The notes under the pieces are model-generated. The model was given only the letters and a program-made list of their open reading frames with translations. It was not told the DNA's origin and made no database searches. Positions 1 to 64,000 of a DNA stretch of 64,000 nucleotides are shown piece after piece (the stretch's first letter is position 1; each line of letters opens with the position of its first letter). The stretch spans positions 3,912,001 to 3,976,000 of the forward strand of contig NZ_AP025944.1 in assembly GCF_024349685.1 (NCBI RefSeq), written 5' to 3'. The translations under genes and the position numbers were made by a program. The stretch is from Pseudomonas sp. LRP2-20 (GTDB lineage: Bacteria > Pseudomonadota > Gammaproteobacteria > Pseudomonadales > Pseudomonadaceae).

Positions 1-141
1 TGGGGGCGCCAGCGCGACTACCAGGCCGAGGTCTACCGGCTGCTCAGTGAGCTGGATCCACAACATCGCCAGGCACTGCTGCAGAAAGCCGTGGACATCA
101 ATGGCTGCGTGGCGGCGCAGCAGCGGCTGACCAGGCGATAA
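1..141 (+). CDS. C-terminal end of an unidentified protein (partial)
   Basis: The first frame is open from the window edge to a TAA at 139-141 and encodes 46 residues, ending in CVAAQQRLTRR. The composition (Gln/Arg/Leu rich, amphipathic, no membrane segment) and codon use match the surrounding high-GC genes, so this is probably the true end of a gene beginning upstream. I do not recognise the family from this tail. A REP-type palindrome follows directly. Confidence 0.55.
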   Translation, partial: WGRQRDYQAEVYRLLSELDPQHRQALLQKAVDINGCVAAQQRLTRR

Positions 142-152
142 TTGCCTGTACC

Positions 153-225
153 GGCCCTTCGCGGCTGAAGCCGCTGCTGCAGGTCAACGCTTTCCCTGTA
201 GGTGCGGCTTCAGCCGCGAAGGGCC
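153..225. repeat. REP-type palindrome, 22-nt perfect arms
   Basis: Arms 153-174 and 204-225 are exact reverse complements, starting GGCCCTTCGCGGCTGAAG, with a 29-nt loop. It lies between the end of the partial gene and azlC. It is the 'CGCGGCTGAAGCCGC' variant, different from the 'CGCGGGTAAACCCGC' REPs elsewhere in the window. It may act as a transcript-end hairpin, but no T-run follows. Confidence 0.8.
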
Positions 226-316
226 AGTGCAGGCAGCAAACAAGCAAGATCGTTCAAGCCACCCGCCCCACGGCTCTGTCATGCTGCCCTACCTCGCAAA
301 ATGTGTCGCAGCCATC

Positions 317-1018
317 ATGCCCAGCAGTCCCTCCATCGCCCGCCAAGCTTTCCTGCACGGCGCCATCGCCATCCTGCCGCTGTCCCTGGCCGTCGCCCCC
401 TGGGGCCTGCTCGCCGGTTCCATGGCCATCGAGGCCAATCTCAGCGCCTGGCAAGGCCAGGGCCTGTCGGCGATCGTCTTCGCTGGCGCCGCGCAACTGG
501 TGGCCATCGGCATGCTCAAGGGCGGTGCCAACCTGCTGTCGATCCTGCTCACTACCCTGCTGCTGACGTCCCAGCACCTGCTCTATGGCCTGTCCATGCG
601 CCCGGTGCTGTCGAACCAGCCGTTGCGTTGGCGGCTGGGCCTGGGTTTCCTGCTCACCGATGAATTTTTCGCCCTCACCAGCCACTACGACCAGCAGCAG
701 TTCAACCGCTGGTATGCACTCGGCGTGGGCCTGACCTTCTACGTCGCCTGGAACCTGTTCACCCTGGCCGGCATCGTGCTGGGCCAGAACATTCCGCACC
801 TCGACCAGCTAGGCCTGGACTTCTCCATCGTCGCCACCTTCGTCGCACTGATCGCGCCACTGGTGCGCAACCTCGCCACCGTGGTGTGCGTGGCCGTGTC
901 GCTGTTCTGCTCAGTGCTGTTCAGCTACTGGCACTGGGAAACCGCGCTGGTAGCCGCCGGCCTGCTGGGCATGGCGGCCGGCTTCGTCTGCCAGAAATTC
1001 ACCGGAGGCCGCCCATGA
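317..1018 (+). CDS. azlC: AzlC family branched-chain amino acid exporter, large subunit
   Basis: The 233-residue hydrophobic protein has the AzlC signature: an N-terminal ARQAFLHGAIAILPLSLAV segment, the GLSAIVFAGAAQL helix, LLTSQHLLYGLSMRP and LLTDEFFALT. Members work with the small AzlD subunit as an inner-membrane exporter of branched-chain or related amino acids. The frame is open from 227, but the ATG at 317 starts where homology to the family begins; 281 is an alternative. The stop overlaps the azlD start (ATGA), which implies translational coupling. An AraC-family regulator is the third gene of the set. Family identity is firm; the substrate is not shown by sequence. Confidence 0.9.
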   Translation: MPSSPSIARQAFLHGAIAILPLSLAVAPWGLLAGSMAIEANLSAWQGQGLSAIVFAGAAQLVAIGMLKGGANLLSILLTTLLLTSQHLLYGLSMRPVLSNQPLRWRLGLGFLLTDEFFALTSHYDQQQFNRWYALGVGLTFYVAWNLFTLAGIVLGQNIPHLDQLGLDFSIVATFVALIAPLVRNLATVVCVAVSLFCSVLFSYWHWETALVAAGLLGMAAGFVCQKFTGGRP

Positions 1019-1329
1019 CCTGGCTACTGATCTTCGCCATGGGCGCCGTAGTCTTCCTCAACCGCTACGCCTTCCTGGAGCCACGCCTGCCCCTGCGCCT
1101 GAGCTCCAACGCCCGGCAGTTCCTCGGCTTCGCCGTGCCCGGCATGCTCACCGCAATCTGTGGGCCGATCATCTTCCTGCCCGGCCACCAGCTCGACCTG
1201 AGCCCGCTTAACCCTTACCTGCTTGGCGCGCTGGTGGCCGTGGCGCTGGTGCTGTTGACCCGCAGCGTGTTGCTGAGCATGCTGGTGAGCATGTTGATCT
1301 TCTTCCTGCTGCGCAGCTGGCTGGCATGA
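1015..1329 (+). CDS. azlD: AzlD family branched-chain amino acid exporter, small subunit
   Basis: The 104-residue protein has four hydrophobic segments and the AzlD hallmarks of an early NRYAFLEPRLPLRLS region followed by FLGFAVPGMLTAI. It is the obligatory partner of AzlC in the inner membrane. The start overlaps the azlC stop as ATGA, with a GGAGG about 7 nt upstream (1004-1008) inside azlC. Its own stop overlaps the start of the AraC-type gene in the same ATGA arrangement, so the three cistrons form one tightly packed operon. Confidence 0.9.
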   Translation: MTWLLIFAMGAVVFLNRYAFLEPRLPLRLSSNARQFLGFAVPGMLTAICGPIIFLPGHQLDLSPLNPYLLGALVAVALVLLTRSVLLSMLVSMLIFFLLRSWLA

Positions 1330-2157
1330 GCACGCCCCTGCGCGAACAGACCCACCTCTGGCAGGCGCCGGCCCTCGGCGACGTCGAGATGCTGCATGCG
1401 CGCTACTTCCAGCAGCGCTTCGCCCCCCCATGTGCATGAAGGCTACGTGTTCACCGTGATCGAGTCGGGCGCGCAGCGCTTCTGGCACCGTGGCAGCGAG
1501 CACCTGGCGCCGGTCGGCAGCATGGTGCTGATCAACCCGGACGAGCTGCACACCGGCGCCACCGCCCACGAAGCCGGCTGGCGTTACCGAGGGTTCTATC
1601 CGGAGCATGAACGGGTCACCGGCGTGCTGGACGAGCTCGAGCTGAGCCGCCACGGCATGCCGCGCTTCAATGACAGCGTGATCCAGGACCCGGCCCTGGC
1701 GCAGGCCTTCAGCCAGTTGCACCAGCTGTCGGAAGCCGGTGCCAGCGCCTTGGAGCAACAGACCGCCTGGCGCCAGGCGGTACTGGCCCTGGTGCAGCGC
1801 CACGGCCATTGCCCCGAACCCACGGCCCCTGGCAACGAACCGCTGGCGGTGGCGCGTGCGCGGGAACTGCTGGAAAGCCAGTTGGCGGACCCGCCGTCAC
1901 TGGAGGCCCTGGCCGCTGCGGTCAACCTGTCGCCCTTCCACTTCGCCCGCGTGTTCCGCCAGGCCACCGGCCTGCCACCGCACGCCTGGCTCAAGCAACG
2001 GCGCCTGGCGCGGGCAAGGGAGTTTCTGAAAAGCGGATTGGCGGCCTCCGACGTGGCGTTCACCCTGGGGTTTGCCGATCAGAGCCACTTGAGCCGGCAG
2101 TTCAAGCAGGCTTATGGCGTGACGCCTGGGGCCTATCGGCAGGCTTGCACGCAGTAG
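1326..2157 (+). pseudogene. AraC family regulator with a +1 frameshift in a C7 tract
   Basis: The reading frame opened by the ATG at 1326 (overlapping azlD) runs MSTPLREQTHLWQAPALG... and hits a TGA at 1437-1439. The remaining cupin and helix-turn-helix domains continue in another frame to 2157. With one C removed from the run 1423-1429 the frames join as FAPHVHEGYVFTVIESG, the normal AraC_binding sequence, giving a protein of about 276 residues. The C-terminal part holds two HTH motifs (LEALAAAVNLSPFHFARVF and VAFTLGFADQSHLSRQFKQ). A mutation, phase variation or a sequencing error are all possible. The intact product would be expected to control azlCD. Confidence 0.8.
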
Positions 2158-2210
2158 ATTCAGATTACCTTAGCTATAAGAATTCAGGCGCTTCAAACCC
2201 TGTGCCACTC

Positions 2211-3455
2211 TCAACTCGGGCGCTTTGCACTGCTTTTTTCGATAGCTTCACGAGCACGTCCAGCCAAGGCCCAGGGCATGGGTGTAATGAAGAGCATGAG
2301 CGTCATCCATATTAAAGTGGCAGGCCCCGCAATCACGAAGACTAGGCTGGCAACCAGCCCCGAAACCGCGTCCCCCATAACCGCGCTGAAGTAGTAGAGA
2401 GAAAAATTCCTGCCGACCTCATGATCATTCGACAGGCATTGAACGTTAGTGACAATGGCGATGTCGACAAATGCACCGATGAATCCGACCACAAAAAGAA
2501 TCAACAGGAAAAGCCAACTATTGAACTGAAGCGCCACAGCTGCCGTAAAAAATAGCGCGCCGTACAAAACCCAGTACCGCAGCACCAACTGTGAAGTAGT
2601 GCATTTATTGAATCGAATATAAAGTACACCACCCAGTACGGTGCCAGCTGCAAGCAGTGCAAACACATAGCCAACCGCAGCTTCGGAATCGAACTGCTCC
2701 AGCACAGATGCAGGAAGCACGAAGCGAAGCACGGCAGTTGCGAACATTGCGCAGACCGTGGTGCAGCTGATGACGGCAAACAATGGTGCATTAAAGGTCT
2801 TGAGCTTCCGCACATTGCAAACCGCATCACGGATCATGGCCCCTCCATGAAAGGTTTGCCGCGCACATGGCTCAGAGGCCTTGAATCCGGCGATACAGAA
2901 CGCTGAAAAGCTCAGGCAACCGGTGAAGAAGAGAAACGTAGCCTCTCGGGACAAAAATAGTACAAACAGTGAGAAGATCAGTGGCCCTATTATTGATGCT
3001 GCATCTTCAATAACCTGAAGACCACTATTGATCGACGCGAGGCTTTCTTTTTCGACAAACTCGGGAAAGAAAGCACGAAAAGTCGGCGCATGAAGGCAGT
3101 CGAGCGCCGTTATGATCATCGCCAAACCTATTACCAGCGGTAAGTAGTAAGTGGACACGCCATATGCGCTATACACGGCAAAGAACACAAGCCCCACGAT
3201 ACTCTTCGCCAAGTCTGCCGCCAACAAGGTGCACTTTTTTTCGCCATTATCTGCCAACCAGCCACCCAGAGGCGAAAATACCACACTCGGAATGTAGCGA
3301 AAGAAATAAGAAACACCTATCAATAATAGATCAGCATCGGCCAACGTTACGACTGCTACAGCAAAAGCAGTTTCAAACGCAAATTCGCCGCATTTTGAAA
3401 AGCCGTGCGCCAACGCGAGAGCACGCGTTTCGCGATTTAGGTTAAGCCCATACAT
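2211..3455 (-). CDS. MFS transporter, low-GC, probably acquired
   Basis: The 414-residue protein has about twelve hydrophobic segments and an MFS A-like loop (PLGGWLADNGEKK) between helices 2 and 3. It resembles drug or siderophore exporters of the MFS_3 type. Many AT-ending codons and an obviously lower GC content than azlCD and the copper genes on either side suggest horizontal transfer. It stands alone, convergent to the AraC gene. No partner gene indicates the substrate. The ATG at 3455 is followed by MYGLNLNRETRALALAHG, an unusual polar N-terminus before the first helix. Confidence 0.75.
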   Translation of the reverse strand: MYGLNLNRETRALALAHGFSKCGEFAFETAFAVAVVTLADADLLLIGVSYFFRYIPSVVFSPLGGWLADNGEKKCTLLAADLAKSIVGLVFFAVYSAYGVSTYYLPLVIGLAMIITALDCLHAPTFRAFFPEFVEKESLASINSGLQVIEDAASIIGPLIFSLFVLFLSREATFLFFTGCLSFSAFCIAGFKASEPCARQTFHGGAMIRDAVCNVRKLKTFNAPLFAVISCTTVCAMFATAVLRFVLPASVLEQFDSEAAVGYVFALLAAGTVLGGVLYIRFNKCTTSQLVLRYWVLYGALFFTAAVALQFNSWLFLLILFVVGFIGAFVDIAIVTNVQCLSNDHEVGRNFSLYYFSAVMGDAVSGLVASLVFVIAGPATLIWMTLMLFITPMPWALAGRAREAIEKSSAKRPS

Positions 3456-3854
3456 TTCAGCACGCCTCCAGTCCTTGCTGCTGCAGGAACAACATTCAGA
3501 CGCTGAAACCTATGACTTTCACACTTAAAACTCAAAGAGCAAGCTGTAACAAGATACTCAAAAAATCAGCAAAATTAATTTTATATGACGACTTTTCCTA
3601 CACAACACACAGCTGACCCTTGACCTCAAATGCTTGAGTCAGAGAAGCAGCAGGATGACTATACCGCCTAATTTCAACGCCACACCGTCAAAAACGGAAA
3701 CAGCATTAAACATTTCTTTTAATTTTGTCGAAATATAACGAGCCTTACCTTCAAGTCCGTATCCCCAGGCAACGCTCAGATTGCTCGACTCAAAGCTCAG
3801 AGAGGTATGCAAAACCCTCTGCTACACTGACAGAGCTGAACGGAGGATCCTGCC
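3456..3854. other. AT-rich intergenic region upstream of the acquired MFS gene
   Basis: This is 399 bp with no convincing gene. The segment 3540-3740 is markedly AT-rich compared with the rest of the window and shares the composition of the MFS gene, so the acquired segment probably extends to about 3740. Promoters for the MFS gene and for the small gene at 3855 should lie here, but I see no site I can name with confidence. Confidence 0.5.
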
Positions 3855-4082
3855 ATGTCCGAAAGAGAGCTCACCACCCTGATATCGCTGATGAACCAGC
3901 GCCAAGCCTGCCTGAGCAGTGCCTGCAAGGAAATTGCCGACTGGATCGACCGCCAGGGCGATGTGCCCGCTGCGGGCAAGATCCGCGCCAGCCTCAAGGC
4001 GCTGGAGGCCGATGAGGCCCAGGTCCGCAAGACCCTGACCTCGCTGACCCTCGACAGGCCGCTGCCACGCTTCCGTAGCTGA
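3855..4082 (+). CDS. Small conserved-looking hypothetical protein
   Basis: The 75-residue soluble protein (MSERELTTLISLMNQRQACL...) is predicted to be mostly helical, with two cysteines and many charged residues. A good ribosome site (GGAGGATCC, 3842-3850) precedes the ATG. A bidirectional terminator follows the stop. I do not recognise a family; codon use is typical of the host, so it is likely a real gene. Confidence 0.65.
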   Translation: MSERELTTLISLMNQRQACLSSACKEIADWIDRQGDVPAAGKIRASLKALEADEAQVRKTLTSLTLDRPLPRFRS

Positions 4083-4100
4083 AGCGCTCAGCACAATGAA

Positions 4101-4124
4101 AAAGGGCCGCTGATGCGGCCCTTT
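4101..4124. terminator. Rho-independent terminator, shared by convergent genes
   Basis: The stem AAAGGGCCGC (4101-4110) pairs with GCGGCCCTTT (4115-4124) across a 4-nt loop. It is followed by CGTTTG on the plus strand and preceded by a run of A on the left, so it can serve both the small gene at 3855 and the copper operon ending at 4131. Confidence 0.85.
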
Positions 4125-4130
4125 CGTTTG

Positions 4131-4619
4131 TCAGTGATTCATGTGCATGTGATCATGCCCGGCGCCGGCCTCGGCGTTGAGCGGGCGTACTTCTGCCTGC
4201 ACCTCGACGGTTTCCTTGGCGCCCTTGGCATCTTCGATGGTCAGGGTCAGCGGGACCTTCTCGCCCTCCTTCACCTGCTGGGTCAGGCCCATCAGCATCA
4301 CGTGGTAACCATTGGGGTCCAGGCTCACCGGCTTGCCGGCTGGCAGTGCCACGGCCTTGACTTCCTTCATGCCCATCACGTCGCCGTTCATGGTCATCTC
4401 GTGCACCTGCACGGTCTTGGCCACCGGCGAAGCCACGCCGACCAGCGTGCTGTCGCTGCTGGCGGTAAGGGTCATGAAGGCGCCGGTGGACGGCTGGTGC
4501 GGCACGCTGGCGCGTACCCAGGCGTCGCTCACGGTGGTCTGCGCCAGGGCTGGCAGGGCCAGGCCCAGCAAAGCGATGGCGGCCAGGCCGCGCTTGATCG
4601 GTTGCAGTGATACTGCCAT
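4131..4619 (-). CDS. PCuAC-type periplasmic copper(I) chaperone
   Basis: The 162-residue protein begins with a signal peptide (GLAAIALLGLALPALAQ) and has the complete PCuAC Cu(I)-binding motif H73-x10-M84-x21-H106-x-M108. A His/Met-rich tail (GHDHMHMNH) can also bind copper. PCuAC proteins deliver copper to the CuA or CuB site of cytochrome oxidase, usually with a Sco protein. The Sco gene lies immediately upstream; its TAA overlaps this ATG as TAATG, which fixes the start at 4619 and implies coupled translation. Confidence 0.92.
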   Translation of the reverse strand: MAVSLQPIKRGLAAIALLGLALPALAQTTVSDAWVRASVPHQPSTGAFMTLTASSDSTLVGVASPVAKTVQVHEMTMNGDVMGMKEVKAVALPAGKPVSLDPNGYHVMLMGLTQQVKEGEKVPLTLTIEDAKGAKETVEVQAEVRPLNAEAGAGHDHMHMNH

Positions 4620-5227
4620 TAGCAAATCTCCATCAGGGTTGCCAGGTCTTCAGCGCATTCCTTGGCATTCAGCGAATGGCCCAGGCTCAGGCGCAGGGTG
4701 CCACGTGTATCGTAGACGTAGCTGGTGGACGAGTGAGAGATGGTGTAGGTGTCACCGGCCGGAACCTTCTCGTAGAACACCTTGAACTCCTTGGCCACCG
4801 CGGCGATTTCTTCCGGGGTGCCAGTCAGGGCGGTGAACGACGGGTCGAAGGCCTTGACGTAGGCATCGAGCACTTCCGGGGTGTCGCGCTCCGGGTCCAG
4901 GGTGATGAACACCACCTGGAAGATCTCGCGGTCGCGGCCCCTGAGCAGCTTCTTGATCTGAGCCGCACGCGCCAGGGTGGTCGGGCAGACAGCCGGGCAC
5001 TGGGTGAAACCGAAGAAGATCATCGGCATGCTGCCGTAGAAGCTCGACAAGGTGCGGACATTGCCCTGAGGGTCCTTGAGGCTGAACTTGCGCCCAAGGA
5101 TTTCGTTGCTCATGTTCTTGCCGTACTTGAACTCGAGCCCCCGGGCCGGGTTGCAGCCTGCCAGCAGGCCGAGCCCGAGAACGCCCATCCCGGCGACAAC
5201 CGCGCGCCGGGTAAACTGATCATTCAT
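4619..5227 (-). CDS. SCO1/SenC family copper chaperone lipoprotein
   Basis: The 202-residue thioredoxin-fold protein has the Sco copper ligands: C77-x3-C81 (FGFTQCPAVCP) and His165 (YTISHSS). The N-terminus has an Arg-Arg pair, a hydrophobic stretch and a lipobox LLAGC (Cys25), so it is anchored on the periplasmic side. Sco proteins metallate the CuA centre of cytochrome c oxidase. The ATG at 5227 was chosen because it opens the signal sequence; the frame extends 21 codons further without homology. It is the first gene of a two-gene operon with PCuAC. Confidence 0.92.
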   Translation of the reverse strand: MNDQFTRRAVVAGMGVLGLGLLAGCNPARGLEFKYGKNMSNEILGRKFSLKDPQGNVRTLSSFYGSMPMIFFGFTQCPAVCPTTLARAAQIKKLLRGRDREIFQVVFITLDPERDTPEVLDAYVKAFDPSFTALTGTPEEIAAVAKEFKVFYEKVPAGDTYTISHSSTSYVYDTRGTLRLSLGHSLNAKECAEDLATLMEIC

Positions 5228-5338
5228 GAAACCATCCTTTAAAGGGAAGGTGCCGACCCTCGGGACGGGCCGGCCGAAAAACCGGGGCATTCTGGCATGA
5301 CACCCGGTGGGCTTCTACCCGACCAAGGCGGTGATGGC

Positions 5339-5365
5339 CCGCAGCCCTTTGAATACGGGCTGCGG
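5339..5365. terminator. Hairpin downstream of nfuA
   Basis: CCGCAGCCC (5339-5347) pairs with GGGCTGCGG (5357-5365) around a 9-nt loop, 60 bp past the nfuA stop on the minus strand. No T-run follows on either strand, so its role as a terminator is uncertain. Confidence 0.35.
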
Positions 5366-5424
5366 CCTGTTGTCGCAGGGGTTGAAACCGTAACACTTTG
5401 TTGCTAGGCCTTGACCTCGAAAGA

Positions 5425-6018
<594 letters not shown>

Positions 6019-6067
6019 TCACAGACTTGCGGCCAAGTGTACGCCAACCTGGCCTTTGAACAAAGTC

Positions 6068-7102
6068 CTAGTAATTGACTCGGGAAAGCGCAAATGCCGG
6101 CGTTTGCTCCCGCGGCGCCGCCAGCCAGGCCTGCATCCGCCGGTACAGGCCGCGCTCCAGCCACTGATAGCTGAACCACGACATTAGTCCAATGGACGGC
6201 ACGCATACGGCGAACACCAGGTACGGGTTAAGGAGCAGGCGCTGGCTGGCGAACCAGCCGGCGTACAGCACCAGCACGTGGATCAGGTACACCGAGTAGG
6301 AACAGTCGCCCAGCGCCTTGAGCAGGTGGTTGCCCTTGAAGTACGGCTCCAGGGCGATGAACGCCAGCACGATCATGGCACTCGGTACGCCCCAGTGCAG
6401 CAGGCGTTGCGAAGCGTCCAGGTGATAGATCGCATAGCCTGCCACGCCCAGCACCGCCAGCGGCAGCCACAGGCCTTCGCGGATCAGGCCGCGGCGATGC
6501 ATCACGCCCAGGCCGATGCCCAGCAGGAATTCGTAGATGATGTCGTTGTTGTAGAAGCGGCTGAGCACGCCCATGCGGCCCAGCACCTCGCTGACCAGCA
6601 GCAATGCAGCGGTCACCAGCAGCAGGTGGTGGCGCTGGCGCACCAGAAAAGCCAGCCCGAACAACAGGTAGAAGAACATCTCGAAGTTCAGCGTCCAGCC
6701 CACGTTCAGGGTCGGGTACAAGCCGTAACCACCGGGGTTTTCCGCAGGGATGAACAGCAGCGACAGCAGCAGGTGCTGCCAGTTGAAGGCCTGATGCGGC
6801 ATCCACTGGCTGAACGCCAGCAACAGCCCAGCCATCAGTGCGGTGTAGAACCAGTAGGCCGGGACGATGCGCAGGGCGCGGTTGAGCAGGAACTGACGCG
6901 GTTCGATGGGTTTGTCGCGGGTCGACAGGTAGATCACCAGCCCGCTGATGACGAAGAAGATGTCGACACCCACGGCGCCGCGGTCGGTGAGCAGTTGGCC
7001 GATGGGGCCGGTGGCATGGAAGTCGAAGAAGATCTGCATGAAATGGTGGCAGACCACCACCCAGGCGGCGAACGCCCGCAGTGCCTGAAGCGAATACAGC
7101 AT
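6068..7102 (-). CDS. Acyltransferase family 3 membrane protein
   Basis: The 344-residue protein has about ten membrane segments and typical Acyl_transf_3 signatures: the early RAFAAWVVVCHHF (catalytic-type His in the first helix), GVDIFFVISGLVIYLST and the late SYSVYLIHVLVL. Such enzymes O-acetylate polysaccharide, lipopolysaccharide or lipid substrates at the inner membrane. The start MLYSLQALRAFAAW (ATG 7100-7102) is standard for the family; the frame is open 30 codons further. The substrate cannot be told: no polysaccharide cluster is adjacent. Confidence 0.85.
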   Translation of the reverse strand: MLYSLQALRAFAAWVVVCHHFMQIFFDFHATGPIGQLLTDRGAVGVDIFFVISGLVIYLSTRDKPIEPRQFLLNRALRIVPAYWFYTALMAGLLLAFSQWMPHQAFNWQHLLLSLLFIPAENPGGYGLYPTLNVGWTLNFEMFFYLLFGLAFLVRQRHHLLLVTAALLLVSEVLGRMGVLSRFYNNDIIYEFLLGIGLGVMHRRGLIREGLWLPLAVLGVAGYAIYHLDASQRLLHWGVPSAMIVLAFIALEPYFKGNHLLKALGDCSYSVYLIHVLVLYAGWFASQRLLLNPYLVFAVCVPSIGLMSWFSYQWLERGLYRRMQAWLAAPREQTPAFALSRVNY

Positions 7103-7169
7103 GGAATACCCTGCGATTGCCGGTGCATTGAGGCCCGCATCGAGTGCCCAGGCGAGCGCTGCGCGCTCG

Positions 7170-7268
7170 TTCGCGGGTAAAACCGCTCCCACAGGGACCG
7201 TGCCGACTTCAAGACCAGCGCAGTACCTGTGGGAGCGGGTTTACCCGCGAAGGGCTGCAAAGCAGCCC
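7170..7268. repeat. REP pair (BIME) between acyltransferase and cti
   Basis: TTCGCGGGTAAAACCGCTCC from 7170 is mirrored by GGGAGCGGGTTTACCCGCGAA ending at 7251, with conserved CCCACAGGG/CCTGTGGG borders. A further small hairpin GGGCTGC-AAA-GCAGCCC lies at 7252-7268. It sits between the cti stop and the start of the acyltransferase gene. Confidence 0.85.
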
Positions 7269-7335
7269 CCTGCAATCGATCAGGACCACCCACCAAGTCC
7301 GACCGCAGCGTATTCGGAAAGGTCAGCCCACCCGA

Positions 7336-9636
7336 TCAGAGGTTCTCGTAGCGGTTCATGTCCAGCACCCCGGCCTCCACTGGCTCGGTCTCCTTGATGT
7401 AGGTGTTCAGGTCATGGAAATAACGCCAAAACTCAGGATTGCTGCGGCGTACGCCCCAGCGCATGACGATGCGCTCGAACTTCGCCGCGTCATCCTTGGC
7501 GTACTCCATGTCTTCGACGAACTCCGGCACATCCTTGGCCGGGATGTTGAAGATGAAGTTCGGGTAGCTGCTGAGCACGCCCGGGTACAGGGTCAGGGTG
7601 TCCAGCCCCGGCTGGTAGCGGTAGGCCTCACCGAGCAGGAACGCCACGTTGCTGTGCGCGCGGTTGCGCAGCAGGCTGTAGACCTGGCGCTGGCCGCCCT
7701 CGCCTTCGATGCGCAGCATGGTCGCCTCAGGCAGCTGGCTGATCACCTTCAAACCGGCAGCCGGGCGCGACACCAGGCGGCTGAGCGACTGCTCGACGTT
7801 GCGCAACTCCTCGCTCATCTGCGGCCGTGAGCAATAGGCGCCGGTACAGCGGTTGATCGGGTCTGGCGCAGCATTCAGGCTACCGGTGCGCTGCAGCAGT
7901 TTCAGGCCGAAGTCACGCTTGGGGTCGCGCGGGTCGAGCTTGATGCCCGTCGGCGTGTCGGTGTCGATGTCTTCATAATCCATCCACATCTTCACCTTGC
8001 CGCTGTTCTGGTACCAGCTGCCGAGGATCTTGCCGCGCTGGTCGGCGGGCATCAGGCGCAGGAAGTTGACCTCGGCACCGTTGCGGATCAGGTCGAAGTA
8101 CAGGCGCGTCTGCAACTGGTGCGAAACGTTGCCGAACACATCGAAGTTGACCGCCAGCTGGTAATAGGTGCGCTCGAACAAGGGGTAGTCGAACAGCCAT
8201 ACCGTCAGCGGCACATCGCCGATCAGGCCCTTGGTCACCGAGGCACTGTCGAAGTGGCGGAAGATGCTCAGCAGCGCATTGTCGTTACCGGCCCACAGGG
8301 TCGCCCAGCCCGGCGCGGGCATTTCGGCATAAGCCTCGCGGCGCAGTTTTTCGTAATCGTTGCGCTTGTCGCGGTAGGCATGCCACAGGTTCAGCACGCT
8401 GCCGACGTCGTCGATCTGCCCCGGCATGGCCAGCAGCGGCGTGGCTTCGCCGCGGTACTTGGCATCGGTGATGTAGCGGTCGTGGGCCGGCTCCTGGAAC
8501 AGCGCCCAGAAGTTGTCGCGGATCACGTCGGTGGCAATCTGCCCGCGGCACACCGGGCCACGGATGAAGGTGCGCACGAAGTATTCGGCGTTATCCAGCA
8601 TGAACTGGTAGCGCGCCACCGCCGGGATCGCCTCGAAGGTTTCGAACGGGTTGGCCCGGTGGCGTGGGCCATAGCCCGGCAGCGCGGTGGCGTGCCAGTC
8701 GCCGGCATAGAACAGTTGCTTGACGCGCTTGAGCTTCTGCGGCCCCATCGGGTAGGTGATGTGGGTCTTGTGCACGATCACGCCTTGCACCGGGATCAGG
8801 CGGTAATAGAAGTCGGTGCCCGGCGGGTCATTGGGGCGGCGCGTGGCAATGATGTCGACCGGCTTGCCGCTTGGCGTGCGCGAGCGCACCCACTGGAAGA
8901 AGTGCCCCTGCTCGCCACCGACGAAGTAGATGTGTGCGAGGAACAGGTGCTCGTACAGCCAGCGGGCGACCAGCGCCTCGGTGGACCCGGGGCGGTTGAG
9001 CAGTTCTTCCCAGTCGGCGATCTGCCTGGCCTCGGCCGCGCTTGGCTGGATCGGCTGATACTCGACCGGCGCGCCCGCAGCGAGCCAATGGCGCATCGTG
9101 TCGTATTCCTTGTCGGTCAGCCCGGTGACCGCCAGCGGCATGCCTTCCCTGGGGTGGGCGCCAGCGTAGGCGTCGAACTCATGGGGCAGCGGGCACATGT
9201 TGTTGCGGTTTAGCCCCAGCACAATCTCGTCGGGCAGCTTGGCGTTGGGCGTGAGCGGGGTCTTGTGCCCCAGCTCGAGCATGCGCGCCATCAGCGCAGC
9301 CTGGCTGCCCTGGTTGTCGAGCACCGAATAGAAGCCCTTCTTGCGCCACTCATCTTCACCGTGGGCATCGTAGAACAACCGCGTGGGAGGCACGGCCTTG
9401 CTGCGTTCGCCCTGATACACCGGCACCTTGGTGGCACCGCGCACGGCGCCTTCGGGGCTTTCCAGCTTGAGCTGGCAGGCGGCATCGTTGCAGGCGTGGC
9501 AAGCCACGCATTTCTCGGTGAAGATCGGCTGGATGTCCCGGGTGTAGGAAATGACCGGGCTCGACTGGGGGGCCTGTGCGAACGCCACGCTGCTGATGAG
9601 CAGAGCGAAGACGCTGACAAGGATACGATGCACCAT
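7336..9636 (-). CDS. cti: Periplasmic fatty acid cis-trans isomerase
   Basis: The 766-residue protein has an N-terminal signal peptide (VFALLISSVAFAQA) and the cytochrome c-type haem motif C43-VA-C46-H47. Cti converts cis to trans unsaturated phospholipid acyl chains without shift of the double bond, a rapid membrane response of P. putida to solvents and heat. Length and the N-terminus MVHRILVSVF agree with the known P. putida enzyme, so the ATG at 9634-9636 was chosen although the frame continues upstream (another ATG at 9666). It is divergent from metH, with a 181-bp intergenic region. Confidence 0.95.
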   Translation of the reverse strand: MVHRILVSVFALLISSVAFAQAPQSSPVISYTRDIQPIFTEKCVACHACNDAACQLKLESPEGAVRGATKVPVYQGERSKAVPPTRLFYDAHGEDEWRKKGFYSVLDNQGSQAALMARMLELGHKTPLTPNAKLPDEIVLGLNRNNMCPLPHEFDAYAGAHPREGMPLAVTGLTDKEYDTMRHWLAAGAPVEYQPIQPSAAEARQIADWEELLNRPGSTEALVARWLYEHLFLAHIYFVGGEQGHFFQWVRSRTPSGKPVDIIATRRPNDPPGTDFYYRLIPVQGVIVHKTHITYPMGPQKLKRVKQLFYAGDWHATALPGYGPRHRANPFETFEAIPAVARYQFMLDNAEYFVRTFIRGPVCRGQIATDVIRDNFWALFQEPAHDRYITDAKYRGEATPLLAMPGQIDDVGSVLNLWHAYRDKRNDYEKLRREAYAEMPAPGWATLWAGNDNALLSIFRHFDSASVTKGLIGDVPLTVWLFDYPLFERTYYQLAVNFDVFGNVSHQLQTRLYFDLIRNGAEVNFLRLMPADQRGKILGSWYQNSGKVKMWMDYEDIDTDTPTGIKLDPRDPKRDFGLKLLQRTGSLNAAPDPINRCTGAYCSRPQMSEELRNVEQSLSRLVSRPAAGLKVISQLPEATMLRIEGEGGQRQVYSLLRNRAHSNVAFLLGEAYRYQPGLDTLTLYPGVLSSYPNFIFNIPAKDVPEFVEDMEYAKDDAAKFERIVMRWGVRRSNPEFWRYFHDLNTYIKETEPVEAGVLDMNRYENL

Positions 9637-9817
9637 GTGCGGAAAGTCCTGGGTATTGAAAGCCATCACGATTTTGCCTGGTCGTCCTTGGGTGCTCTGT
9701 TTGCCTGATGACCATTCAACATGAACAAAATTCATGCAAATGGGCAGTGCGCCTAAAAACCGCGCAGCTTTGTTATGATTCGGCACCTTCTGATATTTGC
9801 CCGACCAGGTAGTTCCT

Positions 9818-13525
<3,708 letters not shown>

Positions 13526-13533
13526 ATCTGCAT

Positions 13534-13611
13534 CGGCCTCTTCGCGGGTAAACCCGCTCCCACAGGGATCGCATGCTCCTGCAGGAGCGGGCGTGCCCGC
13601 GAAGAGACCGG
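13534..13611. repeat. REP pair (BIME) after metH
   Basis: CGGCCTCTTCGCGGGTAAAC from 13534 and the opposed GCAGGAGCGGGCGTGCCCGC to about 13600, then GAAGAGACCG, form an imperfect long hairpin of the P. putida REP type just after the metH stop. Confidence 0.8.
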
Positions 13612-13676
13612 CACAGGCAACCTCTCAGTCATTGCCTACACTGTTCTTGATTGCCTCTGATTCTTCAGGAGCCACC

Positions 13677-13895
13677 ATGGACGATTCCAGCCAAGGCAAG
13701 CCGCCGACCTTCTGGCAGATGCTGCACAGCATCCTCGCCGCCGCCTTCGGCGTGCAAAGCGGCAAGAACCGCGCCCGCGACTTCACCCATGGCAAGGCCA
13801 GCCATTTCATCGTGCTGGGCACGCTGTTCACCCTGGTGTTCATCGCCGTGCTGATCGGCCTGGTGCAACTGGCGCTGCACCTCACGGCCCGCTGA
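13677..13895 (+). CDS. DUF2970 family small membrane protein
   Basis: The 72-residue protein has the conserved DUF2970 core: PTFWQMLHSILAAAFGVQS, a basic KNRARDF patch, then one transmembrane helix (SHFIVLGTLFTLVFIAVLIGL shortened here at its ends). The start at 13677 has an AGGAG ribosome site 9 nt upstream (13667-13671). Function is unknown; the genes are widespread in beta- and gamma-proteobacteria. Confidence 0.85.
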   Translation: MDDSSQGKPPTFWQMLHSILAAAFGVQSGKNRARDFTHGKASHFIVLGTLFTLVFIAVLIGLVQLALHLTAR

Positions 13896-13912
13896 TCGCG
13901 TTGTAAAACGAA

Positions 13913-13943
13913 AACGCCTGCGGGATTCCCTCCCGCAGGCGTT
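13913..13943 (-). terminator. Strong hairpin terminator, best oriented for the minus-strand small gene
   Basis: AACGCCTGCGGGA (13913-13925) pairs perfectly with TCCCGCAGGCGTT (13931-13943) around a 5-nt loop. The flank on the left is AAAACGA, giving TCGTTTT downstream when read on the minus strand, so it terminates the 37-codon gene at 13973. It may also stop transcription from 13677. Confidence 0.8.
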
Positions 13944-13972
13944 CTGGCTGCATCACGGTCTTGAGTTTCAAG

Positions 13973-14086
13973 TCACTGGTGGCTGACCCAATAAACGGCA
14001 GTGACCACCACCAGGACGATCAGGCAGAGAATCGCCCAGGCATCGACACTGCTGTCAGCTTTGCGGACCTTGGTTGAGTTTCCCAT
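13973..14086 (-). CDS. 37-residue single-pass membrane protein
   Basis: ATG at 14086-14084 opens a 37-codon frame: a polar, basic start (MGNSTKVRKADSSVD), one strongly hydrophobic helix (AWAILCLIVLVVVTAVYWV) and a short SHQ end. A GAGG ribosome site lies 8-9 nt upstream, and a good terminator is placed 30 bp after the stop on the same strand. This complete transcription-unit layout argues for a real small gene. The function is unknown. Confidence 0.65.
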   Translation of the reverse strand: MGNSTKVRKADSSVDAWAILCLIVLVVVTAVYWVSHQ

Positions 14087-14171
14087 TGCATTGCCTCTTG
14101 TAGTGGTTATGGGAATGCACTTCACCACCAGCAGTTAAGACGAGCAATGCCCTTCTCTCAAGCAAGGTCTT

Positions 14172-15248
14172 TCAATAGTCGACGGGTGACGTCAGAAACG
14201 GGTACTGGTAGCTCGGCGGGCGCCCTTCGGCGCTGTAATGCTGGAAATCGACACCGTAATCGTCCCGTTCCAGCAGCTTCAGCCAGCGCCGCGCCTTGGC
14301 CTGGTCAATCGATTGCAGCACAGGCAGCATGTGCTCACGCTTGCCATCCCGGTTGACCTCCAGGCCAAGGGCGTCGTCGTGCAGCAGCACCATGGCCCAG
14401 CCGCCCAATGTGGCATGCCCGCCCATCAGCACGCCAAGGCGCCCGTCGATACGGGCGCGCAAGGCTTCAGGCGAACTGTTGACGGCGCCGAACACCACAT
14501 CGCGCCCAGGCTTGCGCCCGGCCTCCTCGAACGCCTGCATGGCGCCGAGGGCCATCTGGTCGTTGGCTGCCCACACCAGCCGGGTCTTCGGGTAGCGCGA
14601 CAGCAGTTGCTGCGCCTGCTCGTAGGCGCGCTCGCGGTTCCAGCCGCCATACACCACTTGGCGCAGGCGCACCTGGGGGAAGTCGGCCAGCGCCTGGCGC
14701 ATGCCCTCCTCGCGCAGCTGTGAAGCCGGGGTAGTCTTGACCCCGGCAAAGGCCACCAGGTCGATCGGCTCATTGTCACGTGGCAGCAAGGCGACCATCT
14801 CGTGCAGCATGCGAAAGCCCGCCTGCTGGTCGTTGGAGGTCAAGGTACCGAGCACCTGCCCGTACTTGTCGGGTTGGGCCTGGATGCTCCTGGCCTGGCT
14901 GGCGGTGAGGCCGTTGTTGACCATGAACAGCTTGACCCCGGTGCCCTGGGACAGGCGGATGATCTCGGGTGCCACGTACTGCTCATTGACCAGCACCAGG
15001 TAGTCCGGCCGTTGCGGGCCCTTGAGGATCGCCCGGGCCTGGCTCATCGCCAGCGCCGCATCACGCTCGCTGTACTCCACCCGCAGGGTCATGCCCAGTT
15101 CATCGGCGGCGGCCTGCATGAAACGCGAGTAGCTGGTCCAGAACGTCTCGTTCGCGTGGCCAGGATTGAGAAAGACCACCGAGGCGGCCTGAGCGGAAGC
15201 TGCCAGTGGCAGGCTCAGGCACAAGCTTTGGCAAAGCGCCTTGAGCAT
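14172..15248 (-). CDS. Periplasmic sugar-type ABC substrate-binding protein
   Basis: The 358-residue protein has a signal peptide (ending ASAQA) and the type I periplasmic binding fold of LacI/RbsB relatives: SVVFLNPGHANETFWTSY near the start, GVKLFMVNNG and VWAANDQMALGAMQAFEEAG in the second lobe. No permease or ATPase is next to it, so it may act as an orphan binding protein, possibly for signal input. The start MLKALCQSLCLS was chosen for its signal sequence; the frame is open 20 codons upstream. A similar arrangement next to cysI suggests it belongs to the core genome. Confidence 0.8.
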   Translation of the reverse strand: MLKALCQSLCLSLPLAASAQAASVVFLNPGHANETFWTSYSRFMQAAADELGMTLRVEYSERDAALAMSQARAILKGPQRPDYLVLVNEQYVAPEIIRLSQGTGVKLFMVNNGLTASQARSIQAQPDKYGQVLGTLTSNDQQAGFRMLHEMVALLPRDNEPIDLVAFAGVKTTPASQLREEGMRQALADFPQVRLRQVVYGGWNRERAYEQAQQLLSRYPKTRLVWAANDQMALGAMQAFEEAGRKPGRDVVFGAVNSSPEALRARIDGRLGVLMGGHATLGGWAMVLLHDDALGLEVNRDGKREHMLPVLQSIDQAKARRWLKLLERDDYGVDFQHYSAEGRPPSYQYPFLTSPVDY

Positions 15249-15462
15249 GCGGATATACCCTTTGAAACAAACCACCGAGTATAAACCCGTCGCACGCAGG
15301 GGTAACAAATGCCAGTCAGTCTCACTTAGTTCGTTTGGTTCTTTTCATATGCAAAAACATCACTTTAGCGCATAAACCCAACCTGCTATCGTTCTCCGGC
15401 TCCGAACCGGAGTGCGCGGCCGTGCGCGCGAATAGCTGCATGCAGCCTGAGACAGGACTTTT

Positions 15463-17115
15463 ATGTACGTATACGACGAGTACGATCAGCGGATCATCGA
15501 GGACCGCGTCAAGCAGTTCCGTGATCAGACCCGCCGCTACCTGGCCGGTGAGCTGAGCGAAGAAGAATTCCGCCCTCTGCGCCTGCAGAACGGCCTTTAC
15601 ATCCAACGTTTCGCGCCGATGCTGCGGGTCGCCGTGCCGTACGGCCAGCTGAACGCCACGCAAGTTCGCACCCTGGCCAAGATCGCCCGCGACTACGACA
15701 AGGGCTACGCCCACATTTCCACCCGCCAGAACGTACAGTTCAACTGGCCGGCGCTGGAAGACATCCCGGACATCCTCGCCGAGCTGGCTACCGTGCAGAT
15801 GCACGCCATCCAGACCAGCGGCAACTGCCTGCGCAACACCACCACCGACCAGTTCGCCGGTGTTGCCGCGGATGAAGTCGTCGACCCGCGCCCCTGGTGC
15901 GAGATCGTCCGCCAGTGGACCACCTTCCACCCGGAATTCGCCTACCTGCCACGCAAGTTCAAGATTGCCATCAACGGCTCGAAAGAAGACCGCGCGGCCA
16001 TCGAAGTGCACGACATCGGCCTGGAGCCGGTGCGTAATGCCGCTGGCGAGCTGGGCTTCCGCGTGCTGGTCGGTGGTGGCCTGGGCCGCACCCCGGTAGT
16101 TGGCTCGTTCATCAACGAGTTCCTGCCATGGCAGGACCTGATCAGCTACCTCGACGCCATCCTGCGCGTGTACAACCGTTACGGTCGCCGTGACAACAAG
16201 TACAAGGCGCGGATCAAGATCCTGGTCAAGGCCCTGACCCCGGAAGTGTTCGCCGAGAAGGTCGAGGCCGAAATGGTCCACCTGCGTGGCGGCAGCACCA
16301 CCCTGACCGAAGCCGAAGTCCAGCGCGTCTCGCGCCACTTCGTCGACCCTGCCTACCTGGCCCTCGACAACGTCGACTACAGCGCCCAGGACGCCGAGTT
16401 CCCTGGCTTCGCCCGCTGGCGCTCGCGCAACACCCGCGCCCACAAGCGCCCTGGCTACGTCTCGGTGACCCTGTCGCTCAAGCCGACCGGCGTTGCCCCT
16501 GGCGACCTCACCGACAAGCAGCTGGACGCCGTCGCCGACCTCGCCGAGCGCTACAGCTTCGGCTTCCTGCGGACCTCCCACGAGCAGAACATCATCCTCG
16601 CCGATGTCGAGCAGCGCCAGCTGCACGCGCTGTGGATGGAACTGCGCGAAAGCGGCTTCGCCACGCCGAACATCGGCCTGCTGACCGACATCATCTGCTG
16701 CCCGGGCGGTGACTACTGCTCGCTGGCCAACGCCAAGTCGATCCCGATCGCCGAATCCATCCAGCGCCGCTTCGACGACCTGGACTACCTGTTCGACATC
16801 GGCGAGATCGACCTGAACATTTCTGGCTGCATGAACGCCTGCGGCCACCACCACGTCGGCCACATCGGCATCCTCGGGGTGGACAAGAAGGGTGAAGAGT
16901 TCTACCAGGTTTCGCTGGGCGGCAATGCCGCGCGTGATGCGAGCCTGGGCAAGATTCTCGGCCCGTCCTTCGCCCAGGAAGACATGGCCGATGTGATCGA
17001 GAAACTGATCGCCGTGTACGTCGAGCAACGCACCGAGGAAGAGCGTTTCATCGACACCTACCAGCGTATCGGCATCGACCCCTTCAAGGAACGCGTCTAT
17101 GCAGCGAATCATTAA
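15463..17115 (+). CDS. cysI: Sulfite reductase hemoprotein (nitrite/sulfite reductase family)
   Basis: The 550-residue protein has the siroheme/4Fe-4S motif C413-x5-C419 and C456-x3-C460 (ICCPGGDYC and SGCMNACGHH), duplicated ferredoxin-like half domains and siroheme-contact TSGNCLRNTTTDQ. It reduces sulfite to sulfide for cysteine synthesis. Pseudomonads use this CysI without the enterobacterial CysJ flavoprotein. The last 17 bases overlap the DUF934 gene, a conserved gene pair. Sulfite released by the desulfonating enzymes at 44-61 kb would need this enzyme. Confidence 0.93.
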   Translation: MYVYDEYDQRIIEDRVKQFRDQTRRYLAGELSEEEFRPLRLQNGLYIQRFAPMLRVAVPYGQLNATQVRTLAKIARDYDKGYAHISTRQNVQFNWPALEDIPDILAELATVQMHAIQTSGNCLRNTTTDQFAGVAADEVVDPRPWCEIVRQWTTFHPEFAYLPRKFKIAINGSKEDRAAIEVHDIGLEPVRNAAGELGFRVLVGGGLGRTPVVGSFINEFLPWQDLISYLDAILRVYNRYGRRDNKYKARIKILVKALTPEVFAEKVEAEMVHLRGGSTTLTEAEVQRVSRHFVDPAYLALDNVDYSAQDAEFPGFARWRSRNTRAHKRPGYVSVTLSLKPTGVAPGDLTDKQLDAVADLAERYSFGFLRTSHEQNIILADVEQRQLHALWMELRESGFATPNIGLLTDIICCPGGDYCSLANAKSIPIAESIQRRFDDLDYLFDIGEIDLNISGCMNACGHHHVGHIGILGVDKKGEEFYQVSLGGNAARDASLGKILGPSFAQEDMADVIEKLIAVYVEQRTEEERFIDTYQRIGIDPFKERVYAANH

Positions 17116-17593
17116 GAACAACCAGATCGTCGACGAAACCTGGCATCTGCTGCCCAAGGAAACATCGATCGACGAGCTGACCAATTGCGATGACTACATC
17201 GTCCCGCTGCAGATGTGGCGCGACCATGCCCACCTGCTCAAGGCCCGCGATGGCGGCCTGGGCGTATGGCTGGACAGCGACCAGGAAGCAGAGGAAATAG
17301 GCGAAGACGTGCAGCACTTCCAGGTCATCGCCTTGAACTTCCCGGCGTTCACTGACGGGCGCAGCTACTCCAATGCGCGCCTGCTGCGTGACCGCTACGG
17401 TTTCAAGGGTGAGCTGCGCGCCATCGGCGACGTGCTGCGTGACCAGCTGTTCTTCATGGCCCGCTGCGGCTTCGACGCGTTCGCCATCCGTGCCGACAAG
17501 GACCCGGAAGACGCGCTGCAGAGTCTGAAGGACTTTTCGGTGACCTACCAGGCCGCCACTGACGAGCCGCTGCCACTGTTCCGCCGCCGCTGA
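17099..17593 (+). CDS. DUF934 protein, probable sulfite reductase partner
   Basis: The 164-residue protein has the DUF934 pattern: GLGVWLDSDQEAEEIGED, VIALNFPAFTDGRSYSNARL and the FDAFAIRADKDPEDAL tail. DUF934 genes follow cysI in many proteobacteria and are thought to support sulfite reductase, but the biochemical role is not established. The ATG overlaps the cysI end by 17 bases. A strong terminator follows the stop. Confidence 0.9.
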   Translation: MQRIIKNNQIVDETWHLLPKETSIDELTNCDDYIVPLQMWRDHAHLLKARDGGLGVWLDSDQEAEEIGEDVQHFQVIALNFPAFTDGRSYSNARLLRDRYGFKGELRAIGDVLRDQLFFMARCGFDAFAIRADKDPEDALQSLKDFSVTYQAATDEPLPLFRRR

Positions 17594-17612
17594 TCATCAC
17601 CTGCAACGCCCG

Positions 17613-17643
17613 ACGGCCCGCCTTTTGGCGGGCCGTTTCGTTT
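17613..17643 (+). terminator. Rho-independent terminator of the cysI operon
   Basis: ACGGCCCGCC (17613-17622) pairs with GGCGGGCCGT (17627-17636), a 4-nt TTTT loop, followed by TTCGTTT. It ends the cysI-DUF934 operon. Confidence 0.9.
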
Positions 17644-17916
17644 ACCGGCCTCTTCGCGGGTGAACCGGGGCGCCGAACCGCCGCTCCCACAGGGACCACG
17701 CCGCAACCTGTGGGAGATCACCCAGCCCTGTGGGCTGCGCTGTCGCGTAGAGGACTGAGTTCGCAAGCGGTCCGCATACCCTGTGGGAGCAACTGTCTTG
17801 TGCTGCTTGTGCCGGCCTCTTCGCGGGTGAACCCGCTCCCACAGGGATTGCGCATGCCTTGAGGTAAGCATTGAACCTGTGGGAGCGGGTTCACCCGCGA
17901 AGAGGCCGGCACAGGA
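17644..17916. repeat. REP cluster with one perfect 35-nt-arm BIME
   Basis: The first element (about 17646-17730) is a degenerate pair of REPs interrupted by an extra GC-rich stretch. The second is exact: 17811-17845 and 17876-17910 are reverse complements over 35 nt, with border CTCCCACAGG/CCTGTGGGAG. The remaining 190 bp up to dkgB show no gene. Confidence 0.85.
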
Positions 17917-18105
17917 TTACGCCTCATTCCCTCAGATGAATCACGGCACAACGACTTATTCTTGCCTCCCAGTCAAATGACCTTGGCCTCGCCCTGTCTT
18001 AATCAATCCCAGGTAAACCCGCACACTGCTCCCCACTTGAAGATCAGCCGACCCTGAGCGACCCGTCTCAATCCGGCTCACCTTTCACTCACCAGGAGCA
18101 GATCC

Positions 18106-18909
18106 ATGAGCATTCCATCCTTTGGCCTAGGCACCTTCCGCCTGACCGGCCAAGCCGTCATCGATTCGGTCAAGTCCGCCCTGGAACTGGGCTATAGGGT
18201 CATCGACACCGCCCAGATCTACAAGAACGAAGCCGACGTCGGCCTGGCCATCGCCGAGAGCGGCGTGCCACGCAGCGAGCTGTTCATCACCACCAAGATC
18301 TGGGTTGACCACTACGCCGCCGACAAGCTTGTCCCCAGCCTGCGCGACAGCCTGCAGAAACTGCGCACCGACTACGTCGACCTGCTGCTGATCCACTGGC
18401 CGGCCCCCGACAACGGCGTCGAGCTGGCCGAATACATGAAAGCCCTGGCCGAAGCCAAGAAGCTGGGCCTGACCCGCCAGATAGGCGTGTCCAACTTCAA
18501 CATCGAACTGACCCGCCAGGCCATCGCCGTGGTCGGCAAAGGCGAGATCGCCACCAACCAGATCGAGCTCAGCCCTTACCTGCAGAACAGCAAGCTGACC
18601 GCGTTCCTCAAGGAACAGGGCATCACCGTCACCTCGTACATGACCCTGGCCTACGGCAAGGTCCTGAAAGATCCGGTGCTGGCCGAGATCGCCAACAAGC
18701 ACAAGGCAACCGTCGCCCAGGTCGCTCTGGCCTGGGCCATGCAGCTGGGTTACGCCGTGATCCCGTCTTCGACCAAGCGCGAGAACCTGGCCAGCAACCT
18801 GCTCGCCCGTGACCTGCGCCTGGATGACGAGGACATGGCGCGTATCGCCACGCTCGAGCGCAATGGCCGCGAAGTCAGCCCAGCAGGCTTGGCGCCAATC
18901 TGGGACTGA
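18106..18909 (+). CDS. dkgB: Aldo/keto reductase, 2,5-diketo-D-gluconate reductase B type
   Basis: The 267-residue TIM-barrel enzyme shows the AKR tetrad D34, Y39, K64 and H97 ([29 protein letters not shown]) and the NADPH-binding end [14 protein letters not shown]. DkgB-type enzymes reduce methylglyoxal, diketogluconate and similar carbonyls. AGGAGCAG precedes the ATG. The gene begins a compact four-gene operon with an LLM oxidoreductase, a MoaF-like protein and an MFS exporter. Confidence 0.85.
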
Positions 18910-18913
18910 TGCC

Positions 18914-19861
18914 ATGACCATGCCCCTCGAACGCCTGACCGCTGGTGGCTTCAGCATCGGCCTGGAAGCACCGCTGGACCACGACTGGACGCCTGCCGGC
19001 GACCAGGCCCGGCGCCGCGATGGCCGCCAGTTCGGCGAGCCGGACCTGCGTCAGCACGCCGAACTCGCCACGCTGGCCGACCGCCTGGGCTACCGAGCCC
19101 TGTGGATCCGCGACGTGCCGCTGTACGACCCATCGTTCGGCGATGCCGCTCAGGTGTTCGAGGTGTTCAGCTACCTTGGCTACCTGGCGGGGGTGACCCG
19201 CGACATCCTGCTCGGCACCGCTGCGGTGGTGCTGCCGATCCGCGAGCCGCTGCTGACCTTGAAGTCCGCCGCCAGTATCCAGCACCTGTCAGGCAACCGC
19301 CTGCTGCTGGGTGTGGCCAGCGGCGACCGCCCCGTGGAATACCCGTTGTTCGGCCGCGACTTCGAGGGGCGTGGCAGCACCTTCCGCGAACAGCTGGCAC
19401 TGCTGCGTGACGGTGCCCACGGCCACCTGCCCGAAGGCATGGCGGTGCTGCCGTCGACCAGTGCGCCACTGCCGTTGCTGGTGGCCGGCCTGGCGCAACA
19501 GAGCCCGGCCTGGATCGGTGCCAACATGGACGGCTGCCTGGCCTACCCCGGCACACCGGACGACCACCAGCGCCGCGTCGCGGCCTGGCGGGCGGTGGCG
19601 GGCAGCAAGCCCTACAGCAGCTTCATCCACCTGGACCTGGCGGAAAACGCCGATCAACCCCTGCAACGCTGGCGCTTCGGTTTCCACGGTGGGCGCAAGG
19701 CACTGGCCAGCGAACTCGCCGCCCTGCGCGCCGCTGGCGTCGACCATGTCGGCCTGCACCTGCGGCGCAATGTGCGCCCGCTGGACGAAACCTTGCATGA
19801 GATCGCCGAATACGTCCTGCCGCAATTCCATGAAACCCAACTGACGCAGACAATCCGATGA
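18914..19861 (+). CDS. LLM class (luciferase-like) flavin oxidoreductase
   Basis: The 315-residue protein carries luciferase-like monooxygenase features: LGYRALWIRDVPLYDPSFGD near the start, VLPIREPLLTLKSAASIQHLSGNRLLLGVASGDRP and a C-terminal AAGVDHVGLHLRRN. It should bind FMN or F420-like flavin. It begins 5 nt after dkgB (ATG 18914) and overlaps the MoaF-like start by ATGA. The substrate is unknown; it is distinct from the SsuD-like enzymes at 44-58 kb. Confidence 0.8.
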   Translation: MTMPLERLTAGGFSIGLEAPLDHDWTPAGDQARRRDGRQFGEPDLRQHAELATLADRLGYRALWIRDVPLYDPSFGDAAQVFEVFSYLGYLAGVTRDILLGTAAVVLPIREPLLTLKSAASIQHLSGNRLLLGVASGDRPVEYPLFGRDFEGRGSTFREQLALLRDGAHGHLPEGMAVLPSTSAPLPLLVAGLAQQSPAWIGANMDGCLAYPGTPDDHQRRVAAWRAVAGSKPYSSFIHLDLAENADQPLQRWRFGFHGGRKALASELAALRAAGVDHVGLHLRRNVRPLDETLHEIAEYVLPQFHETQLTQTIR

Positions 19862-20202
19862 GTACCGCCTCCCCCTTGCCGGCCTTCGCAGGCCGCAGCT
19901 TCCAGGTCAAATACCCCGGCCTGGCCGCACACAACAGTTACTCCGACGATGGCCGCCAGGTGCGCTATGCCATCATCAGCGGCCCTTATGCCGGTGCCAG
20001 CGGCGCCGCCGAGTGCCAATGGCGGCAGATCGCCAAAGGGGTCTACGTGATCTCCTGGCAAGAGACCGATGGCGCCACCGTGGTGCATGTCGATGACTTT
20101 GGCAGCGGCCGCTCGCAGGCCTTCTTCACCGCCAGCGACCTGAGCTTCCACCGCATGGAAGGGCCGCTGACCGAGCTCGACGCGAAGGAGCCGGCCCTAT
20201 GA
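19858..20202 (+). CDS. MoaF-domain small protein
   Basis: The 114-residue protein contains the calycin-like MoaF pattern: FAGRSFQVKYPGLAAHNSYSD, CQWRQIAKGVYVISWQETDGATVVHVDDF and AFFTASDLSFHRMEGPL. MoaF-like proteins occur beside oxidoreductases, and the name does not imply a proven molybdopterin role. It overlaps the LLM gene before it and the MFS gene after it by 4 bases each. Confidence 0.75.
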   Translation: MSTASPLPAFAGRSFQVKYPGLAAHNSYSDDGRQVRYAIISGPYAGASGAAECQWRQIAKGVYVISWQETDGATVVHVDDFGSGRSQAFFTASDLSFHRMEGPLTELDAKEPAL

Positions 20203-21368
20203 ACGCCGGACGCGTCCTGTTCGCCCTGGCCATCGGTGCCTTTGGCATCGGTACCACCGAGTTCACGCCGATGGGCCTGCTGCCGGTGATCGCCCAGGGC
20301 GTCGACGTCAGCATCCCCAGCGCTGGCATGCTGATTACCGCCTATGCCATCGGCGTGATGGTCGGCGCGCCGATCATGACCTTGCTGTTCAGCCGCTTCG
20401 GCAAACGCGCGGCGCTGATGGCCCTGATGGCGATCTTCACCCTGGGCAACCTGCTCTCGGCGTTGTCACCGGATTACTACACCCTGCTCGCCTCGCGCCT
20501 GGTCACCAGCCTCAACCATGGCGCCTTCTTCGGCCTTGGCGCCGTGGTGGCCGCCAGTGTCGTGCCCAAGGAAAAACAGGCCAGTGCCGTGGCGACCATG
20601 TTCATGGGCCTGACCATCGCCAACATCGGCGGTGTGCCGGCAGCCACCTGGGTTGGCCAACAGGTCGGCTGGCGCATGGCCTTCGCCGGCACGGCGGTGC
20701 TCGGGCTGCTGGCCATGGCTGCCCTGTGGTACGCACTGCCCAAGGGTGAACGCGGCAGCGTGCCGCATGTGCGCAAGGAGCTGGCGGTGATCGCCCGCCC
20801 CAGCGTGCTGCTGGCGATGGCCACCACGGTGCTGGGGGCTGGCGCCATGTTCACCCTGTACACCTACGTGGCGCCGGTGCTGGCGGAACTGACCGGCGCC
20901 TCGGACAGTTTCGTTACCCTTGGCCTGGTGCTGATCGGGGTTGGTTTCACCTTGGGTAACAGCCTGGGTGGCCGCCTGGCTGACTGGTCGCTGGATGGCT
21001 CGGCACGGATCTTCCTCGGCGTTCTGGCAGTGATCATGTTGTTGATGCCGCTGGTGCTGGGTAGCCATGTCGGTGCTGCCATCGCCCTGCTGGTGTGGGG
21101 CATGTTCACCTTCGCCGTGGTGCCGCCGCTACAGATGCGGGTGATGATCGCCGCCATCGAAGCACCTGGGCTGGCATCTTCGATCAACGTCGGTGCGTTC
21201 AACCTGGGTAACGCCGTGGGTGCCGCCCTGGGCGGCGCGGTGATCAGCCTGAACCTCGGTTACGCCGCAGTACCGATGGCCGGAGGCGTGCTGGCGGCTG
21301 CCGGGTTGCTGCTGGTGTGGCTGGGTGGGCGCAACAAGGCCGCCGAAAAAACCCTGGGCACCGCCTGA
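20199..21368 (+). CDS. MFS exporter, DHA1 (AraJ/YdhP-like) family
   Basis: The 389-residue, 12-helix protein has the DHA1 features GIGTTEFTPMGLLPVIAQ in helix 1, LFSRFGKRAALM in the loop 2-3 and ASRLVTSLNHGAFFGLGAVVA. Such proteins export small organic compounds or sugars. It closes the dkgB operon and may remove a product or toxic carbonyl handled by the upstream oxidoreductases (inference from context only). Confidence 0.85.
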   Translation: MNAGRVLFALAIGAFGIGTTEFTPMGLLPVIAQGVDVSIPSAGMLITAYAIGVMVGAPIMTLLFSRFGKRAALMALMAIFTLGNLLSALSPDYYTLLASRLVTSLNHGAFFGLGAVVAASVVPKEKQASAVATMFMGLTIANIGGVPAATWVGQQVGWRMAFAGTAVLGLLAMAALWYALPKGERGSVPHVRKELAVIARPSVLLAMATTVLGAGAMFTLYTYVAPVLAELTGASDSFVTLGLVLIGVGFTLGNSLGGRLADWSLDGSARIFLGVLAVIMLLMPLVLGSHVGAAIALLVWGMFTFAVVPPLQMRVMIAAIEAPGLASSINVGAFNLGNAVGAALGGAVISLNLGYAAVPMAGGVLAAAGLLLVWLGGRNKAAEKTLGTA

Positions 21369-21372
21369 CTTA

Positions 21373-21414
21373 CAGGAGCGGCCTTGCCGGTCCGGCACCC
21401 CGGCAAGGCTCCTG
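21373..21414. terminator. Hairpin at the end of the dkgB operon
   Basis: AGGAGCGGCCTTGCCGG near 21374 pairs with CCGGCAAGGCTCCT ending at 21413 with a 1-2 nt bulge. It lies between two convergent genes; no long T-run is seen. Confidence 0.55.
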
Positions 21415-21444
21415 CAGTGACCTCGACGATGCTGACGGTACAAA

Positions 21445-21918
21445 TCAGAACCGCAAGCCCACATTGATCATCCCCGCAGCCCCTCCCAGCACCACGAACT
21501 CGGCCCCCACCGGCCCCCAGTGCGCGCCGAACGACGGGATGATCACCGGCGCGATGCCGAAGTGGTTCAACGGTATCTTGTCGTCATACTCGCCCTTGTA
21601 GCCCTCGATCAACCCGGCGCTCAGCTTGGCATACACGGGATAGCGCTCATGCTCCCAGACCTTGCCCAGGTAGGCGTAGTACGACCGCTGGGAGAACGAG
21701 TTCTTGAAAGTCGCCGCGCCCCACAGCAGGCCGTCGGTGTAGATGCGCTCGATACCGATCAATTCCTGGTGGTTGTTGTGATCCGGGTCGTGGGTCCAGT
21801 GTTTGGTGTAGGCGCTGGTCTGCACGTACCAATAGTCCCCTTCTCGCTCGCCTTCTCCGGCATTCGCGGCCAGACTCACTGCCAGCAGCCCGATCGCTGC
21901 AATTGACGTCCTGTTCAT
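21445..21918 (-). CDS. Small outer-membrane beta-barrel protein (PagP-like size)
   Basis: The 157-residue protein has a signal peptide (IGLLAVSLAANA) and alternating aromatic/hydrophobic strands ending in INVGLRF, an outer-membrane C-terminal signature with terminal Phe. It contains YTKHWTHDPDHNNHQELIGIE, giving it a PagP-like overall plan. Related Pseudomonas genes are often named 'sn-glycerol-3-phosphate transporter', a label I cannot confirm. The start at 21918 was chosen for its signal peptide; the longer open frame upstream lacks one. Confidence 0.65.
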   Translation of the reverse strand: MNRTSIAAIGLLAVSLAANAGEGEREGDYWYVQTSAYTKHWTHDPDHNNHQELIGIERIYTDGLLWGAATFKNSFSQRSYYAYLGKVWEHERYPVYAKLSAGLIEGYKGEYDDKIPLNHFGIAPVIIPSFGAHWGPVGAEFVVLGGAAGMINVGLRF

Positions 21919-21997
21919 GCTCGATGCCTCGCTGGACGATCCAGTGACACTAGCCGCGTCAGGTCGATCGCGCCATAGAAAAAGCCCGGGAGGAATG

Positions 21998-23004
21998 ATG
22001 ACAATTCGCCGTTTGCTGGCAGCCGTGGTGCTCCTGGTACTGACTTTGCTGATCACTGCACTGTTCGCCTTCCGTATTACCGCGATCGCCGACTTCCAGC
22101 TCGAACCGTGGCACACCTATGTGCCTGACGAGATGCCGGTGAGTGACATCGACCGCGCCAGCTGGGGCGATTACCTCGCGGCGGAGCAGCGCGTGTTCAA
22201 CGCGCTCAACCGGGAGATGCGCGAACACCCGCCCAGCGCGGGGCAGTCCGCCTACAACCGCTTCGCCACCAGCAGCCGGGTGTTCCCGGGCAATCTCAGC
22301 CATGACTGGAACCGCTCCTATGTCGCCGAACCCAGGCAGGCCGCCAAGGGCGCGGTGGTGCTGCTGCACGGACTGACCGACTCGCCGTGCAGCCTGCGCC
22401 ACTTCGCCCGGCACTTTCAGGACCTGGGCTATGTGGTGGTCGCCCCGCGCCTGCCGCTACCGCCGATCCTCACCTACCCATCGCTGGTCGATGGTACGGT
22501 CAGCACCAAGCCATCCAGACCGATCTGTACGACCATCTGCCCGCCAATGGCAGCGAACTGGTGATCTTCGACACCAACGCTTCGCTGGGTATCGATGAGA
22601 TGCTCCGGCCGTCGGTGGCCGCCCTGCGCGACAGGATGTTCACCCCCCAGGCCCGCGCCTACGCGCGCACCCTGGTTGCCACCCGCGGTCCCGGCAATGC
22701 GCAGCTCAGGTCGTCACGCTTTGCCGCCCAGGCGAGCAAGGCCGACGAGCGCCTGATCGCCGCGAGCTATCCGGCCAACCTGATCTCGCTGTCCCATGTG
22801 GCGCTGCCCTTCCCCATCGATGATCCGCTGTATGGGCAACCGCCGGGTGGCCAGGAGAATTACGGAGTTAACCTGGGCAGCTTGAACATGCGCGGGGAGC
22901 GTGGGGTGCTGATCGTGGATGCGGGGAGCTTTTCGCGGGCGACTTCGAATCCGTTTTTCAGGGTGATGCTGGAGGGGGTGGATGAGGGGCTGCGTTTGCG
23001 CTGA
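21998..23004 (+). pseudogene. Alpha/beta hydrolase with internal deletion and frame change
   Basis: The first frame from 21998 encodes a membrane-anchored N-terminus and the oxyanion region VVLLHGLTDSPCSLRHFARHFQDLGY, then runs into a stop at 22562-22564. A second frame carries the tail of the same kind of protein (LVIFDTNASLGIDEMLRPSV... to 23004). The central part that should hold the GxSxG nucleophile elbow is absent, and the frames differ by one base near 22490-22515, so a deletion joined two parts out of frame. The protein would not be active as a serine hydrolase. Confidence 0.75.
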
Positions 23005-23033
23005 AGGCCCGGCTTGATACTTTCTGCGCCTGG

Positions 23034-23260
23034 GAGATCGAGCGCCGCCCGCGCGGCGCATCGCGAGCTGCGCTCGCTCCTACGTTTGTTTCGGGCCAGT
23101 AACGCCTGTGACAGGCGCGCGCGACTGCCTTGTTGGTACGACACGATATCGCGCCGTGCGCCAAGGCGTGCGCGCGATAATCCCCCAGGAATGATTGGCC
23201 CGAAACAAACGTAGGAGCGAGCGCAGCTCGCGATGCGCCGCGCGGGCGGCGCTCGATCTC
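23034..23260. repeat. Large palindrome: two perfect 65-bp inverted arms, 97-bp loop
   Basis: 23034-23098 and 23196-23260 are exact reverse complements (arm begins GAGATCGAGCGCCGCCCG and ends TTTCGGGCCA). The loop is GC-rich and contains CGCGCGCGAC and GTGCGCGCGA segments. There is no open frame of interest and no direct repeat at the ends that I can see. It is not the same family as the REPs in this window, and is probably a larger Pseudomonas interspersed palindrome lying between a decayed gene and a DUF1348 gene. Confidence 0.9.
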
Positions 23261-23408
23261 ATAGGCGCCGTAAGTCTCAAGACATGCACTTGAAGCCACG
23301 CTCACTGTTCCACCAAACGCAATAATGAAATGCCAAACACACGGATTCTCGGCCACGCCAGCGAGTACTACGCTACTCCCTGCCAACCACTGCCGAGGAG
23401 CCACCCCG

Positions 23409-23873
23409 ATGTCCCGCCCACCACTGCCTCCCTTCACCCACGAAACCGCCATACAGAAGGTCCGCCTCGCCGAGGACGGCTGGAACAGCCGCGACCCGGC
23501 CAAAGTGGCACTGGCCTACACCGTCGACACCGCCTGGCGTAACCGCGTCGAATTCCCCCGTGGCCGCGCCGAGGTCGAGGCGTTTCTGACCCGCAAGTGG
23601 AACCACGAACTGGAGTACCGCCTGATCAAGGAACTGTGGGCCTTCACCGGCAACCGCATCGCCGTGCGCTATGCCTACGAATACCACGACGACAGCGGTC
23701 AATGGTTCCGCGCCTATGGCAACGAGAACTGGGAATTCGCCGACGATGGCCTGATGCAGAACCGCTTTTCCAGCATCAATGAACACCCTATCGCTGAAGC
23801 CGAGCGCAAGTTCCACTGGCCGCTGGGCCGGCGCCCGGACGACCACCCTGGCCTGAGCGAGCTGGGGCTCTGA
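23409..23873 (+). CDS. Nuclear transport factor 2-like protein, DUF1348 family
   Basis: The 154-residue protein matches the DUF1348/SnoaL-like fold: [68 protein letters not shown]. Members are small cone-shaped proteins with unknown ligands. The ATG at 23409 has GAGGAG upstream. The stop abuts the convergent histidine kinase stop without any gap. Confidence 0.85.
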
Positions 23874-25229
23874 TCAACCCACCGGCAAGCTGACCTTGAC
23901 CTCCAGCCCACCGCCCGGCCGGTTGGCCAGGGTCACGCTGCCACCCTGCTCCAGCACGATCGCACGCACCGCTGGCAGGCCAAGCCCGACGCCGCCGGTG
24001 TCGCGATTGCGCGAACCTTCGATGCGGAAAAACGGCGCGAACACTCGCTCCTGCAATTGCGGCGCGATACCCGGGCCGCGATCCAGCACGCTGATTTCCA
24101 GGTGCTCGGCAGTAACCGCCAAGCGCATTTCAGGCGCCAGGCCATACTTGACCGCGTTATCGACCAAATTCACCAGCACCCGCTTGATACCCACCGGCCG
24201 CCCAACGTAAACGCAGCGCCGCGGTGCATCGAGGGCAACTTTGATGCCCGCGTCCTTGAAGTCTTCCACCACTGTCTGCAGCATCTCGGCCAGGTCGAAC
24301 GCCGTGGTCTGCTCAAGCCGCGCATCGTCGCGAAAGAATTCCAGCGCGGCATCGACCATCGCCTGCATTTCGTCGACATCCTTGAACAGCTTGGCCTGCA
24401 GGTCGCCGTCCTCGATGAACTCGCCACGCAGGCGCATGCGTGTCAATGGCGCACGCAGGTCGTGGGAAATCGCCGCCAGCATCTGTGTGCGGTCGTTCAC
24501 GAAGTGCCTGAGCTGCGCCTGGGTGGCATTGAAGGCAAGAATGGCCTGGCGCAGGTCATGGGGGCCGACCACCGGGATCGGCGGGGCATTGAAGTCCTTG
24601 CCGAAACGCCGCGCGCCCTCGGCGAATCCCTCAAGCGGGCGGGCCAGATAGCGAGCGGCAAACAGCGCGACCAGCAGGCTGGACGCTAGCATCAAGGCGA
24701 GGATGATCAGGTTGCGCGGCAGTTCGTCCAGGCCCCAGCTGCGGTCCGTGGCGCGGTACAGCACCCAGCTCTTGTCAGTCAGTTCGATCATCAGGGCATA
24801 GCCGCGCGCCGGTGCATATTCCGGCAGATCGGACGGTTCGAAGGTCTGGATCCGCGCGTCTGGCCGTTTCAGCAAGGCTCGCAGGGTGGCTGCGCCCTTG
24901 CGAAATTCGGCATCGACCAGCTCAGGCACACCGGCTTCGTCATGGCTGCGCAACCATTGCACGGTATAAGAACCATCACCCGCTGCGCTGGCGATGTTGG
25001 CCCGCTGCGTGACCGGCGCGGCATCCAGAATGCGGGTCACGGCGGCGACCTTCTCGATCAGCCCGCTTTCCAGCAACGGCGGCTGTGCCCACACGCTCAG
25101 CAACAGGCTGAACAGCATTTTGAGCAACAACAGGATGAGCATCGCCGTCAGGGTGGTCAGGGCTATCCAGCGAGCGATGGTGATCCGTGGCCGTGGCAGG
25201 GCCTTGCACAGCTTGGCAAACACGCTCAT
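23874..25229 (-). CDS. Sensor histidine kinase, EnvZ-like
   Basis: The 451-residue protein has two transmembrane segments (about 20-47 and 172-193) bounding a periplasmic domain, a HAMP-like linker (ARPLEGFAEGARRFG), the H-box MLAAISHDLRAPLTR with phospho-acceptor His256, and an ATPase domain with NLVDNAVKYG, DRGPGI and GVGLGLPAVR. It should phosphorylate the OmpR-type regulator encoded immediately upstream; the genes overlap by 4 bases (ATGA). The signal sensed is unknown. Confidence 0.92.
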   Translation of the reverse strand: MSVFAKLCKALPRPRITIARWIALTTLTAMLILLLLKMLFSLLLSVWAQPPLLESGLIEKVAAVTRILDAAPVTQRANIASAAGDGSYTVQWLRSHDEAGVPELVDAEFRKGAATLRALLKRPDARIQTFEPSDLPEYAPARGYALMIELTDKSWVLYRATDRSWGLDELPRNLIILALMLASSLLVALFAARYLARPLEGFAEGARRFGKDFNAPPIPVVGPHDLRQAILAFNATQAQLRHFVNDRTQMLAAISHDLRAPLTRMRLRGEFIEDGDLQAKLFKDVDEMQAMVDAALEFFRDDARLEQTTAFDLAEMLQTVVEDFKDAGIKVALDAPRRCVYVGRPVGIKRVLVNLVDNAVKYGLAPEMRLAVTAEHLEISVLDRGPGIAPQLQERVFAPFFRIEGSRNRDTGGVGLGLPAVRAIVLEQGGSVTLANRPGGGLEVKVSLPVG

Positions 25230-25936
25230 CGCCTGACCACGCTGGCCGTGAACAGGTAGCCGGCATTGCGCAACGTGCGGATCAGCGGTTCGGCGCCTGC
25301 GTCGCCCTCCAGCTTGCGCCGCAGCCGGCTGACTTGCACATCGATGCTGCGGTCATAGGCCTCGTAGGCTTCACCCCGGGCCAGGTCGAGCAATTGCTGG
25401 CGACTGAGCACCCGCCGCGGATGCTCGGCAAATACCAGCAACAGTTCGAATTCACCGTTGGACAGCGGGATCATCACCTGCTCTGGTGAGCGCAGCTCAC
25501 GCCGCAGCACATCCAGTTGCCAGCCGGAAAACTCCAGCACTGTGCACGGGTTGGCGGCCACGCCTGCCGCCGCTTCACCGACCCGGCGCAATACAGCACG
25601 CACCCGCGCCAGCAGCTCGCGGGCGGCAAAGGGCTTGGTCAGGTAATCATCGGCGCCCAGTTCCAGGCCAACCACGCGATCGCTCAACTCGGCCATGGCG
25701 GTGAGCATGATCACCGCCACCTTGTGCTCGGCGCGCAAACGCTGACACAGCACCAGGCCACTGTCGCCCGGCAGCATCACATCGAGAATCACCAGGTCCG
25801 GTACCCGCCGTTCCAGGGCTTGCCAAAGCCCTTTGCCATCGCGGGCTACATCGACCTCATAGCCGTGCTGACGTAGAAACTTCTGCAGCAGGTCGAGTAC
25901 TTCAAGATCATCGTCAACAATCAGCAAATGGCTCAC
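25226..25936 (-). CDS. OmpR family response regulator
   Basis: The 236-residue protein has a receiver domain with DDD at 8-10, phospho-acceptor Asp52 (LVILDVMLPG) and Lys101 (YLTKPF). A winged-helix C-terminal domain ends RSIDVQVSRLRRKL...IRTLRNAGYLF. The start is GTG at 25934-25936. It is co-transcribed with the kinase that follows. mlaA is divergently transcribed nearby and could be a target, but there is no direct sequence evidence. Confidence 0.92.
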   Translation of the reverse strand: MSHLLIVDDDLEVLDLLQKFLRQHGYEVDVARDGKGLWQALERRVPDLVILDVMLPGDSGLVLCQRLRAEHKVAVIMLTAMAELSDRVVGLELGADDYLTKPFAARELLARVRAVLRRVGEAAAGVAANPCTVLEFSGWQLDVLRRELRSPEQVMIPLSNGEFELLLVFAEHPRRVLSRQQLLDLARGEAYEAYDRSIDVQVSRLRRKLEGDAGAEPLIRTLRNAGYLFTASVVRR

Positions 25937-26104
25937 ACAAAGGTACCGCGAACAAAGGCAATTACGGCGTACTGTAAGGCCATCTCCGGGCCGCCGTCAT
26001 ATATTTCAATCCGGAAACAAAGTGTCAGCCGCGAGATAATTCGGACATTCCCAGGCAATCAATCCCCTGCAGCATCGGCGCCACTTCTTCACAGGAATGT
26101 GCCT

Positions 26105-26884
26105 ATGCAAACCCCTTCTGCTGCCTGGCTATCTGCCCGCAACACGGTCCTTGCCTTGTCGCTGCTCGCTGCCAGCGGCTGCAGCCAGCGCTCGCCGGCC
26201 GGCGCCTGCGGCCCTGTTGCCCATCAGCTCAGCGACCCGGCCGAACCGGCCAACCGCGCCGTGTTCGCCTTCAACCGCAGTGTCGACGATTACCTGCTGG
26301 CGCCGGTCGCCCGTGGCTATACCGCGTTGCCGAACTTCGCCCAGCAAGGCATGCACAACTTCGCCGCCAACTTCGGTGAGCCCAAGGTATTCGCCAACGA
26401 CCTGTTGCAAGGCAACGGCCAACGGGCGATGACCAGCCTGAGCCGCTTCATTTTCAACACCACCCTCGGTGTGGCCGGCCTGATCGATGTCTCCGGCAAG
26501 ATGGGGCTTGCCCGCCATGAGTCGGACTTCGGCCAGACCTTCGGCGTGTGGAACATCGCCGATGGCCCGATCGTCGAGCTGCCGCTGCTGGGCACGCACA
26601 ACCTGCGCGATGCAACTGGCCGGGTACTGGGCTTGGCGCTGGACCCGTTCGGCGACAACAGCGATACGGTCCAGACCCTGGGCACCGTGGCCATGGCCGG
26701 TGGCGTGGTGGATGGCCGGGCGCAGGCGTTACCGCTGACCGACAAACTGCGCACTCAGCCGGACTACTACCAGGCCCTGCGCGACTACACCGCGCAGCAG
26801 CGTGCCAACCAGGTTGCCGAGGGCAAACTCGGCGCACCCGGCAAGCGCCCGGACCAATGTCAGGGAGGCAATACCGGTGAATGA
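26105..26884 (+). CDS. mlaA: MlaA/VacJ outer-membrane phospholipid-removal lipoprotein
   Basis: The 259-residue protein has a lipoprotein signal with lipobox LLAASGC and the MlaA hallmarks DPAEPANRAVFAFNRSVDDYLLAPVARGYTALP (split by the family pore region), VFANDLLQGNGQRA and SDFGQTFGVWNIADGPIVELPLLG. It removes mislocalised phospholipids from the outer leaflet of the outer membrane. The mlaFEDCB genes are not in this window. The ATG at 26105 begins the signal sequence; the longer frame upstream has no homology. Confidence 0.9.
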   Translation: MQTPSAAWLSARNTVLALSLLAASGCSQRSPAGACGPVAHQLSDPAEPANRAVFAFNRSVDDYLLAPVARGYTALPNFAQQGMHNFAANFGEPKVFANDLLQGNGQRAMTSLSRFIFNTTLGVAGLIDVSGKMGLARHESDFGQTFGVWNIADGPIVELPLLGTHNLRDATGRVLGLALDPFGDNSDTVQTLGTVAMAGGVVDGRAQALPLTDKLRTQPDYYQALRDYTAQQRANQVAEGKLGAPGKRPDQCQGGNTGE

Positions 26885-27113
26885 TGCTGTTTCACTGTTC
26901 CGCCGTGTGGAATGCGGGGCCGAGCAGCCGGTGCTGTTGCACGAACTCGAAGCCCGCGTCTCGGCGGATGGGCGCGAACTGATTGTCAGCCGCTATCGGG
27001 AACGTTACGGCAGTGGTGGCGATACCCAGCGTCACGAAGTGCATCGCCGGGTACCGATCGCCGCATTGCTCAAGTGGATGGCCAAGGAAGGCACGACACC
27101 CCAGCCATCCTGA
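26877..27113 (+). CDS. Small hypothetical protein overlapping the mlaA end
   Basis: The 78-residue charged protein starts at a GTG (26877) with a strong GGGAGG ribosome site at 26863-26868, overlapping the mlaA stop. Sequence begins VNDAVSLFRRVECGAEQPVL and ends with a KWMAKEGTTPQPS tail. The translational coupling to mlaA and host-like codon use support a real gene, but no family is recognised. Confidence 0.55.
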   Translation: MNDAVSLFRRVECGAEQPVLLHELEARVSADGRELIVSRYRERYGSGGDTQRHEVHRRVPIAALLKWMAKEGTTPQPS

Positions 27114-27122
27114 TGACGGTGC

Positions 27123-27410
27123 TCAATGCGTCATCTTGCTCACGGCGGCCACCAGTATCGGGCCTAGTTCGGCATCGGTCATCGCCGGGCTGACCTGCAT
27201 GTGCGCCAGGTCGCTCCAGTCCATAGTCCACTGCAACACCGGCTGCAGGTCATTGCTTTCAACCACGGCAAAGCCCTGCAGCTCGCCTACCGCATGCCAA
27301 CGGCCATGGACCTTCAGCTCGGCAGGTGGCAGGCCGCCGGTCTTGGCGAAGCGGGCCATGACGGCGTTGCGGTTTTCCGGGGCAATGCTCCATTGAATGA
27401 TGAAAAGCAT
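27123..27410 (-). CDS. DUF3303 family small protein
   Basis: The 95-residue protein starts MLFIIQWSIAPENRNAVMARF and has the DUF3303 core GLPPAELKVHGRWHAVGELQGFAVVESNDLQPVLQWTMDW (given here in shorter pieces: KVHGRWHAVG, GFAVVESND, QWTMDWSDL). It is a ferredoxin-like dimeric alpha/beta-barrel fold of unknown role. ATG 27408-27410 was chosen; the longer frame upstream includes REP-derived sequence. Confidence 0.8.
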   Translation of the reverse strand: MLFIIQWSIAPENRNAVMARFAKTGGLPPAELKVHGRWHAVGELQGFAVVESNDLQPVLQWTMDWSDLAHMQVSPAMTDAELGPILVAAVSKMTH

Positions 27411-27544
27411 GTGGCACCTCCCAGTCGCTCGGCACCTGTGCCAAACACGCGCTCCGGGGGCGCCGGGGCCTGGAGCGGGTGAATGCGCCATGTTTAGGCA
27501 TAGCAGGATGAGCAGCCCATTGCCCGGCTGATTGTCGGAATCTG

Positions 27545-27586
27545 TACCGGCCTCTTCGCGGGCAAGCCCGCTGCCACAGGGATCGA
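27545..27586. repeat. Single REP element
   Basis: CCGGCCTCTTCGCGGGCAAG followed by CCCGCTGCCACAGGGATCG is one half of the P. putida REP pair, without an opposed partner. Confidence 0.7.
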
Positions 27587-27768
27587 ACGGTACCTGTGCA
27601 AGCAACTGTGTTGCTCAGCCGCCGAAGACTGGCGCAATCCTTGTAGCCTGGCCGATTGAATGTCCGAATCGCGACAGTGAGTGCCTGTTCGACGTGAGAC
27701 AGGCATTGCCCGGCTGGATAACCTCCCTCGGGCAATGCCTTGCCATCACTCGAAAAAGAGCCTCGCCC

Positions 27769-29004
27769 ATGACGACTCCTGCCGCCACCTTGGCCCCTGC
27801 CGCCAGCGCTGCCGACCAACCCCAGGGCTTCCTGGTCCGCATTGTCGGCGCCGCTGCATTCGCCCACCTGCTCAACGACCTGATCCAGGCCGTGCTGCCG
27901 TCGATCTACCCGATGCTCAAGCGTGATTTCTCGCTGAGTTTCGCCCAGATCGGCTGGATCGCCCTGATCTACCAGGTCACCGCCTCGCTGCTGCAGCCCT
28001 GGGTCGGCATGTACACCGACAAGCGCCCCATGCCATACCTGCTTCCCACCGGCATGCTGTTCACCCTGGTCGGCATCGCCCTGCTCGCGTTCGCCAACAG
28101 TTACGAGATGCTGTTGGTCGCCGCTGCCGTAGTCGGTATCGGTTCGGCAACCTTCCATCCGGAAGCCTCGCGGGTGGCGCGCATGGCCTCCGGCGGGCGC
28201 TTCGGCACCGCGCAGTCGACCTTCCAGGTCGGCGGCAACACCGGCTCGGCGATCGGCCCGCTGCTGACCGCCGCCATCGTCATCCCCCACGGCCAGCCGG
28301 CCATCGCCTGGTTCATGCTGGCGGCCGGCCTGGCCATCTTCGTGCTGCTGCGCATCACCGGCTGGACTCTGCGCCATGGCCAGACCCAGCTCAAGGGCCT
28401 GGCCGGGCAACAGGCGCCAGGGCTGTCGAAGGGCGCCATGTGGCGGGCCGTGGGCGTGATCGCCGTGCTGATGTTCGCCAAGTTCGTCTACATCGCGTCG
28501 TTCACCAACTACTTCACCTTCTACCTGATCGAGCACTTCGGCCTGAGCGTGCAGCAAAGCCAGCTGTACCTGTTCGTATTCCTTGCCGCGGTGGCCCTGG
28601 GCACCTTTGCCGGTGGGCCAGTGGGTGACCGCATCGGGCGCAAGGCGGTGATCTGGGTCTCCTTCCTTGGCGTGGCCCCGTTCGCCCTCGCCCTGCCCTA
28701 CGCCAACCTGGCCTGGACCGCCGTGCTGGCGGTGGCCATCGGCCTGGTGATGTCCTCGGCTTTCGCAGCGCTGGTGGTGTACGCCCAAGAGGCAGTGCCT
28801 GGCCGGGTCGGCATGGTGTCAGGGGTGATGTTCGGCCTGATGTTCGGCATCAGCGGCATCGGTGCCGCGGGCCTTGGCGAACTGGCCGACCTGCATGGCA
28901 TCGAGTGGGTGTATCAGGTGATTTCGTTCCTGCCGCTGCTCGGCCTGGCCACCGCACTGCTGCCGGCGACCCGTTCGAAGGCGCAGCCTACCCGCTGCTG
29001 CTAA
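27769..29004 (+). CDS. MFS transporter, fosmidomycin-resistance (Fsr) family
   Basis: The 411-residue protein has the Fsr-type start FAHLLNDLIQAVLPSIYPMLK, the motif WVGMYTDKRPMPYLLP, GIGSATFHPEASRVARMASGGRFG and a conserved second half (GPVGDRIGRKAVIW). Members export small drug-like molecules. An AraC-family regulator with NimR-like features follows 33 bp later on the same strand, which resembles the AraC/exporter pairs that respond to a compound and pump it out. The start at 27769 was chosen by homology; the frame is open further upstream. Confidence 0.87.
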   Translation: MTTPAATLAPAASAADQPQGFLVRIVGAAAFAHLLNDLIQAVLPSIYPMLKRDFSLSFAQIGWIALIYQVTASLLQPWVGMYTDKRPMPYLLPTGMLFTLVGIALLAFANSYEMLLVAAAVVGIGSATFHPEASRVARMASGGRFGTAQSTFQVGGNTGSAIGPLLTAAIVIPHGQPAIAWFMLAAGLAIFVLLRITGWTLRHGQTQLKGLAGQQAPGLSKGAMWRAVGVIAVLMFAKFVYIASFTNYFTFYLIEHFGLSVQQSQLYLFVFLAAVALGTFAGGPVGDRIGRKAVIWVSFLGVAPFALALPYANLAWTAVLAVAIGLVMSSAFAALVVYAQEAVPGRVGMVSGVMFGLMFGISGIGAAGLGELADLHGIEWVYQVISFLPLLGLATALLPATRSKAQPTRCC

Positions 29005-29037
29005 GATGCGGCGCTTGCCGGACTGCACGAGAGCATC

Positions 29038-29811
29038 ATGGTCAAACCCCAGCACGAATTGCTGATGGAGGTCGATGAATGGCCCTGGGAGGTGGGCAGC
29101 CGGGCAACCGACTACCCGCCGGACTGGTACATCGCCCCTCACTCGCATGCCAAGCACCAGCTGATCTACGCCATCAAGGGCCTGATGCTGGTCGAGTCCG
29201 AGGCCGAGCGCTGGACCGTGCCACCCAGCCGCGGCATCTGGATGCCCTGCGGCCAGCCGCATGCGATTCGCTGCGTCGGTGACGTGAAGATGCGCAGCGT
29301 GTTCGTGCGCCCCGATGCAGCAACCGATATGCCGCAACAGAGCAAGGCCATCAGCATCTCGCCGTTGCTCAGTGAGCTGATCAAGGCGTCGGTCGACTTC
29401 ACGGGGCCGTTTGTCGAGGACTCGCGAGAAGCGCGGATCATGCGTCTGATCCTCGATGAAATCTGCGTGCTGCCGACCCTGCCGCTGAAGCTGCTGCACC
29501 CCAGCGACGCGCGCCTGCGGGCCATCTGCTCGGCCCTGCACGAGCGCCCACACGACACCTCGACCGTGGCCGACTGGGGCGCGCACCTGGGCGTCGACGA
29601 GAAGACCATCCAGCGCCTGTTCCGCAAGGAAACCGGCATGACCTTCGGCCAGTGGCGCCAGCAGGCGCGGCTGATGCAGGCGCTGGAACGCATCGCCCTG
29701 GGCCAGCGCATCATCGATGTGGCGGGCACGCTGGGCTACGACAGCCCCAGCGCGTTCGCCAGCATGTTCAAGCGCCAGTTCGGCATCACCCCCAGTCAGT
29801 TCTTCAAGTGA
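29038..29811 (+). CDS. AraC family regulator, NimR-like
   Basis: The 257-residue protein has an N-terminal cupin domain (IAPHSHAKHQLIYAIKGLM and PSRGIWMPCGQPHAIRC) and C-terminal double HTH (TVADWGAHLGVDEKTIQRLF and IIDVAGTLGYDSPSAFASMF). NimR-type regulators control a divergent or adjacent MFS exporter in response to imidazole-like compounds. The Fsr-like exporter upstream is the probable target. Function is inferred from organisation; the ligand is unknown. Confidence 0.88.
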   Translation: MVKPQHELLMEVDEWPWEVGSRATDYPPDWYIAPHSHAKHQLIYAIKGLMLVESEAERWTVPPSRGIWMPCGQPHAIRCVGDVKMRSVFVRPDAATDMPQQSKAISISPLLSELIKASVDFTGPFVEDSREARIMRLILDEICVLPTLPLKLLHPSDARLRAICSALHERPHDTSTVADWGAHLGVDEKTIQRLFRKETGMTFGQWRQQARLMQALERIALGQRIIDVAGTLGYDSPSAFASMFKRQFGITPSQFFK

Positions 29812-30110
29812 CCTGAACATTGCTACATAACGTTTCAGCTGCGGCGGAAATCAACGTGGCTGCGCTGCCCGTGCGCGTGAACCAGATCCAACCCTGCAAT
29901 GCTCAGCAAATCCGGGCATCCGACGGGCATTTGTTGCACATGAGTTGAAACAAATAGCGAGGGTATTTGTAGGACGTTTCGCCAGCCCAGTGTAGGCAGA
30001 ATCGCGGCAACGGCCTTTTCCTGTATGAAACCTCAGTATCCAGAGGATTTTGGGGCTGCTACGGTCCGTTTTTCCTACAGCGGCACGGATGCCAATGGCA
30101 CGAGAGAAAC

Positions 30111-30296
30111 ATGGATCAATACAATAAATCTGGCCTGGCCTTGCAGAAAAACTTGCTCAACCTGCGACGGCAGCGGGACCGCTTGAAGGCCGAAGGCAAA
30201 CACAAAGATGCAGAGCGACTGGCGCGTGACATTGCGCGGATAGAAGCAGTCGTGGCCGCATTGCCTGCGGCGGCCAAACCGCCGACGCTGCAGTAG
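30111..30296 (+). CDS. Small helical hypothetical protein
   Basis: The 61-residue protein (MDQYNKSGLALQKNLLNLRR...) is highly charged and probably a helical hairpin. The upstream 299 bp (29812-30110) show no other gene. A hairpin terminator lies just after the stop, supporting a transcription unit. The ribosome site (GAGAG) is modest. It may be a true small gene, but no family is recognised. Confidence 0.5.
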   Translation: MDQYNKSGLALQKNLLNLRRQRDRLKAEGKHKDAERLARDIARIEAVVAALPAAAKPPTLQ

Positions 30297-30304
30297 CAAG
30301 GCAA

Positions 30305-30326
30305 GCGCCCCGTCAGCGCGGGGCGC
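30305..30326. terminator. GC hairpin between convergent genes
   Basis: GCGCCCCG (30305-30312) pairs with CGGGGCGC (30319-30326) with a 6-nt loop, followed by GGTTTGC. It probably serves the small gene at 30111. Confidence 0.6.
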
Positions 30327-30362
30327 GGTTTGCACATGGCCTTGCGGCCTTGGCCCGGTCGC

Positions 30363-31517
30363 TCAGACAGCCGCCTTGCTGTGCACGGCCTTGGTCCCTG
30401 CCCCCAGGCAGGTCACGGCAAAGGCAATCACCAGCGCCCCGGTGCCCAGCAGGAAGATCAGTTGCTGGTTGGAGCCTTCCACCAGCAGGGCGATCAGCGC
30501 CGGGGTCACCGCTGCCGCGCCCATCAAGGTAATGCTGACCAGCGGCGTGAGCTTGCCGGTCGGGTCGTTGGTGGTGATCAACGCCATGTAGTAGGACAAC
30601 GACAGCACCCAGCCAAAGTTGATCAGCAGCAGCGCGACGAACAGCTGCATCGGCGTGCGGGTGTGGCCAGTGAGCATGGCAATGGAGATGAACACCGCCA
30701 CCAGCCCCAGCGCAATCATCAGCTGGCGGTTGACCCGCGCCCCCAGCAGGCTCGGCAGCCCGGCCCCGGGCAAGCCACCGATGGCCGACAGGCCGAACGC
30801 CCAGCCGATATCGACACCAGCGATGCCTTGGTCACGCGCCAGCTGGTCGATGAAGCCCCACACGCAATAAATGGCGATCTGCATGAACAGCATGCCCAGC
30901 AGCGCCGTGCACCCCGTGCGCGCCGAGCCGACTTGGGCCGGCGAGCCTTCACCGCTGGCCAGTGACAGCGCCGGGCGCCGCGGCAAGACCAGGCTGGCGC
31001 CGCAAATCAGCAGGTACCACAGGCCGAACGCGCTCAAGGCGGTCACCGTCCCACTCTGCGCGGCAAGCAACGGCAGCGCTGCGCTGAACAACGAGTACTC
31101 CGGCGTCTGCAACAGCAACATCAGGCCAAATGAACGGTCCTGGTTGGGCAAACGGCCCAGCGTCGACACCGCATAGGCATACACCAGCCCCGCACAGGTG
31201 CCGGCCGCCAGGCGCACCACCAGCAACATCGTGTTGCTGGTGGCAAAAGCCGTGGCCACGCTCAGGGCCACGCACAGCGCACCGACGCACAGGCACAGAC
31301 TGCGCCCGCCGTGGCGCTTCATCAGGATCGGGCACAGCAAGGTGCCCAGGGTCATGCCGATCATCTCGACCGACACCACCCAGCCCTGCTGGTCGAGTGA
31401 CAGGCTCAGTTGCTCGGTGAGCAAGCCCATGAAAATGGGTTGCACACCGCAGACGATGAATGATGTACAGGCAATGAAAATCAAGGCGGCACGCAGCAGC
31501 TTGGAATCATTGGTCAT
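30363..31517 (-). CDS. MFS transporter divergent from an amidohydrolase
   Basis: The 384-residue, 12-helix protein has an MFS loop PILMKRHGGRSLCLCVG and WGFIDQLARDQGIAGVDIGWAFGLS in the second half. Its gene is divergent from the amidohydrolase at 31798, with a 280-bp control region that has matching inverted operator-like sequences. Together the two genes look like uptake and hydrolysis of an N-heterocycle or amide. The ATG at 31515-31517 (MTNDSKLLRAALIF) is preferred; the frame extends 7 codons upstream. Confidence 0.82.
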   Translation of the reverse strand: MTNDSKLLRAALIFIACTSFIVCGVQPIFMGLLTEQLSLSLDQQGWVVSVEMIGMTLGTLLCPILMKRHGGRSLCLCVGALCVALSVATAFATSNTMLLVVRLAAGTCAGLVYAYAVSTLGRLPNQDRSFGLMLLLQTPEYSLFSAALPLLAAQSGTVTALSAFGLWYLLICGASLVLPRRPALSLASGEGSPAQVGSARTGCTALLGMLFMQIAIYCVWGFIDQLARDQGIAGVDIGWAFGLSAIGGLPGAGLPSLLGARVNRQLMIALGLVAVFISIAMLTGHTRTPMQLFVALLLINFGWVLSLSYYMALITTNDPTGKLTPLVSITLMGAAAVTPALIALLVEGSNQQLIFLLGTGALVIAFAVTCLGAGTKAVHSKAAV

Positions 31518-31637
31518 GGGAGGACTCCGACACGGCATTTGTTTTTATTGTGGGTGTTGAACCGGCCCGAAAGCCCCGTAGCAGGGGGTTGGGCTGGTCA
31601 CGAGGGCCATCCTGGGCCGAGATCGAAGGCTTTGAAA

Positions 31638-31732
31638 GTTAATTATCGGAATCGACTTCAGTGGGCTTTTTAATACAGCCCGCTGCCCTGCCTGCATCAA
31701 GAAATGCACTGCGGTCGATCCTGATAATTAAT
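31638..31732. promoter_or_regulatory. Two inverted operator-like sites in the divergent control region
   Basis: GTTAATTATCGGAATCGAC (31638-31656) and, inverted, GTCGATCCTGATAATTAAT (31714-31732) match in 16 of 19 positions as reverse complements. The sites are 57 bp apart and lie in a 280-bp gap between the MFS gene and the amidohydrolase. A symmetric pair like this fits a regulator that controls both divergent promoters; the LysR-type regulator at 37244 is the best candidate nearby. Confidence 0.6.
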
Positions 31733-31797
31733 TTGTGAGGGAGCGGGATCCTCCCTACCGTATGGCGCTACCCAAGCCTCGGAAAAAAGGCCCCCTC

Positions 31798-33015
31798 ATG
31801 AACGACCGTGAGTTCATCAATGCCATCGATGCCGATGGCCAGCCCCTGAACATCGCCGTACGCAACGGCCGCATCAGCCACATCGGCCCGCAACGCGCCA
31901 GCATCGCCGCCGATGAAACCATCGACCTCGAAGGGCTGCTGGTGCTGCCCGGCTTCGTCGACGGCCACATCCATCTGGACAAGAGCTTTGTCGGCGACCG
32001 CTGGCGCCCGCACCAGCCGGTCGCCAGCCTGCGCGAGCGGCTGGCCGTGGAAAAGCGCGAGCTCGCCAGCGCCCCACCGATCGTCGAGCGTGCCGACGCG
32101 CTGATCCGCCAGGCCGCCTCGTTCGGCACCCTGGCCATGCGCTGCCATGTCGACGTCGACGCCACCACCGGCCTGGCCAACCTGCGCGCCATCCTCGAAG
32201 CCCGGGACACGTGGAAAGACCTGATCGACATCGAGCTGGTGGCCTTCCCACAAGCCGGCGTGGTGAGCTGCCCCGGCACCGCCGAAGTGATGGAAGCTGC
32301 CGTGCGCGAGGGCTTGCAGGTGGTCGGCGGCATCGACCCGACCACCCTGGATGGCGACGCCGAAGCCCAGCTTGATATCGTTTTCGGCATTGCCGAGCGG
32401 CATGGCGTGAAGGTCGACATCCACCTGCATGAGCCCGGCGACACCTGCATCGCCCAGCTCGAACGCATCGCCGCCCGCACCCAGGCACTGGGCATGCAAG
32501 GCCTGGTTGCGGTCAGCCACGCCTATGGCCTGGGCGATGTCAGCGACGCGGTAGTCGACCGCAGCGCAGCAGTGCTGGCCCGTGCCGGCGTGTCGATCAT
32601 GACCAACGCTCCCGGCGAACACGCCTTCCCGCCCGTACTGCGCCTGCGTGCTGGTGGCGTGCGGGTGTTCACTGGCAACGACAACATCCAGGACGCCTGG
32701 TGGCCCTATGGCAACGGCGACATGCTGCAACGGGCGATGCTGGTCAGCTACCGCTCGGGCTTCAATACCGACGAGGAATTGCGGGTAGCGCTGGAGATGG
32801 CGACCGTGGCCAGCGCCGGGGTGATGGGCAAGCAGGATTACGGGTTGAGGGTGGGCAATGAAGCCAGCTTCGTGCTGTTCAAGGCGCCAAATGCTGCGGC
32901 GGCGGTGGCAGCGGCCATTCATGAGCGGGTGATCGTGCGCCATGGCGCGTTCTGGGGCGGGCCTGCACAGTTGCAATTGAAGGCTGCGCAGTTCGCTACC
33001 GAATTGCGTCGCTAG
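31798..33015 (+). CDS. Amidohydrolase, cytosine deaminase-like
   Basis: The 405-residue protein belongs to the amidohydrolase superfamily: H57-x-H59 metal ligands in GFVDGHIHLDKSF, a MRCHVDVD segment, VDIHLHEPGD, VSHAYGLGD and TGNDNIQDAWWPYGNGDM, all in the CodA order. It probably deaminates or hydrolyses a cytosine-like or related heterocycle. The ATG at 31798 is preferred (MNDREFINAIDADG). The final codons GAATTGCGTCGC and the TAG are part of the first unit of the tandem array that follows; in the other units the TAG is CAG, so array recombination would lengthen this protein. Confidence 0.85.
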   Translation: MNDREFINAIDADGQPLNIAVRNGRISHIGPQRASIAADETIDLEGLLVLPGFVDGHIHLDKSFVGDRWRPHQPVASLRERLAVEKRELASAPPIVERADALIRQAASFGTLAMRCHVDVDATTGLANLRAILEARDTWKDLIDIELVAFPQAGVVSCPGTAEVMEAAVREGLQVVGGIDPTTLDGDAEAQLDIVFGIAERHGVKVDIHLHEPGDTCIAQLERIAARTQALGMQGLVAVSHAYGLGDVSDAVVDRSAAVLARAGVSIMTNAPGEHAFPPVLRLRAGGVRVFTGNDNIQDAWWPYGNGDMLQRAMLVSYRSGFNTDEELRVALEMATVASAGVMGKQDYGLRVGNEASFVLFKAPNAAAAVAAAIHERVIVRHGAFWGGPAQLQLKAAQFATELRR

Positions 33016-35183
33016 AGCGCTCTCTGGGGCCGCTCTGCGGCCCATCGCCGGCAAGCGCGGCTCCCACACAGGATTTGCGCCAGCTGGGCGTCCCGAGCAC
33101 TTGCACGAACCCTGTGGGAGCCGCGCTTGCCGGCGATGGGCTGCGAAGCAGCCCCCCTGATGACACACCAATTGCCAATTGTTACGCCTGCGATAAGTTC
33201 ATGGCCGCTAACCTGATGGGCAAATCATCAGGAGGCACAGAACATGGACTGTCCCCACTCAGATCGCAACTGAGGCAGTAAGGCCTGCCGAATTGCGTCG
33301 CCAGAGCGCTCTCTGGGGCCGCTCTGCGGCCCATCGCCGGCAAGCGCGGCTCCCACACAGGATTTGCGCCAGCTGGACGTCCCGAGCACTTGCACGAACC
33401 CTGTGGGAGCCGCGCTTGCCGGCGATGGGCTGCGAAGCAGCCCCCCTGATGACACACCAATTGCCAATTGTTACGCCTGCGATAAGTTCATGGCCGCTAA
33501 CCTGATGGACAAATCATCAGGAGGCACGGAACATGGACTGTCCCCACTCAGATCGCAACTGGGGCAGTAAGGCCTGCCGAATTGCGTCGCCAGAGCGCTC
33601 TCTGGGGCCGCTCTGCGGCCCATCGCCGGCAAGCGCGGCTCCCACACAGGATTTGCGCCAGCTGGAAGTCCCGCGCACTTGCACGAACCCTGTGGGAGCC
33701 GCGCTTGCCGGCGATGGGCTGCGAAGCAGCCCCCCTGATGACACACCAATTGCCAATTGTTACGCCTGCGATAAGTTCATGGCCGCTAACCTGATGGGCA
33801 AATCATCAGGAGGCACGGAACATGGACTGTCCCCACTCAGATCGCAACTGAGGCAGTAAGGCCTGCCGAATTGCGTCGCCAGAGCGCTCTCTGGGGCCGC
33901 TCTGCGGCCCATCGCCGGCAAGCGCGGCTCCCACACAGGATTTGCGCCAGCTGGAAGTCCCGCGCACTTGCACGAACCCTGTGGGAGCCGCGCTTGCCGG
34001 CGATGGGCTGCGAAGCAGCCCCCCTGATGACACACCAATTGCCAATTGTTACGCCTGCGATAAGTTCATGGCCGCTAACCTGATGGGCAAATCATCAGGA
34101 GGCACGGAACATGGACTGTCCCCACTCAGATCGCAACTGAGGCAGTAAGGCCTGCCGAATTGCGTCGCCAGAGCGCTCTCTGGGGCCGCTCTGCGGCCCA
34201 TCGCCGGCAAGCGCGGCTCCCACACAGGATTTGCGCCAGCTGGAAGTCCCGAGCACTTGCACGAACCCTGTGGGAGCCGCGCTTGCCGGCGATGGGCTGC
34301 GAAGCAGCCCCCTAGAGACACACCAAGTGCCAATTCTCACGCCATCGATAGACTCATGGCCGCTAGCCTGATGGGTAAATCATCAGGAGGCAGAGAACAT
34401 GGACCGTCCCCACTCAGATCGCAACTGGGGCAGTAAGGCCTGCCGAATTGCGTCGCCAGAGCGCTCTCTGGGGCCGCTCTGCGGCCCATCGCCGGCAAGC
34501 GCGGCTCCCACACCGGATTTGCGCCAGCTGGAAGTCCCGAGCACTTGCACGAACCCTGTGGGAGCCGCGCTTGCCGGCGATGGGCTGCGAAGCAGCCCCC
34601 CTGATGACACGCCAATTGCCAATTGTTACGCCTGCGATAAGTTCATGGCCGCTAACCTGATGGGCAAATCATCAGGAGGCACGGAACATGGACTGTCCCC
34701 ACTCAGATCGCAACTGAGGCAGTAAGGCCTGCCGAATTGCGTCGCCAGAGCGCTCTCTGGGGCCGCTCTGCGGCCCATCGCCGGCAAGCGCGGCTCCCAC
34801 ACAGGATTTGCGCCAGCTGGAAGTCCCGCGCACTTGCACGAACCCTGTGGGAGCCGCGCTTGCCGGCGATGGGCTGCGAAGCAGCCCCCCTGATGACACA
34901 CCAATTGCCAATTGTTACGCCTGCGATAAGTTCATGGCCGCTAACCTGATGGACAAATCATCAGGAGGCACGGAACATGGACTGTCCCCACTCAGATCGC
35001 AACTGGGGCAGTAAGGCCTGCCGAATTGCGTCGCCAGAGCGCTCTCTGGGGCCGCTCTGCGGCCCATCGCCGGCAAGCGCGGCTCCCACACAGGATTTGC
35101 GCCAGCTGGAAGTCCCGCGCACTTGCACGAACCCTGGACTGCCCCCAAGAAGTTGGACAAAAAATCCAACCCTTGGGGGACCT

Positions 35184-35702
35184 ATGGGCAAGTACACAGA
35201 GCAGTTCAAGCTCACAGCCATCACCGCTTACCTGGATGGCAATAATGGCTTCCGAAAGGTAGCCCAACATTTCGGTATCGACTTCAGCCTGCTGCGCCGA
35301 TGGGTTTCCAGCTATCAGCGCAATTCCAGCCTTCCTCCACGTTCGCCTGGGCGGGGTTATGACGACGATTTTAAGCGGCAGGTGGTCAGCTACATGCACG
35401 AGCATCGTCTTTCTATGCGGCAAACCGCAGCGCATTTTGGCCTCGGCCAATCGTCGCGGATAGGCAACTGGCAGCGGCAGTACTACAGTGGTGACCTTGT
35501 AGCTCCCGTCGACCGCCAGAAAAAGCCGATCAAAGTGCCGAAGAAGATCAAACCTGCAAAACCCACAGATACCGACGACTCGCAAAAGTCCCGAGACCAA
35601 CTGATGGCGGAGCTCGAATACCTGCGCATGGAGAATGCTGTTTTAAAGGAGCTCAAGGCTTTACGGGAGGAAAAGGAACGAATATCGGGGAAAAAGCCCT
35701 GA
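35184..35702 (+). CDS. IS3-family OrfA (helix-turn-helix protein)
   Basis: The 172-residue protein begins MGKYTEQFKLTAITAYLDGN, has an HTH (GFRKVAQHFGIDFSLLRRWV), a second HTH-like segment (SMRQTAAHFGLGQSSRIGNW) and a C-terminal leucine-zipper-like helix (RDQLMAELEYLRMENAVLKE). It binds the IS ends and, by -1 frameshifting, forms the OrfAB transposase. Upstream of its ATG the frame remains open through the IS end into the array, so a longer fused start at 34977 is possible. Confidence 0.92.
   Translation: MGKYTEQFKLTAITAYLDGNNGFRKVAQHFGIDFSLLRRWVSSYQRNSSLPPRSPGRGYDDDFKRQVVSYMHEHRLSMRQTAAHFGLGQSSRIGNWQRQYYSGDLVAPVDRQKKPIKVPKKIKPAKPTDTDDSQKSRDQLMAELEYLRMENAVLKELKALREEKERISGKKP
35690..35696 (+). 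promoter_or_regulatory. Programmed -1 frameshift heptamer G AAA AAG
   Basis: Near the orfA end the zero frame reads GGG AAA AAG CCC TGA. Slipping back one base on G_AAA_AAG continues as GCC CTG ATC GTT TCC AGG, which is the normal OrfB N-terminus (ALIVSRLKRRFPLPDLL). This is the usual arrangement for making OrfAB. Confidence 0.8.
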
Positions 35703-35731
35703 TCGTTTCCAGGCTCAAACGTAGATTTCCT

Positions 35732-36538
35732 TTGCCTGACCTGCTGGGGCTGGTCGGGCTGGCTCGCAGTACCTTTTATTATCAGGTGCAAAGCCAGCAG
35801 AAGCCGGACAAATATGCCGAGCTTAACGAGAAGATTCAGCAGATCTATCACAAAGAGAAAGGGCGCTACGGCTATCGACGCGTTGCACTCGTGATTAGAA
35901 AGGAGGGGGTGCAGGTCAACAAGAAGGTCATCGAGAAACTGATGGCTGCCCTAGGGTTGAAGTCACTGGTACGCCCCAAGAAATATCAGTCCTACCGAGG
36001 TGCCGTGGGCAAGATAGCGGCGAATTTGCTGGAGCGAAATTTCGTCGCCCAGCGTCCTAACCAAAAATGGGTGAGTGACGTAACCGAGTTCAAGGTGGCT
36101 CAACAGAAGCTCTATCTTTCGCCGGTGATGGACTTGTACAACGGGGAAATCATCGCCTATGAGACGGCTAGCCGCCCCCAGTACAGCCTGGTTGGAAATA
36201 TGCTGGATAAGGCACTCAATACCTTGGGAGAAAAGCCGAAGCTAGTGCTCCACACCGACCAGGGATGGCAGTACCAGCAGGCTCAATATCGTCACAAGCT
36301 TCGCAGTCGCGGCGTGAAACAGAGCATGTCTCGTAAAGGCAATTGCCTGGACAATGCGGCTATGGAAAGCTTCTTCGGGACGCTCAAGTCAGAGTTTTTC
36401 TACCTAAAGCGTTTCGAGAGTATTGATGAATTGAAAGCAGGCCTGGATGAGTACATTCACTACTACAACCATGACCGCATCAAGCTGAAGCTCAATGGCC
36501 TGAGCCCTGTCGAGTACAGGACCCAGGCGGCAGCTTAA
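35732..36538 (+). CDS. IS3-family OrfB (DDE integrase-type transposase)
   Basis: The 268-residue frame holds the catalytic rve domain: an HTH_21 region (GRYGYRRVALVIRKEGVQVN), QKWVSDVTEF with the first Asp, LHTDQGWQYQ with the second Asp and NCLDNAAMESFFGTLKSE with the Glu, so DDE is complete. It is normally expressed as a fusion with OrfA after frameshifting at 35690; the ATG at 35732 is only the first in-frame start, and the real OrfB segment begins about 12 codons earlier. Confidence 0.93.
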   Translation: MPDLLGLVGLARSTFYYQVQSQQKPDKYAELNEKIQQIYHKEKGRYGYRRVALVIRKEGVQVNKKVIEKLMAALGLKSLVRPKKYQSYRGAVGKIAANLLERNFVAQRPNQKWVSDVTEFKVAQQKLYLSPVMDLYNGEIIAYETASRPQYSLVGNMLDKALNTLGEKPKLVLHTDQGWQYQQAQYRHKLRSRGVKQSMSRKGNCLDNAAMESFFGTLKSEFFYLKRFESIDELKAGLDEYIHYYNHDRIKLKLNGLSPVEYRTQAAA

Positions 36539-36700
36539 AACTGTCCAACTTTTGGGGGGCAGTCCAACCCTGTGGGAGCCGCGCTTGCCGGCGATGGGCT
36601 GCGAAGCAGCCCCCTAGAGACACACCAAGTGCCAATTCTCACGCCATCGATAGACTCATGGCCGCTAGCCTGAGGGGTAAATCATCAGGAGGCAGAGAAC

Positions 36701-37156
36701 ATGGACCGTCCCCATTCAGAGCAATTGAGACTTGGCCGGTTCTCAGAAACTAGTCGACTGTATCTGCTCACCAGCACGACGTTGGGCAGGGCGCATATCT
36801 TCAGTGAATTTCACTCAGCCCGTGTGCTGGTGAATCAATTCCGTCAGGCGCAAGAGGAAGGCGCCGCCCGATCTCTGGCCTGGGTGGTGATGCCTGACCA
36901 TTTCCACTGGCTGGTCGAGCTCGGGCCAATGAGCTTGAGGCAACTGATGCGGCGCGTGAAGTCGCGAAGCACCCTGATGATCAACCGGCACAGAGGACGA
37001 AGCGGGCAACTGTGGCAGAAAGGCTTTCATGACCGGGCGCTATGCCGTGAAGAAGATGTCCAGGCAGTGGCGCGGTACATCATCATGAACCCGAAGCGAG
37101 CAGGCTTGGTCGAGAGCGTCGGCGACTATCCACATTGGGATGCAATCTGGCTCTGA
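36701..37156 (+). CDS. REP-associated tyrosine transposase (RAYT, Y1/HUH family)
   Basis: The 151-residue protein has the HUH motif H67-F-H69 (VVMPDHFHWLVEL), the RAYT signature GQLWQKGFHDRAL, and the catalytic Tyr126 in QAVARYIIMNPKRAGLV. RAYTs are single-domain tyrosine transposases thought to move or process REP palindromes by single-strand cleavage. The gene is the only complete copy of the sequence whose leader is repeated seven times upstream. The ribosome site AGGAGG (36687-36692) is identical to that in each unit. It lies directly beside its likely REP substrates. Confidence 0.93.
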   Translation: MDRPHSEQLRLGRFSETSRLYLLTSTTLGRAHIFSEFHSARVLVNQFRQAQEEGAARSLAWVVMPDHFHWLVELGPMSLRQLMRRVKSRSTLMINRHRGRSGQLWQKGFHDRALCREEDVQAVARYIIMNPKRAGLVESVGDYPHWDAIWL

Positions 37157-37177
37157 TCATGCCGAGCAGGCTACTCC

Positions 37178-37242
37178 ACACCCGTGGGAGCCGCGCTTGT
37201 CGTGGCGACGAACCGCGGCGATGGGCTGCAAGGCAGCACCCC
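37178..37242. repeat. Degenerate REP pair after the RAYT gene
   Basis: CCCGTGGGAGCCGCGCTTGT and GCGGCGATGGGCTGCAAGGC with an insertion of TGGCGACGAAC show the array-type REP (GTGGGAGCCGCGCTTG) in decayed form. It flanks RAYT on the other side, so the gene is bracketed by REPs, as is typical. Confidence 0.65.
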
Positions 37243-37243
37243 C

Positions 37244-38122
37244 TTATTCAGCTTCGGCGCGCAGGATGCCGATCAGAATCTCGGCCAACTCCTTGACCAT
37301 CGGATCCGCCGTGGGCCGATGGAAGATCGCCGCCTCGAACACCCGAATCGGCTTGAACCCCTCCTCCGCCCCCAGCACCCGATGCCCTGGCGTCACCACC
37401 CGCGACGGCAACAGGCTGACACCCAAGCCATTGGCCACCGCCGCCTGGATACCCGCCAGGCTGGAACTGGTAAAGCCGATGCGCCAACTGCGCCCCATGG
37501 CCTCCACCGCGCTGATCATGTCATCGCGGTACAGGCCACGCGGCGGAAAGGTCACCAGCGGGATCGGGTCCTGGGCGAAGCTCGGATACTGCGCGCTGTC
37601 GATCCACTCGATACGCTCCGGCTGGCAGGCATTGGCCTCGCGGCTGTGGCGCCGCTGCTTGACCAGCACCAGGTCCAGCTCGCCACGGTCATAGGTGCTC
37701 ATCAGGTCGCGGCTCAGGCCCCCGGTGATCTCCAGCTTGACGGTCGGGTTGAGCCGGTTGAACGCGGCCAGCGCCTGCATCGTCTTGCCCGCGACAAAAT
37801 CGTCCGGCAGGCCGATGCGCACCGTGACCGAGACCCCGCCCGACATCGCTTCGCTCAGCTGATTGCTGACCGCCAGCAGGTGCCGTGCATAGCGCAACAG
37901 CGTCTCGCCAGCGTCGGTCGGGTGCACCTCGCGGTTGCTGCGGTCGAGCAACTGGTGGCCGACCATCTCCTCCAGCCGGCGCACCTTCTGGCTGACCGTG
38001 GACTGGGTGGAGTGCAGGCGCGCGGCGGCGGTGGTGAAGCTGCCACAGTCGGCCACCATGACCACGGCGCGGAGCATGTCCAGGTCGTAGATGGCGCGGT
38101 TGGGTTTGGTGCTGTCGGTCAT
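37244..38122 (-). CDS. LysR family transcriptional regulator
   Basis: The 292-residue protein has the LysR HTH (LRAVVMVADCGSFTTAAARL then STQSTVSQKVRRLEEMVGHQ) and a periplasmic-binding-like effector domain. The ATG at 38122 (MTDSTKPNRAIYDLDM) is preferred; the frame is open 12 codons further. Before the RAYT array and IS arrived, it would have been next to the amidohydrolase, so it may regulate the MFS/amidohydrolase pair. Confidence 0.88.
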   Translation of the reverse strand: MTDSTKPNRAIYDLDMLRAVVMVADCGSFTTAAARLHSTQSTVSQKVRRLEEMVGHQLLDRSNREVHPTDAGETLLRYARHLLAVSNQLSEAMSGGVSVTVRIGLPDDFVAGKTMQALAAFNRLNPTVKLEITGGLSRDLMSTYDRGELDLVLVKQRRHSREANACQPERIEWIDSAQYPSFAQDPIPLVTFPPRGLYRDDMISAVEAMGRSWRIGFTSSSLAGIQAAVANGLGVSLLPSRVVTPGHRVLGAEEGFKPIRVFEAAIFHRPTADPMVKELAEILIGILRAEAE

Positions 38123-38265
38123 TGGCGGAGGTCGGCTTTCGAACGGGGCTGGGAGCATGATGCCTGAAGCTGAGCCACGCAGGAGCGCTTATTGCTGTCC
38201 GTTGTCACCGAGCAAGCCCAGTGAAGTAGACTTGGGCCTTTCTTTGCCCCTGCGTGGAAGTCCTG

Positions 38266-38445
38266 ATGAACAAACTGATCCTGCCTGTGGCCATTTTCGT
38301 ATGCGTGATCATCGCGGGGAAACTGGCTGAGCATTTTGGTCTTGAAGGCAGCTGGAAAATCGGTTTGCTGTGCGTAGTGGCGGCCTGCGTGCAGATCGCG
38401 GTCAACCGTATCCAGCGCTTGCAGCGGCAGAAAACTCAACGCTAA
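38266..38445 (+). CDS. Small membrane protein, 59 residues
   Basis: The sequence MNKLILPVAIFVCVIIAG... has two hydrophobic segments separated by a short EHFGLEGSWK loop and ends in a basic RIQRLQRQKTQR tail. The ATG at 38266 is preferred; a GTG 4 codons earlier is also in frame. The family is not recognised, but the two-helix layout is plausible for a real small gene. Confidence 0.6.
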   Translation: MNKLILPVAIFVCVIIAGKLAEHFGLEGSWKIGLLCVVAACVQIAVNRIQRLQRQKTQR

Positions 38446-38463
38446 GGCTTTACGGGTAGGCGC

Positions 38464-38973
38464 TTACCGAATGTGCTTGAGCTTTTCGAGCATGGCGGCA
38501 CTGCCCTTGAGGTAACCGGTGACCTCGCCATCTTCCCTTTTGAATTTGATGCCCATCACTTTGTTATCCAGCTTGACCAGTTCGACGGATGCGCGAATGA
38601 CTTCATGGGGATGAGTGACTGTCGCGGGGGCCTTACCGTTCTGGGTAGAGACTTCGCTGACGGTTTGCTCGAACACATTGCGTTCAGCGTCATACGACCA
38701 TGACGATTGCTGTACGATTTTTTGCATCGCGTTTTTGTCACTGACGATCAGAAAGTCGGTTGCTGAACCATCTGCCTTGAGCAGCAACAGCGCCAACGCC
38801 TGGGAGGTCCCGTCATCGGCGTTGGAGTACCAGAGGCCGTACAAGTCACTTTTCTGGTATCTGGCAGTTGTGACTGCCGTTTCGCTGGGCGGTTTTCCTG
38901 AGCCGGTTGTGGCGCAGGCCGCGAGTACCAGCGGTGCCAGTAATGCGATTGCTACGGTGATGGACTTTCTCAT
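38464..38973 (-). CDS. Hypothetical lipoprotein
   Basis: The 169-residue protein has a lipoprotein signal peptide (AIALLAPLVLAACATTG, lipobox LAAC) and a soluble domain with DLYGLWYSNADDGTSQALAL, which resembles a small lipocalin-like beta-sheet domain. No family is recognised. It is convergent with the small membrane protein gene and follows the GT39 gene on the same strand after a gap. Confidence 0.7.
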   Translation of the reverse strand: MRKSITVAIALLAPLVLAACATTGSGKPPSETAVTTARYQKSDLYGLWYSNADDGTSQALALLLLKADGSATDFLIVSDKNAMQKIVQQSSWSYDAERNVFEQTVSEVSTQNGKAPATVTHPHEVIRASVELVKLDNKVMGIKFKREDGEVTGYLKGSAAMLEKLKHIR

Positions 38974-39070
38974 TTTGTTCCTGATGACAGCGTTGCGGTC
39001 TGGCTATGTGACTGTGGTGTCGACGGAGCAATACGTACGCGGATCAAGCGCGACGGGCAATCCAGGGTTT

Positions 39071-40633
39071 CTACTGTCGCCTCAACGTGTAAAGACGCAC
39101 TTGGGTATCCCCGACCTTGAGCGTGCTTACCTTGTTCCAATTACCCGGAATGGAGGCGAAATCATCGGGCGGCGCGCTGTTGCTGACCAACCACACGCGC
39201 GTCTGGCCCAAGGGTAGCATTTCAAGGCTGTCGAGATAGACCCTGTCGGCGTCGCTGTTGACCAGCGTGCCAAAGCCGTAATCGCCTGGCCGTCCGGAAG
39301 TACCATCGGCGCGTGGCGGTGTATAGAGCAGCGGCACCGAGCCGGTCTTGTTGTAGTAGACATAGCTGAAATACCAGAAAAGATCGCTGACCACGATACG
39401 GTCATTCGCCTGATAGTTTTCATTGACGTAGTTGACCAGCTTGTCGAACTGCTCATCATCGGTCTGGTAGTCATTATGCAGACCGACCAGCTCTACCGTC
39501 AGCACCGTCACCAACATGGCGAATGCGGCGTAACGAAAGTGACGCCTTAGCTGATCAATCGCGACTGCCAGTATCATCGGCAACCCCAAGGCGGAAAACA
39601 TCAAGTAGCGTTCGACCAGCAGCGGTACTTTCCACGAGACCAGAAATACGACGATCAGCGGAACAAACGTATAGATCGCCAGTAGGACATTAAATCTATA
39701 CGCACTTCGATCACACAGGCAGACAGCGCCCGTTACCAGCACCAGCGCCAGTGGCAATGCAAGGTAGAGCGGCCACCTCAGATTCTGGGCATCGCTAAGG
39801 GTCAGATACTGCCAGAGGGTCGATGGCAGTGAAGCCATGGTGATGGGCTCAATCCAGCCGATGTCGCCACCCGCCCTGAGTTGGTCAAGGTGCCGCAGCA
39901 AGTCAATCAGGCCGGGTATCCAGGGCGCATACAACATGACGATGAAGCTGTTGGCGACCCACCATGCTGGCAGTGTGACAAGTCGGCGTTTTTCGCTGCG
40001 CACGACTGTCAGATAGGCCCAGTGAGACAGCGCGCAAAGCCCAGTGAAATAATGAGTGTAGAAACTTGCCGTCATTAACAGGACATAAATGACAAGGTAA
40101 CGGTGCCGCTCAGGTTTTCTCACCCAATAGACCAGTGCAAGGGTTGCGCCCAGCAACCAAAGCCCCATCAGTGAGTACATGCGTACTTCCTGGCTATAAC
40201 GCACTGCAATGGGCAGCAAGGCCAATAACACGCCAGCCACGATTGCAGCGTGACGGGTTGCGACCTGATAGACCAGCCACATGCCCAGGCCCACAGTACC
40301 GATACCTGTCAACACGCTGAGGAACCTGATCGAAAACAGGCTATCCCCAAATGCGCCTATCCAGATGTGTAAAAGGAGAAAGTAAAGCGGTGGGTGTACA
40401 TCATGGGCACTGTGGCTCCAGATGAGCGAAGGCGAGTACTGGCTCATCAACAAGCTGGAACCCTCGTCGCACCATATGGCGGAGGCGGTTGAGCCATACA
40501 GCCGGACCAGCGTGGCGAGCAACAGGATTGGCAGCGGCCAGAGCTTTGCGGCCCATGGCGTGAATGTCTCGAATGGCTTCGCTTTGGCGGGAGTCAGGTT
40601 TTCCCCACTGATCTTGAATTCGTGAAACTTCAT
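39071..40633 (-). CDS. GT39/ArnT-like membrane glycosyltransferase
   Basis: The 520-residue protein has about ten to twelve transmembrane helices, a first periplasmic loop with the acidic IWCDEGSSLL motif followed by SAHDVHPPLYFLLLHIW, and RYSQEVRMYSLMGLW. This pattern is typical of GT-C polyprenol-dependent transferases (PMT_2). The last part is a soluble domain. Substrate and acceptor are unknown. GC content is somewhat lower than the average. The ATG at 40633 is preferred over 40669. Confidence 0.8.
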   Translation of the reverse strand: MKFHEFKISGENLTPAKAKPFETFTPWAAKLWPLPILLLATLVRLYGSTASAIWCDEGSSLLMSQYSPSLIWSHSAHDVHPPLYFLLLHIWIGAFGDSLFSIRFLSVLTGIGTVGLGMWLVYQVATRHAAIVAGVLLALLPIAVRYSQEVRMYSLMGLWLLGATLALVYWVRKPERHRYLVIYVLLMTASFYTHYFTGLCALSHWAYLTVVRSEKRRLVTLPAWWVANSFIVMLYAPWIPGLIDLLRHLDQLRAGGDIGWIEPITMASLPSTLWQYLTLSDAQNLRWPLYLALPLALVLVTGAVCLCDRSAYRFNVLLAIYTFVPLIVVFLVSWKVPLLVERYLMFSALGLPMILAVAIDQLRRHFRYAAFAMLVTVLTVELVGLHNDYQTDDEQFDKLVNYVNENYQANDRIVVSDLFWYFSYVYYNKTGSVPLLYTPPRADGTSGRPGDYGFGTLVNSDADRVYLDSLEMLPLGQTRVWLVSNSAPPDDFASIPGNWNKVSTLKVGDTQVRLYTLRRQ

Positions 40634-40948
40634 GCTTCCTCCAACCCAGCACAGCCCCTGAGAATGCATTCACGCGACATAAGGCTAGCAGTCATCGGGG
40701 CTACATGTTCAAGCTGGACCCAACATCTCAGCTGCAGCCAGCGCACGGCTACGAAGGAGTTGAAAAGCCAGAATCATTACCGTCCTTGTCGCCTGTTGCG
40801 AAAAAACAGGCTGCCACTGTGGGAACTGGCTTGCTGAAGGCCAGCCCAGGCAGCGCAGACGTTGAGGGGAAAACAATGACTTCAGCCGACACCAGGTCGC
40901 TTGACCTGGGCTGCACGTCTGATCAGATGGCAATGATATGGACAGCCA
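40634..40948. other. Intergenic region without a recognised gene
   Basis: In 315 bp between divergent/parallel genes I find only a decayed REP fragment (about 40808-40850, CTGCCACTGTGGGAACTGGC). The open frame 40705-40959 lacks a good start and homology. The promoter of the GT39 gene should be here. Confidence 0.5.
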
Positions 40949-42007
40949 TCACGTTTTAGAGAGTTCGCCGATTTTTTCCAGCCGCGCCCGCACGATATTG
41001 CGACTGATGTTCAGCAAGCGCCCGGTCTGCAGCTGATTGCCGTGGCAATACCGATACGCCGCCCTGAACACCGTCTCCTCGATATGCTCATACAAGTTCG
41101 GGACATTCTGCTCGAATAGCGCCAGCAAAGCGCTTTCCAATTCAGGCGGTGCCGCGCTCGCTGCCGGCAGGTAAGCCTGAGCAACAGGCGCCGCCACCTG
41201 TGGCCGGATATCGACCAAGTGCAGGTCCGCCGGCGCCACCACCTGATAGCGGCACACCAGCAACGCATGGTGAATGGCATTTTCCAGCTCGCGGATGTTG
41301 CCCGGCCAGCTATGTGCCAGCAACTTGCGCTCGGCATCCGGGCTCAGCGATGCCCGTTCGTAACCCAGCCGTCGGCAATGTTCTTCGATGAAGAATTCCG
41401 CCAGCGGCAGGATGTCTCCAGGCCGCTCACGCAAGGGCGGCAGGCGTATTGTTGCGACGTGCAACCGGTAGAACAAGTCCTCACGAAAATGCCCTGCCAC
41501 CACCGCATCAGCCAGGTTGACGTTGGTTGCCGCCACCAGCCGCACATTGATCGGTATCGGCGTACGTGAGCCCAGGCGCACCACCTCACGCTCCTGCAGC
41601 ACTCGCAACAACTTCACCTGCATGTTCAACGGCAGGTCGCCGATTTCGTCGAGGAACAACGTGCCGCCATTGGCCGCCTCGAACCAGCCGGCCTTGTTAC
41701 TGGTAGCGCCCGTAAAAGCGCCTTTCTCATGGCCGAACAGCTCGCTCTCCACCAGGGTTTCGGCAAATGCGCCGCAGTTCACCGCCACGAATGGCTCACG
41801 CCCACGGCGGCTGAGGTGGTGGATATGGCGGGCGACGAGCTCCTTGCCGGTGCCGGTTTCGCCGATGATCAGGGTATTGGCCTCGCTGGGCGCCAGGCGC
41901 TCGATACGGCTGAGCAGCTCCTGGGAGCGCGGGTCCTTGAACACGAGCACAGTGGCGCGTACCGACTTGGTCAGCTCGCGGGCATTTGGGTGGGTGATCA
42001 GCGACAT
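40949..42007 (-). CDS. Sigma54-dependent activator, SfnR-like
   Basis: The 352-residue protein has no N-terminal sensor domain, only the AAA+ and DNA-binding parts: Walker A GETGTGKE (49-56), the GAFTGA loop that contacts sigma54 (96-101), Walker [12 protein letters not shown] (114-124) and a Fis-type HTH ([21 protein letters not shown]). This architecture is that of SfnR, the sulfur-starvation activator of P. putida. It is divergent from the sulfonate operon, upstream of which a dyad and a -24/-12 promoter are seen. Confidence 0.88.
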
Positions 42008-42125
42008 GGGGGCATTCCTGGCAGTTGACGCGCAGCCCCATAGTGCATGAAACAAATTAGATCAAAAAATTATTAATTAATATTTAGATATTCGAATTGG
42101 AAATATTCGATTTTTCAACAATCGA

Positions 42126-42140
42126 CTGCTGCTACAGCAG
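42126..42140. promoter_or_regulatory. Candidate activator-binding dyad (UAS 1)
   Basis: CTGCTG-CTA-CAGCAG forms a perfect 6+6 dyad with a 3-nt spacer, about 126 bp upstream of the -24/-12 promoter at 42252. The same core occurs at 59727-59741. It is the best candidate SfnR-type site. Confidence 0.65.
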
Positions 42141-42251
42141 CAATCCGCCAGCACTGCCCTGCCCGCCGATCAGCAGCCCTTGCTCTTCACGCCCCCTTGC
42201 TTATGGCTGGAGCCCCTTTAGATAAAGGGCTGTAGCCACTTCACTGCATGC

Positions 42252-42267
42252 TGGCATGCATTTCGCT
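42252..42267 (+). promoter_or_regulatory. Candidate sigma54 promoter of the sulfonate operon
   Basis: TGGCATGCATTTCGCT has the invariant GG-N10-GC spacing and matches TGGCA of the -24 element. Transcription would start near 42278, 23 nt before the ATG at 42301, which has a GGAG site. Confidence 0.65.
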
Positions 42268-42300
42268 CCTGGCCTGTAGAACCTTTGCCTGGAGCTGCAC

Positions 42301-43374
42301 ATGAACAATCCCTGGCGTCACGCCCTCACCCTGCTGGGCGGCCTGTTCCTCAGCCTGGCTGCGCTGGCAGCCGAGCCACCGGCGGCGGTGCGCATCGCCA
42401 TCGTCGCCTTCACCCAGGGCGGTGCGCCAGTGTTTGGCGGCATCCCTGGGCGGGTGATCGAAGAAGGCTGGCTGGAACAGCAACTGGCCGCTCGCGGCGT
42501 GAAACTGCAATGGACCGCCCTGCCCCATGCCGGCGCCGGGCCGCAGATCAACGAAGGCTTCAGCAACGACAGCCTGGACTTTGCCGTACGCGGCGACCTG
42601 CCCTCGGTCATCGCCGGTGCCGGCCAGGTGCCGGGCAAGCTGGTGGTCCCGGGCGGCAGCGGCAACAACATCTACCTGGTGGTGCCGAGCAATTCCACGG
42701 CACGCAGCATCCAGGACCTCAAAGGCAAACGCCTGGCGCTGCACCGCGGCCGGCCATGGGAATTCGCCTTCAGCAATTTCCTGCAGAGCCAGGGCCTGCA
42801 ACTGAGCGACTTCAAGATCGCCAACCTCAACCCGCAGGTCGGTGCCGCTGCGGTGTCTGCCGGTAAGGTGGATGCCGCCGTGCTGCTCAACGAAGCCTAC
42901 GCCCTGGAAGACAAAGGCGTGGCGCGCATCCTCTGGTCGACCAAACAAGGTGCCAACGACTGGCGGCTGGTCTCCGACCTGTGGGGCACCGACCGCTTCG
43001 TGCAGCAGCACGCCGACCTGACGCAATTGGTCGCCACAGCCTGGGTGCGGGCGGCCTGGTGGATCTCCCAGGAGCAGAACCGCGACGCCTACTACGCGCT
43101 GTCCTCGCGCGCCGGCGTCAGCGAAAGCGTGCTGCGCCGTGACGACCAGGACGACCCGGTGGCCTGGAAGGCGCGCTGGGCACCGAAAAGCGATGCCCAG
43201 CTCAAGGCCCACTACGACGCCCTTGGCCAGTACGCCCTGGCCAACCGGCTGATCCGCACGCCCTACGACATTACCAGCGACCTGGCCACGGGCTTTACCC
43301 GCCAGGCGTTGATCGACCTGCAACTGACCCATTACTGGCCATCCCTCGACGCCCAGATCAGCCAACAACCTTGA
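42301..43374 (+). CDS. Sulfonate-type ABC substrate-binding protein
   Basis: The 357-residue protein has a signal peptide (LFLSLAALAAEPP) and the SsuA/NMT1-like fold: VKLQWTALPHAGAGPQINEGFSND (in the usual first lobe), SLDFAVRGDLPSVIAG and LKGKRLALHRGRPWEFAFSNFL. It should bind an aliphatic sulfonate or sulfate ester. Its SsuB/SsuC partners are not in the window, so it either uses a transporter elsewhere or works with another system. First gene of the sigma54 operon; the stop is 11 bases before the next start. Confidence 0.85.
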   Translation: MNNPWRHALTLLGGLFLSLAALAAEPPAAVRIAIVAFTQGGAPVFGGIPGRVIEEGWLEQQLAARGVKLQWTALPHAGAGPQINEGFSNDSLDFAVRGDLPSVIAGAGQVPGKLVVPGGSGNNIYLVVPSNSTARSIQDLKGKRLALHRGRPWEFAFSNFLQSQGLQLSDFKIANLNPQVGAAAVSAGKVDAAVLLNEAYALEDKGVARILWSTKQGANDWRLVSDLWGTDRFVQQHADLTQLVATAWVRAAWWISQEQNRDAYYALSSRAGVSESVLRRDDQDDPVAWKARWAPKSDAQLKAHYDALGQYALANRLIRTPYDITSDLATGFTRQALIDLQLTHYWPSLDAQISQQP

Positions 43375-43385
43375 GAGACTTTCCC

Positions 43386-44609
43386 ATGAAACTGCCTGCT
43401 TCGCTCGTCTTCGGTCTCAGCGCCCTGGCACTGTCAATCGGCGCCTTGGCCGCCGAAACCTACGCCCCCAAACCAGACCCGCAACAGGGCGATGGCCGTG
43501 TGTCGGCCTTCTACACCTGGACCAAGGCAATCCCCGCCACGCCCGGCAAACTGCTGCGCAGCGAACCGCTGGAGCAGGCCCTCAGCCTGCCCAATGCGGC
43601 CAGCGCGCAACGCATCCTATACACCTCGCTCGATGGTATCGACGGCAAGACCCCAATCGTGGTTTCCGGTGCGCTGTTCATCCCCAAAGGCAAGGCACCT
43701 GCAGGCGGCTGGCCGGTCGCCAGCTGGGGCCATGGCACCGTCGGCGTTGCGGATATCTGCGCGCCGTCCTGGGCTGGCCGCAGCTACCGCGACGTGCAAT
43801 ACCTCAATCGCTGGCTCGATGAAGGCTATGCCATTGTCGCCACTGACTACCAGGGCCTCGGTGTGCCGGGCGGCCACCCGCTGCTGAACAACCGCATGGC
43901 CGCCTACGGCATTCTCGATGCGGCCAAGGCCGTGGTCGCCGGCGTGCCGGGGCTGGCCGACAAGGTGTTGATCATTGGCCAGTCGCAAGGGGGTGCCGGG
44001 GCCTTTGCCGCCGGGGCCTATGCAGCGACTTACGCGCCCAAGCTGGGCGTCAAGGGCAGTATCGGCACGGGTGTGATCTACACCGTGGGCGCCAAGAACG
44101 TTGGTGAACAGGACCAGGACAAGGTCGACCCGGCCCTGGCCTATGGCTTCTACACCCTGCTGGCCGCGCAGCAGTATGACCCGAGCATCGATCCGCGCGA
44201 CTTCTACACCGACAAGGCCCTGCCGCTGTTCGAGCAAGCGCGCACCAGTTGCCTGTCAGCATTGGTCAGCGACGTGGTCGGCACCGGCCTGACCCCGGCC
44301 AACGCCAAGAAAGACTACAAGGGCGACCAGCTCAAGCCATGGTTGGCGCAGGTGTCGTACCCGACCCTGAAGCTTGCCCAGCCGATCTTCATTGGCACCG
44401 GCGCCGAGGACAAGACCCCCGCTGCCGCCACCCAGGTCGCGCTGATGCAGGATGCCTGCAAAGCCGGCTCGGTGGTGCAGGGCCACCTGTACAAGGGCCT
44501 GGGCCATAGCGAAACGGTGAATGCGTCGCTGAAGGACTCCATCCCGTTCGCTCGCCAGGTCATCAGCGACCAGCCGGTCACCCCCAATTGCAGCCCAAGC
44601 GTCCAGTAA
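43386..44609 (+). CDS. Secreted alpha/beta hydrolase, LIP (secretory lipase) family
   Basis: The 407-residue protein has a signal peptide (ALSIGALAAETYA) and a serine hydrolase fold with nucleophile Ser200 in GQSQGG, oxyanion-type SWGHGTVG and YQGLGVPGGHPLLNN. The C-terminal GLGHSETVNAS holds the probable catalytic His. In this operon it may release a sulfur compound from an ester outside the cytoplasm (context only). The ATG at 43386 begins the signal peptide. Confidence 0.8.
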   Translation: MKLPASLVFGLSALALSIGALAAETYAPKPDPQQGDGRVSAFYTWTKAIPATPGKLLRSEPLEQALSLPNAASAQRILYTSLDGIDGKTPIVVSGALFIPKGKAPAGGWPVASWGHGTVGVADICAPSWAGRSYRDVQYLNRWLDEGYAIVATDYQGLGVPGGHPLLNNRMAAYGILDAAKAVVAGVPGLADKVLIIGQSQGGAGAFAAGAYAATYAPKLGVKGSIGTGVIYTVGAKNVGEQDQDKVDPALAYGFYTLLAAQQYDPSIDPRDFYTDKALPLFEQARTSCLSALVSDVVGTGLTPANAKKDYKGDQLKPWLAQVSYPTLKLAQPIFIGTGAEDKTPAAATQVALMQDACKAGSVVQGHLYKGLGHSETVNASLKDSIPFARQVISDQPVTPNCSPSVQ

Positions 44610-44621
44610 GGAGGCCAGCCC

Positions 44622-45821
44622 ATGAGCATCGAATTCTTTACCCGCCTGCCCCTGCATGGCGAAACCCAGTTTCTCCCCGGCGACCCGCGCAACCGCGGCG
44701 ACTGGCATGCGGGCGGGCCCAGCACCGGTGCGGTGTCGGGGTTTGCCGTGGGTGACCACTTCAGCTATATCGACTACCTCGGCCAAATCGCCCGCGCCGC
44801 TGAAATAAACGGCTTTGGCGGCGCGCTGATGGTCAACGCCCCCACTGGCGAAGAACCGTGGACGGTGTGCTCGCTACTGGCCCGGGAAACCCGCACGCTG
44901 AAGTTCGTCACCGCGTTCCAGCCCTATCACTACACCCCCTGGGTGGCCGTGCAGCAGGCCGCGACCTACCAGCGCGCCACCGGCAACCGCCTGGTGTGGA
45001 ACATCATCAATGGCGGCTCGGATGCCATCCAGCGCCAGGTCGGCGACTTCGAAGACCATGACCAGCGCTACGCCCGCGCCACCGAGTTCATGGACGTGGT
45101 GCGCGGCTACTGGCACCACGAGCAGTTCCATTACCACGGCACCTACTACCGCGCCGAAGGTGGTGGCCTGCGCGGCCCGCTGAAAAAGGCCGAGCTGCCG
45201 CTGATCTGCACGGCCGGCTCGTCGGTGGCAGCACGGGAGTTCGCCGCCAAGCACGCCGACTTCTACCTGATGCGCGCTGAACACCCGGACGAGATTGCCG
45301 CGCTGATCGCAGATATCCGCGCCCGCGCGCTGAAGTGGGGCCGCACCGGTATTCGCTTCGGCCTGTCCATCGACGTGATCGCCCGCGAAACCGAAGACGC
45401 AGCGCTGGCCGAGGCCAAGCGGTTCTTCGACGAGGGGGTGGCCAAGGGCACGGTCAAGGCCCGCGCCGCTCACGCCGGCCTGCGCACGGCGCGCAAGCTG
45501 AGCTACGAGCATGACTACAACGACAAGGACGAACAACAGGCCTTCGACGACTTCTTCATCCACCCCAACGTATGGACCGGCTTCGGCTACATCGGCATCC
45601 CGCCGGGCTGCGCGCTGGTGGGCAGCTATGCCAACGTGGTGGCGCGCATCCGCGAGTACCACGGCATCGGTGTCGATCTGTTCTTCCTCGCCGGCTACCC
45701 GCACCTGGAAGAAGCCTACCGCATCGGTGAGCACATCCTGCCGCACTTTCGTGAGCAGCGTGCAGCCCTTGCCCGCCCGCTAGCCGAACCCGTGCCACTG
45801 CACGCCAGCAACGGAGCCTGA
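44622..45821 (+). CDS. LLM class flavin-dependent monooxygenase, SsuD-like
   Basis: The 399-residue protein follows the SsuD/DszA plan: SIEFFTRLPLHGE..., YLGQIARAAEINGFGGALM, TLKFVTAFQPYHYTPW, NRLVWNIINGGSDAIQRQVGDF (typical flavin/phosphate region), and FLAGYPHLEEAYRIGEHILP at the end. Such enzymes use reduced FMN and O2 to cleave C-S bonds and release sulfite. An FMN reductase is not seen nearby. It overlaps no other gene; 4 bases separate it from the following peptide-type binding protein. Confidence 0.88.
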   Translation: MSIEFFTRLPLHGETQFLPGDPRNRGDWHAGGPSTGAVSGFAVGDHFSYIDYLGQIARAAEINGFGGALMVNAPTGEEPWTVCSLLARETRTLKFVTAFQPYHYTPWVAVQQAATYQRATGNRLVWNIINGGSDAIQRQVGDFEDHDQRYARATEFMDVVRGYWHHEQFHYHGTYYRAEGGGLRGPLKKAELPLICTAGSSVAAREFAAKHADFYLMRAEHPDEIAALIADIRARALKWGRTGIRFGLSIDVIARETEDAALAEAKRFFDEGVAKGTVKARAAHAGLRTARKLSYEHDYNDKDEQQAFDDFFIHPNVWTGFGYIGIPPGCALVGSYANVVARIREYHGIGVDLFFLAGYPHLEEAYRIGEHILPHFREQRAALARPLAEPVPLHASNGA

Positions 45822-45825
45822 CGCC

Positions 45826-47379
45826 ATGGCCTGGGACGGTTACCCACTGAGCCGGCGCAGCTTTCTCGGCCACGCCGGCGTACTGGCCGGCGGGCTGTTG
45901 GCCGGCTGCGGCCCCGCCGACAACCCGAACCCTGGCGTGGCCGACGAGCCACGCCATGGCGGGCGCCTGCGCCTGGGCATCATCGACGGCAGCCAGAGCG
46001 GCAACCTCGACGCCCACAAGCCTGTCGGCAGCGGCATCGTGCGTGGCTTTGCCCTGTACAGCAAGTTGTGGGAATGGGACGAGCAGATGCAGCCACGCCT
46101 GGCCTTGGCCGAGTTCGCCGAGCCCAATGCCAACGCCAGCAGCTGGACCTTGCGCCTGAAGCCGGGGCTGGAGTTCCACCACGGCAAGACCATCGACGCC
46201 GACGATTTGATCTTCTCCATCCGCCGCCTCACCGACCCGCAGCTGGCCTCGCCCTATGCGGCGCTGCTGCACTGGGTGGACCGCGACAACCTGGTCAAGC
46301 TGGATGAGCGTACCGTGCGCCTGGGCTTTCGCGAGGGGCGCAGCTACCTGCCACTGCCGGAAACCTGGGTCAACTTCGGCGGCATCGTGCCGGTGGACTA
46401 CCACCCGGTCACCAACCCGGTCGGCGCCGGGCCGTACAAACTGAAAAGCTTCACCCCAGGCCAGCGCTCGCTGTTCACCCGCTTCGACAATTACTACAAG
46501 CCTGGCAAACCGTATGCCGATGAACTGGAAATCATCGACTTCAAGGACCAGACCGGCCGCCTGGCGGCGCTGCGCGCCGGGCAGATCGACATGGCCAACG
46601 TCATGTCCACCGAACATCTGCAGGTCCTGCAAGCCGACCCACGGCTGCGCCTGCTGAAGTCGGTGAGCGGCAACTGGTTGTCGTTCGACATGAACACCGC
46701 CAAGGCGCCGTTCGACGACCCACGGGTGCGCGAGGCGTTCCGCCTGCTGGCCGACCGTGAGGAGCTGGTGCGCCGTGCGCTGAATGGCCAGGGCCGGGTG
46801 GCCAACGACCTGTATGCACCGTTCGACCCAACCTTCGACCACAGCATCGGCCCGCGCCCCCATGACCCGCAGCGCGCAGCGCAGTTGCTGCGCGAAGCCG
46901 GCCATGAACAGTTGCAGGTGGAGCTGGTGACCACCCCTGGACCGGGCCTGGCTTCGGCCCTGGTGCTGGCCGAACAGGCCCGGCGCATCGGCGTGACACT
47001 CAACGTGCGCCAGGTCGACCTGGCCACCTTCCAGGGACCGCAGCGCGATGACTGGACCTTGAGTACCGGCGGCAGCATCGGTGCGCCGTTCCTGGCCAGC
47101 GCCATCCACACCGATGCGCCGTTCGCGGTGGCCAACAAGACCCACTTTCACGACCGCGAATTCAGCGAGGCCTTCCTTGCCGCCATGGCCCAACCGGACC
47201 TGGAGCAACGCAAGGCACTGGTGCACCAGGCGCAACGCATTCAGTACGAACGCGGCGGCATGCTGATCTGGGGCTTTGCCGACCTGCTCGACAGCGTCAG
47301 CACCCGCGTGGGTGGCGCGCAGGCAGAGCAGTCGCTGTTCAGTACCTGGCGGTTCGAGAGCCTATGGCTGAAAACCTGA
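45826..47379 (+). CDS. Peptide-type (SBP family 5) ABC substrate-binding lipoprotein, copy 1
   Basis: The 517-residue protein has a Tat-like start (SRRSFLGHAGVL) and lipobox LLAGCG, then the SBP_bac_5 fold (RLGIIDGSQSGNLDAHKPVG, FHHGKTIDADDLIFSIRR, DYHPVTNPVGAGPYKL). It is clearly homologous to the protein at 54934 in the converging operon (GNLDAHKPVG and PVTNPVGAGPY are shared). No permease lies beside this copy, so it probably delivers to the DppBCDF-like transporter at 51240-54941. Confidence 0.85.
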   Translation: MAWDGYPLSRRSFLGHAGVLAGGLLAGCGPADNPNPGVADEPRHGGRLRLGIIDGSQSGNLDAHKPVGSGIVRGFALYSKLWEWDEQMQPRLALAEFAEPNANASSWTLRLKPGLEFHHGKTIDADDLIFSIRRLTDPQLASPYAALLHWVDRDNLVKLDERTVRLGFREGRSYLPLPETWVNFGGIVPVDYHPVTNPVGAGPYKLKSFTPGQRSLFTRFDNYYKPGKPYADELEIIDFKDQTGRLAALRAGQIDMANVMSTEHLQVLQADPRLRLLKSVSGNWLSFDMNTAKAPFDDPRVREAFRLLADREELVRRALNGQGRVANDLYAPFDPTFDHSIGPRPHDPQRAAQLLREAGHEQLQVELVTTPGPGLASALVLAEQARRIGVTLNVRQVDLATFQGPQRDDWTLSTGGSIGAPFLASAIHTDAPFAVANKTHFHDREFSEAFLAAMAQPDLEQRKALVHQAQRIQYERGGMLIWGFADLLDSVSTRVGGAQAEQSLFSTWRFESLWLKT

Positions 47380-47402
47380 GCTCCAGCGCCATGCCCCCTC
47401 CC

Positions 47403-47431
47403 CCTGTGGGAGCGGGTTTACCCGCCCTCAC
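47403..47431. repeat. Short REP hairpin
   Basis: CCTGTGGGAGCGGGTTTACC followed by CGCCCTCACAG is one REP unit with a compact stem (GAGCGGGT/ACCCGC). It sits between the SBP5 gene and the TonB receptor gene. Confidence 0.65.
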
Positions 47432-47525
47432 AGAGACCGTGTAGCACATCCCGGCAATCCATAACCGCAGGCGCGGCTGCGCCCTCGTTTCTCCCACATT
47501 CCTACTATTGAACGAGGCCCAGCCA

Positions 47526-50102
47526 ATGCCCCGCGTTACCTTGCTGCACCCAAGATTCCAGCCCAGCGCCCTGGCGCTGGCCATCCTGGCCGCCAGCTCG
47601 CCGCTGGCCCACGCCGAAGACACCCAGCTGCAAACCGTCACCGTGCAGGCCAAGCAGCGCGACGACGACGCCCTGCCCACCCGTCCGCCTGCCTCGATCT
47701 ACGGCGGCCTGGAAGCCAAAGTGCTCGACACCCCGCGCTCGGTCACCCAGATCAATGCCGAACAACTGGCCAACGACCCGATCCGTAGCTCCGACGACCT
47801 GGTCAAGTACGCCCCCGGCATCACGCGCGGCGGTGGTCAGAACGCCGGCATCGCTCCGCAGATGCGCGGGCAGAACACCGAGGTATTCCAGGATGGCCAG
47901 CGCGCCTACGGCGTTCGCCACCCTGCCAACTTCAACGCCTACGAGGGCGCCGACATCGTCGCCGGGCCGTCGTCGGTGACCTACGGCTCGGTCAGCGGCA
48001 GCGGCGGCTACGTCAACTACCTGAGCAAGAAGCCCGACTTCAACCGTTACCGCACCAAGCTCAGCGGTGAGATCGGCAGCTGGATCCCCGACGGCGAGTC
48101 ACGCGATGCCAGCAAGTTCAGCATCGACAACACCGGCCCGCTGGCCGAAGACCTGGCCTACCGGGTAAGCATCACCCGCCAGCGCCAGGATGACTTCTAC
48201 GACAACGTCGAGAACAACTTCGACGCCTTCTACGGTGCGCTGGCCTGGCGCAATGACAACCTGCGGGTGGACTGGAACGCCGCCTACGACGACTACTACG
48301 ACTACAACATCACCCACGGCTGGAACCGAGCCACCCAGGACCTGGTCGACCACGGCAAGTACTACGCCGGCCGCGCCACGCCGATCATTCAGAACGGCAC
48401 CACATTATGGTCACCGGTGCTGTCGTCCGGCGCTGCAGACGCTCAGGTGCTTGGCTGGGTGCAGCGACAGCGCAATGCCCAAGGCCAGTATCAGGTGGTC
48501 GATGGCAGCTTCCGCGGCGCGTCACCCAACACCCAGGCCAACCCCGGCTCCCTGCGAGGCTGGGTCTACGACCCGTCGCTTGCCGGTAATGGCCTGACTT
48601 CGCTGTCATCGCAGACCGGCCAGCGTGCGCAGGATGAAAACCGCTCGCGGCGCTTCACCACGCAATTGCGTGTCGAAGGTGACCTGACCTCTTCGATCAC
48701 CCTGGCCAACAGTACGTTCTTCCAACACTCCACCGACACCACCGACGCCGTGGGCGCGTTCCAGGTGCAGGGCAAGGACGACATCTTCGACAACCGCTTC
48801 GAGTTCCGCGCCCGCGGCCAATGGCAACTGGGCGACCTGACCCTGATCGACGACAGCAACAGCGGGCTGATCTACCGCCGCGAGCGCAACGAGTCGATCG
48901 CCGCCAACAACAGCTTCGGCAGCACCATCAACGCCTACGACCTGACTCTCGACCCGACCTTGAAGAACCCCGGCGACCTGCTCGGCCTGAGCGGCCGCAA
49001 CCCCGCCGGTGGCAACGCTGCATGGATCGGCCAACCTGGCGTGCCGCAGTTCTCCAGCTACTACGGCTGGCTCAACCTGCCCGCCATGTACCCGGCCGGG
49101 CACGGCCTGTATGCCGAATCGGTGGCGCCGTACACCGCCGACAGCACCTGGGCCACCAAGACCTTGTTCAGCCAGCACAACCTGCGCCTGGGCGAGCGCC
49201 TGGGCCTGAACGTTGGCGCCAGCCGCAGCTGGATCGACGCGCGCATCGAAAACCCCTTCGTGCTGCCCGGCGGCAACCCGCGCAAGGACTCGAACAACTA
49301 CCGGTTGTTCTCGGTGCAAGTCAGCCCCTACTTCAAACCCACGCAAAACAGCACCCTGTATTACACCTTCGACCGCTCGCTGGCGGTGAACACCGGCTTC
49401 TTCACCAACGGCCTGGGCTGGGGCAGTGGCAGCGGGGCCAACCTGCTCAACCCGCTGGCCTTCGAAAGCCTGAGCGTGCTGCATGAGGCAGGTTTGAAGG
49501 TAGAGGCGGTACCCGACCAGCTGTTCCTGACCCTGGCGGCCTACCGGCAGGCCCGCGACCAGTCGCCAGACAGCAACAACAACATTGCCCGGCTGATCGT
49601 CAAAGGCTGGGAAGCGACCCTGCGCTACCAGGACCAGCACCTGCGCGGCGGCCTCAACCTCAGCCGCATCAGCGCCTACAACGAGTTCACCAGCCAGGCC
49701 GGGTTCGCCTCGGCCGGGTTCATCCCCGACAACGGCACCGTATTCGGCGACAACAACAGCCTCAACCAGCGCCCGTCCGGCAAGTTCGATGCCGTGCAGA
49801 TTCCTGAATACAACGCCGGTGGCTATATCGACTACCGCTTCGACTCCGGGTTTGGCGCCGAGCTTTCAGGCTGGTGGACCAGCAGCTGGTACCTGAACCT
49901 GAGCAAGACGCTGAAAGTGCCGGACGAATACAACCTCGACCTTGCCGTGTACTACCGCCAGCCGCAATGGGGTGTGACGGTGCGCATGCTCAACGTCACC
50001 GACGAGCTGAATTTCGTCAGTGGCCTGGCCGGTTCGACCAATACGTTCCTGCAACCGATGCCGGGCCGCACGCTGCTGGCCCAGGTCGATTACCAGTTCT
50101 GA
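47526..50102 (+). CDS. TonB-dependent outer-membrane receptor
   Basis: The 858-residue protein has a signal peptide, a TonB-box-like start of the mature part (QTVTVQAKQRDDD), the plug domain (TPRSVTQINAEQL, LVKYAPGITRGG, IVAGPSSVTYGSVSGSGGYVNY) and a 22-strand barrel ending in LLAQVDYQF. In this operon it is likely to import an organosulfur compound such as a sulfate ester or sulfonated siderophore-like molecule (inference). The start at 47526 has a GAGG site 8 nt upstream; a TTG at 47508 is less likely. Confidence 0.87.
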   Translation: MPRVTLLHPRFQPSALALAILAASSPLAHAEDTQLQTVTVQAKQRDDDALPTRPPASIYGGLEAKVLDTPRSVTQINAEQLANDPIRSSDDLVKYAPGITRGGGQNAGIAPQMRGQNTEVFQDGQRAYGVRHPANFNAYEGADIVAGPSSVTYGSVSGSGGYVNYLSKKPDFNRYRTKLSGEIGSWIPDGESRDASKFSIDNTGPLAEDLAYRVSITRQRQDDFYDNVENNFDAFYGALAWRNDNLRVDWNAAYDDYYDYNITHGWNRATQDLVDHGKYYAGRATPIIQNGTTLWSPVLSSGAADAQVLGWVQRQRNAQGQYQVVDGSFRGASPNTQANPGSLRGWVYDPSLAGNGLTSLSSQTGQRAQDENRSRRFTTQLRVEGDLTSSITLANSTFFQHSTDTTDAVGAFQVQGKDDIFDNRFEFRARGQWQLGDLTLIDDSNSGLIYRRERNESIAANNSFGSTINAYDLTLDPTLKNPGDLLGLSGRNPAGGNAAWIGQPGVPQFSSYYGWLNLPAMYPAGHGLYAESVAPYTADSTWATKTLFSQHNLRLGERLGLNVGASRSWIDARIENPFVLPGGNPRKDSNNYRLFSVQVSPYFKPTQNSTLYYTFDRSLAVNTGFFTNGLGWGSGSGANLLNPLAFESLSVLHEAGLKVEAVPDQLFLTLAAYRQARDQSPDSNNNIARLIVKGWEATLRYQDQHLRGGLNLSRISAYNEFTSQAGFASAGFIPDNGTVFGDNNSLNQRPSGKFDAVQIPEYNAGGYIDYRFDSGFGAELSGWWTSSWYLNLSKTLKVPDEYNLDLAVYYRQPQWGVTVRMLNVTDELNFVSGLAGSTNTFLQPMPGRTLLAQVDYQF

Positions 50103-50129
50103 TCACCCTCAACCTGAAAGGCCCCCGCC

Positions 50130-51218
50130 ATGTCCATTGAATTCGTCGGCATGATCTTCCCCCGCCAGTGGTCCGAGACCCGTGGCATCCGAACAGCGGA
50201 CTTCGACTTGCCGTTCATCCGTCACCACGCCCGTGCCCATGAGCATGCCGGGTTCGACCGGGTGCTGATCGCCAGCGGCCCTGGCAGCGCCGACAGCCTG
50301 CAGATTGCCGCCTATGCTGCCGCGCACACCGAACGCCTTGGTTTCATGATCGCCCACCGCCCGGCCCTGACCGCGCCCACGGTGGCTGCACGGGCATTCG
50401 CCACCCTCGACCACACCACCGGCGGCGGGCGCATCCGCCTGCATGCGATCACCGGCATTACCGCCGAGCCGCAAGAGGGGGACACGCTGCTGGACAAGAC
50501 CGAGCGCTACCGGCGTGCTGACGAATACCTTGAGATTGTCCGTCGTACCTGGACGGCCGAGGAGCCGTTCGACTTCGAGGGCCGCTACTTCAACATCAAG
50601 GGCGCTTTCTCACCGGTGAAACCTTTGCAGCAGCCACATATCCCGATCTCCTTCGGTGGCTCGTCCGACATCGCCTACCAGATCGCGGTCAAGCATGCCG
50701 ACCTGTATGCCTTGTGGGGTGAGCCGCTGAGCGGTGTCGCCGAACAGATCGGCAAGCTCAAGGCTGCCGCGAACGCCGCAGGCGTGACGGCGCCAAGGGT
50801 GAGCTTGTCGGTGCGGCTGATCCTGGGGGCCACCGAGGAGCTGGCCTGGCAACGTGCCGAACAGATCCTCGCTCAGATCAAGGCCAACCCGCAGTTCGCG
50901 GCAGGCAGCCCCTGGCAGAAGCGCATCAAGGGCACCGGTTCCGAACGCCTGCTCGCCGCCGCCGCCCGCGGCGACCGGCACGATCGGGCGTTGTGGATGC
51001 CGACGGCGACTGCGGTGGGTGCCTATGGCGATACCACCGCGCTGGTGGGCACGCCGGAGACTGTAGCCCAGGCGTTGCTCGATTATGTCGACCTTGGGGT
51101 GAGTACCTTTCTCAACCGAGGTTATGACCCGTTGTATGACACGGTGGACTACGGCCGCTGGGTGATCCCGGCGGTACGCGAGGAAGTGCGCCGGCGCCAG
51201 GCACGATTTGTGGGGTAA
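50130..51218 (+). CDS. LLM class flavin-dependent monooxygenase, SsuD-like (2)
   Basis: The 362-residue protein has HARAHEHAGFDRVLIASGPG, LGFMIAHRPALTAPTVAARAF, GGGRIRLHAITGITAEPQEG, and a C-terminal FLNRGYDPLYDTVDYGRWVIP, matching alkanesulfonate monooxygenases. Last gene of the plus-strand operon, 27 bp after the TonB receptor; converging ABC ATPase gene begins 21 bp later. Substrate unknown. Confidence 0.88.
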   Translation: MSIEFVGMIFPRQWSETRGIRTADFDLPFIRHHARAHEHAGFDRVLIASGPGSADSLQIAAYAAAHTERLGFMIAHRPALTAPTVAARAFATLDHTTGGGRIRLHAITGITAEPQEGDTLLDKTERYRRADEYLEIVRRTWTAEEPFDFEGRYFNIKGAFSPVKPLQQPHIPISFGGSSDIAYQIAVKHADLYALWGEPLSGVAEQIGKLKAAANAAGVTAPRVSLSVRLILGATEELAWQRAEQILAQIKANPQFAAGSPWQKRIKGTGSERLLAAAARGDRHDRALWMPTATAVGAYGDTTALVGTPETVAQALLDYVDLGVSTFLNRGYDPLYDTVDYGRWVIPAVREEVRRRQARFVG

Positions 51219-51239
51219 TTGCGCTGCATGTGCACGGCT

Positions 51240-53048
51240 TCACCCATGTTCGCGGGTGAAGCCGCTGCCATCCCCACCCAGGCTCGGCGAATGCGCCAGC
51301 AATTCTTGCGTGTAGGCATCAGCCGGCCGATCCAGTACCTGCTCGGCACTGCCCTGCTCCACCACTCGCCCCTGACGCAGCACCAGTACCCGATCGGCAA
51401 TCGCCCGCACCACTCCAAGGTCATGGGTGACGAACAACAAAGTCAGCCCCTCCCCCTGCAAACGCTGCAGCAAGGCCAGAATTGACGCCTGCACCGACAC
51501 ATCCAGCGCGGAAGTGATCTCATCACACACCAGCAATTTCGGCTCGCAGATCAGCGCCCGGGCAATCGCCACCCGCTGGCGTTCCCCACCCGACAAGCTA
51601 TGCGGGAACAAGTCGGCCACGCGTGCCGGCAGCGACACCCGCTCCAGCACCGCCTCGACCCGACGGCGCGCTTCACTGCCCCGTACCCCGAAAAAGTGCG
51701 CCAACGGCGCGCTGAGGGTTTGCGCGATCGTCTGCCTGGGGTTCAAGGCCCGATAAGGGTTCTGGAATACATACTGGATCTGGTGACGCAACCGGGCATC
51801 ACGTTGGCGCGCGGCAAATGCCAGAGGCTGGCCGGCGTAACGCATATGCCCCTGAACGTTCTCGCCCAGCCCGGCAATGGCCCTGGCCAGGCTGGTCTTG
51901 CCCGAGCCCGACTCACCCACCAGTGCCAGGCACTCCCCTTGCCCCACAGACAATGAGACATCGAACAGCACCTGGCGATCGTAAGCGACATCCAGCCCGC
52001 GAACCTCCAGCAACACCGCTTCGCTCGGTACCGATAGCGCCTCGACAGCCGCCAGCCCAAGGCGCCGCGGTTCCTGGTGCGGCAACAGGCAGGCGACCTG
52101 GTGCTTGCCACCCAGCGTCAGCAACGGCGGCTCGATCACCGAACACTCGGCACGACGCCTGTCGCAGCGTGGCGCAAACGCACAACCATGCGGGCGCTGC
52201 CCGGGTGCCGGCGCATGCCCGGCAATGGCCTGCAACGGGTGGCGACGAACAACGTCAGGGATGGCCGCGAGCAAGGCACGGGTGTAAGGGTGCGCGGGCA
52301 TGCCAAACAGCGCCTCGCGCCCGGCCATCTCCACCAGCCGCCCGGCATACATCACCATGACCCGGTCGACCAGCTCACGCACCACCGCCAGGTCGTGGGT
52401 GACGTACAACGCCGCCACACCGTGTTCGCGGCACAGCCGCTTGAGGGTCTGCAACACATGGGCCTGGGTGGTAACGTCCAGTGCGGTGGTGGGCTCGTCG
52501 AGCACGATCAGCCTGGGCCGCAAGACAAACGCCAGCGCCAGCATTATCCGCTGTTGCTGCCCACCCGACAGTTGGTGCGGGAAACATCGCAGGAAGGCAT
52601 CGTCAGCGGGCAGGCCCACCTCCACCAAGGTTTCGCCGATGCGCTGGCGCACCGCCTGACGCGACAGCCTGGGCTGGTGCGCCAACAGGGTTTCACGCAG
52701 CAAGGTCCCCAAACGCAACGCCGGGTTCAGCGCCGTGGCCGGGTCCTGGGCCACGTAGCCGACCAGGCCTCCGCGGGCCAGGCGCAAGGCCTCGCCTTGC
52801 AGTTCCAGCAGCGATTGCCCGGCCACCCTCACTTGCCCGCCGACAATTCGCGCGCCCTGTCGGGCATGGCGCAGCAAGGCCGTCGCCAAGGTGGTCTTGC
52901 CCGAACCGGACTCGCCCACCAGGCCCACGATCTCCCCCGCCGCCAGGCTGAAGGAAACCTCGGCCAGCACCTCCACCTGGCCGGCCAGTTCTACCCGCAG
53001 GTTACTGACCCGCAATACCTCGCCCGCACTATTCAGCGGCATGTTCAT
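51240..53048 (-). CDS. ABC ATPase, DppD-DppF fusion type
   Basis: The 602-residue protein has two complete nucleotide-binding domains. The first has Walker A GESGSGKTT, signature LSGGQQQR and Walker B LIVLDEPTTALD; the second has GESGSGKTS, LSGGERQR and LLVCDEITSALD. A cysteine-rich linker (GCAFAPRCDRRRAEC) is typical of oligopeptide ABC ATPases. It energises the permeases at 53045-54941. The C-terminal GSGFTREHG is encoded by a REP-like sequence, so the gene end runs into a former REP. Confidence 0.9.
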   Translation of the reverse strand: MNMPLNSAGEVLRVSNLRVELAGQVEVLAEVSFSLAAGEIVGLVGESGSGKTTLATALLRHARQGARIVGGQVRVAGQSLLELQGEALRLARGGLVGYVAQDPATALNPALRLGTLLRETLLAHQPRLSRQAVRQRIGETLVEVGLPADDAFLRCFPHQLSGGQQQRIMLALAFVLRPRLIVLDEPTTALDVTTQAHVLQTLKRLCREHGVAALYVTHDLAVVRELVDRVMVMYAGRLVEMAGREALFGMPAHPYTRALLAAIPDVVRRHPLQAIAGHAPAPGQRPHGCAFAPRCDRRRAECSVIEPPLLTLGGKHQVACLLPHQEPRRLGLAAVEALSVPSEAVLLEVRGLDVAYDRQVLFDVSLSVGQGECLALVGESGSGKTSLARAIAGLGENVQGHMRYAGQPLAFAARQRDARLRHQIQYVFQNPYRALNPRQTIAQTLSAPLAHFFGVRGSEARRRVEAVLERVSLPARVADLFPHSLSGGERQRVAIARALICEPKLLVCDEITSALDVSVQASILALLQRLQGEGLTLLFVTHDLGVVRAIADRVLVLRQGRVVEQGSAEQVLDRPADAYTQELLAHSPSLGGDGSGFTREHG

Positions 53049-53872
53049 GGCTGTTTCTCCGCAACCCGTGCACTGGCCCGGCCAATGCCTTCGGCCAGGA
53101 TGTTGGTGCCATAGGCAAACACCCCGATCAGCACCGCCGGTGCCAGCACGGCCCAGGGCTGCACCAGCAGGCCGGCCTGGTTTTCGTTGATCATCAGGCC
53201 CCAGTCGGCAGCCGGCGGCGCCACGCCGTAACCGAGGAAGCTCAGGCCCGAAAGCATGCCCACCGCCCAGGTCAGCATGTTGCCGAAGTGCACCAGCAGC
53301 GGCGTGAGGATGTTTGGCAGGATTTCCTGGAAGAGGATGCGCCAACGCGGGTAGCCCATCATCTGCGCGGCCTCGACAAACTCCTGCCCGGCCACGGCCA
53401 CCGCGCTGCCACGGGCCAGGCGAACGACCCCAGGCGTGAAGGCAATGGCTACGGTCAGCACGATCAGCCACGGCGCCCGGCCGAGCATGGACACGATGAG
53501 CAACACCAGGATCAGGTCCGGAAACGCCAGCGACACATCGGCCGCCCAGCTGATCGCCTGGTCCAGGCGCCTGCGCGAAAACCCGGCCAACAGGCCCAGG
53601 CTGGTGCCGACCAGCAATGCCAGGGTGGCCGCAGCCACCGACATCCACAGCACCGACAGACCACCACTGAGCAACCGCGACAGCAGGTCATGGCCAAGAA
53701 AATCGTGCCCAAGCGGCGCCCCAGCGGCCGGCGCGCCATACACCGGCCCGACCATGGCCGTGGGCGCATGCGGCGCGAGCCAGGGGCCGATCGCTGCCAG
53801 CAGCGTTATCAGCAAGGTGATCACCGCGCCGCGGCGTACCTGCGCGTCGGCCAGCCAACGGCAATCAGTCAT
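53045..53872 (-). CDS. ABC permease, DppC-like
   Basis: The 275-residue protein has a membrane start and the BPD_transp_1 region with EFVEAAQMMGYPRWRILFQEILPN, the EAA loop, and GLSFLGYGVAPPAADWGLM typical of DppC/OppC. The stop overlaps the ATPase start (ATGA). The ATG at 53872 overlaps the end of the preceding permease gene. Confidence 0.9.
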   Translation of the reverse strand: MTDCRWLADAQVRRGAVITLLITLLAAIGPWLAPHAPTAMVGPVYGAPAAGAPLGHDFLGHDLLSRLLSGGLSVLWMSVAAATLALLVGTSLGLLAGFSRRRLDQAISWAADVSLAFPDLILVLLIVSMLGRAPWLIVLTVAIAFTPGVVRLARGSAVAVAGQEFVEAAQMMGYPRWRILFQEILPNILTPLLVHFGNMLTWAVGMLSGLSFLGYGVAPPAADWGLMINENQAGLLVQPWAVLAPAVLIGVFAYGTNILAEGIGRASARVAEKQP

Positions 53873-54941
53873 GGGTCGCCTCCTGGGCAGGGGTGCTGCG
53901 CGCACGGCGCCACCACGGGCGGATGCCACGCCGTACCCGGCGGATCATCCGCACCCGGCGCGCGGTGCGCAGCTTGGGAGTGAGCAATACCGTCAACAGG
54001 TCGGCGAGCAAATTGATCAGCACTACCGCCAGGGTGATGACCAGCACCACGCCCTGGATCATCGGCAGGTCACGCATCTGGATTGCCGCGTTGAGCGTGG
54101 TGCCGATGCCCGGGAAACTGAAGATCACTTCGGCCAGCAACGCACCACCGACCAGCGTACGCAAGGTCAGCGCCACCCCCTGGATCGCCGGTGTCAGGGC
54201 GTTGGGCAACGTGTGTCGCCAGACGATGCGCCGCTCGGGAATGCCGCGCAGGCGTGCGGCGATCACATAGTCGGATTCCAGCGCCTCGATCATCGAGGCC
54301 CGCACCATCCGCGTCAGGTACGGCAGGGCCGTCAGGCTCAGGGCCAGCACCGGCAGCACCAGCGACGGCCACTGTCGCCACAACGGCAGTTGCGGGTCGA
54401 GGATCGACACCGCCGGCAACCAGCCCATGCCCGGCATGGAGAACAACAGCACCAGGCCGATTGCCAACAGAAAACCCGGCGTGGCCTTGAGCAGGATCAA
54501 CGCTGAAAGGCCCCAGCGGTCCACCCGGCTGTCGCGCCGCAATGCCAGGCTCACGCCCAGCAGCAAGGCCACCGGCACCACCAGCGCCAGCACCCCGGCC
54601 AGCAGCGCCAGGGTGTGGCCCAAGCGGGCAAACAACAGCTGCGCCACCGGCACCTGGGAGTCCAGCGAAATGCCGAGGTCACCGCGAAGCGCCGCGCCCA
54701 GCCAGCGCAGGTACTGCAACAGGATCGGCTGGTCGAGCCCCAGTTGCCGTTGCAGCGTGAGGATGCTTTGCAGCGGCGCATCCGGGCCAAGAATGACCCG
54801 CGCCGGGTCCGAGGGCAGTGCCTGGGTGGCAATGAACACCACCAGGCTGATCACCCAGGCGGTCAGCAGCCCGTAACCGAGGCGGCCGATGAACCAGGCC
54901 AGCCAGGCCGGCGTGCGGGGCGTTTGTCGTGTATCAGGCAT
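53865..54941 (-). CDS. ABC permease, DppB-like
   Basis: The 358-residue protein has the DppB start RLGYGLLTAWVISLVVFIATQALPSDPAR and the EAA loop in SMIEALESDYVIAARLRGIPE plus VIFSFPGIGTTLNAAI. The basic tail (RRVRMIRRVRRGIRPWWRRARS) is longer than usual. It overlaps the binding-protein gene before it by 8 bases and the DppC gene after it. Confidence 0.9.
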   Translation of the reverse strand: MPDTRQTPRTPAWLAWFIGRLGYGLLTAWVISLVVFIATQALPSDPARVILGPDAPLQSILTLQRQLGLDQPILLQYLRWLGAALRGDLGISLDSQVPVAQLLFARLGHTLALLAGVLALVVPVALLLGVSLALRRDSRVDRWGLSALILLKATPGFLLAIGLVLLFSMPGMGWLPAVSILDPQLPLWRQWPSLVLPVLALSLTALPYLTRMVRASMIEALESDYVIAARLRGIPERRIVWRHTLPNALTPAIQGVALTLRTLVGGALLAEVIFSFPGIGTTLNAAIQMRDLPMIQGVVLVITLAVVLINLLADLLTVLLTPKLRTARRVRMIRRVRRGIRPWWRRARSTPAQEATHD

Positions 54942-56508
54942 TGGGGTTCAACCAGAGTTCGTCGAAGCGCCAGGATGCGAAGGTGGTCTGTTCCGGGGTG
55001 AGCCCGCCGACCTTGTCCGACGCGGCATCGAGCACGTCGCAAAAGCCCCAGACCAGCAAGCCGCCACGTTCGTGCTGGATGGCCTGGGCTTCGTGCACCA
55101 GGGCCTTGCGCAGGGCAAGGTCGGGCTGCGCCAAGGCCTGCTGGAACAGTTCGGTAAAGCGTGGGTCGTGGAAGTTGCTGCGGTTGTAGATGGCCTGCGG
55201 CGCATCGTTGTGCAGTGCTGAAGCAAGAAAGCCGCGCGCCGGGGTCGAGCTCGGCGACAACTGCCATTGCTCACGCTGCGGCCCGTTGAAGACTGCCCCG
55301 TCCACCTGATTGACCTTCACCTGCACCCCGGCCTTCAAAGCCTGCTGGGCAAACACCAGCGCGGCGTTGACGCCAGGTCCTGGTGTGGTGGTCAGTTCGA
55401 CGCGCAAATCGTCCTGCCCCGCCTGACGCAACAGCGAACGGGCCTGGTCCAGGTCGTAGGGGCGCTGGGCAATGGCGTGGTTGTAGGTGGGGTCGTGGGG
55501 CGAATACAGGTCGTTGGCCACCCGGCCAAAACCATTCAGGCCACGCGCCACCAGCTCCTGGCGGTCGGCCAGCAGGCGAAACGCCTGGCGCACGCGCACA
55601 TCCTGGAACGGCGCCTTGGCCAGGTTCAGGTTGAAACCGGTAAACGAGGTGGTTGGCGAGGCATACAAGCGCAGCCGTGGGTCAGCCTTGAGCAACGCAC
55701 TGTGCTCGGCCTGCACACCGCTCGCCACATCGATCTGCCCGGCGCGCAAGGCTGCGGCGCGCGACACCTGGTCCTTGAATTCGATGATTTCCAGCTCGTC
55801 CGCATAGGGGCGGTCGGGCTTGTAGTAGTGCTCGAAACGGGTGTAGAGCGAGCGCTGGCCTGGTATGAAGCTTTTCAGCCGGTACGGCCCCGCGCCCACC
55901 GGGTTGGTCACCGGATGGTAGTCGGTGGGCACGATGCCGCCGAAGCTGATCAGCGTTTCGTCCAGCGGGTAGAAGCTCTGCCCCTGCTTGAAGCGGATCT
56001 CTATCGTGCGTTCGTCCAGCTTGCGCAGGGCCTGGCGGTCGATAGCGCCGACCAGCCCGGCGAATGGCGAGGCCAGTTGCGGGTCGGTCAGGCGCAGGAT
56101 CGAGAACAACATGTCGTCGGCGGTGATGCTTTTGCCGTGGTGGAACTCCAGCCCCGGCTTGAGGCGGATGGTCCAGGCACTGGCATCGGCATTCGGCTCG
56201 GCGAACTCGGCCAGCGCCAGGCGCGTGCTGACATCGGCGTTCCATTCCCAGAACTTGGCGTACAGTGCCCAGCCACGGATGATGCCGCCGCCCACCGGCT
56301 TGTGGGCATCGAGGTTACCGGCCTGGTCGCCGTCGATAATGCCCACCCGCAAGCGCCCGCCACGCACCGGCGTACCCGGCAGCAGCGCCGTGGCGGCTGC
56401 CGGCGCGCCGCTGTCGCAGCCACTGAGCAGGCCGCCACCGAGCAGCAGGCCGCCACCGACGGCCAGGCTATTGCCGAGAAACACCCGGCGCGAAAACAGC
56501 TCGCTCAT
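54934..56508 (-). CDS. Peptide-type (SBP family 5) ABC substrate-binding lipoprotein, copy 2
   Basis: The 524-residue protein has a Tat-type signal (SRRVFLGNSLAVGGG), lipobox LLSGC and an SBP_bac_5 domain (RVGIIDGDQAGNLDAHKPVG, FHHGKSITADDMLFSILR, TDYHPVTNPVGAGPYRL). It is the cognate binding protein of the permeases, overlapping the DppB gene by 8 bases. Its paralogue is at 45826. Ligand unknown, probably a sulfur-containing small molecule or peptide by context. The ATG at 56508 begins the signal. Confidence 0.88.
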   Translation of the reverse strand: MSELFSRRVFLGNSLAVGGGLLLGGGLLSGCDSGAPAAATALLPGTPVRGGRLRVGIIDGDQAGNLDAHKPVGGGIIRGWALYAKFWEWNADVSTRLALAEFAEPNADASAWTIRLKPGLEFHHGKSITADDMLFSILRLTDPQLASPFAGLVGAIDRQALRKLDERTIEIRFKQGQSFYPLDETLISFGGIVPTDYHPVTNPVGAGPYRLKSFIPGQRSLYTRFEHYYKPDRPYADELEIIEFKDQVSRAAALRAGQIDVASGVQAEHSALLKADPRLRLYASPTTSFTGFNLNLAKAPFQDVRVRQAFRLLADRQELVARGLNGFGRVANDLYSPHDPTYNHAIAQRPYDLDQARSLLRQAGQDDLRVELTTTPGPGVNAALVFAQQALKAGVQVKVNQVDGAVFNGPQREQWQLSPSSTPARGFLASALHNDAPQAIYNRSNFHDPRFTELFQQALAQPDLALRKALVHEAQAIQHERGGLLVWGFCDVLDAASDKVGGLTPEQTTFASWRFDELWLNPNA

Positions 56509-56518
56509 CACCCTCTCC

Positions 56519-57706
56519 TTACGCCGGTTGTGCCACGCCGGGTTTGCTGGCAGTACCCAGGCGCGGTACGTCGAAGCCATGGTCCAGGTCCAGCAACGGG
56601 AACAACAGGTCGGCCACCCGGTGGGCCTCGTCGATCAGCGGGAAGCCCGAGAGGATGAAGGCCGATGTGCCCTGGGCTTCGTATTCGCGGATGCGCTCGG
56701 CCACCTGCTCGGCACTGCCGACCAGGTAGGTGCCGGCCGCCGGGCCAAGTATGTTGAAACCGAACAGGCTGGGGCCCAGCCAGACGCTGGGGTAGATTTC
56801 CAGCTCACGGGCTGTGGGCAGGCGCCCGGCGCGGATGCTATCGAGGTTGCGCTGGATGCGCGGGTCGTCGCTGACGTAACTGTCGATGGTTTGCCCGGGA
56901 GGCAACTGGCGTTCGATGGCAGCCCTTGCAGTGGCCAGCGAAGTGCGCTGCAGCAAGCGCTCGGCATGGGCCCAGGCTTCTTCCTCGGTCTCGCGCACGA
57001 TCACCTGCAGGCGGGTGCCGTAGGTCAGCTCGCGGCCGAGCTTGGCGGCTTCGGCCGCCACACGACGGAACTTGTCACCGAGCTTTTGCGGGGTATCGGC
57101 GAAACTCAGGTAGACATCCAGCAGCTGCACGGAATGGGCAACGCCCGGTGCCGAAGTGCCAGCGCCCCACAGCGGGATGCCAGGCTTCTGCTTCGGTGGG
57201 TGCCAGCCGCCCAGCGGGTGGGAGGCGGCCGCCGGAGAACGCGGTGAAAGCTTGACGTAGCGGCCGTCGTAGCCGGCAGTGTCGCCCGCGTAGAAGCGTT
57301 GGAAGGCGCGCCAGTATTCCAGGCTGAAATCGTAGCGTTCATCGTGCGGGTAATGCACGCCCAGGGTGGCCAGGCCAGCGTCGTTGCCGTTGACCACGTT
57401 GAACAGCAGGCGGCCGTTGGAGAACTGGTCGAAGGTGAGCGCCCATTTGGCCAACACGGCTGGCGACAGCTCGCCCGGGTGTTGGGCTACCAGGAAGCGC
57501 AGGCGCTTGGTCGCGTCGATCAGCGCTGCCGACACGGCCAGGCTTTCATTGGGGCTGGAACCGAGCAGCGAGCCGAAGAAGCCCAGGCGGTCAGCGGCGA
57601 TGGCCAGTTGCTTGAGGTGCTCGAAGTCGGTGTGCCAGCGGCCTTCAGGCTCCCAGGGGTGCGGGCCGTCCGGCGTGGTGAGGTACCAGAGTATTTTTAC
57701 TGCCAT
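56519..57706 (-). CDS. LLM class flavin-dependent monooxygenase, SsuD-like (3)
   Basis: The 395-residue protein closely follows alkanesulfonate monooxygenase SsuD: ILWYLTTPDGPHPWEPEGRW, RLRFLVAQHPGELSPAVLAKW, GRLLFNVVNGNDAGLATLGVHYPHDERYDF, and FILSGFPLIDEAHRVADLLFPLLD at the end. It should cleave C-S with FMNH2 and O2. It is 10 bp upstream of the SBP5 gene in the minus-strand operon. Confidence 0.9.
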   Translation of the reverse strand: MAVKILWYLTTPDGPHPWEPEGRWHTDFEHLKQLAIAADRLGFFGSLLGSSPNESLAVSAALIDATKRLRFLVAQHPGELSPAVLAKWALTFDQFSNGRLLFNVVNGNDAGLATLGVHYPHDERYDFSLEYWRAFQRFYAGDTAGYDGRYVKLSPRSPAAASHPLGGWHPPKQKPGIPLWGAGTSAPGVAHSVQLLDVYLSFADTPQKLGDKFRRVAAEAAKLGRELTYGTRLQVIVRETEEEAWAHAERLLQRTSLATARAAIERQLPPGQTIDSYVSDDPRIQRNLDSIRAGRLPTARELEIYPSVWLGPSLFGFNILGPAAGTYLVGSAEQVAERIREYEAQGTSAFILSGFPLIDEAHRVADLLFPLLDLDHGFDVPRLGTASKPGVAQPA

Positions 57707-57757
57707 GGGGGTGAGTCCTTTTCTGCAAGGGGGGCGCGCAGCGCCCCAGCGTTCACA

Positions 57758-58489
57758 TCAGCTACGCCGATCGATACCCGGCACCAGGCCCAGTTCGGTT
57801 GCCCGCTCATACAACCCGCTCATTTTCCATTGCTGGGTCAGCACCCCCGGTCCATATGGCCGCGACCCACCCAAGGCATCGGCCAACAGTTGAATCTGCG
57901 CGCCCTCCTCCAGCAACAGGATGAACTCCGCCGTGGCTCGCAGCCCCTGCTTGCCCCACACCGTGGCGCCGCCATTGGCTTCCAGGATTGCCAGGTTGAA
58001 CGGGTTCTCGGCGATCTTGTCGAGGATGAAGTCCACCTCGGCCTGGCGCCGGTCGATGTACACCGGCAGCTCGCGGGCCAGCTGGTAGCGCTGCACCGGC
58101 ACATAGTGGAACGGCAAGGTACGGTGGGTTTGCGCCCAGGCCCCCAGGTACGGGCTGTGCACGTGTGACACGGTGGTGATGTCGGCGTGGGTCTGGAATA
58201 GCTTGGTGTAGCGGCCCAGGCCACCTTTGCCCTTGCCGACGATGACGTTGCCGGAAAAGTCGGTCACCGTGGCCTGCAGCGGCTTGCGGTGGTTCCACGG
58301 GCCGCCGTAGTTGACCGCTACCAGCAGTTCTTCGCCGGGCACGCGTTCGATGAAACCGACCGTGCCATTGGCCGTGATGGTGTTGGTTTCGCGGAATACG
58401 CTGAAGGCCGCTTCGGCTTCGGCCACCACCTGGTCGATGAAGGCTTGCAGTTCGGCAGTGACGGGGCGTTCGTTGATCAGTACGGTCAT
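57758..58489 (-). CDS. Class II aldolase/adducin family protein
   Basis: The 243-residue protein has the class II aldolase core with metal-binding His residues in ITTVSHVHSPYLGAWAQTH and a later LAILEANGGATVWGKQG. It would act on a small carbonyl or sugar-like product. In this operon it may process the aldehyde released when a monooxygenase splits a sulfonate (inference). The ATG at 58489 is preferred; it is 18 bp after the desulfinase-like gene. Confidence 0.82.
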   Translation of the reverse strand: MTVLINERPVTAELQAFIDQVVAEAEAAFSVFRETNTITANGTVGFIERVPGEELLVAVNYGGPWNHRKPLQATVTDFSGNVIVGKGKGGLGRYTKLFQTHADITTVSHVHSPYLGAWAQTHRTLPFHYVPVQRYQLARELPVYIDRRQAEVDFILDKIAENPFNLAILEANGGATVWGKQGLRATAEFILLLEEGAQIQLLADALGGSRPYGPGVLTQQWKMSGLYERATELGLVPGIDRRS

Positions 58490-58507
58490 GTTCAATCTCC
58501 AGTCAGG

Positions 58508-59568
58508 TCAGGCGCGGCGCTGGGCCAGCAGTTCATGGGCAGCTTGCAGGGGCCGCGGGTCGACCCAGTCGGCGATGGCGAAGTCGGCCTCGAGGAAGCC
58601 GTGCAGGTACAGGAAGTCCTTTTGCGTGCCAAGGAAGGCCAGGCGTTGCTCGGACAGGTCAGGCGCCAGGGTGGTGTGGAAGTCACCCCGGTAGGCCTGC
58701 GCCACGCCTTGGCTGCCGGCGCGGGTTTCTTCTTCGAGGATGCGGTTGAGCGCGTCGCGGTTGTTGGCAGCCAATCTGCGGCACGCAAGGTCTGGGCGAG
58801 GAAGCGCACCACCAGATCGAAGTGCTCGTCGAGCAGGCGCTGGTGCACGGTGATCGGTCGCGGCGTGCCGTTGTTGATGCGGTGGCGCGGGTCAGCCAGC
58901 AGGTCGAGGTCGACGCCGACCACCAGGCCCAGCCGACGTGCCGCATCTGCCGCTGCCGCGCCCTTCACGTACACCGCATCGACTTCACCACGTGCCAGGT
59001 ACTCCAGCCCCGACCACAGCCGTTGCAGACCCAGCTGCGGGGTTGCAGCGTTGGCCTGGTCGAGCAGGGCCACTTCCACCAACTGCACATCACCCAGCTG
59101 CAGGCCAGCCGACGCCAGGGCGCCTTTGTAGCCGTGCAGGCTCATGGCCCGGGCGATGCTACCGGGGCGGCTGTCGCCCCAGGCCGGCAGAGCCAGGCGC
59201 TTGCCACGCAGGTCGGCGGCGCTGCGGATGCCGGAGTCCGGGCGGACCAGAATGGTTTGCCATTCTTCGATCCAGGTCAGGCCGATCAGCCGGCTGGGCG
59301 AGCCGGCAGCGCGCGCAGCCAACGCCGGTACGTTGCCGCCTTCGCGGAACAGCCCGGGCAGCTGGTGATCGTAGTGGTGGTGGCCCAGCTGGCGAGCCTC
59401 CTGCAAGGTCGAGACCGGCAGACCGTCGGCGGCGAATTCCTGCTCCAGCCAGCCGAGCTTGTAGGCGATACCTGAGGCGGTGGGCACGGGGCAGCGGGTG
59501 AACCAGATTCGCTCCAGGGCGGACGGGTCGTCTGTCAGGCGTTTTGCGGTGGGGGTTACGAGGGACAT
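58508..59568 (-). pseudogene. DszB/SsuA-like sulfur enzyme or binding protein, frameshifted
   Basis: The frame from ATG 59568 is open to about 58772, where QTLRAADW is followed by a wrong frame; the normal sequence AANNRDALNRILEEETRAG continues in the other frame to the stop at 58508. Adding one G in the TTGG run (plus-strand CC at 58771-58772) restores 353 residues, near DszB (365). There is no signal peptide. From memory of DszB, the key residues align: Cys26 in RCPVP (DszB Cys27), His63 three before YD (His60), and R75-x-GG (Arg70-x-GG). So it may be a sulfinate desulfinase rather than a transport protein, though family members are often labelled binding proteins. Confidence 0.72.
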
Positions 59569-59601
59569 GGGGTGGCTCCTTGGGCGTCGTGGAAGCACCA
59601 T

Positions 59602-59617
59602 TGCAGTGAGCGTGCCA
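59602..59617 (-). promoter_or_regulatory. Strong candidate sigma54 promoter of the minus-strand operon
   Basis: On the minus strand TGGCACGCTCACTGCA has the full -24 consensus TGGCACG, GG-N10-GC spacing and a CTGCA -12. Start of transcription is predicted near 59592, 24 nt before the ATG at 59568, which has an AGGAG site. Confidence 0.8.
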
Positions 59618-59726
59618 ACCGCTGGAGGCCTTGATTTACGTGGGGTCTGCCGTTTCTCATGGGCGCCGTTTGCTGGGCTGGGAGCAAGATTGCGGGAGGG
59701 GTGCTGCCAGATCAGCAAAGGCGCTG

Positions 59727-59741
59727 TTGCTGGAGCAGCAA
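59727..59741. promoter_or_regulatory. Candidate activator-binding dyad (UAS 2)
   Basis: TTGCTG-GAG-CAGCAA is a perfect 6+6 dyad with 3-nt spacer, centred about 125 bp from the minus-strand sigma54 promoter and about 57 bp from the plus-strand one at 59783. A related, wider half-site pair (GTGCTG...CAGCAA) lies at 59701-59718. Confidence 0.68.
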
Positions 59742-59782
59742 GATGCCGTGGAAGCCTTGAAGGATGGGGCCTGAAGAGGGGG

Positions 59783-59798
59783 TGGCAAAGATATTGCT
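59783..59798 (+). promoter_or_regulatory. Candidate sigma54 promoter of the SfnB-like gene
   Basis: TGGCAAAGATATTGCT fits TGGCA-N...-TTGCT with GG-N10-GC spacing. The start would be near 59810 with a 137-nt leader that contains a REP pair before the ATG at 59947. Confidence 0.7.
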
Positions 59799-59826
59799 CA
59801 AGGGCTTGGGACCGCGGTGTGGCCAT

Positions 59827-59913
59827 TCGCGGGTGAACCCGCTCCCACAGGGAACCGCGCAAGCTCCGGCATCGCGGTTCCCTGTGGGAGCGGGTTTACC
59901 CGCGAAGCAGGCG
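59827..59913. repeat. REP pair in the leader of the SfnB-like gene
   Basis: TTCGCGGGTGAACCCGCTCC begins at about 59827 and is opposed by GGGAGCGGGTTTACCCGCGA ending near 59906. It also contains a GGGAACCGCG/CGCGGTTCCC inner stem. If transcription starts at the sigma54 promoter, this BIME is in the 5' untranslated region. Confidence 0.8.
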
Positions 59914-59946
59914 CACTGGCCCCTTCAGACAAACCGAGATTCCTCA

Positions 59947-61179
59947 ATGAGCGCCATAGAACCCTCCCCCGCCCGCCGCCTGACTAGCGAAACCGAGGCC
60001 ATCGAAGTCGCCCGCGAGGTTGCCGGGCAAATCGCCGAACTGGCCGCCGACCCGCGCAACAACGGCCAACTTCCCCGCCGCCAGGCCGAGCTGCTGTCCA
60101 GCAGCGGCCTGACCGCCATCGCGGTGCCCAGCCAGTTCGGCGGCCTCGGTGCCTCGGTGCAGACCGTGGTCGAAACCGTGCGCCTGGTGTCCACCGCCGA
60201 TGGCGGCGTCGGCCAGTTGCTGCAGATTCACAACGTGATGCTGCGCGGTATCTTTACCGGCTACCCGGATGAAGTACGCGACCGGCTGATCGCCGATGTA
60301 CTGGCCGGCAAGCGCTTCGGCAATGCCCTGGCCGAAGTCGGCGGCAAGAACAAGTTCGCCCTGAAGACCCGCGTCGAACGCAACGCCGATGGCCAGTGGG
60401 TGCTCAACGGCAGCAAGTTCTACTCCACAGGCTCATACCTGGCCGAGTGGATCTCGCTCACCGCCGCCAGCGAAGACGGCGGTGTTGGCGTGTTGCTGCA
60501 CCGTGACACCCCCGGGCTGACCCTGGTCGATGACTGGCAAGCCTTCGGCCAGCAGAACTCGGTGAGCGGTACGGTGAATTTCGACAATATCGTGCTCGAC
60601 GAGCGCTACCTGACCCGCCGCAGCGGGCTGATGAAGCGCACCGGCCTGACCTTCCCACAGATCCTTCACGCGGCCATCGACACCGGCATCGCCGCTGGCG
60701 CCTTGCAGGCAGCCGTGGAGTACCTGCGCGAGCATGCCCGCGCCTGGGTGGAGAGCGGCGTCGAGCGCGCCAGTGACGAGCCCCATGTGATCCGCCAGGT
60801 TGGTGAATATGCCGTGGCCCTGCGCGGTGCCGAGTCGGTGCTGCGCGAGGCCGCGCGGGTGTTTGACGATCACGAGCGCGACCCGGAAAACAAGGCCTTG
60901 CAGGATGAGCTGATTCTTTCGGTGGCCACTGCCCGTGCGCATTCCGATGCGGCGTCACTGAAGATTTCCAGCGACCTGTTCTCGCTGCTGGGCGCCAGCG
61001 CGTCGCTGAGCAAGTGGAACCTCGATCGCTTCTGGCGCAATGCGCGGGTACACACCACCCACGACCCGATCCGTTGGCGGCTGCACAACGTCGGCAACTA
61101 CTACCTGAACGGGGCGGACCCTGGGGAGTACACGGCAGTGCTCAATGCCAAGGAAAACCAGGGCGCTACCCGCCGTTGA
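59947..61179 (+). CDS. SfnB-type sulfur acquisition oxidoreductase (acyl-CoA dehydrogenase/DszC fold)
   Basis: The 410-residue protein has the acyl-CoA dehydrogenase fold without the usual catalytic Glu context, as in DszC/SfnB: LPRRQAELLSSSGLTAIAVPSQFGGLG, FGNALAEVGGKNKFALKTRVE, WVLNGSKFYSTGSYLAEW and RFWRNARVHTTHDPIRWRLHNVGNYYLNG near the end. It probably uses FMNH2 to oxygenate a sulfur compound. It is divergent from the minus-strand operon and shares its control region. The ATG at 59947 is preferred by homology. Confidence 0.88.
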   Translation: MSAIEPSPARRLTSETEAIEVAREVAGQIAELAADPRNNGQLPRRQAELLSSSGLTAIAVPSQFGGLGASVQTVVETVRLVSTADGGVGQLLQIHNVMLRGIFTGYPDEVRDRLIADVLAGKRFGNALAEVGGKNKFALKTRVERNADGQWVLNGSKFYSTGSYLAEWISLTAASEDGGVGVLLHRDTPGLTLVDDWQAFGQQNSVSGTVNFDNIVLDERYLTRRSGLMKRTGLTFPQILHAAIDTGIAAGALQAAVEYLREHARAWVESGVERASDEPHVIRQVGEYAVALRGAESVLREAARVFDDHERDPENKALQDELILSVATARAHSDAASLKISSDLFSLLGASASLSKWNLDRFWRNARVHTTHDPIRWRLHNVGNYYLNGADPGEYTAVLNAKENQGATRR

Positions 61180-61272
61180 AACCAGGTTTGGGCGGGGGGT
61201 GCCTTGCGCCCCTGTCGCGACACAAGGCCGCTCCTGCAGGGGGGCGGCGTCGCATTCTGATCGAGCATTTAC

Positions 61273-63048
61273 ATGAACCACCCTCTACTTCGGGCCTTGG
61301 CCATTTATCGCGAAATGCCTTGGCGCTTCGCCCTGGTCACAGCCTTGTACATGGCCGGCAATCTCGGCCTGGCCTGGCAACAGTGGCTGATCGGCCACGC
61401 GGTCGACGATGTCAGCGCCGGTCGCGCCGTGGTGCGCCTGGCTGATGGCAGCCTGGACGCCAGCATCGCCTGGCACTGGTTGTGGCTGCTGCTGGCCATC
61501 GCCTTGGGCCGCGGCCTGCTGCAATACGCCGCCGCCGTGCTGTCGCTGGTGCTCAGCCAGGCCCTGCTCACGCGCCTGCGTGAACGCATCCTCAACCAGG
61601 TACAGCGCCTGCACCTTGGCTACCACTGGCGCCACGGCATGGGTGAACTGGTCACCCGCACCACCCGCGATGCCGACAAGGTGCGCGATGCATTGATCAC
61701 CTTCTGGCGGCAGATCATCGAAACACCGCTGGTGGTGATCGCCGCCGTCGGCCTGTTGAGCTGGTACGACCCGCTGTTGGGCCTGGTGCCCTTGCTGCTG
61801 ACCGGCGCCGGGCTGTGGCTGTTCGTGGTACAGACCGATCGCCTGGTAACCCTGGACCGTGCCGTGGGCGCCGCCTATGACCAGGTTAGCCAGGACCTGG
61901 CCGAAGGCATCGGCGGCGTGCGGGTGATCAAGGCTTTCGGCCTGGAAAGCCAGCGTATCGCCCGATTCGCCAGCCAGGTCGAGGTGTTCACCCATCACGC
62001 CCGCGCCGCCCTCGCCTACGCCAGTTCGCGCATTCCGCTGCCCCAGGCCGTGGTGGCGCTGGGACATGTGTGGATCCTGGTCTACGGCGCCCATCGCGTG
62101 GCGGCCGGTGCCCTGGGCATCGGTGAACTGGTCACCTCGCTGCTGGTGGCGACCACGCTGGTGTTCCGTATCGAAGGCATCGGCCGGGTGATGCAGACCT
62201 TCGCCGATGCCCGCGCCAGCGCCGAACGCATCTGGCAGTTGCTGGACGAACGCCCGGCCATCCTCGGTGGCCATGCCACGCTGCCTGCCGGGCCGCTGGG
62301 GCTGAAGCTGAACCAGGTGCAGGTCAGTGCCGCGCAGGCTGCTCGGCCTGTGTTGCAGGACTGCTCGCTGACCCTGCAACCCGGTGAGGTAGTGGCGCTG
62401 GTCGGCGCCACCGGTACCGGCAAGAGCCTGCTGGCCAGCCTGCTGCCGCGCCTTACCGACGTAGAGCACGGCAGCGTGCAGGTAGGCAGTGATGCCGGCG
62501 GTTGGCATGACGTGCGCAACCTGGACCTGGCTGACCTGCGCCGCCGCGTTCACGTACTGCCGCAGGAAAGCTTCCTGTTCTCCGACAGCCTGGCCGCCAA
62601 CCTGCGCCTGGCCGCGCCGCAAGCCAGCAACGCCCAGTTGCGCGAAGCCTTGCGCCTGGCCGCTGCCGAGGATGTGCTGGCGCGCCTGCCCCACGGCCTG
62701 GATACGCCGCTGGGTGACCGTGGCGTTACCTTGTCTGGCGGCCAGCGCCAGCGCCTGTGCCTGGCCCGGGCGCTGCTTGGTGCGCCCGACATCCTTTGCC
62801 TGGACGACGCCACCAGCGCCCTGGATGCCTTGGGCGAACGCCAGGTGCTGCACAATATCCGCCACCTGCACAGTGCACACGGCCAAGGCCCGGCCTTGCT
62901 CCTGATCACCAGCCGCCTCTCCACCCTGCTGCAGGCCGACCGCGTTCTGATGCTGGAAAACGGCCGTATCAGCGCCAGCGGCAGCCATGCCGAACTGAGC
63001 GCGAACAATGCCCATTACCGCGATTTGCTGGGGGTCGACCATGACTGA
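61273..63048 (+). CDS. ABC exporter half-transporter (membrane + ATPase), first subunit
   Basis: The 591-residue protein has a six-helix exporter domain (residues about 1-320; ends in LVTSLLVATTLVFRIEGI) and one nucleotide-binding domain with Walker A GATGTGKS, signature LSGGQRQR and Walker B ILCLDDATSALD. It is typical of the MsbA/YheI-H heterodimer half. The stop overlaps the second subunit start by 8 bases. Substrate unknown (possibly multidrug). Confidence 0.9.
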   Translation: MNHPLLRALAIYREMPWRFALVTALYMAGNLGLAWQQWLIGHAVDDVSAGRAVVRLADGSLDASIAWHWLWLLLAIALGRGLLQYAAAVLSLVLSQALLTRLRERILNQVQRLHLGYHWRHGMGELVTRTTRDADKVRDALITFWRQIIETPLVVIAAVGLLSWYDPLLGLVPLLLTGAGLWLFVVQTDRLVTLDRAVGAAYDQVSQDLAEGIGGVRVIKAFGLESQRIARFASQVEVFTHHARAALAYASSRIPLPQAVVALGHVWILVYGAHRVAAGALGIGELVTSLLVATTLVFRIEGIGRVMQTFADARASAERIWQLLDERPAILGGHATLPAGPLGLKLNQVQVSAAQAARPVLQDCSLTLQPGEVVALVGATGTGKSLLASLLPRLTDVEHGSVQVGSDAGGWHDVRNLDLADLRRRVHVLPQESFLFSDSLAANLRLAAPQASNAQLREALRLAAAEDVLARLPHGLDTPLGDRGVTLSGGQRQRLCLARALLGAPDILCLDDATSALDALGERQVLHNIRHLHSAHGQGPALLLITSRLSTLLQADRVLMLENGRISASGSHAELSANNAHYRDLLGVDHD

Positions 63049-64000
63049 TGTGCAACACACGCCCGCCAGCGATATCGACATCGAGCAGCGTCTGGCCCGC
63101 CAGGCACTGGACCGGGGTATGTTCCACCGCCTGCTGCCGCTGTTGCGGCCCATTCGTGGGCAGATCCTGGCGGTGATCGGCATCGAGCTGCTGCTGGTGT
63201 TTACCGTGTTCCTGCGCCCGTGGTTCGTGCGCGAACTGCTGGACAAGGGCCTGGTACACAGTGCCGACCATTGGCTGCTCGATGAACGCCTGGTGCTGTG
63301 GCTGGGCCTTGGCCTGGCGGCGAGCTGGCTGGGGCGCTTTCTGCTGGCCGGGGTATCGCAGTTCATTGCCGGGCGCGCGGCGATCGGCGTGCTCAACAAC
63401 CTGCGGGTCAAGGTGTTCGCCCATGTGCAGGCGTTGTCGGTGAACTACTTCGACCAGACCCGTGCCGGACGAATCATTTCCCGCGTTGACCGTGATGTCG
63501 ATGCGTTGGAGCCACTGCTGGTACAAGGCCCACCAGAACTCCTGGGCGCCCTGCTGCGCTGCGGGTTGGCTGCGGTGATGCTGTGGCGCATAGAGCCCAG
63601 TTTCTTCTACAGCCTGGCCGCCACTGTACCGTTGCTGGCCGTGGCCACCTGGCGCTTCAAGCGGGTGTCGCAGCGCAACTGGGCCAAGGTGGCGGAGCAA
63701 CGCAGCCGCTTCACCGCACATCTGGTGGAAAGCGTAAGCGGGGTACGGCTGATCCAGCAATGCGGGCAAGCGCAGATCAACCAGGCCCGCTACCGGAGGC
63801 TGCTGGAAGACTTCAACCAGGCGCTGATCCGCGGCAGCCTGCGCGCTGGCTGGTTCGCCCCGTTCACCGCGTTGCTCAGCACCGCCGGCATGGCCGTGCT
63901 GTTGCTGGTCGGCGCCCACGGCCTGGCCGGGGGCAAGGTCAGCGTTGGCCAAGTGGCAGAGAGCCTGTTCTACGTGTTTCTGTTCCTCGGCCCGCTGCAG
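63041..64000 (+). CDS. ABC exporter half-transporter, second subunit (partial)
   Basis: The frame from ATG 63041 is open to the window edge (320 codons). It encodes the transmembrane domain of a second exporter subunit: VFTVFLRPWFVRELLDKGLV, VNYFDQTRAGRIISRVDRDVDALEP and LVESVSGVRLIQQCGQAQIN. The ATPase domain lies beyond the edge. The overlap with the previous gene points to a heterodimeric exporter. Confidence 0.88.
   Translation, partial: MTDVQHTPASDIDIEQRLARQALDRGMFHRLLPLLRPIRGQILAVIGIELLLVFTVFLRPWFVRELLDKGLVHSADHWLLDERLVLWLGLGLAASWLGRFLLAGVSQFIAGRAAIGVLNNLRVKVFAHVQALSVNYFDQTRAGRIISRVDRDVDALEPLLVQGPPELLGALLRCGLAAVMLWRIEPSFFYSLAATVPLLAVATWRFKRVSQRNWAKVAEQRSRFTAHLVESVSGVRLIQQCGQAQINQARYRRLLEDFNQALIRGSLRAGWFAPFTALLSTAGMAVLLLVGAHGLAGGKVSVGQVAESLFYVFLFLGPLQ

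Follow-up and report, generated by a model that had tools for sequence, protein, structure and literature searches.

A tandem array of REPIN units that carry the ends of two neighbouring genes, beside a RAYT gene of Pseudomonas sp. LRP2-20

The closest described relatives of the locus considered here are clusters of REP sequences beside RAYT genes. In the accessible parts of the reports, a REPIN cluster lies beside each of the three RAYTs of Pseudomonas fluorescens SBW25, with the largest ordered cluster comprising four REPINs and one REP (Bertels and Rainey 2011, PMC3116915), and one third of the examined RAYTs are arranged with BIMEs (Nunvar 2010, PMC2817692). The array described below lies in a window of 64,000 nucleotides from Pseudomonas sp. 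LRP2-20 (contig NZ_AP025944.1, positions 3,912,001 to 3,976,000). It resembles the SBW25 clusters in consisting of tandem, near-identical REPIN units with flanking sequence next to a RAYT, and the BIME modules in uniting a RAYT and REPs in a modular repeat. Unlike the SBW25 clusters, as far as the accessible text describes them, it (i) has eight units and (ii) adds to each unit a RAYT leader, ATG and 33 nt as well as the tail of the upstream gene. The BIME modules are described as REP-based, with gene ends not mentioned in the accessible text. The literature search found no report of an array with a RAYT start in its unit, within sources accessible in part, which is no proof of absence from print. 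The placement of a REPIN array beside a RAYT is already known, and the capture of two gene ends is the unusual part.

Tandem arrays also occur at other RAYT loci. The genome collection contains at least 578 stretches encoding RAYT relatives, the best 80 of which were kept, and Tandem Repeats Finder (TRF; period of at least 50, at least 1.8 copies, merged) detects 10 arrays in these loci, eight of them within 1 kb of the RAYT. This 1-kb zone represents 20% of the bases scanned, and the resulting binomial p of 9e-5 is optimistic because the species are related, some arrays are alike (L110, L126), and some loci are cut by contig ends. TRF also detects arrays in L018, L023, L058, L062, and L067 among 60 further RAYT loci outside this count (L011-L070); L067 is the same place as L121. 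An earlier note on this DNA held that RAYTs are normally flanked by one or two REPs, a premise that is too strong in view of the eight of 80 loci with an array within 1 kb, the SBW25 clusters (PMC3116915), and the BIMEs at one third of RAYTs (PMC2817692), the latter two as described in the accessible parts of those papers.

Repetition of the gene start is rarer. A self-search with leader and start across the 80 loci and the window finds the start repeated only in the window and in Pseudomonas sp. MYb60 (L125), and in L086, L104, and L113 it yields no more than 22- to 35-base matches that lie before the RAYT start. MYb60 likewise carries the RAYT leader and start more than once in tandem. Its repeat differs, however, in that a 729-bp unit holding the complete gene is present about twice, in place of a string of truncated starts.

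The genome that contains the window is assembled as one contig of 6,034,532 bases. In the window, TRF delimits a repeat at 32999-35136 with a period of 289, 7.4 copies, 97% matches, and a score of 4052; chance is no issue. After the seven full units (32999-35020) come the left part of unit 8, an IS3-family element, the right part of unit 8, and the RAYT gene (Table 1). The earlier note had described an eight-unit array ending in one complete RAYT gene. Eight unit starts and one intact RAYT are indeed present, but the eighth unit, which leads into the RAYT, is split by the IS, and the array thus does not run straight into the gene. The interval given in that note, 33001..36700, takes in the IS, and the unit also carries the amidohydrolase tail.

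Table 1. Coordinates of the array units, the inserted element, and the adjoining genes within the window
Feature	Position	Strand	Description
Amidohydrolase / cytosine-deaminase-like gene	31735..33015	+	NF004636 572.5 bits, cut-off 408
Unit 1	32999..33287	+	289 bp, type A leader, real amidohydrolase stop inside, relic ATG 33244
Unit 2	33288..33576	+	289 bp, type A leader, relic ATG 33533
Unit 3	33577..33865	+	289 bp, type A leader, relic ATG 33822, same sequence as unit 4
Unit 4	33866..34154	+	289 bp, type A leader, relic ATG 34111, REP pair 33892-34023
Unit 5	34155..34442	+	288 bp, type B leader (the RAYT's own type), relic ATG 34399
Unit 6	34443..34731	+	289 bp, type A leader, relic ATG 34688
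Unit 7	34732..35020	+	289 bp, type A leader, relic ATG 34977
Unit 8, left part	35021..35134	+	amidohydrolase end plus first REP, interrupted by the IS
IS3-family element	35135..36566	+	1432 bp, target repeat ACCC (4 bp) on both sides
orfA	35184-35702	+	NF033516 63.8 bits alone, below cut-off 160
orfB	35732-36538	+	NF033516 331.6 bits, cut-off 160
Unit 8, right part	36567..36700	+	second REP plus the RAYT's type B leader
RAYT gene	36701..37156	+	151 aa, Y1_Tnp, HFH and ARY stretches
REP remnants between the RAYT and convergent lysR	37157..37243	+	read by eye

RAYT proteins are distinguished by an HuH motif and a catalytic tyrosine. The gene at the end of the array scores 154.1 bits against the RAYT family model NF047646 (cut-off 80) and 39.9 bits against Pfam Y1_Tnp (cut-off 23), and its translation contains HFH within MPDHFHW as the putative HuH motif and, within VARYIIMNP, a putative catalytic tyrosine. 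Its nearest relatives among the genomes are in Pseudomonas and include strains named P. juntendi, P. pudica, and P. putida, members of the P. putida group. The upstream REP is clear, while downstream a decayed inverted REP and then a direct-orientation REP-like stretch can be read by eye.

Each unit comprises, in order, (i) the amidohydrolase 3′ end, (ii) an inverted REP pair (REPIN), (iii) a RAYT-type leader, and (iv) 33 nt of RAYT coding start, and closes with about 11 nt of filler. The unit opening, CCGAATTGCGTCGC, is the 3′ end of the amidohydrolase gene, and the first bases of the array are the last 14 coding nucleotides and the stop of that gene. The TAG stop is kept in unit 1 and replaced by CAG in units 2-8. 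The REP pair, leader, ribosome site, and ATG reported in the earlier note are present in each of the seven full units, the ribosome-site-like sequence being AGGAGG, and the eighth ATG (36701) is that of the real RAYT. As single-stranded DNA, the REP pair of unit 4 folds into one long hairpin of −60.1 kcal/mol, compared to a mean of −32.7 kcal/mol (sd 2.9) for 200 shuffles (z −9.3). A whole-genome search with unit 4 yields at least 119 matches on both strands, the array included (best 40 of 274 candidates scored), and REP-like matches are scattered over the genome beyond the array. Plasmids gave no match to the array unit. A search of loci L011-L150 with the 26-base filler-plus-join sequence, allowing up to five edits, recovers only the locus's own copy and a poor match in L091, which is taken as chance.

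The upstream starts look like frameshifted relics when read against intact genes. The earlier note placed the first RAYT codons in every unit, and the start of each full unit does align with intact RAYT starts, over 33 nt only, but it contains a 2-nt insertion relative to three intact RAYTs (this genome, MN1F, and NBRC 111124), which puts the seven starts out of frame. Similarly, the proposed peptide MDCPHSDRN (9 aa, then a stop) is read in four of the seven units (1, 3, 4, and 6), but not in units 2, 5, and 7, where TGG replaces TGA and the frames run on to 108, 108, and 241 aa, respectively. The start of unit 7 reads in frame into orfA of the IS.

The near-identity of the units claimed in that note applies to the REP-pair half but not to the leader, which exists in two types. 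Type A leaders (units 1-4, 6, and 7) are mutually identical at 113-115 of 115 positions, and the type B leader is common to unit 5 and the intact RAYT (113/115). The two types agree at 95-99 of 114 columns (about 84% identity), and comparison with the MN1F leader gives 96-97 of 115 and 97 of 114, about as far as A is from B. Unit 5 is a mosaic in which a type B tract of about 95 bp lies inside an otherwise type A unit. The REP-pair halves beside the two leader types hardly differ from one another, a pattern that points to exchange inside the locus.

Differences among the seven full units fall at 24 alignment columns, and columns 97 and 274 occur in all four allele combinations: A/A in unit 1, A/G in unit 2, C/A in unit 3, and C/G in unit 7. 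This shuffling of markers among units points to unequal exchange or gene conversion, while a four-gamete pattern could also arise by repeated mutation. The six type A units have a mean divergence of 1.3%, lower than the 8% between the amidohydrolase genes of this genome and G098, taken as MN1F (92% identity). Growth or the last homogenisation therefore appears recent relative to the split from MN1F, with the 1.3% giving no clean age, as gene conversion can keep an old array uniform.

The origin of the type A leader bears on how the array formed. Differences between A and B fall in 15 of 52 less conserved columns and five of 65 conserved ones (Fisher p 0.003, eight outgroup leaders). This distribution suggests that type A probably acquired its differences while it led a functional RAYT that has since been lost, or that the RAYT part was replaced by recombination at a REP. 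No other source within the genome was found: among the listed unit 4 matches, all that reach the leader lie at the array locus, and the other RAYT (259,888-260,329) is a different, frame-broken gene with 52-56% identity over its two pieces. A search for a donor species with the type A leader and start among 398 genomes of the genus returned five matches at E ≤ 1e-8, this genome included, and the best match outside it is G098 (MN1F) at 85%.

The same locus was compared across relatives, as the earlier note had proposed. The amidohydrolase has 24 matches at E ≤ 1e-60 in the 398 genomes, corresponding to 20 loci, one of which is that of this genome; the window species is represented by one strain. 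A RAYT is present at one of the 19 other loci (L153, MN1F), where one REP lies upstream of one RAYT, REP-like sequence follows downstream (by eye), and no array is found, in a draft assembly of a kind that can collapse arrays. In 11 species the amidohydrolase gene adjoins lysR without a RAYT (11 of the 19 loci: L152, L154-L156, L158-L161, L163, L164, and L166). The remaining seven (L157, L162, L165, and L167-L170) were set aside for lack of a lysR match or for a partial amidohydrolase, and they gave no RAYT match either. The RAYT-less gaps of L152, L155, L156, and L159 hold a REP pair of their own, as read by eye. Among the 80 RAYT loci, the amidohydrolase is matched only in L072 (MN1F) and lysR only in L071 and L072. 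L071 (NBRC 111124), which holds a RAYT orthologue and where a contig end lies inside the REP, is thus syntenic on the lysR side.

Taken together, these features are best explained, with a probability of roughly 0.75, by an array that arose as a by-product of local recombination. A RAYT with its flanking REPs would have entered the gap between the amidohydrolase gene and convergent lysR in one lineage among related Pseudomonas. In a rare event of illegitimate joining, likely triggered by the long REPIN hairpin through replication slippage or a nick, the first 33 nt of a RAYT frame would then have been fused to the final 14 nt of the amidohydrolase gene, with the REPIN and leader between them duplicated in tandem. 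Homologous unequal exchange and gene conversion would have enlarged the array to eight units and partly homogenised it, with the IS3-family element entering the last unit later, and the upstream starts would be dead. The recombination-prone amplification suggested in the earlier note, with recent growth or gene conversion, is borne out by the shuffled markers, the leader tract of unit 5, and the array-free MN1F locus. Simple duplication sits poorly with a RAYT leader about 16% from type A beside near-identical REP-pair halves, a mismatch that requires a second, lost RAYT allele or recombinational replacement of the RAYT part.

To the left of the join, the sequence matches RAYT for 33 nt; to its right lies the 3′ end of the amidohydrolase gene. 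The units share this join of gene ends, which separate REP insertions would not copy, and eight independent insertions of REPs or RAYTs are therefore rejected. The position of the join also makes it unlikely that the RAYT itself assembled the array during replication, through cleavage and joining of single-stranded REPs, since the join falls in coding sequence, 33 nt into the RAYT and at the amidohydrolase end, away from the REP border. Such a role would be in keeping with the enrichment of arrays beside RAYTs (8/10 within 1 kb) and with TnpA-REP of E. coli, which, according to the accessible part of the report, cuts and recombines single-stranded REPs in vitro, at CT dinucleotides (PMC8266576). 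RAYT nicking could still have begun the event.

A regulatory role as a cis decoy, in which the repeated REP and leader copies would limit RAYT activity by binding either the RAYT or some regulator, or by sequestering an sRNA that controls the RAYT leader, is quite improbable. Leaders are partly conserved in alignment across RAYTs at different loci, and the concentration of A/B differences in less conserved columns suggests that type A probably diverged under constraint, but the same constraint is expected if type A once led a working RAYT. Moreover, a scan for sigma-70-type promoters across 33001-36800 gave no matches (mean of 1.2 in shuffles), the starts are frameshifted, and no comparable array of starts occurs at the 80 other RAYT loci. 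The multiplied promoter envisaged in the earlier note accordingly finds no counterpart of the sigma-70 type, the one type scanned. Its titration and short-peptide options find no support in these results or in a search with one unit-spanning frame (33533-33856), for which none of 24 candidates among proteins of other strains reaches E ≤ 1e-5. No result points to a product or a regulatory role, and the array is taken as a by-product. A broader proposal, that RAYT loci are hot spots of tandem growth in which an array can take in the control region of the transposase itself, with dead leaders, refreshed by conversion with the live gene as in unit 5, acting as a cis buffer on RAYT expression and as a store of alternative leaders, is a long shot. 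Multiplication of one unit during assembly is scarcely credible given the one-contig genome and the 24 variable columns, which include the distinct leader of unit 5, though the identity of units 3 and 4 makes a miscount by one unit harder to exclude.

Viewed as a recombination by-product, the array offers a locus-specific example of how REPIN clusters may grow beside RAYTs, with a visible join and unit markers that record exchange. RAYT-free and single-unit states of the locus are both present in relatives. Parts of two adjacent genes can be swept along as such an array grows, and annotation may misread them as repeated gene starts.

The element in unit 8 belongs to the IS3 family by its orfA/orfB layout and short target repeats, and it sits between the two REPs of the unit. 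It occupies a single unit of the array, and its three other genomic copies are all 100% identical (rounded); it therefore probably arrived after array growth. REP-targeting elements described in the accessible part of one report include ISPsy8 (IS3 family) and IS1397 (PMC1525189). The present element is similar in being an IS3-family member in a REP context, which holds for all four genomic copies, but differs from that description in inserting outside the REP palindromes, at distances that vary and at no one fixed base. The target repeats measure 4 bp at the array copy and 3 bp at the three others, and three of the four copies lie between the two REPs of a pair.

The source genome carries four near-identical copies of the IS3-family element, one of which splits the eighth unit of the tandem array. 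By eye, a REP lies at most ~50 bp to the left of the element in all four genome copies, and an inverted partner REP follows within ~35 bp on the right in three of the four. Target repeats flanking the copies are 3 or 4 bp. The element within the array may be an IS3 element that seeks REP pairs; REP-targeting members of this family are already known, including ISPsy8 and IS1397 (PMC1525189). From the relic RAYT start of unit 7, an open frame of 241 codons continues in phase into orfA of the insertion.

REP-containing tandem arrays also adjoin RAYT genes in other Pseudomonas (comparison loci L023, L058, L062, L091, L096, L121, and L144), with ~3 to 6 units and periods of 101–188 bp. In Pseudomonas sp. 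MYb60, a complete RAYT is duplicated in tandem together with its REPs; the repeat unit is 729 bp and there are two gene copies. The source genome holds a second, frame-broken RAYT away from the array locus, and the REP near it is, by eye, of a different type.

Coordinates of the features discussed
Feature	Sequence	Positions
IS3-family element in array	window	35135-36566
Unit 7 relic start to end of orfA	window	34977-35702
Tandem RAYT duplication, MYb60	L125	5074-6633
Region holding the second RAYT (L181)	source genome	257,500-263,000
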